A stretch of DNA of 34,692 nt from Wenyingzhuangia aestuarii. Lineage in GTDB: Bacteria > Bacteroidota > Bacteroidia > Flavobacteriales > Flavobacteriaceae. The translations under genes and the position numbers were made by a program. The DNA lies in assembly GCF_011927765.1 (NCBI RefSeq), contig NZ_JAATJG010000001.1, positions 1 to 34,692 of the forward strand. The letters run 5' to 3'. Within the stretch, counting starts at the first letter, position 1; every line of letters begins with the position of its first letter. Positions 1-34,692 of this stretch are shown in pieces. The notes beneath the pieces are model-generated. The model was given only the letters and a program-made list of their open reading frames with translations, was not told where the DNA came from and did no database searches.

Positions 1-138
1 TATCCAAAAAAATATAATTCTATTGAGCAATTAGAAAGTGAGATTAAAAACTATATTAGCTATTATAATAATGATAGAATATCAGGGAGACTAAAAGGAA
101 TGAGCCCGATAAAATATCGAGCTCATTATTCTAATTAG
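1..138 (+). CDS. IS3-family transposase (OrfB), C-terminal 45 residues
   Basis: Reading frame 1 runs from the first base to a TAG stop at 136-138. The visible end includes YYNNDRISGRLKGMSPIKYR. This is the typical tail of the DDE integrase-type catalytic subunit (rve superfamily) of IS3 elements, where a YNN-R-x-x-LxGxSP-x-x-YR signature follows the last catalytic Glu. The start, helix-turn-helix OrfA and catalytic DDE residues lie outside the window, so whether the copy is intact cannot be judged. The family call rests on this signature and on the terminal-repeat-like sequence that follows. Confidence 0.8.
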   Translation, partial: YPKKYNSIEQLESEIKNYISYYNNDRISGRLKGMSPIKYRAHYSN

Positions 139-151
139 TTTATTATTAACC

Positions 152-175
152 GTCCAACTTTTGGGGTGCTGTCCA
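152..175. repeat. putative right terminal inverted repeat of the IS element
   Basis: The 24-base block starts GTCCAACTTTTGGGG and ends TCCA. It resembles right ends of IS150-group elements. The partner left repeat is outside the window, so pairing cannot be confirmed. Confidence 0.55.
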
Positions 176-210
176 ATTCAGGAGCTTTTTATTATATAAA
201 GACATTTTAT

Positions 211-1395
211 TTATGCTCTTAAAGCAGCAATTCCAGGTAATTCTTTTCCTTCCATGTACTCTAACAATGCTCCACCACCTGTAGATACATAAGATACATC
301 GTCTCCAAAACCTAAATTGTTAATTGCAGCAGCAGAATCTCCACCTCCAATTAAAGAGAAAGCTCCACCTTCTGTAGCTTCTTTTACCGCTTTAGCAACT
401 TCTATAGTTCCTGTAGCGTATAAAGGAATTTCTGATACACCCATTGGTCCATTCCAAATTACAGTCTTAGATTCTTTAATAATCTTAGAGAATAATTCAA
501 TAGTTTGTGGTCCAATATCAAATCCTTCCCATCCATCAGGAATTTGTCCTCTTAATACTACTTGTGTGTTTGCATCATTAGAAAAAGCATCTCCTAATAA
601 GTTATCAATAGGGAAAATTAATTTTACTCCTTTTGCTTTTGCTTTTGCTTCTAACTCTAAAACGTAGTCTAATAAATCATTTTGACATAAAGAGTTTCCA
701 ATGCTACCACCTTCTGCTTTTGCAAAAGTGTAAGACATACCTCCACCAATAATAATGTTATCAGCAACGTCTAATAATTTCTCGATAATTAAAATTTTAT
801 CAGAAACTTTAGCTCCTCCCATAATAGCAGTTACAGGTTTAACTCCTCCTTTTAATACTTTATCAGCATTTACTAACTCAGCTTCTATTACAAAACCGGC
901 TAATTTATCTTGGAAAAATTGTGCTACAATAGTTGTAGATGCGTGTGCACGGTGTGCTGTACCAAAAGCATCGTTTACATAAACATCTCCTAACTTAGAT
1001 AATTGCTCAGAGAATGCTAAATCACCTTTAGTTTCTTCTGCAAAGAAACGTAAGTTTTCTAATAACAATACTTCTCCTGGCTCTAAGGCAGCAACAGCAG
1101 CTTCAGCTTCGGCACCAACAGTAGCTGGTACAAACTTAACTTCTACTCCTAAAATTTCAGAAGCTGTTTTAACAATGTGCTTTAAAGAAAATTGAGCATC
1201 TACTCCTTTTGGACGTCCTAAGTGAGACATTAAAACTGCAGAACCACCGTCCTCTAATATTTTAATAATTGTTGGCTTAGCAGCCTTTAATCTTGTTGTA
1301 TCTGTTACGTTAAAATCCGCATCCAACGGAACGTTAAAGTCTACTCTTACTAAGGCCTTTTTACCTTGAAAATTAAAATCTTTAATTGTTTTCAT
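211..1395 (-). CDS. pgk: phosphoglycerate kinase
   Basis: Cytosolic glycolytic enzyme that transfers phosphate from 1,3-bisphosphoglycerate to ADP, giving ATP and 3-phosphoglycerate, and works in reverse in gluconeogenesis. The 394 residues match the usual bacterial length. The N-terminal substrate-binding signature RVDFNVPLD and the basic loop HLGRPKG are present. The nucleotide-binding half shows [17 protein letters not shown] and the glycine-rich IGGGDSAAA near the end. Translation starts at ATG 1395, about 27 bases after a TATATTTG -7 box. No hairpin terminator is visible in the short gap between the stop codon and the insertion sequence. The gene looks intact and stands alone, with holB diverging from it. 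Confidence 0.98.
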
Positions 1396-1421
1396 ATTGT
1401 CAAATCTAAGTTGATTGATTA

Positions 1422-1429
1422 CAAATATA
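1422..1429 (-). promoter_or_regulatory. pgk -7 promoter box
   Basis: TATATTTG on the minus strand matches the Bacteroidota -7 consensus TAnnTTTG and lies 27 bases before the pgk ATG. The rest of the 304-base gap 1396-1699 is AT-rich and holds no ORF or convincing RNA structure. Confidence 0.6.
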
Positions 1430-1694
1430 ACACTTGTAAGTTTTTATAAAATTACTTAGCTGGTAAATTAACTAAAACGTTATAATAATTATAAAAAAGG
1501 GACTATAAATGTTAAAAAACAGAGCTTATTTAATGTTTTTTAAACCTAGAAATATAGATTACACTACTGTTTTACTTTTTCTAATATTATTGGATCATTT
1601 TTAATCCTTAAAAAATAAAAAGTATTAGTTATTAAGTTAGAATATTAATTGTTTTAAAGCAGCTACATCTTTACTAAAAGAAATTAGAATCTAG

Positions 1695-1702
1695 TATATT
1701 TG
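1695..1702 (+). promoter_or_regulatory. holB -7 promoter box
   Basis: TATATTTG matches TAnnTTTG exactly and ends only three bases before ATG 1706. The transcript would start at or within a few bases of the start codon, which suggests a leaderless or nearly leaderless mRNA. Confidence 0.55.
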
Positions 1703-1705
1703 CTT

Positions 1706-2842
1706 ATGCTTTTTAACAAAATTATAGGTCAGAAACATCTTATCAATCATTTAAAAACTACGGTTGATAATGGTAGAATTGCACATGCTCAACTTTTTGT
1801 GGGTAAAGAAGGTGTTGGAACTTTAGCTATGGCTATTGCCTATGCACAATATATTCTTTGCAACAACAACGAAACGTGTAATCTTAAAATAGAAAAATTA
1901 CAACATCCGGATTTACATTTTTCTTTTCCTACTGCTGTAAATGATAAAGTTAAAAAACATCCGGTAAGTAATTTGTTTTTAGAAGATTGGAGATCTTTTG
2001 TAAAAGAACAACCTTATGGTAGTTTGTTTCAATGGTACCAGCATTTAGGTATAGAGAACAAACAAGGACAAATTGGAGTTGATGAGGCCGAAGAAATTGT
2101 AAAATCTTTAAAGTTAAAAGCTTACGAGGGTGGTTACAAAATTATGATTATTTGGATGGCCGAAAAAATGAACAATGCTGCTGCCAATAAATTGTTAAAG
2201 TTAATAGAAGAACCGCCTGCTAAAACCATTTTTATATTGGTGGTGGAACAAAAAGAATTGTTAATTAACACCATTCTTTCTCGTTGTCAGCTACTAGAAT
2301 TTCCTTTGCTTAGTGAAGAAAATATTGCGGAGGCTTTAATAGAAAATCAAAATTCTTTTCCGGCAGAAGCACAAAAAATAGCGCACAGGGCTGAAGGGAG
2401 TTATAAAAAAGCTTTAGAACTTCTTAAAAAAGAAGGAAACGACTTAGAGTTTGAACAATTATTTATTATTTGGGTTAGAGCTGCTTTTAAGGCAAGAGGA
2501 AATGCAAGTGTAATTCAAGATTTAATTCAGTGGTCTGACACTATTGCAGCCATGGGACGTGAAAAACAAAAACAGTTCTTAACTTTTTGTTTGCAATTTT
2601 TTAGACAAGCTTTGTTATTTAATTATGGTGCCAAAGATTTGGTATTTATGCAACCTGAAACTAGTGGTTTTACCATTGATAAATTTGCTCCTTTTATTCA
2701 TGGAGGAAACATAGAATCTATAAATAATGAATTAAACGATGCTATTTACCATATTGAACGAAATGGAAATGCAAAACTAGTATTATTAGACACTTCTATA
2801 AAACTTACTAGGCTGTTACACACTAAAGAAGAAAATATTTAA
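1706..2842 (+). CDS. holB: DNA polymerase III subunit delta' (clamp-loader subunit)
   Basis: Clamp-loader AAA+ subunit that works with DnaX and HolA to load the sliding clamp. The 378-residue protein begins MLFNKIIGQKHLINHL, with the IIGQ box and the HAQLFVG strand typical of DnaX/HolB. The P-loop position reads GKEGVGTLAMA and lacks the Lys-Thr of an active Walker A, as expected for a delta' subunit that does not bind ATP productively. The sensor-like LSRCQLLEFP segment carries the SRC motif. Only two cysteines remain in the zinc-module region (ILCNNNETC). ATG 1706 is preferred over the in-frame TTG at 1700 because that TTG is part of the -7 box. It stands alone, with the small zinc-ribbon ORF following. 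Confidence 0.9.
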   Translation: MLFNKIIGQKHLINHLKTTVDNGRIAHAQLFVGKEGVGTLAMAIAYAQYILCNNNETCNLKIEKLQHPDLHFSFPTAVNDKVKKHPVSNLFLEDWRSFVKEQPYGSLFQWYQHLGIENKQGQIGVDEAEEIVKSLKLKAYEGGYKIMIIWMAEKMNNAAANKLLKLIEEPPAKTIFILVVEQKELLINTILSRCQLLEFPLLSEENIAEALIENQNSFPAEAQKIAHRAEGSYKKALELLKKEGNDLEFEQLFIIWVRAAFKARGNASVIQDLIQWSDTIAAMGREKQKQFLTFCLQFFRQALLFNYGAKDLVFMQPETSGFTIDKFAPFIHGGNIESINNELNDAIYHIERNGNAKLVLLDTSIKLTRLLHTKEENI

Positions 2843-2879
2843 TTTTCAATAAGTTAACATTTATTAGCTTTTTAATTAT

Positions 2880-2887
2880 TATTTTTG
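2880..2887 (+). promoter_or_regulatory. candidate -7 box for the small zinc-ribbon ORF
   Basis: TATTTTTG fits TAnnTTTG and lies 46 bases before ATG 2934. In AT-rich DNA such matches also arise by chance. Confidence 0.35.
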
Positions 2888-2933
2888 TTTGTGCTATGGA
2901 TACGACAATATTAAATTTTACGTAAATTATTGT

Positions 2934-3098
2934 ATGAGGCTTCCTAAAAAAAAATGTCCGAGTTGCGGATCTAGAAGAAGATATAAAAGTAGAAAGAGAA
3001 AAGCGTATCATTCTATTTTACTTATTACTGCATACAAATGTGCAAACTGTAATAAAAAATATTTATACTCTATACTAACAAATAGATCTTTTAAATAA
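2934..3098 (+). CDS. small zinc-ribbon protein of unknown function
   Basis: This 54-residue product starts MRLPKKKCPSCGSRRRYKSR. It has two CxxC knuckles, CPSC at residues 8-11 and CANC further on, separated by about 25 residues with a very basic stretch between them. This is the layout of a single zinc ribbon, as in transposase-associated InsA-type ribbons or small nucleic-acid-binding proteins. A longer frame opens at TTG 2889, but ATG 2934 gives a cleaner protein. The stop codon is one base from the end of the convergent histidine-kinase gene. The paired cysteines argue that the ORF is real; the function is unknown. Confidence 0.5.
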   Translation: MRLPKKKCPSCGSRRRYKSRKRKAYHSILLITAYKCANCNKKYLYSILTNRSFK

Positions 3099-3099
3099 G

Positions 3100-5157
3100 C
3101 TATTTATTTAATGGATGCTTTCCAAATCTTTTTTCATATTTAGTCACAAAATAAGATGTGTGTAAATAACCTACCTTATAGGCTAGTTCTTTTAATGTTA
3201 TTTGATGATTACTTTCTACTATATTTCTAGCTTCTTGTAATTTTATTTCTGTAATGTATCCGTTAGGTGTTAAACCTGTTTCCATTTTTACTTTTCTATA
3301 AAAAGAGCTTTTAGATAAATTAAAATTTTCTGCTATTTCTTCTTGATTTAGTTTTGGATTAGAACAATGTTCTTTAATATAAGTTTTTAATTTTTCTATC
3401 CAAGCACTGTTGGCTTTTACTTCGGATTCTGGAATTTCTTCTTTTAGTAAAAACTTGACTTTTTTACTTTCTTGTTTTAAAATATTTTTAACCCTAATTA
3501 ACAATTCCTCTTTTTCAAAAGGCTTGTGCAAATAATCGGTTACACCTAGTTTTAAAACTTCTAACTTACTTTTATAGTCTGTTCTTGCTGTTAACATTAA
3601 AACCGGACAATTTTGTGGTAGTAGTTTTATATTTTTTAACAATTCTAGCCCATTCATTTTAGGCATCATATAGTCACTTATTACAAGATCTATAGTATTC
3701 GGCTTTTTTAATAGAGATAATGCCTCCAAACCATCTACAGCCTCTATACATGTGTACTCAAAAAGTATTTCTTTTAAATATTTTCTCATCTCATATGAGT
3801 CATCTACAATCAACACTTTTTTTGTGCTACTTTTTACTTTTGATAGTTGTCTATTTTTTTGTTCTTCAGGATTGGTTTCAGTTATAAAATTATCTTTTAC
3901 ATATCCATTTGCAAACGGAAAAAACAACTGAATAGTAGTTCCTATATTTGGTTGACTATTTACTTCTATTTTTGCTTTGTGTAATTCTATAATTTCTTTA
4001 CTAAAGCTAAGTCCTACACCACTTCCTCCAGATTTGTTAATATCATTATCTACCTGATAAAATCTATCAAAAATTTTATTTATTTCTTGTTTAGGAATTC
4101 CAATTCCAGAATCGGTAATTATAAATAATACTTGATTGTTTTCTATGGCTATTTTTAAACTAACAACTCCGTTAATCTCGGTATATTTGTAGGCATTTAA
4201 AACCAGATTATTAATGGCTCTTTCTAAATAAACTTCATCAGCAGTAATAAAATAGTTTTCTGAAGAATGTATACACTTAAACGTAATGTTTTTTTGATAA
4301 AATAAAGGCTGAAAAGACACAAATACTTTAGAAACCAACTCTTTTAAATCAATCGTTTTTAAGTTTAGTTTAAACGATGTATTATCCATTTTAGAAAGAT
4401 CTATAACATCATCAACAATGTTTTTAATTCTGTCTATTTGATTGTTTAATTTTTGCTCTATTCTATTGGCTGATGGAATTTCTTTTAACTTATCTACTTC
4501 TCCTTTTATTAAAGTTAAAGGTGTTCTTATTTCGTGAGAAATATTAATAAAAAATTGAGATTGAAAATTATTTAAAGCTTCTAATTCATGTTGTTTTTCT
4601 TCTAATAGTTTTTCGTTTTTAAGATTGTTTACTTTAAAAAAATAGACCAATAAAAAAGTAACTAAAAAGAAAATAAAACTAGAAAAAGGATCTGCAAAAT
4701 AAGTTTCTGGATAAATTCCTAAAATTTTATTTGGGAGAGCAAAACCTATATAAGAAATAATAAAACTACTATAAATAAGTATTTTATTATCTGTTAACAC
4801 AAGCATTAATAAAGAAATATGTAAATAATGATATTCTCCGTAAGCCCTTGGTGCTATAAAATTGGTAAACAATAATACTGTTAACACTACTAAAAGCATA
4901 AATAAAACAGATGCTATTTCATACTTTTTTTTATACAGTAAAAATAAAATAGCCGAGACTGATACAATATTAAAAATATGCCCCTTAATCATTAATTCAG
5001 AATCATTACCCAAAACGGCAAAAAAAACAGAAATAATAGCTTGAAGAATCCACACTAACGAAAACAACAGCAATAAATTAATTCTTTTAAGCTTTGTTTT
5101 AGACATTTCTTTAGTGGTAAAGAACCTTCTTAAGCTTAGTAGTTTTTTATACATCAT
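3100..5157 (-). CDS. one-component-style hybrid sensor kinase: membrane domain, HisKA, HATPase, receiver, AraC output
   Basis: Single 685-residue protein joining a whole two-component pathway. Residues about 28-175 hold roughly six hydrophobic segments with no large periplasmic domain, so the signal is probably sensed in or at the membrane. HisKA follows with FFINISHEIRTPL (phospho-acceptor His208). The ATPase has an N box around Asn317-Asn321, a G1 box DSGIGIP and a G2 box GGSGVGLS. The receiver has the VDD acidic pair (452-453), phospho-acceptor Asp495 in SDYMMP and Lys545 in HKPF. Residues about 585-685 form an AraC-type double helix-turn-helix. Bacteroidota use such hybrids mainly for polysaccharide and nutrient regulons, but those usually carry a long periplasmic sensor, absent here. 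The target genes are not evident nearby. Confidence 0.92.
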   Translation of the reverse strand: MMYKKLLSLRRFFTTKEMSKTKLKRINLLLLFSLVWILQAIISVFFAVLGNDSELMIKGHIFNIVSVSAILFLLYKKKYEIASVLFMLLVVLTVLLFTNFIAPRAYGEYHYLHISLLMLVLTDNKILIYSSFIISYIGFALPNKILGIYPETYFADPFSSFIFFLVTFLLVYFFKVNNLKNEKLLEEKQHELEALNNFQSQFFINISHEIRTPLTLIKGEVDKLKEIPSANRIEQKLNNQIDRIKNIVDDVIDLSKMDNTSFKLNLKTIDLKELVSKVFVSFQPLFYQKNITFKCIHSSENYFITADEVYLERAINNLVLNAYKYTEINGVVSLKIAIENNQVLFIITDSGIGIPKQEINKIFDRFYQVDNDINKSGGSGVGLSFSKEIIELHKAKIEVNSQPNIGTTIQLFFPFANGYVKDNFITETNPEEQKNRQLSKVKSSTKKVLIVDDSYEMRKYLKEILFEYTCIEAVDGLEALSLLKKPNTIDLVISDYMMPKMNGLELLKNIKLLPQNCPVLMLTARTDYKSKLEVLKLGVTDYLHKPFEKEELLIRVKNILKQESKKVKFLLKEEIPESEVKANSAWIEKLKTYIKEHCSNPKLNQEEIAENFNLSKSSFYRKVKMETGLTPNGYITEIKLQEARNIVESNHQITLKELAYKVGYLHTSYFVTKYEKRFGKHPLNK

Positions 5158-5176
5158 ACCTTATATATTCTTGGTT

Positions 5177-5184
5177 CAAAGATA
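5177..5184 (-). promoter_or_regulatory. hybrid kinase -7 promoter box
   Basis: TATCTTTG on the minus strand fits TAnnTTTG exactly and lies about 20 bases upstream of the ATG at 5157. Confidence 0.5.
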
Positions 5185-5362
5185 TATGTATTAAAACAAT
5201 ATGACTGATTTATGTTTTAATTTTGATTGATTAATGATTAATCTTGATCTATTAGTGAATCTAAAATATGGTTTATTTGTAATTAATAATTCTAGGTTAT
5301 TTAAGTAAAATCTAAACTTATTACTATAAAATAAAAGGGTTATGAAAGGGTGATACCATTTT

Positions 5363-5411
5363 AGCTCTACGCAAAATATAGGGGTATATTTAACGCGTAG
5401 GGCTTTTTTTT
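5363..5411 (+). terminator. long two-tier hairpin with T-run on the plus strand
   Basis: AGCTCTACGC (5363-5372) pairs with GCGTAGGGCT (5395-5404), with one G-T pair. Inside it AAATATA (5374-5380) pairs with TATATTT (5385-5391) around a GGGG tetraloop. Eight Ts follow on the plus strand, up to and overlapping the stop codon of the convergent TonB receptor gene. On the minus strand no T-run follows. It therefore looks like the terminator of a plus-strand transcript, although no ORF lies upstream on that strand. Confidence 0.6.
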
Positions 5412-7986
5412 AAAAGTTAATTCTAAAAACAGCATTAGGAACAAAGCCCATAGATAATCTGTCTGTTTCTACTAAAACTTCTTTTTCTTCTCTACTAGAT
5501 CCTTTTCCTATAATTACAGTTTCTATTTCGTAATCTCGGTTTAAAATATTTTTCTTGTTTATAAGATTCTGGAATGTAATTCCAAAAACTCCTTTTATTT
5601 TAGGAGTCCTGTTTACATAAAATTTATAGGATGTAGAAAAATCTAACCTTTGATAATTAGGTAATCTTTCTGTATTTAAATTTTCAAAATCTACTCTAAG
5701 TCCTTCTTGATTGTTTTTTTCAACAGCTGTTTTAATAGTATAAGGTATTCCAGATCTAAATCTCCATCCTAAAGAAAATTCCAACTGTTTGTAACTATAA
5801 TTATGAGACCAAATAAGATTGTGTGGTGCATCATAAGAACCATCAAACTTTTTAGAGTTGTTGAGTTTATTAAATAAGTATTGACTTTTAGACAAAGAAT
5901 AACTAACCCAAGTATTGTAATTATTCCATGTTCTTTTTACCAAAACATCCATTCCTAATACAGTATTGCTTCCACTAAAATATTTTCTAGATTTTATATT
6001 TTCATCAATCAATAACAAAACTCCATTTACCTTTTTTTTATAAAAATCTAAATCTATAGTCCAATTATTTTTTTGATAATCTGTTCCAATACTTGTTTGA
6101 ATACTTTGTAATACTGGAAATTCTCCTCCATCAGAAAGAGCCCAAAAACGATCGAATAATCCACCTAAACCATCACTTCTAAAATCTACAACCTGACTCA
6201 TAGATTGATGCTTTAACTCAGTAGAAAATTTAAAACTTAAGGCTTTATTTACTTTGTAGTTTATATTTAGCCTAGGCTCCAAATAATGATCATCAATTTT
6301 ATCAAAACTTTGAAATCTTAAACCTAGATTAACTAACCATTGTTTGCTATTTCTGAATTGATATTCTGTAAAAAGTGCATAGTTTTTAGTTTGTCCCTGA
6401 ATAATATCATTTATTCCATTAGTAATATCAGGAGTATTTCTGTAAAAATTATACCCCACATTGTAATTACTAAACTGATAGCCTAATTGCCATTTATTAT
6501 GTTTTTTGGTTTCTTTTTCAAAAATATACTCTAAACTGTTTTCTATAACTTGATTATCTTTTCCAAAAGAAGCTACTTCTTCATTTCCATTTCTTAAAGT
6601 TGTAGTTCTAGATCCTTGATAATTTTTATTAAAATTGGTTGAACTGTAAGCTATTTGATGACTTCCATTTTTTGACAAACCGTATTTCCAATCGGCTCTA
6701 AAACCTGTGTTTTTTACACGAATATCATCTTGAAAACCTTCTCTAATTAAAGTAGTAGTTCCCGTAAAATTTAAATCGTTTACATTGTATAAATAACTAA
6801 AAGACAATTTGTTTTTTGCATTTGGCTGAACAATTATTTTAGTATGATAGTCTTCATAATAAAAATCGTTTTTAGCATTTATAACTTTTAAATTATTGTC
6901 TTCTAATCCATCAGATATTCTGCTGTTTTGAAAAACAACCTCTGAATATTTTTGAAAAGTGATACTATTTACTAAATCTGTAATAGATCTTCTGGCAGAA
7001 AAAACCAATCCTACTTTATTTGTAAACAATGGTGTTTTTATATAAAAATCTGCATGGGTAAAAGTACTTCCAAAACCTATGTTTGTTTTTTTAGGAACCG
7101 TAGTATCTATACTAATATCTAACACGCCACCAACGTTGTTTCCGTATTTTGCATGAGTTCCCGATCTGTATAGTTTTACATTGTTAGTGATGTAGGGATT
7201 AAAAGCAGATATCAATCCAAAAAAGTGAGAGAAATGATACATTTTCATTCCATCAAAAACCACTAAATTTTGATCAGGAGTACTTCCTCTAATATGAATT
7301 CCCGAAGCTGTTTCGTCAGGACTTTGTACTCCTGGAATTAATTGTAAAGTTTGTAAAACATCTGGTTCTATCACCCCGGGTAAAATCCCTAACTTTTTAG
7401 GATCTAAAACAATACTTCCATCCTTTTTTTTAGAAAATCCTCTGGTTAAATAATCGGTAATTACTATTTCGTTTAAATAATTAACTTCATCATTTAAAGA
7501 AATAGCAATGCAATCTTTACCAAAAGAAGCTATAGCAACTGTTTTAGATTGATATTCTAAAGAACTTATGGTAATAAAACCATCAGACAAAACGTCTTTT
7601 AACTCAAAATAGCCTTGTGAATTTGTATACACCGTTTTGCCATTACAAGAAACGGTTACAAACGATAATTTTTGATTGTTTTTTGCACTAACAATAGTTC
7701 CACAAACAGAAGTTTTAGAGCTTGTTGGTAATCTAAGAATGTAATTTTTAGCATCAATTTTCTCAAAAATCAATTGCGTTTGATTAGAAATAGAAACCAA
7801 TTGATATTCTAGAATTTCAGATTCATCAACTAAAATAGATGTGAATTTTTGTATTTGATTTTCATCATAAGAAAACGCTATTTGGTATTTATTAGACAGC
7901 GTGTTTAAAACCTTTTTTAAACTTGTTTTTTCTTGAGAAAAAACAATAGCTGTTACTAAGTAAAAGAACCAAAAGAGTTTATTCAT
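5410..7986 (-). CDS. TonB-dependent outer-membrane receptor with N-terminal signalling (STN) domain
   Basis: Outer-membrane beta-barrel transporter of 858 residues with a signal peptide ending near IVFSQ. Residues about 20-70 form a secretin/TonB short N-terminal domain, starting LKKVLNTLSNKYQIAFSYDE, of the kind that contacts FecR in the periplasm. A carboxypeptidase-regulatory-like fold follows (CGTIVSAKN to FITISSLEYQ). Then comes the plug, with PDVLQTLQLIPGVQSPDE and GIHIRGSTPDQNLVVFDG, and a long aromatic-rich barrel. It starts one base after the fecR stop, so the two are co-transcribed and probably translationally coupled. No SusD partner is present, which points away from a classical polysaccharide-utilisation locus. 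The substrate cannot be read from the sequence; no haem or siderophore enzymes lie nearby. Confidence 0.93.
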   Translation of the reverse strand: MNKLFWFFYLVTAIVFSQEKTSLKKVLNTLSNKYQIAFSYDENQIQKFTSILVDESEILEYQLVSISNQTQLIFEKIDAKNYILRLPTSSKTSVCGTIVSAKNNQKLSFVTVSCNGKTVYTNSQGYFELKDVLSDGFITISSLEYQSKTVAIASFGKDCIAISLNDEVNYLNEIVITDYLTRGFSKKKDGSIVLDPKKLGILPGVIEPDVLQTLQLIPGVQSPDETASGIHIRGSTPDQNLVVFDGMKMYHFSHFFGLISAFNPYITNNVKLYRSGTHAKYGNNVGGVLDISIDTTVPKKTNIGFGSTFTHADFYIKTPLFTNKVGLVFSARRSITDLVNSITFQKYSEVVFQNSRISDGLEDNNLKVINAKNDFYYEDYHTKIIVQPNAKNKLSFSYLYNVNDLNFTGTTTLIREGFQDDIRVKNTGFRADWKYGLSKNGSHQIAYSSTNFNKNYQGSRTTTLRNGNEEVASFGKDNQVIENSLEYIFEKETKKHNKWQLGYQFSNYNVGYNFYRNTPDITNGINDIIQGQTKNYALFTEYQFRNSKQWLVNLGLRFQSFDKIDDHYLEPRLNINYKVNKALSFKFSTELKHQSMSQVVDFRSDGLGGLFDRFWALSDGGEFPVLQSIQTSIGTDYQKNNWTIDLDFYKKKVNGVLLLIDENIKSRKYFSGSNTVLGMDVLVKRTWNNYNTWVSYSLSKSQYLFNKLNNSKKFDGSYDAPHNLIWSHNYSYKQLEFSLGWRFRSGIPYTIKTAVEKNNQEGLRVDFENLNTERLPNYQRLDFSTSYKFYVNRTPKIKGVFGITFQNLINKKNILNRDYEIETVIIGKGSSREEKEVLVETDRLSMGFVPNAVFRINF

Positions 7987-7987
7987 T

Positions 7988-8896
7988 TTATTGGCTAATA
8001 GTTACTACTTTATCTTTAGTTGTGTAGGTAATATTCATAGACTTACAAATTACCTTTAAAGCTTTATCTAAGTTATTTTTTACAAGTACTCCTGAATATT
8101 TTTGTACTAAATCTACATCTTTATTTATAATACGAACCTTATAAACATTTTCTAAATCTTTAAAAACAACACGTAAAGGCACTCCGTTGTATTGATAATT
8201 ATGTAACAACCAATTAGGTTCTGACACCGAAATATTATAAGATTTTTTTTGATTTTTTAAAAACTGAACTCCTTTTCCGGGAGTTAAAATAAATTCAAAC
8301 TTATTGTTTTTAACGTTTACTTTTCCTTCGTAACATTCTACAGCCAAATAATTATCTACTGTTTGAACATTAAATTGCGTACCTAAAACAGTAACCGTTC
8401 CCTCTTCTGTAGCCACAGAAAAAGTAGATCCTTTTTTAACTTTAAAATATCCTTCTCCCTCTAAGTCTAAAGTTCTATTCCCTTTATCCCATTGTTTTTT
8501 ATTAAACGACACAGAAGAATTTCCGTTTAATTGCACTTCAGATCCATCAGGTAAAACATAAGCTAATTGTTGTCCTACAGAAGATGTAAAACTAGTCTCT
8601 TGATTAAAGAAAAATGTTAATCCTACCAAAACTAAAACAGCAGCTGCAGTAGCATATACCCAAGTAGGAATAAACTTACGAACCTTTGTTTTACGGTCTT
8701 TTAGTTTGCTTTGTATTTGCTCTAAAACTTTTTCTTGATTAAAAGATGGAATTGTAAACTCCGTACTTTTATCGGCTATTTTTTGATACAATGCATACTC
8801 TTCAGACTTTTTAAAATCTGCCAACTCAGCATCAGACAACTCATTATTAAGCCATCTTGCTAAGTAAGTATCATCGTTTTTATAATCTTGTTTCAT
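7988..8896 (-). CDS. FecR-type anti-sigma factor
   Basis: Inner-membrane protein of 302 residues that normally holds the cognate ECF sigma factor and relays the receptor signal to it. The cytoplasmic N-terminus (YLARWLNNELSDAELADFK) is the usual sigma-binding region. A single membrane segment, VYATAAAVLVLVGLTFFF, lies near residues 83-100. The periplasmic FecR domain follows (QLAYVLPDGSEVQLNGNSSV, DLEGEGYFKVKKG, VLGTQFNV), and a C-terminal DUF4974-like part ends the protein. It sits between the sigma gene and the TonB receptor, and has its own 84-base upstream gap carrying the motif GGTAGGGTATTT. This suggests a separate, probably sigma-dependent promoter for fecR and the receptor. Confidence 0.95.
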   Translation of the reverse strand: MKQDYKNDDTYLARWLNNELSDAELADFKKSEEYALYQKIADKSTEFTIPSFNQEKVLEQIQSKLKDRKTKVRKFIPTWVYATAAAVLVLVGLTFFFNQETSFTSSVGQQLAYVLPDGSEVQLNGNSSVSFNKKQWDKGNRTLDLEGEGYFKVKKGSTFSVATEEGTVTVLGTQFNVQTVDNYLAVECYEGKVNVKNNKFEFILTPGKGVQFLKNQKKSYNISVSEPNWLLHNYQYNGVPLRVVFKDLENVYKVRIINKDVDLVQKYSGVLVKNNLDKALKVICKSMNITYTTKDKVVTISQ

Positions 8897-8934
8897 TAGT
8901 TTGGTCTATTTCTATCTATAACCATTAACTATTT

Positions 8935-8946
8935 AAATACCCTACC
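8935..8946 (-). promoter_or_regulatory. shared motif GGTAGGGTATTT upstream of the fecR gene
   Basis: The 12-mer lies 38 bases before the fecR ATG. The same 12-mer occurs at 9585-9596 upstream of the divergent lipoprotein gene, also followed by an AT-rich AATA stretch. Two exact copies in front of two genes beside an ECF sigma gene suggest the promoter element this sigma recognises, or an operator. Confidence 0.55.
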
Positions 8947-8980
8947 TTAAATAGCTTGTAAATTTTTGATTTGTAGAATT

Positions 8981-9496
8981 TTATATTTTTTTATCTATAC
9001 TTTGTCTTAGCTTTAACAAAGCACCATGCATTCTTTTTTCTACAGCTTTTACAGATATCTCTAACATCTCAGCAATTTCTCTATATTTTTTTCCTTCTAT
9101 TCTATTCAATAAAAACACTTCTCTTTCTCCAGCTGTTAAATCATCTAACGCTTTTTGAAGCTTTACCATAAATTCTTTTTCTTCTAAAATAAAATCAGGA
9201 GATTCAATATTACTATCTTCTTTTCCAGAATGTTGCTGGTATTTTAACTTTACTCTAAAGTGTGCAACTTCATTTAAAAATTGATTATTAGCAATGGTAT
9301 ATAAATAAGACTTAGCTTTTTCAAAAATAACTTTGGCACAATTATCCCAAAGTTTAATAAAGGCTTCTTGAACTAAATCTTCTGCTCTATCTTGATCTCC
9401 ACATTTATAATACATAAAGCTATAAAGAGATTTGCTATATTTTTTATAGAGAGCTTCATATATTTTAGCTTCACAAACGGAAGGTTCTTTTAACAT
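8981..9496 (-). CDS. ECF (FecI/RpoE-type) RNA polymerase sigma factor
   Basis: A 171-residue sigma-70 family member with only regions 2 and 4. Region 2 is visible as YSKSLYSFMYYKCGDQ then AEDLVQEAFIKLWDN, the core-binding and -10-melting segment. Region 4 shows AGEREVFLLNRIEGKKYREI and an HTH with ISVKAVEKRMHGALLKLRQ for -35 contact. It directs RNA polymerase to genes for cell-surface signalling and is kept inactive by the FecR product downstream. Upstream on its own strand only a weak TATATTTA box is seen, so basal expression is probably low. Its probable targets are the fecR-receptor pair and the divergent lipoprotein gene. Confidence 0.95.
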   Translation of the reverse strand: MLKEPSVCEAKIYEALYKKYSKSLYSFMYYKCGDQDRAEDLVQEAFIKLWDNCAKVIFEKAKSYLYTIANNQFLNEVAHFRVKLKYQQHSGKEDSNIESPDFILEEKEFMVKLQKALDDLTAGEREVFLLNRIEGKKYREIAEMLEISVKAVEKRMHGALLKLRQSIDKKI

Positions 9497-9584
9497 ATTT
9501 TCTATTTAATATTTTAAATATAAATTATTTAAACCTATCTAAACTCCAAAAACAATTACAATTATTTAATTTTTTCTTAAATTA

Positions 9585-9596
9585 TGGTAGGGTATT
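9585..9596 (+). promoter_or_regulatory. shared motif GGTAGGGTATTT upstream of the repeat lipoprotein gene
   Basis: Exact copy of the motif at 8935-8946, here 45 bases before ATG 9642. It is the second member of the pair used to infer co-regulation by the ECF sigma factor. Confidence 0.55.
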
Positions 9597-9641
9597 TTAA
9601 TAAACAGCTGTTTAAGTAGTATAAATCTAAAAAACTATATC

Positions 9642-10484
9642 ATGAAATACACAAAATCTATTTTAGGAATTGTAGCAGCATCATTTTTATTTATTAGCTG
9701 CCAAAACAGTAGTTCTAAGATTGAAAGTGATGAAATAACAACTTCTCAAGCTACTGATGAACTTACTCAAGACGATTTAACATCTATTATAGAAACATTA
9801 AGTATTAGCTATCCTATTACAACCGTAAATAGTGATGATACTAATGAAACTATTAGCTCTGATGAAGAATTGGAAGATTACAACAAACAGTCTAACAGAC
9901 CAAAAATTGAATTTCCAATTGAAATTACAGTAGATGGAGAAACCGTAATTATAAACTCTATTAAAGAGTTAAAAGCATTAATTGGTAAACGAACACACAG
10001 AAAAGCTCACTTAGGAATTTTATATCCCGTAACAGTAATTAATACTGATGAAACTACCACCGAAATTACAGATAAAGAAGCTATGAAAGCTTATATAGAA
10101 ACTTTGGAAGAAGGTACTAAACCTACTTTTCAATTTCCTATATCTGTAAAAGATAAAGAAGGAACTATAACAGAAGTTAGTGATGAAGAAGCTCTTGAAG
10201 CTTACCTTCAAGAAAAAAAAGGTAGAAACAATAACAAACCCTCTGTAAAAAGAGCTCCTTTTAAATTAGTATATCCTGTTACATTAATAAACACAGATGA
10301 AACTACTACCGAAATTACAGACAAAGATGCTATGAAATTATACATGGATTCTTTAGAAGAAAACACTAGACCTGTATTTGAATTTCCTATATCTGTAGAA
10401 GATAAAAAAGGAACTGTTACCGAATTATCTAGTGAAGATGAACTTGAGGCATATTTAAAAGAAACAAAAAAGAGAAAAAAATAA
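9642..10484 (+). CDS. repeat-built acidic lipoprotein of unknown function
   Basis: This 280-residue protein has a lipoprotein signal peptide with LFISC (Cys20), so it should be lipid-anchored in the envelope. After a Ser/Thr/Asp-rich linker it has six related units of about 25-35 residues starting near residues 57, 91, 128, 165, 211 and 248. Each begins YP[IV] or FPI, continues into a short strand with a D/N-rich turn followed by TEI or TEV, and ends in a helix such as EEALEAYL or KEAMKAYI. Units alternate, so the protein can be read as three double repeats. The second and third are nearly identical in DNA (10037-10078 and 10293-10332). It diverges from the ECF sigma gene and shares its promoter motif with fecR. 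I do not recognise the family; a surface or periplasmic binding role is only inferred. Confidence 0.8.
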   Translation: MKYTKSILGIVAASFLFISCQNSSSKIESDEITTSQATDELTQDDLTSIIETLSISYPITTVNSDDTNETISSDEELEDYNKQSNRPKIEFPIEITVDGETVIINSIKELKALIGKRTHRKAHLGILYPVTVINTDETTTEITDKEAMKAYIETLEEGTKPTFQFPISVKDKEGTITEVSDEEALEAYLQEKKGRNNNKPSVKRAPFKLVYPVTLINTDETTTEITDKDAMKLYMDSLEENTRPVFEFPISVEDKKGTVTELSSEDELEAYLKETKKRKK

Positions 10485-10509
10485 TTCTCTTTCTAAAATA
10501 TTCTAAATT

Positions 10510-10638
10510 ATGAGTGAAGAAAATATTCCAGAATCATTTCAATACCCATTTATATTAGAAGACAACAATGGTATTCCTAAAACAATAAAAAGTGATCAAG
10601 ATTTACGTCAGTTTTTAAAAGAAAACAACAGTAACTAA
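10510..10638 (+). CDS. 42-residue ORF made of one unit of the neighbouring lipoprotein repeat
   Basis: Starts MSEENIPESFQYPFILED and ends in a helix, DLRQFLKENN. The YP-strand, D/N-rich turn and ELxxYL-type helix match a single repeat unit of the 9642-10484 lipoprotein, but there is no signal peptide. It begins 25 bases after that gene's stop and is followed by a strong terminator, so it is probably the last gene of the operon. It could be a real small cytoplasmic protein or the remnant of a longer paralogue. It is too short for most automatic gene callers. Confidence 0.6.
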   Translation: MSEENIPESFQYPFILEDNNGIPKTIKSDQDLRQFLKENNSN

Positions 10639-10642
10639 TCAA

Positions 10643-10684
10643 AAACCCCTTACAATCTAAAAGTTTGCAAGGGGTTTAATTTTT
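10643..10684 (+). terminator. intrinsic terminator after the lipoprotein operon
   Basis: AAACCCCTT (10643-10651) pairs perfectly with AAGGGGTTT (10669-10677), followed by AATTTTT. Confidence 0.85.
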
Positions 10685-10712
10685 AAGCAACTTTGCCTAA
10701 AATTAAAATATA

Positions 10713-11078
10713 ATGATTTTAGCTATTCTATCTTTTTTGTTCATTTCGTTTTCATATTCTCTTTTTGAAAAATTAAAAGATAAAAAAGGATATTCAGAGT
10801 TTTTAGGTCATCATTTAAAAAACAACAAACTTGGAAACTTATTTTGGTGGTTTTTAGTTTTTACAAATAGCATTACTACTCTATTTTTGTTAATTGCTAT
10901 TAGTAGTATCTTTTTTGATTTTATTCTGATTTCTGAAATTCTAGTATATCAAATATGTACCATTAACATTTTAATTCTTTTAGTTGGACAAAGAATTGCT
11001 GGAGATTTTCAAGGAGCAGCCAATTTAGGAATCTATTTAATTGTAACCATTTTAGGATGGTATCTACAAATTCAATAA
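10713..11078 (+). CDS. small four-helix membrane protein, possibly DoxX-like
   Basis: A 121-residue hydrophobic protein with about four membrane segments (near residues 1-15, 45-68, 72-92 and 102-118). Charged loops include KLKDKKGYSE and GQRIAGDFQGAA. The RIAGDFQGAANLGIY stretch before the last helix resembles the C-terminal part of DoxX-like quinone/oxidoreductase-associated membrane proteins, but the resemblance is weak. It lies between two terminators, so it is transcribed alone; the only promoter-like element seen is CAACTTTG about 15 bases before the ATG. No function can be assigned safely. Confidence 0.7.
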   Translation: MILAILSFLFISFSYSLFEKLKDKKGYSEFLGHHLKNNKLGNLFWWFLVFTNSITTLFLLIAISSIFFDFILISEILVYQICTINILILLVGQRIAGDFQGAANLGIYLIVTILGWYLQIQ

Positions 11079-11139
11079 AAAATTAATCACTATAAATATT
11101 ATTTATTGATTTTTATATAACAATAAATAATACAACTAA

Positions 11140-11178
11140 AAACAAAGCCTCTTAAAGTTAATTTAAGAGGCTTTGTTT
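11140..11178. terminator. bidirectional terminator between convergent genes
   Basis: Perfect 17-bp stem: AAACAAAGCCTCTTAAA (11140-11156) and its complement (11162-11178) around a five-base loop. It can end the plus-strand membrane-protein gene, and lies 55 bases beyond the stop of the minus-strand methyltransferase gene. Confidence 0.85.
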
Positions 11179-11232
11179 ATTTAATAATACATTTATATAG
11201 CAAACGCACTTAACACAGCTTAAAACGATTAA

Positions 11233-12240
11233 TTATTCATTTTTCATGTTTTTTAGTAGATATATTAAAGAAGAATACTCTCCTGTTTGTTTTGCTTTTT
11301 TATTTGACCTATATCCGTTAATAATTGCTTTGATAAAATTCTTTTTACCTGTTTTGTATTGTTCACTTAATAAAGAAACATAAAAAGCATCAAACTTCAT
11401 CGGAAGTGTTTTTATTACTTTTATTAATTCTGTTGCAAACAATCTATTCATTGCAGTTTGAGAAAAATGCCACAAATGTCTTGGGGTATCATAAGCAGCC
11501 CAATATTCTTTATAAAGCTCTGCATCGTAACTTTTATAATTTGGAACCGCAATTACCAAAACTCCATCTGGTTTTAACAATTGTTTTAATCTATAAATAT
11601 ACATATCCAAATCGTGAACATGCTCTAAAGAATGCCACATGGTAATTACATCAAATAAATATGGATTGCTTTCTTTCTCTACATTTTCATCTTCAAATTT
11701 TAAAACTTCTTTTTCTACATTTTTAGTTTCGTGATCTGAATGATGATATAACTTTGTTTGTCTATAACTTTGTTTGTAATCTAAATCTTTTTCAGTTGCT
11801 GCAAAATCATCATCAAAAAAAGCATGAATATTTGAATAGATATAAGTACGATCTTCTAATTTTTCAAAAGCTTTTTCCCTTGCTTTTTCACTAGGTTCTA
11901 TTCCAGTTACCTTCCATCCTGCTTGCTGACATATTTTTAAAAAATCTCCAGTTCCACAACCAATATCTAAAACCTTTTTTTCTTCTACAGAAAAAGAATT
12001 TAAAAGCTCTAACTTTTTTTGCAAAGCATATTTCTTAACCTTATTGTATACAATTTCCGTAATTGTTTTATTACTATCGGTATGAGAAATATAATTTTCT
12101 GTTTCGTAATACTTTCCTAAATTTTCTTTTTTAGGTCTAGGATTAGTAATTAGTAAATCGATACGATCATCTAATAACAATTCAAAATTTTCTTTTGAAA
12201 CTGAAAAATCTTTGGTTTTTATATATGTTTTTAAAGCCAT
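11233..12240 (-). CDS. class I SAM-dependent methyltransferase with a charged insertion
   Basis: A 335-residue Rossmann-fold methyltransferase. Motif I is VLDIGCGTGDFL, the acidic loop is VTGIEPSEKA, and the post-II segment DVITMWHSLEHVHDLD is typical of the Methyltransf_23 group. Later, PRHLWHFSQTAMNRLF marks a family common in Bacteroidota that often acts in cell-envelope glycan or lipid biosynthesis; the substrate is unknown. Between the motif II region and DVITMWHSLEHV lies about 50 charged residues (DDDFAATEKDLDYKQS and onward, ending NVEKESNPYLF). They appear to be an insertion relative to the compact fold. Two TAnnTTTG boxes lie upstream at 12306-12313 and 12324-12331. Confidence 0.85.
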   Translation of the reverse strand: MALKTYIKTKDFSVSKENFELLLDDRIDLLITNPRPKKENLGKYYETENYISHTDSNKTITEIVYNKVKKYALQKKLELLNSFSVEEKKVLDIGCGTGDFLKICQQAGWKVTGIEPSEKAREKAFEKLEDRTYIYSNIHAFFDDDFAATEKDLDYKQSYRQTKLYHHSDHETKNVEKEVLKFEDENVEKESNPYLFDVITMWHSLEHVHDLDMYIYRLKQLLKPDGVLVIAVPNYKSYDAELYKEYWAAYDTPRHLWHFSQTAMNRLFATELIKVIKTLPMKFDAFYVSLLSEQYKTGKKNFIKAIINGYRSNKKAKQTGEYSSLIYLLKNMKNE

Positions 12241-12305
12241 TTTCTAGGTAAAAATTTTAAAACTAAATTCTATTTTACAAAACCATCTTAATAAAATAAC
12301 AATAT

Positions 12306-12331
12306 CAAATATAGACAGCCACACAAAGATA
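12306..12331 (-). promoter_or_regulatory. tandem -7 boxes for the methyltransferase gene
   Basis: TATATTTG (12306-12313) and TATCTTTG (12324-12331) on the minus strand both fit TAnnTTTG. They lie 66 and 84 bases before the ATG. Confidence 0.45.
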
Positions 12332-12407
12332 CTTTAATCCATTTTTCAACGGAAAGAAATCATCATTAAAACTAAAATTTATATTTATTTTGTAATTATG
12401 TAAAACA

Positions 12408-12441
12408 AAAAAAGAGGATGTTAATTCACATCCTCTTTTTT
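12408..12441 (-). terminator. mnmG terminator (possibly bidirectional)
   Basis: AAAAAAGAGGATG (12408-12420) pairs with CATCCTCTTTTTT (12429-12441) around an eight-base loop. The A-run on one side and T-run on the other allow termination of minus-strand transcripts from mnmG. Confidence 0.85.
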
Positions 12442-12454
12442 AAATTCTCTATTT

Positions 12455-12468
12455 GTTCCACGTGGAAC
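12455..12468. other. parS site 1 (ParB-binding centromere-like palindrome)
   Basis: GTTCCACGTGGAAC is a perfect 14-base palindrome matching the widely conserved chromosomal parS core, consensus GTTTCACGTGAAAC with C/G variants at position 4/11. It sits between the mnmG stop and its terminator. Confidence 0.85.
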
Positions 12469-12476
12469 GCTATTTT

Positions 12477-14354
12477 TTATCTTCCCATATAAACCAACAA
12501 AACAGAAACATCTGATGGTGAAACACCACTAATTCTACTCGCTTGTGATATTGTTACAGGCTGAATTTTAGTTAATTTTTGCTGCGCTTCTGTAGACAAA
12601 GATTTTACTTTATAATAATCAAAACTCTTAGGAATAGATATATTTTCTAAACGTTGTAGTTTATCTGCATTATTCTTTTCTTTCTCTATATAACCCGCAT
12701 ATTTTACTTTAACCTCTGCTTGTTCTAAAACTTCAGAATCCATATCGTGCTCTTTAATAAAATCAGCAACTCCAGGGAACCTTACAACATCATTAAAATC
12801 TATTTGAGGTCTAGATGCTACCTTATACATTTTAACAGATTGGTTAATTACGGCAGATCCTTTTTCTTCAAGAATAGGATTTACATCTCCTGGTTTAATA
12901 CTTGTTTGTTCTAAAAACTCAACCAACAAATCAGATTTCCTAACCTTTTCTTTTACTCTTTCTAAACGTTCATCAGAAGCTAAACCAATTGCATTAGATA
13001 ATGGAGTTAATCTAATATCTGCATTATCTTGACGCAATAGAGTTCTATATTCAGCTCTAGAAGTAAACATTCTATAAGGTTCTTCTGTTCCTTTTGTAAT
13101 TAAATCATCTATTAAAACTCCAATATAAGCTTCGTCTCTTTTTAAAATAAAAGGAGGTCTTTTTTGAACTTTTAAAGCTGCATTTATACCAGCCATTAAT
13201 CCTTGTGCACCAGCTTCTTCATAACCTGTAGTACCATTAATTTGTCCAGCAAAAAACAAATTCTTAACCAATTTAGTTTCTAAAGAATGTGTTAATTGTG
13301 TTGGTGGAAAATAATCATACTCAATTGCATATCCATAACGCAAGAATTTTACATTTTCAAACCCAGCAACTTTACGCAAAGCTTTATCTTGAACATCTTC
13401 TGGTAAAGAAGTAGAAAAACCATTTACATAAATTTCTACTGTATTCCAACCTTCCGGTTCTACAAAAATTTGATGTTTATCCTTAGTTGCAAAACGATCA
13501 ATTTTATCTTCAATAGAAGGACAATAACGTGGACCTGTAGATTGAATTCTACCATTAAACATTGGAGACCTATCAAAACCACTACGCAACAAATCGTGCA
13601 CTTCCTGAGAAGTGTAACTCATATAACAAGAACGTTGTTCTACTAAAGGTTTTGTAGTAGGCAAATAAGAAAATTTCTCAGGATTCTCATCACCTGGTTG
13701 TTCTATCATTTTAGAAAAATCTAAAGATCTAGCATCAACTCTTGGAGGAGTTCCCGTCTTCATTCGTCCTGCTTCAAAACCAACTTTCACTAAATCTTCA
13801 GTAATTCCAGTAGAAGCACTTTCACCAGACCTACCTCCACCAAAAGATTTTTCTCCAATATGAATTAACCCATTTAAAAAAGTTCCTGCAGTAATAATTA
13901 CAGATTCAGCTTTTATAACAAATCCTAATCCTGTTTTTACTCCTTTAATTTCTCTATCTTCAATAACCAAACCTTTAATCATGTCCTGATAAAAATCAAG
14001 ATTATCGGTATGTTCCAACATCACTCTCCACTCTTCTGCAAAACGCATTCTGTCAGACTGAGCTCTTGGACTCCACATAGCAGGTCCTTTAGATTTATTT
14101 AACATTTTAAATTGAATAGCAGTTTTATCTGTAACAATTCCACTATACCCTCCTAATGCATCAATTTCTCTTACTATCTGACCTTTTGCAATTCCTCCCA
14201 TAGCAGGATTACAACTCATTTGAGCAATGTTTTGTAAACTCATGGTTACTAATAAAGTTTTAGCACCCATATTTGCAGCAGCAGCAGCAGCTTCAGAACC
14301 TGCATGACCCCCTCCTACAACAATTACATCATATGTATCTGTAAATAAACTCAT
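12477..14354 (-). CDS. mnmG: tRNA uridine-5-carboxymethylaminomethyl modification enzyme MnmG
   Basis: FAD-dependent enzyme that, with the GTPase MnmE, adds the carboxymethylaminomethyl group to U34 of tRNAs reading split codon boxes. The 625 residues match the family length. The N-terminal dinucleotide fold shows VIVVGGGHAGSEAA. Conserved segments follow: SCNPAMGGIAKGQIVREIDALGG cut into recognisable blocks, RTGTPPR-like MKTGTPPRVDA, and AGQINGTTGYEEAGAQG. The C-terminal helical domain ends ASRISGVSPSDVSVLL. It is preceded by ybeY on the same strand with a 67-base gap, and the gene is bracketed by two parS sites. In many bacteria this gene (gidA) lies near the origin, as it does here. Confidence 0.98.
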   Translation of the reverse strand: MSLFTDTYDVIVVGGGHAGSEAAAAAANMGAKTLLVTMSLQNIAQMSCNPAMGGIAKGQIVREIDALGGYSGIVTDKTAIQFKMLNKSKGPAMWSPRAQSDRMRFAEEWRVMLEHTDNLDFYQDMIKGLVIEDREIKGVKTGLGFVIKAESVIITAGTFLNGLIHIGEKSFGGGRSGESASTGITEDLVKVGFEAGRMKTGTPPRVDARSLDFSKMIEQPGDENPEKFSYLPTTKPLVEQRSCYMSYTSQEVHDLLRSGFDRSPMFNGRIQSTGPRYCPSIEDKIDRFATKDKHQIFVEPEGWNTVEIYVNGFSTSLPEDVQDKALRKVAGFENVKFLRYGYAIEYDYFPPTQLTHSLETKLVKNLFFAGQINGTTGYEEAGAQGLMAGINAALKVQKRPPFILKRDEAYIGVLIDDLITKGTEEPYRMFTSRAEYRTLLRQDNADIRLTPLSNAIGLASDERLERVKEKVRKSDLLVEFLEQTSIKPGDVNPILEEKGSAVINQSVKMYKVASRPQIDFNDVVRFPGVADFIKEHDMDSEVLEQAEVKVKYAGYIEKEKNNADKLQRLENISIPKSFDYYKVKSLSTEAQQKLTKIQPVTISQASRISGVSPSDVSVLLVYMGR

Positions 14355-14408
14355 ATATTTATTTTCAATTTAAAAGTTAAATTAAAATTCAACCTTATTT
14401 TATCGTTT

Positions 14409-14422
14409 GTTCCACGTGGAAC
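14409..14422. other. parS site 2
   Basis: A second perfect GTTCCACGTGGAAC palindrome, in the short ybeY-mnmG gap. Its last base is also the last base of the ybeY stop codon. Confidence 0.85.
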
Positions 14423-14835
14423 TATTTAGCAATTTTTGCTATATAATAATCTTCTTTGCTTCGCATTACTCTTACATCATCTGGTTGTTTGTCTTTGTAA
14501 CCACAATAATGTAAAATACCATGAATCATAACACGATTCATTTCATCTCTAAAATCAATATTCAAATCTTTAGCATTATCAAACACACGTTCTACCGATA
14601 TAAAAATATCACCAGAAATTAATTTTCCCATCGTATAATCAAAGCTAATAATATCTGTTAAAGTATCATGATCTAAAAATTCTACATTTAATTTATGTAG
14701 ATATTCATCATCACAAAAGATATAATTGATATCTCCTTCTTCAAAACCCTCTTCTTGTAAAGCATTCTGAATCCATTCCACATGATGATTTGGATTAATT
14801 AATTCAAAATCAGCTTCATAAGTAAAATCTATCAT
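14422..14835 (-). CDS. ybeY: endoribonuclease YbeY (rRNA maturation factor)
   Basis: Zinc-dependent endoribonuclease of 137 residues involved in 16S rRNA 3'-end processing and ribosome quality control. The metal site is visible as MIHGILHYCGYKDKQPDD: His-Gly-x-Leu-His, with Lys-Asp in place of the usual Asp-His of proteobacterial enzymes. LNVEFLDHDTLTDIISFDY is the conserved segment preceding it. A longer frame opens at 14943, but the start MIDFTYEADF at 14835 is chosen because it gives the normal length and follows a TACCTTTG -7 box at 14853-14860. The extra upstream 36 residues would lie across that promoter. mnmG follows. Confidence 0.93.
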   Translation of the reverse strand: MIDFTYEADFELINPNHHVEWIQNALQEEGFEEGDINYIFCDDEYLHKLNVEFLDHDTLTDIISFDYTMGKLISGDIFISVERVFDNAKDLNIDFRDEMNRVMIHGILHYCGYKDKQPDDVRVMRSKEDYYIAKIAK

Positions 14836-14852
14836 AGTAAAAATTTGATTTG

Positions 14853-14860
14853 CAAAGGTA
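14853..14860 (-). promoter_or_regulatory. ybeY -7 promoter box
   Basis: TACCTTTG fits TAnnTTTG and lies 17 bases before ATG 14835, which decides the start of ybeY. Confidence 0.6.
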
Positions 14861-14928
14861 ATAAATAACTTGGTAGATTGAAAGACAATAAAATAAAGTA
14901 TATCAATCATATTAATGCGTAGATAAAG

Positions 14929-14936
14929 TATATTTG
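14929..14936 (+). promoter_or_regulatory. gltX -7 promoter box
   Basis: TATATTTG fits TAnnTTTG exactly and lies 40 bases before ATG 14977. It faces away from the ybeY promoter; the two boxes are about 70 bases apart. Confidence 0.6.
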
Positions 14937-14976
14937 CAAGCAATAAAAACGAATATAAAATTCTAAAAAAGTAACC

Positions 14977-16491
14977 ATGGAAAATGTACGTGTAAGATTT
15001 GCACCAAGCCCTACAGGTCCTTTACATATTGGAGGAGTAAGAACAGCATTGTTTAACTACTTATTTGCTAAAAAGCACAACGGAACCTTTGTATTAAGAA
15101 TTGAAGACACAGACCAAACTAGGTATGTTGCCAATGCAGAAAGCTATATTACTGAATCTTTAGAATGGTGTGGAATTCCTTTTGATGAGGGTCCAGGAAA
15201 AAACGAAAAATTTGGTCCTTACCGTCAATCAGAAAGAAAGGAAATATATAAAAAATATGCTGATGCCTTGGTTGCAAGTAATCAGGCTTATTATGCTTTT
15301 GATACTTCTGAAGAGTTAGATATATTACGTAACCAAGCAGAAGCTAACAAAACAGTATTTGTTTACAACAATGTTTCACGTGAAACCTTAAACAATTCCA
15401 TCAACTTAACAAAACAAGAAGTTGAGGCTAAATTGGCTGCTGGAGAAAAATATGTGATTCGTTTTAAAACTCCAAAAGATCAAAAATTAATTTTAGACGA
15501 TATGATTCGTGGTGAAATTATTATTGATACGAATACCTTAGATGATAAAATTTTATTTAAATCTGACGGTATGCCAACTTATCATTTAGCAAATATTGTA
15601 GATGATCATTTGATGGAAATTAGTCATGTAATACGTGGAGAAGAATGGTTACCTTCTTTACCATTACACAGTTTATTATACGAAGCTTTTGGATGGATTG
15701 CACCAAAATTTGCACACTTACCGTTAATTTTAAAACCCGTAGGTAAAGGAAAACTAAGCAAACGTGATGGTGATAAATTAGGATTTCCTGTATTTCCATT
15801 AAATTATACAAATCAAGAAACTAGTGAAGTTTCTAAAGGATATAAAGAAGAAGGGTATTTTAACGATGCCTTTATAAACATGCTTGCTTTGTTAGGATGG
15901 AACCCTGGAACAGAACAAGAAATATTTTCTTTAGAAGAATTATGTAAAGAATTTAGTATTGAACGTGTTTCTAAATCGGGAGCTAAATTTAGCCCAGATA
16001 AAACAAAATGGTTCAATCAACAATACATGATGTCTACGGATATCTCTAAAATTGTGGCAGAATTTAAAGCTTTAAATAGTGAAGCTGTTACAGGTTTTGA
16101 TGATGTTTATATTACTAAGGTGATTGAAGCAGTTAGAGAACGTGCAATTTTTTCTAAAGATTTATGGGAATTGTCAGATTACTATTTTGCCAACCCTACT
16201 TCTTATGATCAAAAAGCAGCTAAAAAACAATGGAAAGAAACCACTAGTCCATTAATAAAAGAAGTTGCCAATGTAATTAAAAATATAGAAGATTTTAATA
16301 GTGCAACCATAGAAGAAAAAGTAAAGGAATACATTACTAGTAACGAATTAGGTTTTGGAAAAGTAATGCAACCATTAAGATTAAGTATTGTGGGTGCCAT
16401 GAAAGGTCCTCACCTATTTGATATTATTGAAATGATTGGTAAAGAAAATACATTAGAAAGAATAGAAAATTCAATTAAAAAATTAGGTTAA
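14977..16491 (+). CDS. gltX: glutamyl-tRNA synthetase
   Basis: Class I aminoacyl-tRNA synthetase that charges tRNA-Glu with glutamate in the cytosol. The 504 residues match the family. The HIGH box reads FAPSPTGPLHIGG near residues 8-20, and the KMSKS loop appears as GKLSKRDGDKLG. WNPGTEQEIF and the helical anticodon-binding half follow. The gene has its own promoter box and terminator and looks intact. A perfect parS palindrome is embedded in codons for NVSRET in its first third, at 15373-15386. Confidence 0.98.
   Translation: MENVRVRFAPSPTGPLHIGGVRTALFNYLFAKKHNGTFVLRIEDTDQTRYVANAESYITESLEWCGIPFDEGPGKNEKFGPYRQSERKEIYKKYADALVASNQAYYAFDTSEELDILRNQAEANKTVFVYNNVSRETLNNSINLTKQEVEAKLAAGEKYVIRFKTPKDQKLILDDMIRGEIIIDTNTLDDKILFKSDGMPTYHLANIVDDHLMEISHVIRGEEWLPSLPLHSLLYEAFGWIAPKFAHLPLILKPVGKGKLSKRDGDKLGFPVFPLNYTNQETSEVSKGYKEEGYFNDAFINMLALLGWNPGTEQEIFSLEELCKEFSIERVSKSGAKFSPDKTKWFNQQYMMSTDISKIVAEFKALNSEAVTGFDDVYITKVIEAVRERAIFSKDLWELSDYYFANPTSYDQKAAKKQWKETTSPLIKEVANVIKNIEDFNSATIEEKVKEYITSNELGFGKVMQPLRLSIVGAMKGPHLFDIIEMIGKENTLERIENSIKKLG
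15373..15386. other. parS site 3, inside gltX
   Basis: GTTTCACGTGAAAC is the exact universal parS consensus core, here within the coding sequence of gltX. It differs from sites 1 and 2 at two symmetric positions, which keeps the palindrome. Confidence 0.85.
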
Positions 16492-16517
16492 TTTTTTAAT
16501 TGAACTTATCAAAATAT

Positions 16518-16550
16518 AAAAAGCTCTGAGTATAAACTCAGGGCTTTTTT
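16518..16550 (+). terminator. gltX intrinsic terminator
   Basis: AAAAAGCTCTGAGT pairs with ACTCAGGGCTTTTT, with one G-T pair, around an ATAA loop and is followed by Ts. Confidence 0.9.
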
Positions 16551-16584
16551 AGTTTTAAAAACAGTATCTTTAAAAGAAAAAACA

Positions 16585-17484
16585 ATGTTAGATTACTTAC
16601 CTATTTTAATTCCTACAATCATTATATTGGTTTTAGGAATCTTTACTGTACAACAACAAACTACCGCTATTGTAGAAAGATTCGGAAAATTTGTAGGGAC
16701 AAGACAAGCAGGATTAAATTTTAAAATTCCATTAATTGATAAAATTGCCGGAAGAGTTAGTTTAAAAATTCAACAATTAGATGTGTTGGTAGAAACCAAA
16801 ACTAAAGATGATGTTTTTGTACAAATGAAAATATCTGTACAATTTCAAATTTTAAGAGAAAAGGTAGAAGATGCTTTTTACAAATTACAAAATCCACACG
16901 ATCAAATTACTGCTTATATTTTTGATGTAGTAAGAGCAGAAGTTCCAAAGATGAAATTAGACGACGTTTTTGAGAAAAAAGATGATATAGCCTTAGCTAT
17001 ACAAAGAGAATTAAAAGAAGCTATGTTAAACTACGGATACGACATAGTAAAGGCTTTGGTAACAGATATAGATCCAGATGCGCAAGTAAAAGCAGCTATG
17101 AACAGAATTAACGCTGCGGAACGTGAAAAAATTGCCGCACAGTTTGAAGGAGATGCACAGCGTATTGCTATTGTAGAAAGAGCACGTGGTGAAGCAGAAA
17201 GTAAACGTTTACAAGGAAAAGGAATTGCAGACCAACGTAGAGAAATTGCTCGTGGTTTAGAAGAGTCTGTAGATGTATTAAGTAAAGCAGGAATTAATAG
17301 TAGCGAGGCTTCAGCTTTAATAGTTATTACACAACATTATGATACGTTGCAATCTATAGGATCAGAAAGTAATAGTAATTTAATTTTACTACCTAACAAT
17401 CCTAATGCAGCAAATAGTATGTTAAATGATATGGTTACTAGTTTAGCAGCAGCAAATACAATTCAAGACAGTTCTAAAAAATAG
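16585..17484 (+). CDS. SPFH/band-7 (stomatin/QmcA-like) membrane protein
   Basis: A 299-residue member of the SPFH superfamily. One N-terminal membrane segment (ILIPTIIILVLGIFTV) anchors it in the inner membrane. The SPFH domain follows (TTAIVERFGKFVGTRQAG, PLIDKIAGRVSL, LDVLVETKTKDDVFV). A long helical coiled coil (INAAEREKIAAQFEGDAQ onwards) probably drives oligomerisation into ring- or raft-like assemblies. Such proteins act as scaffolds for membrane proteases or microdomains. No NfeD-like partner or FtsH lies adjacent, so the partner is unknown. It is transcribed alone; a TATCTTTA box at 16565-16572 is the best promoter candidate. Confidence 0.9.
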   Translation: MLDYLPILIPTIIILVLGIFTVQQQTTAIVERFGKFVGTRQAGLNFKIPLIDKIAGRVSLKIQQLDVLVETKTKDDVFVQMKISVQFQILREKVEDAFYKLQNPHDQITAYIFDVVRAEVPKMKLDDVFEKKDDIALAIQRELKEAMLNYGYDIVKALVTDIDPDAQVKAAMNRINAAEREKIAAQFEGDAQRIAIVERARGEAESKRLQGKGIADQRREIARGLEESVDVLSKAGINSSEASALIVITQHYDTLQSIGSESNSNLILLPNNPNAANSMLNDMVTSLAAANTIQDSSKK

Positions 17485-17499
17485 CATTCAATTATAATA

Positions 17500-17538
17500 A
17501 AAAAAAGGAGACACTAGTAATTAGTGTCTCCTTTTTTT
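17500..17538. terminator. bidirectional terminator overlapping the 3' end of the DUF5723-like gene
   Basis: AAAAAAAGGAGACACTA (17500-17516) and its exact complement (17522-17538) form a 17-bp stem with a five-base loop. It lies between convergent genes, and its right arm is the last five codons and the stop of the minus-strand gene. Confidence 0.9.
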
Positions 17539-19008
17539 ATTTAAGTTACCCCTACCATTATCAAGTGTATATTTTCTAATACTTCTTTTGTATTCTTTGA
17601 TCACTTTAGAATTATAAATCGGAATTTTAACTCCTACAAAAAAATCAAATTCTTTAGACTCATCAAAGAAATTAGAAATTATAGAAGAACTTCCAACAAA
17701 TAAAAAACCTGTTCTTAAACCTACACCCGATTTTAAAATTCCAAATTTATTAATACTAACAGGTAAAAATGCAGAAATATGTTGAGACTCATACCTAGGT
17801 GTAATACTAAAATTAGAAACCGTTTTCATCGCATATTTTCTTGTATCAGAAAATAAATAATAATCTATATTGGTATTAATAAACCAATGATTATTTATAT
17901 TAAAATCAACATTTAAATGAGCTGTTGTAGGTAATAAATAAGTTTGTTTTTTAGTGTCTTGAAAACCTACTCCTAGATAGTTAGAAATATTAAAATTAGA
18001 GTTTTGCAAGTTTACATTCACATTATTAGTTTGCTGTTTAACATTGTTAAAAAACAAAAAACCTAAGTCTGTAACAGAAGCAGATACTTTGTAGGAATAA
18101 GGTGCTTTGTTAAAATAAATATTCCCTTTTTTATCTCTAGAATTAATAGGCAATGTTTTGTTGCGTTTTTCATAAACAAAACCAATATCAATTCCTTGAC
18201 CATAATTAGCACCTTCGTAAGAAGAAGCTACAGAAATGGATCCATTTAAATCTAAGGAACTATTCTCGAGATCATCAATATTTAAAGTAAAGTTTGATGT
18301 TAAATTATTTAACAAAAAAGAATATGATTTTATTCCTCTTAAAAATTTTAAACTTACTCCAACTTTTAACAATTCACTAGAATTATGTAATGGTACGGCA
18401 GCATAAGAAAAGCCAACTTCGTACCAACTAAAAGATTGACCAGATCCTGTTAAAGTTCCAAAATCATTTTTTAACAATAACTCAGGAGTGTCTAAATAAG
18501 TTTTTTCTAGAAATTGATTGTATAAATCTGTATTTAAATTAGACACATTTCCATTAAAACGGATAGCAGTAGTAAAACCAACAGCATTATATTTATTAAT
18601 AGACCATAAAAATGAAGGACCTAATACAGTTGAATTTCCATAAAAATTAGAATGGCTAGAATAGTCGTTTCTTAAAACATAACTATCTACACTTTTTAAA
18701 CCTGAAGCATCTTTTAAAGCTCCTAAATTACCATTAGAATTAGTAATATTATTAAGGGTATTAAAATCATTAATTCCAAATTCAATATCCTTAAGGATAT
18801 CATACGGTTTTACAACAGAATAGGAATTTCCTAAATTGCTTGTAGATGAAATTATATTTACATCAACCTTATAATAAGAATCTATAATATTTGCAGGATT
18901 GAATAATACACTTTCAATTCCAGAAAAATTATCTGTAAATAATACAGAATTTTGAGAATAACTAATAAGGGATATGAATAAAAAAAAGGGGTATATTTTT
19001 TTTATCAA
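17521..19008 (-). CDS. secreted outer-membrane beta-barrel protein, DUF5723-like
   Basis: This 495-residue protein has a signal peptide, MIKKIYPFFLFISLISYSQ. The mature part starts with SVLFTDNFSGIESVLFNPAN, the opening typical of DUF5723/PorV-like Bacteroidota outer-membrane proteins. The rest is beta-rich with alternating hydrophobic residues and ends in KIPIYNSKVIKEYKRSIRKY, as expected for an outer-membrane barrel with a basic tail. The start is TTG: no in-frame ATG exists before or within the signal peptide. A TAACTTTG box lies 26 bases upstream. The function is unknown. Confidence 0.8.
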   Translation of the reverse strand: MIKKIYPFFLFISLISYSQNSVLFTDNFSGIESVLFNPANIIDSYYKVDVNIISSTSNLGNSYSVVKPYDILKDIEFGINDFNTLNNITNSNGNLGALKDASGLKSVDSYVLRNDYSSHSNFYGNSTVLGPSFLWSINKYNAVGFTTAIRFNGNVSNLNTDLYNQFLEKTYLDTPELLLKNDFGTLTGSGQSFSWYEVGFSYAAVPLHNSSELLKVGVSLKFLRGIKSYSFLLNNLTSNFTLNIDDLENSSLDLNGSISVASSYEGANYGQGIDIGFVYEKRNKTLPINSRDKKGNIYFNKAPYSYKVSASVTDLGFLFFNNVKQQTNNVNVNLQNSNFNISNYLGVGFQDTKKQTYLLPTTAHLNVDFNINNHWFINTNIDYYLFSDTRKYAMKTVSNFSITPRYESQHISAFLPVSINKFGILKSGVGLRTGFLFVGSSSIISNFFDESKEFDFFVGVKIPIYNSKVIKEYKRSIRKYTLDNGRGNLNKKRRH

Positions 19009-19033
19009 ACAGGTATAACTTATGGGGTATCGT

Positions 19034-19041
19034 CAAAGTTA
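19034..19041 (-). promoter_or_regulatory. -7 box of the DUF5723-like gene
   Basis: TAACTTTG fits TAnnTTTG and lies 26 bases before the TTG start at 19008, supporting that start. Confidence 0.55.
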
Positions 19042-19056
19042 TAATAAAAAATCTAT

Positions 19057-19629
19057 TTATTTTTTTAAGTAGTTATAAAAATTACTTAAAGTAACATATT
19101 GAATAGGAACTATTAACAAACTAACTAAGGTTAATTTACTTAATATTAACAATAATGAAATTGAAGTAAAAAAAAGCATAATTAAAAAAAGTTGTAGTTC
19201 GCTTCCTTTTATTAATTCCTTACTTTTTTTAAACACATCCATAGGTTCTAAAGTTGGATTTTCTGCAAGTACAAAATATGATTGTGACAACCAAATAGCA
19301 ACAATTATTCCTGGAATAATTAACAAAAATAATCCTCCTATTATAAAAACAAGAGATAATAAAAATACTCCTAGAGAGTTTTTAAAATAAGTAAACCCTT
19401 CTAAAAAAAAAGATAATTTTAAAGGTTGCTTATCTACAATAGCTAAAGATAATTTTGACAAACCAGCTTTTAAGGGGCCAGACAAAACTAATAATAATAA
19501 CATACCTATAATTTTATTTTCCTGAATTACTAAGGGTAAAAAACTTAAAGGTAAAGAGGCTAATAAAAGTATACTAAAATAGCCACGTAAATCTAGTACA
19601 GATTTTTTAATGAGATGTAAAATGTTCAT
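19057..19629 (-). CDS. polytopic membrane protein, DUF975-like
   Basis: A 190-residue hydrophobic protein with about five membrane segments. The block LLIIPGIIVAIWLSQSYFVL followed by AENPTLEPMDVFKKSKELIKG resembles the signature of DUF975 family proteins (IPGII-K-x-Y then DNP-L-x-x-EAI-x-x-S), which have no established biochemical role. It follows tatA on the same strand, but a terminator-like hairpin lies immediately before its ATG with only eight bases between the T-run and the start. Expression therefore depends on readthrough or on a promoter I cannot place. Confidence 0.7.
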   Translation of the reverse strand: MNILHLIKKSVLDLRGYFSILLLASLPLSFLPLVIQENKIIGMLLLLVLSGPLKAGLSKLSLAIVDKQPLKLSFFLEGFTYFKNSLGVFLLSLVFIIGGLFLLIIPGIIVAIWLSQSYFVLAENPTLEPMDVFKKSKELIKGSELQLFLIMLFFTSISLLLILSKLTLVSLLIVPIQYVTLSNFYNYLKK

Positions 19630-19637
19630 GTAGTAGT

Positions 19638-19667
19638 AAAAAAAAACCTACTCTTTTCAGAATAGGT
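19638..19667 (-). terminator. terminator-like hairpin after tatA, directly before the DUF975-like gene
   Basis: On the minus strand ACCTATTCT pairs with AGAGTAGGT, nine pairs including one T-G, around a GAAA tetraloop. A run of about nine Ts follows. This is a textbook intrinsic terminator, but it ends eight bases before the next start codon. Confidence 0.75.
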
Positions 19668-19689
19668 AAATTATTATAGAGATGATAAA

Positions 19690-19890
19690 TTATTTTTTAT
19701 CATCGTCAATTTTTTTCTTAGGCTCGTCTTCGTCTTCTTGAGTTGCTTTTTTAAACTCTTTGATTCCTCCTCCAAGTCCTCGCATTAATTCAGGAATTTT
19801 ACGACCTCCAAATAACAACAATACAATAACTGCTATAATTACCCATTGTCCTGGTCCTACAAATCCTAAAGATATATTTAAAGTGTTCAT
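19690..19890 (-). CDS. tatA: twin-arginine translocase subunit TatA/TatE
   Basis: A 66-residue pore-forming subunit of the Tat system, which exports folded proteins across the inner membrane. The N-terminal helix GQWVIIAVIVLLLF is followed by the hinge and amphipathic helix FGGRKIPELMRGLGGGIKEF. The acidic/basic tail EDEDEPKKKIDDDKK is normal. The family length is 55-90 residues. tatC is not in the window. It has a strong TATATTTG -7 box at 19913-19920 and is followed by a hairpin terminator. Confidence 0.95.
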   Translation of the reverse strand: MNTLNISLGFVGPGQWVIIAVIVLLLFGGRKIPELMRGLGGGIKEFKKATQEDEDEPKKKIDDDKK

Positions 19891-19912
19891 TTCTTGTGTA
19901 TTTTAAGAATTA

Positions 19913-19920
19913 CAAATATA
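19913..19920 (-). promoter_or_regulatory. tatA -7 promoter box
   Basis: TATATTTG on the minus strand lies 22 bases before the tatA ATG. Confidence 0.6.
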
Positions 19921-19951
19921 CATTTTTTAATAATAAATAGTGGGTGCAATT

Positions 19952-20620
19952 TTACTCCTCTTTTTTATGAATTACTTTTCCTAAAAAAGTTTTTTCGTTT
20001 ACAGAATATGGAGTTCCCATATACGTAATTTCTCCTTTAAGTTTGGCAACAGCATCTAAAAATTCTGATACGTAAACACCTGCTTGAGCAGCCCTTACTT
20101 CTACATAAGCTTTTTTACTTTTAAAATTAAAAGCATCATACAAACTTTTACTTTTTACCTTAATTTTTTGACTTTTTGTAAAGCCTTTTAAAAGCAAATT
20201 ACTACCTAAGTCTAGGTTAGCTATAAAATCATCAGTTTGAACCGTTAAATTAGCTCTAACGTTATTAACAGCTTCTATTTCTAAAAATTTCTCTATTATA
20301 GGCTCTTTAGAAGTAAACACAACTTGATTGGCTAATTTTATATGTCGCAATCCATTGTTATAATAAATTTTTACTTTTAAATCGCTCTTAAATTTCTTTT
20401 TTAAAGAAGTAGATAATTTTAATTCTTTATTACGATCACTTACAGATAATTTATCTACATCCTTACCATAAACTTCAATTTTAAAACCATCAGCTAAAAT
20501 TAATTCTACCTCCATGGCACTATTAATTGTAATCGCTTTAAAAGGTTTTAAATCTTTAACTAAATCTTGAGCAAAAGAAAATTGCCCAATTAATAAAATT
20601 GCTAAAAATATTTTTTTCAT
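19952..20620 (-). CDS. secreted GIN-domain (DUF2807) protein
   Basis: A 222-residue protein with signal peptide MKKIFLAILLIGQFSFAQ. It then shows the DUF2807 head-GIN pattern: FKAITINSAMEVELILADGF, followed by VYGKDVDKLSVS and repeated short strands ending in GEITYMGTP. GIN-domain proteins form a right-handed beta-helix-like fold. They have been called putative auto-transporter adhesins, but their role is unproven. The gene lies 49 bases after rnr on the same strand with no visible terminator between them, so readthrough from rnr is likely. Confidence 0.85.
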   Translation of the reverse strand: MKKIFLAILLIGQFSFAQDLVKDLKPFKAITINSAMEVELILADGFKIEVYGKDVDKLSVSDRNKELKLSTSLKKKFKSDLKVKIYYNNGLRHIKLANQVVFTSKEPIIEKFLEIEAVNNVRANLTVQTDDFIANLDLGSNLLLKGFTKSQKIKVKSKSLYDAFNFKSKKAYVEVRAAQAGVYVSEFLDAVAKLKGEITYMGTPYSVNEKTFLGKVIHKKEE

Positions 20621-20669
20621 TTTTTATAAAAATTCAATTTCGTAAGCATGCATCAAAATTAATACCTAA

Positions 20670-22880
20670 CTACTCTTCTATTAAATAAAAGTCTAAATGT
20701 TTACGTTCTAAATCTGCATTTTTAACTTTAATCCAAACTTCATCACCTAAGCGATAAATATCTCCATGCTTACGTCCTACCAAAGCATATTCTTCCTGAT
20801 CAAAAACAAAATGATCGCTAGTAATATCTCTAGTTCTAACCATTCCTTCACATTTGTTTTCTAACACTTCTACATAAATACCCCATTCTGTTACTCCAGA
20901 AATAACTCCTTTAAAAGCTTTTCCAGTAAAGTTTTGCATGTATTTAATTTGCATGTATTTAATAGATTCTCGTTCTGCTTTAGAAGCTAACATTTCCATT
21001 TCTGAAGAATGTTTACATTTTTCTTCAAAATCTTCTGCAGAAACAGGCTTTCCTTTATCTAAATAGTGTTGCAATAAACGGTGAGCCATAACATCTGGAT
21101 ATCTACGAATTGGAGAAGTAAAATGTCCATAATAATCAAAAGCCAATCCGTAATGACCTATATTTTCTGTAGTATATTCTGCCTTACTCATAGATCTAAT
21201 AGTTAAGGTTTCAATCATGTTAGATTCTGCCTTTCCATGTACATCACTCAATAATTTATTTAAAGATTTAGAGGTAGACATTCTAGATTTTGTATCTATT
21301 CCATATCCAAATTTTTGAACCAAAGTTCCTAAAGCTTCTAACTTGTCGGTATTAGGTTCATCGTGAACACGATAAATAAATGTTTTTTTAGCTTGACCTG
21401 CTTTTGTTTTTCCAACAAATTCTGCCACTTTTCTGTTAGCCAACAACATAAATTCTTCAATTAATTTGTTAGCATCTTTAGATTCTTTAAAAAACACTCC
21501 TATTGGGTTTGCTTCTTCATCTAAGTTAAATTTGGTTTCTACTTTATCAAAAGCCAAAGCACCAGATTTCATACGTTTACCACGCATAATTTTTGCCAAC
21601 ACATCCATTTTTAAAATGGCTTCAGATATTTTAGGATCTACATTATAAGCTTCTCCTGTAATAGAAATTTCATCAGGAATAATATGATTTGTTTCTTCGG
21701 GTTCTTCTATAATTACCTGAGCTTCTTCATAAGCAAAACGCTTATCAGAATAGGTAACTGTTCTACCGTACCATTCTTTTTTAATTTCTGCTTTGTCATT
21801 CAATTCAAACACGGCAGAAAATGTTAATTTTTCTTCGTTGGGACGTAAAGAACAAACTCCGTTAGATAACATTTCTGGCAACATAGGTACTACCCTATCT
21901 ACCAAATAAACAGAAGTGGCTCTGTTGTATGCTTCTTCATCTAAAATGGAACCTTCGGCCACGTAGTGTGATACATCGGCAATATGAATTCCTATTTCGT
22001 AATTTCCATTTTCTAAAACTTGAAAAGACAAAGCATCATCAAAATCTTTGGCATCACGTGGATCTATGGTAAATGTTAATACATCACGCATATCTCTACG
22101 TTTGGCAATTTCTTCATCTGTAATACTAATATCTACTTTTTCGGCTGCTGCTTCTACTTCTGGTGGAAATTCGTAAGGCAAATTATATTCAGCAAGAATA
22201 GAATGAATTTCTGTATTGTGTTCCCCTGCTTTTCCTAAAACTCTTGTAATTATTCCATAAGGATTTTTAGAGTCCGATGGCCAATCTGTAATACTAGCCA
22301 CAACTTTGTCTCCATCTACAGCTTCACCAATTTTATCTTTAGGAATAAAAATATCATTGTTCATAGATCTATCATCGGCAACTACAAATCCAAAACGAGC
22401 ACTTAATTGTAATGTTCCTACAAAATCTGTTTTTTTGCGTTCTAATACTTCTACAATTTCCCCTTCTAACTTGTTACGTTGTTTGCGTTTATATACATAA
22501 GCTTTAACAGTATCTCCATTTAAACCTCCGTTTACACTGTTTTTGTTGATAAATGTATCGGTTTCAAAATCATCACAAATAAAATAGGCATTACCTGTAC
22601 TAGTAACATCTAAGGTTCCAATGTGATAATTTTTATCTGCATCTAAAACAAACTTACCTCTATCTTCTTCTTTTATTTTTTTTTGAGCCTTTAACTCTTC
22701 TAACTTTAATAACAACTGTTGTTTGCTACCATGATCGTCAAATCCTAATTTGGCAGCAATTTGTTTGTAATTTAAAGGATTTCCACTATTCTCATTCAAC
22801 ACTTTAAAAACCTTACGTGTAAGATCTTTTATAACTCCTCCTTTTTTCTTAAAAATACCTTTCTTATTACCTCTTGGCAT
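20670..22880 (-). CDS. rnr: ribonuclease R (RNB-family 3'-5' exoribonuclease)
   Basis: Processive 3'-5' exoribonuclease of 736 residues that degrades structured RNA and takes part in mRNA and rRNA turnover. An N-terminal winged-helix part (LNYKQIAAKLGFDDHG) is followed by two cold-shock-type OB folds. The RNB catalytic core has the metal-binding aspartates in TIDPRDAKDFDDALSF and the segment FTSPIRRYPDVMAHRLLQHY. The C-terminal S1 domain is GVISGVTEWGIYVEVLENKC. The lysine-rich tail of the E. coli enzyme is missing, as often in Bacteroidota. A TATCTTTA box lies at 22907-22914. The GIN-domain gene is probably co-transcribed downstream. Confidence 0.97.
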   Translation of the reverse strand: MPRGNKKGIFKKKGGVIKDLTRKVFKVLNENSGNPLNYKQIAAKLGFDDHGSKQQLLLKLEELKAQKKIKEEDRGKFVLDADKNYHIGTLDVTSTGNAYFICDDFETDTFINKNSVNGGLNGDTVKAYVYKRKQRNKLEGEIVEVLERKKTDFVGTLQLSARFGFVVADDRSMNNDIFIPKDKIGEAVDGDKVVASITDWPSDSKNPYGIITRVLGKAGEHNTEIHSILAEYNLPYEFPPEVEAAAEKVDISITDEEIAKRRDMRDVLTFTIDPRDAKDFDDALSFQVLENGNYEIGIHIADVSHYVAEGSILDEEAYNRATSVYLVDRVVPMLPEMLSNGVCSLRPNEEKLTFSAVFELNDKAEIKKEWYGRTVTYSDKRFAYEEAQVIIEEPEETNHIIPDEISITGEAYNVDPKISEAILKMDVLAKIMRGKRMKSGALAFDKVETKFNLDEEANPIGVFFKESKDANKLIEEFMLLANRKVAEFVGKTKAGQAKKTFIYRVHDEPNTDKLEALGTLVQKFGYGIDTKSRMSTSKSLNKLLSDVHGKAESNMIETLTIRSMSKAEYTTENIGHYGLAFDYYGHFTSPIRRYPDVMAHRLLQHYLDKGKPVSAEDFEEKCKHSSEMEMLASKAERESIKYMQIKYMQNFTGKAFKGVISGVTEWGIYVEVLENKCEGMVRTRDITSDHFVFDQEEYALVGRKHGDIYRLGDEVWIKVKNADLERKHLDFYLIEE

Positions 22881-22986
22881 ATACTTCTCTCTTTATTTAA
22901 TGGTGATAAAGATAATTGTATTTAAAGAAACACCTTGACATTAGCTATATAAATTATTGTAAAGCTTTTGTTACAAGTATTAAAAC

Positions 22987-23018
22987 AAAAAATCCTACTA
23001 AATTTAGTAGGATTTTTT
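22987..23018 (-). terminator. terminator of the FG-GAP-like protein gene
   Basis: AAAAAATCCTACTAAA and TTTAGTAGGATTTTTT form a perfect 32-base palindrome with flanking A and T runs. It lies 26 bases beyond the stop codon and upstream of the rnr promoter region. Confidence 0.85.
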
Positions 23019-23043
23019 TGTTTCTATTTTTGATGATAAATGT

Positions 23044-24468
23044 TTATTTAACAAAAATTTTAAATAATTGAGTAGCACCAAAATTATCTTGTGCTAGTAC
23101 TAAATAAACCCCAGTTGAAATTGATTTATTAGAAATATTTTGTCCTAAAATATTTCTAATTTCTAATTTAATATTAGGTAAATTACTACTAAAACTACCG
23201 TTTGAGAAATTAATAACCAATCCATCAATAGTTGTAGATTTATTAGTTAAAACAATTTCTTCATATTCAAAAATTCTAGCATGTCCAGCATCTACCTTAG
23301 CTCCATCGTTTAAAGCAGCACCTATAGAAACTATAAAACCTGTACTATTTAAATCTACAGAAATCCCAGATTCGTCATAATTAGCTTCTCCATTAATATC
23401 ATCACCTAATTGTGTCCAAGTTCCAGATTCGTTTCTAAAAATTCTTACATGTCCGTGTTTAGTAGCATTGTCTCCATTTCTTTTTGATCCAATAGCAATA
23501 ATAAAACCATCAGTATTTATGCTAACAGCATTTCCAAACTCATCTTTAGATCCTTCTCCCTCTATATTACTACCTATTTGAGACCATGATGAAGAGGTAT
23601 ATTCATAAACACTTACATGTCCTGTATCTATTCCAACTGCTCCATCGCTTTTAACAGCACCAACAATAATTGTATTTCCGTTACCGTTTAACTCTAATGT
23701 TGTACCAAAATAATCTTCAGAAGTTTCTCCATACAATTCAGAATGCAAAGACCAAGTACTAGAACTATATTCGTAAATTTTAACCAAACCTGTATTTGTA
23801 GCATTTCCTGGAGCTCCCACAGCTAATTTAGTTCCTAGTTGATTGATGCTTATTGCTGTTCCAAAATTATCTCCTGCTACACCACTTAAATCTAAACCTT
23901 GTTGTACCCAATTACCTCCAGTATATTCATAAACTCTAACCAAACCTGTATTAGCAGCATTTCCTGGAGCTCCCACAGCTAACAAAGTTCCTGATTGATT
24001 TAAACTTACAGAAGATCCAAAATAATCTCCTGCCACACCATCTAAATCGGTTCCTATTTTAGTCCAAGTTCCTGCATTGTATTCGTAAACTCTAACATGT
24101 CCAGCATTAAGACCTCCATCGTTATTTACAATACTTCCTATAGCAACAATAGTTCCGGCAGCATTCATACTTAAAGAATAACCAGATTGATCATCTGCAG
24201 CTTCTCCAATTATTTCGTTTCCATATTGCACCCATTCGTTTGCTTCGTTTTTTTTGTAAACAGTAACTACACCGTTATTAAAAATAGTTGAAGATTCATC
24301 ATCATCTGGAGCTCCTACAGCAACAATATCACCTAAATCGTTAATAGCTATAGAGGTTCCAAAAAAGTTTTTCTGTCTATCACTATCAATATCAGATCCT
24401 ACTTGAGACCATTGTGCAAAAAAAGATTGCGTTGCTAATACGAATACTAAGAGTAGTTTTTGTTTCAT
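23044..24468 (-). CDS. secreted FG-GAP-like repeat protein with T9SS type A sorting domain
   Basis: A 474-residue protein with signal peptide MKQKLLLVFVLATQSFFAQ. It then has about seven repeats of roughly 50 residues of the form GDxFGxSxSLNxxGTxLAVGAPGN followed by GxVRVYEYxxxxW. This is the FG-GAP/beta-propeller-like pattern of extracellular proteins. The last 75 residues (INFSNGSFSSN to TQLFKIFVK, with STGVYLVLAQ) match a type IX secretion C-terminal sorting domain, so the protein should be exported through the T9SS and attached to or released from the surface. ATG 24468 is chosen over the frame opening at 24486, because that TTG lies within the -7 box. The ligand is unknown. Confidence 0.85.
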   Translation of the reverse strand: MKQKLLLVFVLATQSFFAQWSQVGSDIDSDRQKNFFGTSIAINDLGDIVAVGAPDDDESSTIFNNGVVTVYKKNEANEWVQYGNEIIGEAADDQSGYSLSMNAAGTIVAIGSIVNNDGGLNAGHVRVYEYNAGTWTKIGTDLDGVAGDYFGSSVSLNQSGTLLAVGAPGNAANTGLVRVYEYTGGNWVQQGLDLSGVAGDNFGTAISINQLGTKLAVGAPGNATNTGLVKIYEYSSSTWSLHSELYGETSEDYFGTTLELNGNGNTIIVGAVKSDGAVGIDTGHVSVYEYTSSSWSQIGSNIEGEGSKDEFGNAVSINTDGFIIAIGSKRNGDNATKHGHVRIFRNESGTWTQLGDDINGEANYDESGISVDLNSTGFIVSIGAALNDGAKVDAGHARIFEYEEIVLTNKSTTIDGLVINFSNGSFSSNLPNIKLEIRNILGQNISNKSISTGVYLVLAQDNFGATQLFKIFVK

Positions 24469-24483
24469 TAATTTAATTTTTTG

Positions 24484-24491
24484 CAAACATA
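24484..24491 (-). promoter_or_regulatory. -7 box of the FG-GAP-like gene
   Basis: TATGTTTG fits TAnnTTTG and lies 15 bases before ATG 24468, at the left rim of the candidate origin. Confidence 0.6.
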
Positions 24492-25131
24492 CATCATAAC
24501 TTATGTTAGTTGTAATAATATCAAAATTAATTCCTGAGCTTTATACTAATGTTACTCTTTTCTATAATTTCATTTTTTAAATAGGTTATTGTTATCAACA
24601 CTTATATAATATCTAATTTCTTCTTTTTTAAAATTTATAAAACAAATTATAGGGTATTATTAGGTGTTCATTTATACAATAACTCTACTTAATTTAATTT
24701 TGAGGTAACATTAAGTTTACTTTATTAACAAGTTATTAGATTTATAAACTCTTTGTTTTAAATAGATTAATAGTAGTTATTCACAGTTGTTAATAACCGT
24801 TTTTTTACTTTTTCTAAGTATAAAAAAATGATTGTTGATTATTCATAAACCGTGAATAAATTGTTAATAACCGTTCAAAACTTTTTAGTAAATAAATTTG
24901 CTTTGTATTAGGTGTGTCGCGTATTGTTTTTTAAGCTTAGAATACAAAATTTACTTTCGTTTTTTTAACCACAGTTTATCAACAATTTGCTGTTTTTTGT
25001 AATCTGTTGATTTTAAAGGTTTTTAGCAATAGTTATTATTTATGGTGTTAATAACTGTTAATAATGTGAATTTGTTAAAAAGTTATTCACTTTATTGATG
25101 ATATTGTATTTTTATAAAACTTAACTATTTG

Positions 25132-25192
25132 AGCATCAGTATCTTATTTTTTTAGAATAAAACAGTTTTTTTTAAACTGCTTTTTTGATGCT
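25132..25192 (+). repeat. nested inverted repeat with T-run at the right side of the origin
   Basis: Outer arms AGCATCA (25132-25138) and TGATGCT (25186-25192) enclose an inner hairpin CAGTTT/AAACTG (25163-25168 and 25174-25179), which is followed by CTTTTTT. It could be a terminator protecting the origin or a structured single-stranded element. Confidence 0.4.
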
Positions 25193-25362
25193 ATTCCTTT
25201 GTTAAAAGTAGTTTTATTGATAAAATATAAATGAACTAATCTTATTTATATTAAGGTATATAAGTAGAAAAAACATTAATATACTTAATAGTAAAAAAGA
25301 CAATATAAAAGTAATCTTCTTTTTAGTTGAACCACTAAAAACATATGAAAAGAAGCTAACAG

Positions 25363-25381
25363 CTAACAAGTAGATTGTTAG
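25363..25381. repeat. short hairpin in the origin region
   Basis: CTAACAA and TTGTTAG form a 7-bp stem with the loop GTAGA. No role is evident. Confidence 0.3.
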
Positions 25382-25474
25382 TTATTATATATTAAAGTAA
25401 AAGAAGTTTAATATTTAAACACAATCTGTTTTCTTTTCTAGCAAAACTTAATGCACTATACCCTAGGTTTTTTG

Positions 25475-25482
25475 TAAATTTG
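25475..25482 (+). promoter_or_regulatory. rpiB -7 promoter box
   Basis: TAAATTTG fits TAnnTTTG and lies 23 bases before ATG 25506, which argues against the longer frame opening at 25482. Confidence 0.6.
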
Positions 25483-25505
25483 TGGCAAATTATAAAACCA
25501 CCATT

Positions 25506-25937
25506 ATGAAAATAGCAATCGGAAACGATCACGCTGGTCCAGCTTATAAATTAGCTATCGTAAAGTTATTAGAAGAAAAAGGAATTGAGGTAGTGAATTA
25601 TGGAACGGATACTTTTGATAGTGTAGATTATCCAGATCACGCTCATAAAGTAGCTAGCGATGTAGGTACTAAAGTTGTAGATTTTGGAATTTTAATTTGT
25701 GGTAGTGCCAATGGTGTTGCTATGACTGCTAATAAATATCAAAACGTAAGAGCTGGTTTATGTTGGACAAAAGAAATTGTTTCTTTAGTAAGACAACATA
25801 ACAACGCAAATATTTTATGTATTCCTGCTCGTTTTACTGCTGTAGAACAAGCTATAGAAATGGTAGAAACTTTTTTAAACACTGAGTTTGAAGGAGGTCG
25901 TCATCAAAATAGAGTTAGTAAAATTGCTTGCTCTTAA
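25506..25937 (+). CDS. rpiB: ribose-5-phosphate isomerase B
   Basis: Interconverts ribose-5-phosphate and ribulose-5-phosphate in the pentose phosphate pathway (LacA/RpiB family). The product is 143 residues, the normal length. It begins MKIAIGNDHAGPAYK with the DHAG phosphate-binding loop, has the active-site cysteine in LICGSANGVAMTANK, and ends with the conserved RQHNNANILCIPAR block. The start at 25506 gives the standard N-terminus; the upstream in-frame extension overlaps the promoter. It is a single gene with its own terminator, immediately beside the candidate origin. Confidence 0.95.
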   Translation: MKIAIGNDHAGPAYKLAIVKLLEEKGIEVVNYGTDTFDSVDYPDHAHKVASDVGTKVVDFGILICGSANGVAMTANKYQNVRAGLCWTKEIVSLVRQHNNANILCIPARFTAVEQAIEMVETFLNTEFEGGRHQNRVSKIACS

Positions 25938-25956
25938 ATAAAGAACTTACATAGTT

Positions 25957-25992
25957 AAAAAACTGTATTGAAATTTCAATGCAGTTTTTTTT
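25957..25992 (+). terminator. rpiB terminator
   Basis: AAAAAACTGTATTGA pairs with TCAATGCAGTTTTTT, with one T-G pair, around AATT and is followed by more Ts. Confidence 0.9.
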
Positions 25993-26041
25993 ATTGATTC
26001 GTATATATAACAGTTTTTAGTTTCGTCTTAAATAACACAAA

Positions 26042-27349
26042 ATGAATATACCTAAAGTTGATTTACCAAGAGTTGTAGTAATTGGAGGAGGATTTGCAGG
26101 TTTAAACTTAGTTAAAAAATTAAGAAAATTACCCATTCAATTAGTAATGGTTAACAAGCATAATTACCATGCTTTTCAACCATTATTGTACCAAATATCT
26201 ACAAGTGGATTGGAGTCAGATTCTATTGCTTATCCGTTAAGGATGTTTATTAAAAAGCAACAGAATTTTTATTTTAGAATGGCTGATGTAAAAGAAGTTG
26301 ATACCCAAAATAAAATTATAAAATCAGATATTGGTGATTTGTTTTATGATTATTTAATCATTAACACAGGAACTAAAACCAATTATTTTGGGAATAAAGA
26401 AATCAAAAAACACGCAATGCCAATGAAAACAATTCCTCAGGCATTGAATTTACGTAGTTTGATTTTACAAAATTTTGAAAGAGCTAGTGTAGAAACCGAT
26501 GAGGAAACTATAAAGTTTTTATTAAACTTTGTAATTGTGGGTGCAGGTCCTACCGGAGTTGAATTGGCAGGAGCTATTGCAGAATTTAAAAAGAGTGTAT
26601 TACCTTTAGATTATCCGGATTTAGATGCAAGTTTAATGCAAATTAATATTTTAGAAGGTGCTCCTAGAGTTTTACCTCCTATGAGTGAAAATGCCTCTAA
26701 AAAATCTACACAATTTTTAGAAGAATTAGGAGTAAAAGTACATACTAGTACCATTGTAACAGAATATGATGGAAAATTAGCTAAAACTGCAGATGGAAAA
26801 GAGTTTCCTACACGTACTTTAATTTGGTCTGCAGGGGTTATTGCAAACAGAATTAATGGTTTTCCTGAAGAATCTTCAGAACCAAGAAGCCGAAGATATT
26901 TTGTAAATGAATTTAATCAAATAAAAGGTTTTAAAGATGTTTTTGCTTTAGGAGATGTAGCTTTAATGATTTCGGAAGATTATCCAAGAGGACATCCACA
27001 AGTAGCACAACCGGCTATACAGCAAGCAAATAATTTAGCTAAAAACTTTCCTAAAATTTTAAAAGGAAATACGCAGTTAAAACCTTTTGTATATAATGAT
27101 AAAGGTTCTATGGCAACTATTGGTAGAAACAAAGCTGTTGTAGATTTAAAAAACTTAAAATTTGGAGGATTTTTTGCTTGGTTAATTTGGATGTTTATCC
27201 ACTTAATTTCTTTAGTAGGTTTTAAAAATAGAATTGTTATTTTATTAAGTTGGGTATTTAATTATACTAACTATAACAAAGGATCTCGTTTAATTGTAAG
27301 ACGTTTTAGCGTGAGTAAACGTAGGGTAAGAACCAATGCAGAATTGTAA
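26042..27349 (+). CDS. ndh: type II NADH:quinone oxidoreductase (NDH-2)
   Basis: Single-subunit, non-proton-pumping NADH dehydrogenase that passes electrons from NADH through FAD to the quinone pool. The 435 residues carry two dinucleotide folds, VVVIGGGFAGLNLVKKL for FAD near residue 11 and FVIVGAGPTGVELAGAI for NADH near residue 163. The family segments LIWSAGV, DVFALGD and HPQVAQPAIQQ are present. The C-terminal hydrophobic part (GGFFAWLIWMFIHLISLVGF, VILLSWVFNY) is the usual membrane anchor, followed by a basic tail. It is monocistronic, with a terminator shared with the convergent cytochrome gene. Confidence 0.93.
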   Translation: MNIPKVDLPRVVVIGGGFAGLNLVKKLRKLPIQLVMVNKHNYHAFQPLLYQISTSGLESDSIAYPLRMFIKKQQNFYFRMADVKEVDTQNKIIKSDIGDLFYDYLIINTGTKTNYFGNKEIKKHAMPMKTIPQALNLRSLILQNFERASVETDEETIKFLLNFVIVGAGPTGVELAGAIAEFKKSVLPLDYPDLDASLMQINILEGAPRVLPPMSENASKKSTQFLEELGVKVHTSTIVTEYDGKLAKTADGKEFPTRTLIWSAGVIANRINGFPEESSEPRSRRYFVNEFNQIKGFKDVFALGDVALMISEDYPRGHPQVAQPAIQQANNLAKNFPKILKGNTQLKPFVYNDKGSMATIGRNKAVVDLKNLKFGGFFAWLIWMFIHLISLVGFKNRIVILLSWVFNYTNYNKGSRLIVRRFSVSKRRVRTNAEL

Positions 27350-27369
27350 AAAACATTAAGTTATTATAA

Positions 27370-27402
27370 AAAAAAACTCAACTGATAAAGTTGAGTTTTT
27401 TT
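27370..27402. terminator. bidirectional terminator between ndh and the multihaem gene
   Basis: A 14-bp stem, centred on ACTCAACT and AGTTGAGT around a GATAA loop, has flanking A and T runs. Confidence 0.9.
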
Positions 27403-27413
27403 ATGCTTTTTAA

Positions 27414-29645
27414 TTAGATCAACGCTTGATAAAATTGCTGATACTGTTGATTGTTAGGATCCAATTGTAATAATTTTTCAACCTGATCTTTAGCTAATTT
27501 TATTTGCTTATTTTGATGGTAGATATAAGCTAACAAATAAATTAAATCAGTATTGTTAGCACTTCTTTTTAATTGAGTTTTTAATACAGAAATAGCATTG
27601 CTAGTTTGATTGTTTTTAAAATGTAACAAAGCCAAATTATAAACAATTCTATCATTGTCTGGCATAAATTCAAGAGCCTTTTTTAATTGCTCAATAGCTT
27701 CTTTAGGTCTTCCTAATTCGTTTAATAACAAACCATAATCAAAATTGGTTAATCCAAAACCAGGTTCTTGTTTTATAATGGTTTTATATGCTTTTTCTGC
27801 TTCTATATACTGTTTGTTCTGATAGTATAAATTAGCCAATGTAGTACGGACTATATTGTTTATAGGGTCTAACACCAAAGCTTCTTCTAAAGTTTTAATA
27901 GCACTTGGAATTTTACCAACACTCATGTAGTATTGGGCACGTTTCATTCTACCTCCAGAAAACTCTGCTCCTACTTTTAAAACGTTAGCAAATTCAATTT
28001 TTACTTTGTTGTAAAAGGGTTTATATTCTTCTGGTATTTTAGATGCTGGTACAGCACTTAAAGCAAAAAAGGCTTTAGTTCTTACAGCTCTTTTTTTGTC
28101 TTTTAACAAAGGCAATAAAGCTTTGTAATTTTCGGTTCCCGCTTTTAATTCAAACATTAAATCTGCAGCAGCCCCTTTTACCAAAGGAGAATCGTCTTTT
28201 AAAAATTTAAGAACATCATTAATATTAATTTCAGAAACGTAATTGTTTAAATTAGAAACTGCCGATGCTCTAGCAATATTTGGATAAACAGTATCATTGG
28301 CCAAAGCCATTAAACTGTCTTTACCTCCTTCTGCTCTTGTAATTCCAGGAGCTAATTTATCAGAAAAATGATCTTTTTTAGGTTCACCGTATAGTTTTAC
28401 AAAATTATCATAAGCCCATTGATCGTCTTTATCTTTATGACAACCAGCACAAGCATTTGGTGAGTTGTATTTTAAACTTAAATCGGGTCTAGGAATTCTA
28501 AAACTATGGTCACGTCTAAAATCATTTCCCATATAATGTTTACCGGTCATATGACAGTTAATACACAAAGCACTTTCTGTTCCCATAGGGTGTTTATGAT
28601 GACTTTCTGTGTCGTATTTAGGTCCTTCATGACATTGTAAACACAATCTATTGTCATTAAATTTTCTTTTGGTAGAATGTACGTTATGACAATCTTTACA
28701 ACTTACTCCATTGTGATACATTTTACTTTGTACAAAAGATCCATACACATAATCTTCATCTAAAATTTGACCATCTGCATGGTATAAATTTTCACGAATT
28801 AATTGTGGAAAATAATGGTCTAAAAACGTTCCTTCTGGAGTGTGAAATAAACTAACATTTTCACGTCTTGCATGGCATCTTGCACAAGCATCTACCAATT
28901 CTTTAGAACCTAAATTGGTCATTTGCATGGTACCATCTGTTTTGTAATGGTCTCCTTTAATTATAGCATTAGAAACATGCTCTTTTCCAGGTCCATGACA
29001 AGCTTCACAACTTACATTTATAATAGCATAATTAGTATCGTAACTATGGTCTTTTTCGTTGTAATTCTTTTTAACATTGGTACTGTGGCAATCAGAACAC
29101 ATGGTATTCCAATTTAGTCCTCCTCTACTCCAATGCAACCATTCGCTATGTACTACTTTAAAATCCGGATACAAATCAAACCACTTTCCTTTTACGGTGT
29201 CATAAGCAGTTCTTAAACATTGATAATGTCCATCAGGAAACAACACAATATATTGTTGTAAAGGAGTTAATCCAAAAGTATAAATAATCTGAAAATCATG
29301 ATTTTTACCATCTCTCCCTTCTGTATTTGCATAGAATTTTCCATCTTTTTGAAAAAAGGTAGAAGTTACTCCTTGACTTTTAAAGACTTCTCCCTTAAAT
29401 GGAGCAATTATACTTTCTCTAGATGCTTTTTGCATAGATTTATCATGATGAGATCCTTCCCATTCTTGAAATTGATCTGCATGACATTCTTTACATTTTT
29501 GACTACCTACATAATGTTTGTTTGGAATACTATCTGTATTGGTAAAAATAGACATAGGATCTACTTTTTGATAGCCCTCATCTTTTGTGTTTTTACAAGC
29601 AATAAATAACAAAGTTGTTAGTAGTAGTAAATAAATTTTTTTCAA
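27414..29645 (-). CDS. octahaem c-type cytochrome lipoprotein with HEAT-like and TPR repeats
   Basis: A 743-residue protein. MKKIYLLLLTTLLFIAC is a lipoprotein signal with Cys17, so it should be anchored outside the inner membrane. Eight CxxCH haem sites follow in order: CKECH, CSDCH, CEACH, CARCH, CKDCH, CLQCH, CINCH and CAGCH, all in the first 400 residues, resembling cytochrome c554-type multihaem domains. Residues about 430-550 look like HEAT-type helical repeats, and 560-743 like at least four TPR units (LANLYYQNKQYIEAEKAYK). The start is TTG; no ATG precedes the signal peptide. It follows the SUMF1-fold lipoprotein gene by 59 bases but has its own TATATTTG box. The electron partner is not visible. 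Confidence 0.9.
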   Translation of the reverse strand: MKKIYLLLLTTLLFIACKNTKDEGYQKVDPMSIFTNTDSIPNKHYVGSQKCKECHADQFQEWEGSHHDKSMQKASRESIIAPFKGEVFKSQGVTSTFFQKDGKFYANTEGRDGKNHDFQIIYTFGLTPLQQYIVLFPDGHYQCLRTAYDTVKGKWFDLYPDFKVVHSEWLHWSRGGLNWNTMCSDCHSTNVKKNYNEKDHSYDTNYAIINVSCEACHGPGKEHVSNAIIKGDHYKTDGTMQMTNLGSKELVDACARCHARRENVSLFHTPEGTFLDHYFPQLIRENLYHADGQILDEDYVYGSFVQSKMYHNGVSCKDCHNVHSTKRKFNDNRLCLQCHEGPKYDTESHHKHPMGTESALCINCHMTGKHYMGNDFRRDHSFRIPRPDLSLKYNSPNACAGCHKDKDDQWAYDNFVKLYGEPKKDHFSDKLAPGITRAEGGKDSLMALANDTVYPNIARASAVSNLNNYVSEININDVLKFLKDDSPLVKGAAADLMFELKAGTENYKALLPLLKDKKRAVRTKAFFALSAVPASKIPEEYKPFYNKVKIEFANVLKVGAEFSGGRMKRAQYYMSVGKIPSAIKTLEEALVLDPINNIVRTTLANLYYQNKQYIEAEKAYKTIIKQEPGFGLTNFDYGLLLNELGRPKEAIEQLKKALEFMPDNDRIVYNLALLHFKNNQTSNAISVLKTQLKRSANNTDLIYLLAYIYHQNKQIKLAKDQVEKLLQLDPNNQQYQQFYQALI

Positions 29646-29669
29646 AAGATGATGGTTTTAAATAGTATT

Positions 29670-29677
29670 CAAATATA
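29670..29677 (-). promoter_or_regulatory. -7 box of the multihaem cytochrome gene
   Basis: TATATTTG fits TAnnTTTG and lies 24 bases before the TTG start at 29645, supporting that start. Confidence 0.55.
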
Positions 29678-29704
29678 ATAATAAAAGATTAAATAGTCTT
29701 TTAT

Positions 29705-30619
29705 TTAATTAACAGATTTTGCACATCTAAATCCTGTATTAAATAAAGAAGAATCTATAGTATTTTGAGCTCTAAATGTAGTTGTAAAACTTAATTCTAA
29801 AGCTTGGTCATACATAAAAGAACCTCCTCTTGTAACTACAGCATTTGGATTTTTTTGAAAAGGAGCATTTTTGTCATAAGGTTCAAAAACAGAACTTGTC
29901 CATTGCCAAACGTTTCCTACCATATCGTAAATTCCACTGTTACTTTTAGGAAAAGCATTAACAGGAGAAGTAAACAAATATCCATCCACTGCGTTTTGAT
30001 CTTGAATTGTTTTTCCATCCCAAGTATTGGCCATAATTTTATTGTTCTTTCTAACGGTGTTTCCCCAAGGATATTTTAAATTATTTCCATTTTTTGCAGC
30101 AAACTCCCACTCTATTTCTGTAGGTAATCTTTTTCTAGCCCATTTAGCATAAGCAACCGCATCGTTCCAACTTACATGTGTTACAGGATGATTGTCTTTG
30201 GCTTTTTCTCCATCAATTCCAAAAGGAAATTCCCAAGTAACTCCTTTTACCAAGTTCCAAGTAATGTTTGCAAAATCAAACACTCCAGAATCTCCGTAAT
30301 TTTCAGCCTCTGTAGTATAATTAGTAGCTTCTACAAATTTTCTAAAATCAGCAACAGTAACTAAATTTACATCTAAGTAAAACGGAGCTACGGTAGCTTC
30401 AAAAGCAGGAGCTTCAATAGGAGTTCTATCATTTGCACCTACTGTAATTTTTCCCCCGTTAAACAATACCATATTACTAGTATCGGCTACTTTAGAAATT
30501 GGAGCTGTTTTTGTTTCTTTTACTTCAGTTTTAGTAGCTGTAGTTGTAGTATTTTGTTTGTCATTTTTACAAGAAGGTAAAAATAAGGCTGTCAATAGAA
30601 GGGCAAAAAAGTATTTCAT
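29705..30619 (-). CDS. SUMF1/FGE-fold lipoprotein without the catalytic cysteines
   Basis: A 304-residue lipoprotein (ALFLPSC, Cys17) with a Thr/Lys linker and a formylglycine-generating-enzyme-type fold. Family marks include FNGGKITVGAND, HPVTHVSWNDAVAYAKWARK, RLPTEIEWEFAAKNG, YDMVGNVWQWTSS, RGGSFMYDQA and NTGFRCAK. Active FGE needs two cysteines in the region after RGGS; here that region reads FMYDQALELSFTTTFR with none. It is therefore unlikely to make formylglycine. SUMF1-fold proteins without that activity include NirV, found beside nitrite reductases. Placement directly upstream of an octahaem cytochrome suggests an accessory role in the same envelope redox unit, which is an inference. 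Confidence 0.88.
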   Translation of the reverse strand: MKYFFALLLTALFLPSCKNDKQNTTTTATKTEVKETKTAPISKVADTSNMVLFNGGKITVGANDRTPIEAPAFEATVAPFYLDVNLVTVADFRKFVEATNYTTEAENYGDSGVFDFANITWNLVKGVTWEFPFGIDGEKAKDNHPVTHVSWNDAVAYAKWARKRLPTEIEWEFAAKNGNNLKYPWGNTVRKNNKIMANTWDGKTIQDQNAVDGYLFTSPVNAFPKSNSGIYDMVGNVWQWTSSVFEPYDKNAPFQKNPNAVVTRGGSFMYDQALELSFTTTFRAQNTIDSSLFNTGFRCAKSVN

Positions 30620-30696
30620 TTGGATTTTTAATTTATTATAAGTGCAATATTATCTATTTATATCTATATTTTTAGTACGAAGTAACAATAAGATAC

Positions 30697-30704
30697 TATT
30701 TTTG
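30697..30704 (+). promoter_or_regulatory. -7 box of the deaminase-protease-lpxH operon
   Basis: TATTTTTG fits TAnnTTTG and lies 28 bases before ATG 30733. Confidence 0.5.
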
Positions 30705-30732
30705 TTCAATAGTTTAAATAAAAAGAATTGAA

Positions 30733-31176
30733 ATGACAGCAATGCTGGATGAAAAACAACTAAAGTACGATACGGCTTATTTAAGAATGGCTTTTGAGTG
30801 GGCAAAATTGTCGCATTGTGAAAGAAAACAAGTAGGTGCTTTAATTGTAAAAGATAGAATGATTATTTCTGACGGTTACAACGGTACTCCTTCTGGATTT
30901 GACAACTGTTGTGAAGATAGTAATTACGATACCAAATGGATGGTATTACATGCAGAGGCCAACGCAATTTTAAAAGTAGCTGCCTCTACCCAATCTACCA
31001 ACGGAGCTACGTTATATATTACATTATCACCTTGTAAAGATTGTAGTAAATTAATTCACCAATCGGGAATTAAAAGAGTGGTATATGCACAAGAATACAA
31101 AGACACCACAGGAATAGATTTTTTAAGAAAAGCAGGTGTTGAATTATTGAAATTAGATATACATGAAGCAAAATAA
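30733..31176 (+). CDS. dCMP/cytidylate deaminase family protein
   Basis: A 147-residue zinc-dependent deaminase, most likely converting dCMP to dUMP for thymidylate synthesis (ComEB-type). The zinc and proton-shuttle motif HAEANAI and the second zinc motif SPCKDC are both present, with ISDGYNGTPSGF upstream as in dCMP deaminases. Two possible starts, ATG 30733 and ATG 30742, differ by three residues; the first is used. Its last 14 bases overlap the start of the C-terminal processing protease gene, so the two are translated from one mRNA. Confidence 0.93.
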   Translation: MTAMLDEKQLKYDTAYLRMAFEWAKLSHCERKQVGALIVKDRMIISDGYNGTPSGFDNCCEDSNYDTKWMVLHAEANAILKVAASTQSTNGATLYITLSPCKDCSKLIHQSGIKRVVYAQEYKDTTGIDFLRKAGVELLKLDIHEAK

Positions 31177-32716
31177 TAACATTCCAATTTTTATTGGATT
31201 ATCAATCGCTTTCGGAATTATTTTAGGAAGTTTTTTTAATATTAGTAATGTTGGAAAAATTTACAATCCTACCAATTTAAGAGATGGTGGTAAATTAAGT
31301 TCTGTACTTAAATACATAGAAAGTGAATATGTAGATGAGGTTGATGCCGATAAAATTACCGAAGAATTAATCACTGATTTATTAGACAAATTAGATCCTC
31401 ATTCTAGTTATTTATCTAAAGATGCTCAACAATATGCAAAAGAAACCATGGAAGGTAATTTTGTAGGTATTGGAGTACAATTTGTAGTTAAAAAAGATAC
31501 AGTTGTAGTGGTAAAAGTATTGCCAGATGGACCTAGTAAAAAAGCTGGAATTAGAGCGGGTGATAGATTATTAACGGCAGATAAAGACACTATTTTTGGT
31601 AAAGGCTTAAACTCTAACGACATAGTTAGTAAGTTAAAAGGAATAGAAGATAGTCAGGTATTGGTAAAAGTACACAGACCTGGAGAACAAAATTTAATAG
31701 ACTTTAACATTACTAGAGGTAAAGTTGCTATTAAAAGTGTACCCGTTGCTTTTAAATTAACAGATGATTTAGGGTATATTAAAGTTGATAGATTTGCCAT
31801 GACTACTTATGATGAATTTAAAACAGCTTTAGATACTTTACAAAAAAATGGAATTCAAGATTTAGTATTAGATCTTAGAGGAAATCCAGGAGGTTATATG
31901 CATATTGCTGATCAAATAGCTGATGAGTTTTTAGCAGATGGAAAGTTAATTGTGTACACAAAAAACAAAAAAGGTCGTCAAAAAAACTCAGTAGCTACAA
32001 GTAAAGGTTCTTTTGAAAAAGGACATATTTATGTATTGGTTGATGAAAATTCAGCATCGGCAAGTGAAATTGTTTCGGGTGCTTTACAAGATAATGATAG
32101 AGGAACTATTATTGGACGTAGAACTTTTGGAAAAGGATTGGTACAGCAAGAAATAGATTTTAACGATGGTTCTGCCATGCGATTAACCATTGCTAGATAC
32201 TACACTCCTACGGGTCGTTCTATTCAAAAACCTTATGGAAATAATAATTACGATGATGAAGTTTCTAGTCGTTACAAAAGCGGAGAATTGTTTTATAGAG
32301 ACAGTATTAAGGTAGTAGACTCATTAAAATACACCACTCCAAAAGGAAAAGTAGTGTATGGTGGTGGCGGAATTACTCCAGATGTATTTATTCCTTTAGA
32401 TACTACAAGTAGCTCTAATTACTACGAATTAAACTTAATTAATAATTTTGTATACAACTATGTAGACAAAAACAGAAAGGAATTGTTAAAATACAACGAA
32501 GCTAATTTTTTAGAAGAATTTAAAGTAACTCCAAGTATTTTAAAAGAATTTAACAAGTACATTGCACCTTATAAATTTTCTGATAACGAAACATTAAAAG
32601 CGTTTATGAAAGAAAATTTTGCAACCACACTTACCACCGATGAGGTGTATTTTAAGTTGATGCAACAAAGAGATTCTTATATTAAAAAAGTAATATCCTT
32701 ACACCAAAATCAATAA
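31163..32716 (+). CDS. S41-family C-terminal processing peptidase with PDZ domain
   Basis: A 517-residue envelope protease. An N-terminal membrane or signal segment, IPIFIGLSIAFGIILGSFF, is followed by a PDZ domain at about residues 85-170 (GIGVQFVVKKDTVVVVKVLP, SKKAGIRAGDRLL). The S41 core then has DLRGNPGGYMHIADQIADEF, the nucleophile Ser in ENSASASEIVSGALQD and the general-base Lys in RRTFGKGLVQ. A C-terminal helical part follows. Such Ctp enzymes trim the C-terminus of periplasmic and outer-membrane proteins. The ATG lies inside the deaminase gene and lpxH starts four bases after the stop, so all three form one operon. Confidence 0.95.
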   Translation: MKQNNNIPIFIGLSIAFGIILGSFFNISNVGKIYNPTNLRDGGKLSSVLKYIESEYVDEVDADKITEELITDLLDKLDPHSSYLSKDAQQYAKETMEGNFVGIGVQFVVKKDTVVVVKVLPDGPSKKAGIRAGDRLLTADKDTIFGKGLNSNDIVSKLKGIEDSQVLVKVHRPGEQNLIDFNITRGKVAIKSVPVAFKLTDDLGYIKVDRFAMTTYDEFKTALDTLQKNGIQDLVLDLRGNPGGYMHIADQIADEFLADGKLIVYTKNKKGRQKNSVATSKGSFEKGHIYVLVDENSASASEIVSGALQDNDRGTIIGRRTFGKGLVQQEIDFNDGSAMRLTIARYYTPTGRSIQKPYGNNNYDDEVSSRYKSGELFYRDSIKVVDSLKYTTPKGKVVYGGGGITPDVFIPLDTTSSSNYYELNLINNFVYNYVDKNRKELLKYNEANFLEEFKVTPSILKEFNKYIAPYKFSDNETLKAFMKENFATTLTTDEVYFKLMQQRDSYIKKVISLHQNQ

Positions 32717-32720
32717 AATA

Positions 32721-33476
32721 TTGAAAGCTAAAAAAATATACTTTGCTTCCGATCAACATTTTGGAGCTCCTAATGCAGAAAAAAGTTTACAACGCGAAAA
32801 GTTGTTTGTAAACTGGTTAGATCTTGTTAAAAAAGATGCAGAGGCTATATTTTTATTGGGTGATTTATTTGATTTTTGGTTTGAATACAAGCATGTGGTT
32901 CCTAAAGGATTTGTAAGAGTTTTAGGAAAAATAGCAGAAATTAGAGATTCAGGAATTCCTATTTATTTTTTTGTAGGTAATCACGATTTATGGATGACAG
33001 ATTACTTTGAAAAAGAATTAAACATTCCAGTATATAGAAAACCTACCGAATTTAGGTTGCACGATAAATCTTTTTTAATTGGCCATGGCGATGGTTTAGG
33101 ACCAGGAGATAAAGGCTATAAATTTTTAAAAAAAATATTTGTAAACCCTTTGTGTAATTGGTTGTTTAAGTGGTTTCATCCCGATTTAGGAATGGGATTG
33201 GCCAAATATCTTTCTATAGAAAATAAAACTATTTCTGGAGAAGTAGATGTAAAATTTTTAGGAGAATACAACGAACATTTAATCTTGTTTTGTAAAGAAG
33301 TATTGCAAGAAAAACACTACGATTATTTTGTATTTGGTCATCGTCATTTACCTATGATTTTTGATTTACCTCACAATTCTAAATACATCAATACCGGAGA
33401 TTGGATTACCTATTTTACCTATGGTGTTTTAGAAAATGGTGTGTTTGATATTAAGGAACACCTTCAAAATTCTTAA
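32721..33476 (+). CDS. lpxH: UDP-2,3-diacylglucosamine diphosphatase (lipid A biosynthesis)
   Basis: A 251-residue calcineurin-like metallophosphoesterase that removes UMP from UDP-2,3-diacylglucosamine in lipid A synthesis at the inner membrane. The metal-binding motifs appear in order: SDQHFG, LLGDLFDFWFEY, FVGNHDLW, IGHGDGLGPGDKGY and FGHRHLP. The DLFDFWFEYK segment and an insertion with hydrophobic residues (NPLCNWLFKWFHPDLGMGLA) are typical of LpxH. The start is TTG at 32721, four bases after the protease stop; no nearby in-frame ATG gives a complete SDQHFG strand. No hairpin terminator was found after it. Confidence 0.9.
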   Translation: MKAKKIYFASDQHFGAPNAEKSLQREKLFVNWLDLVKKDAEAIFLLGDLFDFWFEYKHVVPKGFVRVLGKIAEIRDSGIPIYFFVGNHDLWMTDYFEKELNIPVYRKPTEFRLHDKSFLIGHGDGLGPGDKGYKFLKKIFVNPLCNWLFKWFHPDLGMGLAKYLSIENKTISGEVDVKFLGEYNEHLILFCKEVLQEKHYDYFVFGHRHLPMIFDLPHNSKYINTGDWITYFTYGVLENGVFDIKEHLQNS

Positions 33477-33518
33477 AATATAGAGTGTTAAAAATAATTT
33501 AATTTTCTCTCTTTTTTT

Positions 33519-33542
33519 CATTTTTAATTATTATTAAAAATG
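33519..33542. repeat. AT-only inverted repeat after lpxH
   Basis: CATTTTTAAT and ATTAAAAATG form a 10-bp stem with a TATT loop. A run of seven Ts precedes it rather than follows it, so it is not a convincing terminator. Confidence 0.35.
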
Positions 33543-33597
33543 TCCGATTGGGCTATTGTATTGTCTTATTGGGCTGTTCTAGTGGTTTTTTAGAAGT

Positions 33598-33605
33598 TAT
33601 TTTTG
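33598..33605 (+). promoter_or_regulatory. -7 box of the BspA-like gene
   Basis: TATTTTTG fits TAnnTTTG and lies 57 bases before ATG 33663. Confidence 0.45.
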
Positions 33606-33625
33606 TTTAAAACAACTAAAACTAG

Positions 33626-33645
33626 AACACCAAGGTATTGGTGTT
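33626..33645 (+). promoter_or_regulatory. leader hairpin of the BspA-like mRNA
   Basis: AACACCAA pairs with TTGGTGTT around GGTA. It lies between the -7 box and the ATG, 17 bases before translation starts, with no T-run after it, so it may affect mRNA stability or ribosome access. Confidence 0.4.
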
Positions 33646-33662
33646 TGATAAAACTACATAAA

Positions 33663-34692
33663 ATGAAAAAAAAAATACTCTTAAGCCTTTTACTCTTTTT
33701 TGCTTTGGTAAATGTAAATGCGCAAACATTTACTGTTGATGGTCTTAACTACAATATTACAGATGCAACTAACAAAACAGCAGAAGTAGGAGATAATATT
33801 ACTTATAGAGGAACAACGGATAATACTAACTATGGGGGTGTTAGTTCCTATAGAGGATATAGTGTAAATATACCTAGTACTGTTACAAATAATGGAGTTA
33901 CTTTTACAGTAACAAGTATTGGAAATGGAGCTTTTAAAGGATGTAGTGAACTAACAAGTTTAACGATTCCAAACACAATAGTTACAATTAAAGAGTATGC
34001 TTTTTATGGACAATCAGAATTAAAAAGTCTAACCATTCCAAATTCTGTAATAAGTATTGGAGATTTTGCTTTTGAAGGTGGATATTCTTCTTTCATAGGT
34101 GCTCATAGAAACTATTCAAGGTTAGAAACCATAACATTAGGGAATTCATTAAAGACAATAGGTGTTTCTGCTTTTAAAAATTGTAATAGCTTAGTAAGTT
34201 TAACCATTCCAGATAGTGTAATTAGTATTGGAGACTCCGCTTTTGCTATTAATGAAAATAGAATTTTTAATAAAGAAAGTAATTTAACCAGTTTAACTTT
34301 GGGTAGTTCATTAATTACTATTGGAGCATCTGCTTTTAAAGGTTGTGTAAATTTAACCAGTTTAACCATTCCAGATAGTGTAATAAGTATTGGAGATTCC
34401 GCTTTTGAAACTTATAATAATCATGATTTATTGGGTTATGAACCACCTTTAAAATTAACCAGTTTAACCTTAGGTAATTCATTAACTACTATTGGAGCCT
34501 CTGCTTTTAGAGGCTGTGAAAATTTAACCAGTTTAACCATTCCAGATAGTGTAATTAGTATTGGTTCTTCTGCTTTTTCAACAACAGATACATCTGGTTT
34601 AGGAGGTAACCAACCATCTTTAAAATTAACCAGTTTAACTTTAGGAAGTTCACTTTCAAGTATTGGTTCTTCTGCTTTTAAAGGTTGTGTAA
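33663..34692 (+). CDS. BspA-type leucine-rich-repeat surface protein (3' end outside window)
   Basis: The open frame starts MKKKILLSLLLFFALVNVNA, a signal peptide, and runs without a stop to the window edge (343 codons). After an N-terminal beta-rich part (TFTVDGLNYNITDATNKT) come leucine-rich repeats of the BspA/LRR_5 kind, consensus LTSLTIPDSVISIGDSAF and LTSLTLGSSLxTIGASAFKGC. Two repeat types alternate, IPDSV units and LGSSL units. A variable linker of about 12-18 residues follows most IPDSV units. BspA-like proteins are surface-exposed and bind host or environmental polymers; a T9SS sorting domain may lie downstream out of view. The long, nearly identical DNA repeats make the region prone to unequal recombination. 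Confidence 0.88.
   Translation, partial: MKKKILLSLLLFFALVNVNAQTFTVDGLNYNITDATNKTAEVGDNITYRGTTDNTNYGGVSSYRGYSVNIPSTVTNNGVTFTVTSIGNGAFKGCSELTSLTIPNTIVTIKEYAFYGQSELKSLTIPNSVISIGDFAFEGGYSSFIGAHRNYSRLETITLGNSLKTIGVSAFKNCNSLVSLTIPDSVISIGDSAFAINENRIFNKESNLTSLTLGSSLITIGASAFKGCVNLTSLTIPDSVISIGDSAFETYNNHDLLGYEPPLKLTSLTLGNSLTTIGASAFRGCENLTSLTIPDSVISIGSSAFSTTDTSGLGGNQPSLKLTSLTLGSSLSSIGSSAFKGCV

What the first reader, a model, noticed from the sequence alone, without database searches (positions are those of the whole stretch)
12455..15386. Three perfect parS palindromes within 3 kb
GTTCCACGTGGAAC occurs at 12455 and 14409 and GTTTCACGTGAAAC at 15373; all are perfect 14-base palindromes of the ParB-binding core. 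A given 14-mer is expected about once in hundreds of Mb by chance, so three in 3 kb cannot be random. They lie 9-12 kb from the candidate oriC, the typical spacing for chromosome centromeres. parA and parB are not in the window.
Basis: partly seen in the sequence, partly recalled or inferred. Interest (0 to 1): 0.85.

Follow-up and report, generated by a model that had tools for sequence, protein, structure and literature searches.

The report
Bacterial centromere sites flanking mnmG
The three short palindromes are the docking sites at which this marine bacterium's ParB protein most likely grips newly copied chromosomes; the sites are an ordinary kind, but two of them hug one tRNA-modification gene, and such site pairs recur beside that gene in most of the related genomes sampled.

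Summary
The three 14-bp palindromes are the only exact GTTYCACGTGRAAC sites in the 3.53-Mb genome (about 0.02 expected). The genome has one ParB match, with parS-type DNA-contact residues, in a parA-parB locus on another contig. The sites lie 9-12 kb from a DnaA-box cluster; in a complete congener the equivalent sites are near the GC-skew switch.

In 66 of 80 named mnmG loci an exact site lies within 200 bp of both gene ends. In a 148-genome phylum sample the commonest count is two (101 of 148); of 93 genomes examined outside the order that have exact sites, 78 have every one within 3 kb of mnmG, 9 some, 6 none. The third site lies inside gltX, is found in all seven genus genomes, and is invariant there although outgroup proteins differ. 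No canonical SMC was detected. Ordinary components; the location rule was not found in the papers searched.

The parts
12455..12468 (.). parS-1, GTTCCACGTGGAAC, 8 bp beyond the mnmG stop codon and before its terminator
   Evidence: identical in 7 of 7 genus genomes with variable flanks; an exact site downstream of mnmG within 250 bp in 69 of 80 named loci
14409..14422 (.). parS-2, GTTCCACGTGGAAC, between ybeY and mnmG; its last base is shared with the ybeY TAG stop
   Evidence: identical in 7 of 7 genus genomes; an exact site upstream of mnmG within 250 bp in 76 of 80 named loci
15373..15386 (.). parS-3, GTTTCACGTGAAAC, inside gltX, from codon 133 into codon 137 (V-S-R-E-T)
   Evidence: 14 of 14 bases invariant in 7 of 7 genus genomes, one of 7 invariant 14-nt windows of 1499 in gltX; none of the seven outgroup proteins aligned reads VSRET there
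12477..14354 (-). mnmG (gidA), tRNA uridine-5-carboxymethylaminomethyl(34) synthesis enzyme; bracketed by parS-1 and parS-2
   Evidence: TIGR00136, 844.6 bits against cut-off 524.85
14422..14943 (-). ybeY, rRNA maturation RNase, directly upstream of mnmG (start codon as listed by the ORF finder, not checked)
   Evidence: TIGR00043, 99.8 bits against cut-off 45
14977..16491 (+). gltX, glutamate-tRNA ligase, carries parS-3
   Evidence: TIGR00464, 486.9 bits against cut-off 289.95
11233..12240 (-). class I methyltransferase, usual downstream neighbour of mnmG; in the relative G029, where mnmG is elsewhere, parS sites lie around its homologue
   Evidence: PF13489; a relative found in 75 of 80 named loci; 46% identity in L026
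12408..12441 (-). terminator-like hairpin after mnmG, just past parS-1
   Evidence: a hairpin of differing sequence followed by T-rich bases lies after this site in the 7 genus genomes (alignment, read by eye)
24592..25064 (.). candidate oriC: 8 DnaA-box-like 9-mers in an A+T-rich gap before rpiB
   Evidence: a like cluster of 8 in complete congener G004 at 3,276,112

Best explanation
They are the parS sites of the chromosomal ParABS system of a Wenyingzhuangia species (Flavobacteriaceae). Most likely mechanism: ParB, a CTP-binding clamp, loads at the three palindromes, slides into the mnmG-gltX region and forms the partition complex about 10 kb from oriC; ParA, made with ParB from a locus on another contig (about 635 kb away in a complete congener), pulls the two copies of this complex apart soon after replication starts. 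No canonical SMC was detected, so the usual second role of parS (loading SMC-ScpAB) is probably absent or done by another protein. Shown: sites, uniqueness, conservation, a ParB with parS-type contact residues, nearness to an origin-like box cluster and to the GC-skew switch of a congener. Inferred: ParB binding, clamp sliding, ParA transport. The wider pattern, most often two sites beside mnmG in Bacteroidota, I read as an ancestral origin-proximal position that was kept and locally rearranged after parAB came to lie elsewhere.
For: 3 of 3 exact genome copies lie in 2.9 kb. One ParB, 161.6 bits against cut-off 58.45, adjacent to a ParA-superfamily ORF. Aligned to Noc, its residues at the four specificity positions are R, Y, K, G; the RXXG type is parS-specific and R173 and G201 are said to be absolutely conserved in extant ParB (PMC7383237, passages). 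GERR and ENIQR stretches are in the translation (their role as CTP motifs is recalled). Footprint: 14 of 14 bases kept in 7 of 7 genus genomes at both mnmG sites amid varying flanks. Of 317 exact sites near mnmG, 234 have T before and 242 A after, as in TGTTTCACGTGAAACA. ParB is present in 57 of 60 relatives, own included, and in 8 of 8 phylum genomes that lack an exact site; 6 of the 7 of these with fetched mnmG have two 1-mismatch sites beside mnmG. In complete congener G004 GC skew is positive in 12 of 12 samples over 0-1.9 Mb, negative in 7 of 7 over 2.06-3.10 Mb, and weakly positive at 3.269-3.289 Mb; parS lies at 3.266-3.269 Mb.
Against: No binding data. Two ParB-negative genomes of the 60 (G009, G059) carry sites, though at 80 and 83% completeness. 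G041, G046 and G058 have ParB but near mnmG only a 1-mismatch site each. G149 has ParB and no site within 1 mismatch in the fetched mnmG stretch. GC-skew sampling of G053 and G029 was noisy and did not locate the origin clearly, and a DnaA-box cluster of 6 or more was found within about 10 kb of mnmG in only 4 of 64 named loci, so nearness of mnmG and parS to oriC is shown for this genus, not for the phylum. Ancestral inheritance alone does not explain why the sites change side of mnmG between families yet mostly stay close to it.
Confidence: 0.93

Rival explanations
1. The palindromes are RNA hairpins (leader or 3' end elements) that regulate mnmG, not DNA centromere sites.
For: They hug the mnmG start and stop codons (median distance of upstream sites 25 bp and of downstream sites 10 bp in the named loci), and GUUCC-ACGU-GGAAC can fold as a small hairpin; the terminator scan flags one. 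Fully symmetric forms exceed independence (103 CG and 106 TA against 77.6 and 80.6 expected), which fits an RNA stem as well as a DNA palindrome.
Against: In mnmG-sense orientation the form that breaks the RNA stem (C4-A11) is not rarer than the wobble form (T4-G11): 61 against 47 of 317 sites, upstream 30 against 30, downstream 31 against 17. The would-be loop ACGT is part of the searched core and of the parS consensus. One window site lies inside gltX on the opposite gene strand. In two f19 genomes a site lies inside thrC, not at mnmG.
Confidence: 0.03
2. Binding sites for another regulator that recognises CACGTG palindromes and acts on mnmG or tRNA-modification genes; the likeness to parS is incidental.
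For: Persistent tie to mnmG: sites with up to one mismatch within 250 bp of mnmG in 25 of 30 families sampled outside the order.
Against: Sequence including flanks equals the published parS consensus; ParB has parS-type residues; genomes rarely have further exact copies that could serve a regulon (148 genomes, commonest count two); in G029 the three exact sites lie by the former neighbour of mnmG while mnmG is 280 kb away.
Confidence: 0.03
3. Relic of an ancestral gidA-par locus with no present function.
For: parAB now lies elsewhere (about 635 kb away in G004 by the coordinates).
Against: Perfect conservation amid varying flanks; a site invariant inside gltX where outgroup proteins differ; 1-mismatch pairs beside mnmG in 6 of 7 genomes without exact sites.
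Confidence: 0.02

Closest known systems
Chromosomal ParABS / parS of Caulobacter crescentus and Bacillus subtilis
   Same: Same 14-16 bp palindrome, origin-proximal cluster, ParB of the same family with R and G at the discriminating positions
   Different: parAB is not next to mnmG or to parS; no canonical SMC detected; sites at mnmG ends, one in gltX. That gidA-gidB-parA-parB is a common cluster in other phyla is recalled, not tested.
Bacteroides caecimuris parS-defined origin domain (PMC10197239, passages seen)
   Same: Bacteroidota; parS near ori; no condensin homologue found by those authors in it; ori not always at dnaA
   Different: That work maps chromosome folding; the passages shown do not mention mnmG or a two-site rule.
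Noc / NBS nucleoid occlusion
   Same: ParB paralogue; the window genome's ParB scores 233.5 bits with TIGR04285
   Different: Below that model's cut-off of 315; R and G instead of Q and R at the key positions; the sites match parS.

Membership tests
Chromosomal ParABS centromere (parS) | Exact palindromic core GTTYCACGTGRAAC, rare and clustered | tested here: met
   3 of 3 genome copies within 2.9 kb
Chromosomal ParABS centromere (parS) | ParB family protein in the same genome | tested here: met
   One TIGR00180 match, 161.6 bits against 58.45
Chromosomal ParABS centromere (parS) | ParB residues of parS-binding type (R173, G201 in Caulobacter numbering) | tested here: met
   R and G in the alignment to Noc; rule from PMC7383237, passages
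Chromosomal ParABS centromere (parS) | ParA ATPase encoded with ParB | tested here: met
   ParA-superfamily ORF directly before parB; it is below the curated cut-offs of every model listed, which are for plasmid, MinD and other subfamilies
Chromosomal ParABS centromere (parS) | Origin-proximal position | tested here: met
   9-12 kb from a DnaA-box cluster; near the GC-skew switch in complete congener G004
Chromosomal ParABS centromere (parS) | ParB binds and spreads; loss impairs segregation | not testable with these tools
   needs ChIP-seq and mutants
parS as SMC-ScpAB loading site | SMC present | tested here: not met
   TIGR02168 over cut-off in 0 of 21 genomes, in 10 of 14 control genomes; ScpA/ScpB and other condensins not searched
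Noc nucleoid occlusion system | Noc over curated cut-off with Q and R at the key positions | tested here: not met
   233.5 bits against cut-off 315; R and G found

The most novel reading that the evidence does not exclude
In Bacteroidota the chromosome's centromere is functionally tied to the mnmG gene: selection keeps a minimum of two ParB loading sites, re-made on whichever side of mnmG but mostly within tens of bp of its ends, for example because ParB clamps and mnmG transcription influence each other or because the mnmG-sized gap sets a useful spacing or a protected landing zone; this works without SMC.
Probability: 0.2. Interest if true: 0.8.

Novelty: new member of a known kind. Interest (0 to 1): 0.5.

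Why it matters
[quoted passage not shown] A phylum in which the commonest count is two, at one gene, with parAB elsewhere and no canonical SMC in the 21 genomes checked, is a clean natural case for asking what the minimum centromere is and what fixes its position. It might also mark the origin region in Bacteroidota, where dnaA can lie elsewhere; that use still needs the origin mapped outside this genus.

Tried and rejected
RNA-hairpin reading: tested by the two asymmetric site forms and not supported. Further hidden parS in the genome: the 2-mismatch search is below its control. Noc reading: below cut-off and wrong residues. SMC loading: no canonical SMC. No Rfam family at gathering score and no tRNA or tmRNA gene in the window. 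Natural experiment G029 (parS and mnmG apart): GC-skew sampling too noisy to say which lies at the origin; G053 only weakly consistent with an origin near parS. DnaA-box clusters within about 10 kb of mnmG: 4 of 64 named loci of at least 18 kb have 6 or more boxes in 500 bp (0 in shuffles), on either side of mnmG; so either oriC is farther away in most or my box pattern, recalled from E. coli and loosened, is too narrow. A recurrent 1-mismatch CTTCCACGTGAAAC in 10 of 80 loci encodes part of a conserved LPRETAGY motif. Literature: searches for parS with Bacteroidetes, Flavobacterium, gidA, mnmG, Bacteroides and related names; two searches found 724 and 185 papers of which 20 each were listed. 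I saw titles and abstract starts, and passages of PMC10197239, PMC13342612, PMC7383237 and PMC7333895; none of this mentions parS at mnmG in Bacteroidota. Livny et al. 2007, the main parS survey, is not held and may have recorded such sites.
Full report
WHAT WAS CHECKED. In the whole genome (G000, 3,526,759 bp, 43 contigs) GTTYCACGTGRAAC occurs three times, all in the window; the reversed control occurs 0 times. With up to two mismatches there are 14 sites (3 exact, 11 with two mismatches) against 24 for the control. At 29-31% G+C 0.016-0.021 exact sites are expected per genome.

WHICH ORGANISM. The closest named record to the window's MnmG is Wenyingzhuangia gilva, 92% identity; the genus assignment rests on that, and the tool notes that records of the window's own genome may be left out. 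One of the unnamed same-genus relatives, G003, has a contig of the same length as that record and is probably the same genome.

ANATOMY. parS-1 (12455-12468) lies 8 bp past the mnmG stop codon, just before a terminator-like hairpin. parS-2 (14409-14422) lies between ybeY and mnmG. parS-3 (15373-15386) lies inside gltX. Gene names come from NCBIfam and Pfam. Eight DnaA-box-like 9-mers sit at 24592-25064 before rpiB (0 of 200 block shuffles reach eight). The box pattern is mine, loosened from the recalled E. coli consensus. dnaA itself is on contig 10.

PARTNERS. The only TIGR00180 match in the genome is on contig 4. There a ParA-superfamily ORF and parB are adjacent and followed, after one small ORF, by dapB and a signal peptidase. 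In the Noc alignment the ParB has R, Y, K, G at the positions that PMC7383237 (passages) numbers 158, 164, 169, 186 in Noc and 173, 179, 184, 201 in Caulobacter ParB. That paper states that R173 and G201 are conserved in all extant ParB orthologues and that Noc has Q and R. TIGR02168 (SMC) is over its cut-off in 0 of 21 genomes, own included, and in 10 of 14 control genomes; PMC10197239 (passages) likewise reports no condensin homologue in its two Bacteroidetes.

ORIGIN. In the complete congener G004 (3,427,057 bp), twenty samples of 20 kb show positive GC skew in 12 of 12 from 0 to 1.9 Mb, negative in 7 of 7 from 2.06 to 3.10 Mb, and a weak positive value (0.036) at 3.269-3.289 Mb. The parS sites are at 3,265,651-3,268,583 and an eight-box cluster begins at 3,276,112. 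ParB is at 473,398, about 635 kb away around the circle. The same sampling in G053 was weakly consistent and in G029 inconclusive. Among 64 named loci of at least 18 kb only 4 show a box cluster of six or more. Nearness to oriC is therefore shown for this genus and open for the rest.

CONSERVATION IN THE GENUS. All 6 same-genus genomes and the own genome have exactly three sites. Both mnmG-flanking sites are 14 of 14 identical in the 7 genomes while the surrounding bases vary strongly. In gltX the 14 bases are invariant in 7 of 7; only 7 of 1499 14-nt windows are, five of them at the start codon. For comparison, of 350 gltX positions with the same amino acid in all 7, 125 also have the same codon in all 7 (one search gave 359 because it counted gap-only columns). 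None of seven outgroup proteins reads V-S-R-E-T there (five read H-N-R-E-K or H-N-R-Q-K), so the site seems to have been gained in this genus with amino-acid changes. This is a small, chosen outgroup set.

BEYOND THE GENUS. Of 60 relatives (own included) 55 have exact sites and 57 have ParB. The five without are G011 (mnmG not found either), G041, G046, G058 and G051. Of 26 relatives whose mnmG flanks I read, 14 have an exact site close to both ends of mnmG, 8 on one side only, 3 only a 1-mismatch site, 1 none (G051, a 0.3-Mb genome without ParB). Of 80 named loci, the best tblastn relatives of the window MnmG and mostly Flavobacteriaceae, 66 have exact sites within 200 bp of both ends, 10 upstream only, 3 downstream only, 1 none (L191, labelled Capnocytophaga, with no site within one mismatch in its 7.9 and 10 kb flanks). 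With one mismatch and 250 bp, 79 of 80 have at least two sites and 74 have them on both sides; control 0 of 80. These loci are related and not independent.

PHYLUM. In 148 genomes drawn from the phylum (own included), 140 have exact sites; counts: 0 in 8, 1 in 15, 2 in 101, 3 in 9, 4 in 7, more in 8. mnmG with up to 3 kb on each side was fetched for 100 of the 131 genomes outside the order; left out were the 30 genomes of family f29 and G173, whose mnmG was not found over the cut-off. Of the 100, 93 have exact sites in the genome; in 78 all of them lie within 3 kb of mnmG, in 9 some, in 6 none (families f19, f30, f44). tblastn (E up to 1e-5) with the window genome's ParA and ParB found neither in any of the 100 stretches; strongly diverged copies could be missed. 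With one mismatch and 250 bp, 87 of 100 have at least one site and 70 at least two; control 0 of 100; 25 of 30 families have sites. Arrangements differ: two upstream in 30, two downstream in 17, one on each side in 14. The association is thus not one frozen layout. Other phyla were not sampled, so I cannot say how special this is to Bacteroidota.

EXCEPTIONS. All 8 genomes of the 148 without an exact site have ParB. Of the 7 with fetched mnmG, 6 have two 1-mismatch sites beside it and G149 has none within one mismatch. Of the 15 genomes with one exact site I looked at 7: five (G068, G077, G093, G104, G184) have a 1-mismatch partner near mnmG, two (G076, G131) do not. In the two f19 genomes a site lies inside thrC; in the three f30 genomes the pair lies between an N-acetylmuramic acid 6-phosphate etherase gene and an ORF with an mfd-like stretch. 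In G029 three sites lie around a homologue of the window's methyltransferase, the usual neighbour of mnmG, while mnmG is 280 kb away. This argues that the sites do not need mnmG.

RNA OR DNA. In mnmG-sense orientation, of 317 exact sites in 160 of 180 loci, the form that would break an RNA stem occurs 61 times and the wobble form 47 times; fully symmetric forms are in excess. T precedes in 234 and A follows in 242, as in the 16-bp parS consensus quoted in PMC10197239.

JUDGEMENT. The finding is a ParABS centromere of a known kind by every test that sequence allows. The location rule was not met in the literature listings and passages I saw, but the main survey (Livny et al. 2007) could not be read. 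I think inheritance of an origin-proximal place with local turnover is the likelier reason; a functional tie to mnmG is open and testable.

Noticed in passing
L144, L145, L149, L150 (Flavobacterium loci): Tandem parS arrays upstream of mnmG, with 4 to 7 exact copies at roughly 35-90 bp spacing (one wider gap in L145), in place of the usual single upstream site.
   Followed up: no
L169, L187, L145; single copies in Tenacibaculum L135 and L136: 1-mismatch variant GTTCCACATGGAAC near mnmG, several copies in a row in the first three loci; possibly a ParB or parS variant.
   Followed up: no
L153 and L155: Records labelled Limnohabitans sp. and Chitinophaga pinensis (MAGs) carry an mnmG 74 and 76% identical to the window's and a Flavobacterium-like parS layout; the labels look wrong.
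   Followed up: no
10 of 80 named loci, e.g. L161:17310: CTTCCACGTGAAAC (one mismatch to parS) recurs 4.5-8.4 kb downstream of mnmG; it encodes part of a conserved LPRETAGY protein motif, so probably coding coincidence.
   Followed up: yes
window 5410-7986 with 7988-9496: An 858-aa ORF without NCBIfam match next to an anti-sigma (FecR-like) and an ECF sigma factor gene.
   Followed up: no
G000 contig 10, about 55769-56032 (not in window): A 1497-aa open frame with a weak match to the middle of the SMC profile (E 3.9e-6) in a genome without canonical SMC; frames of 1487-1491 aa also match weakly in G002 and G005.
   Followed up: no
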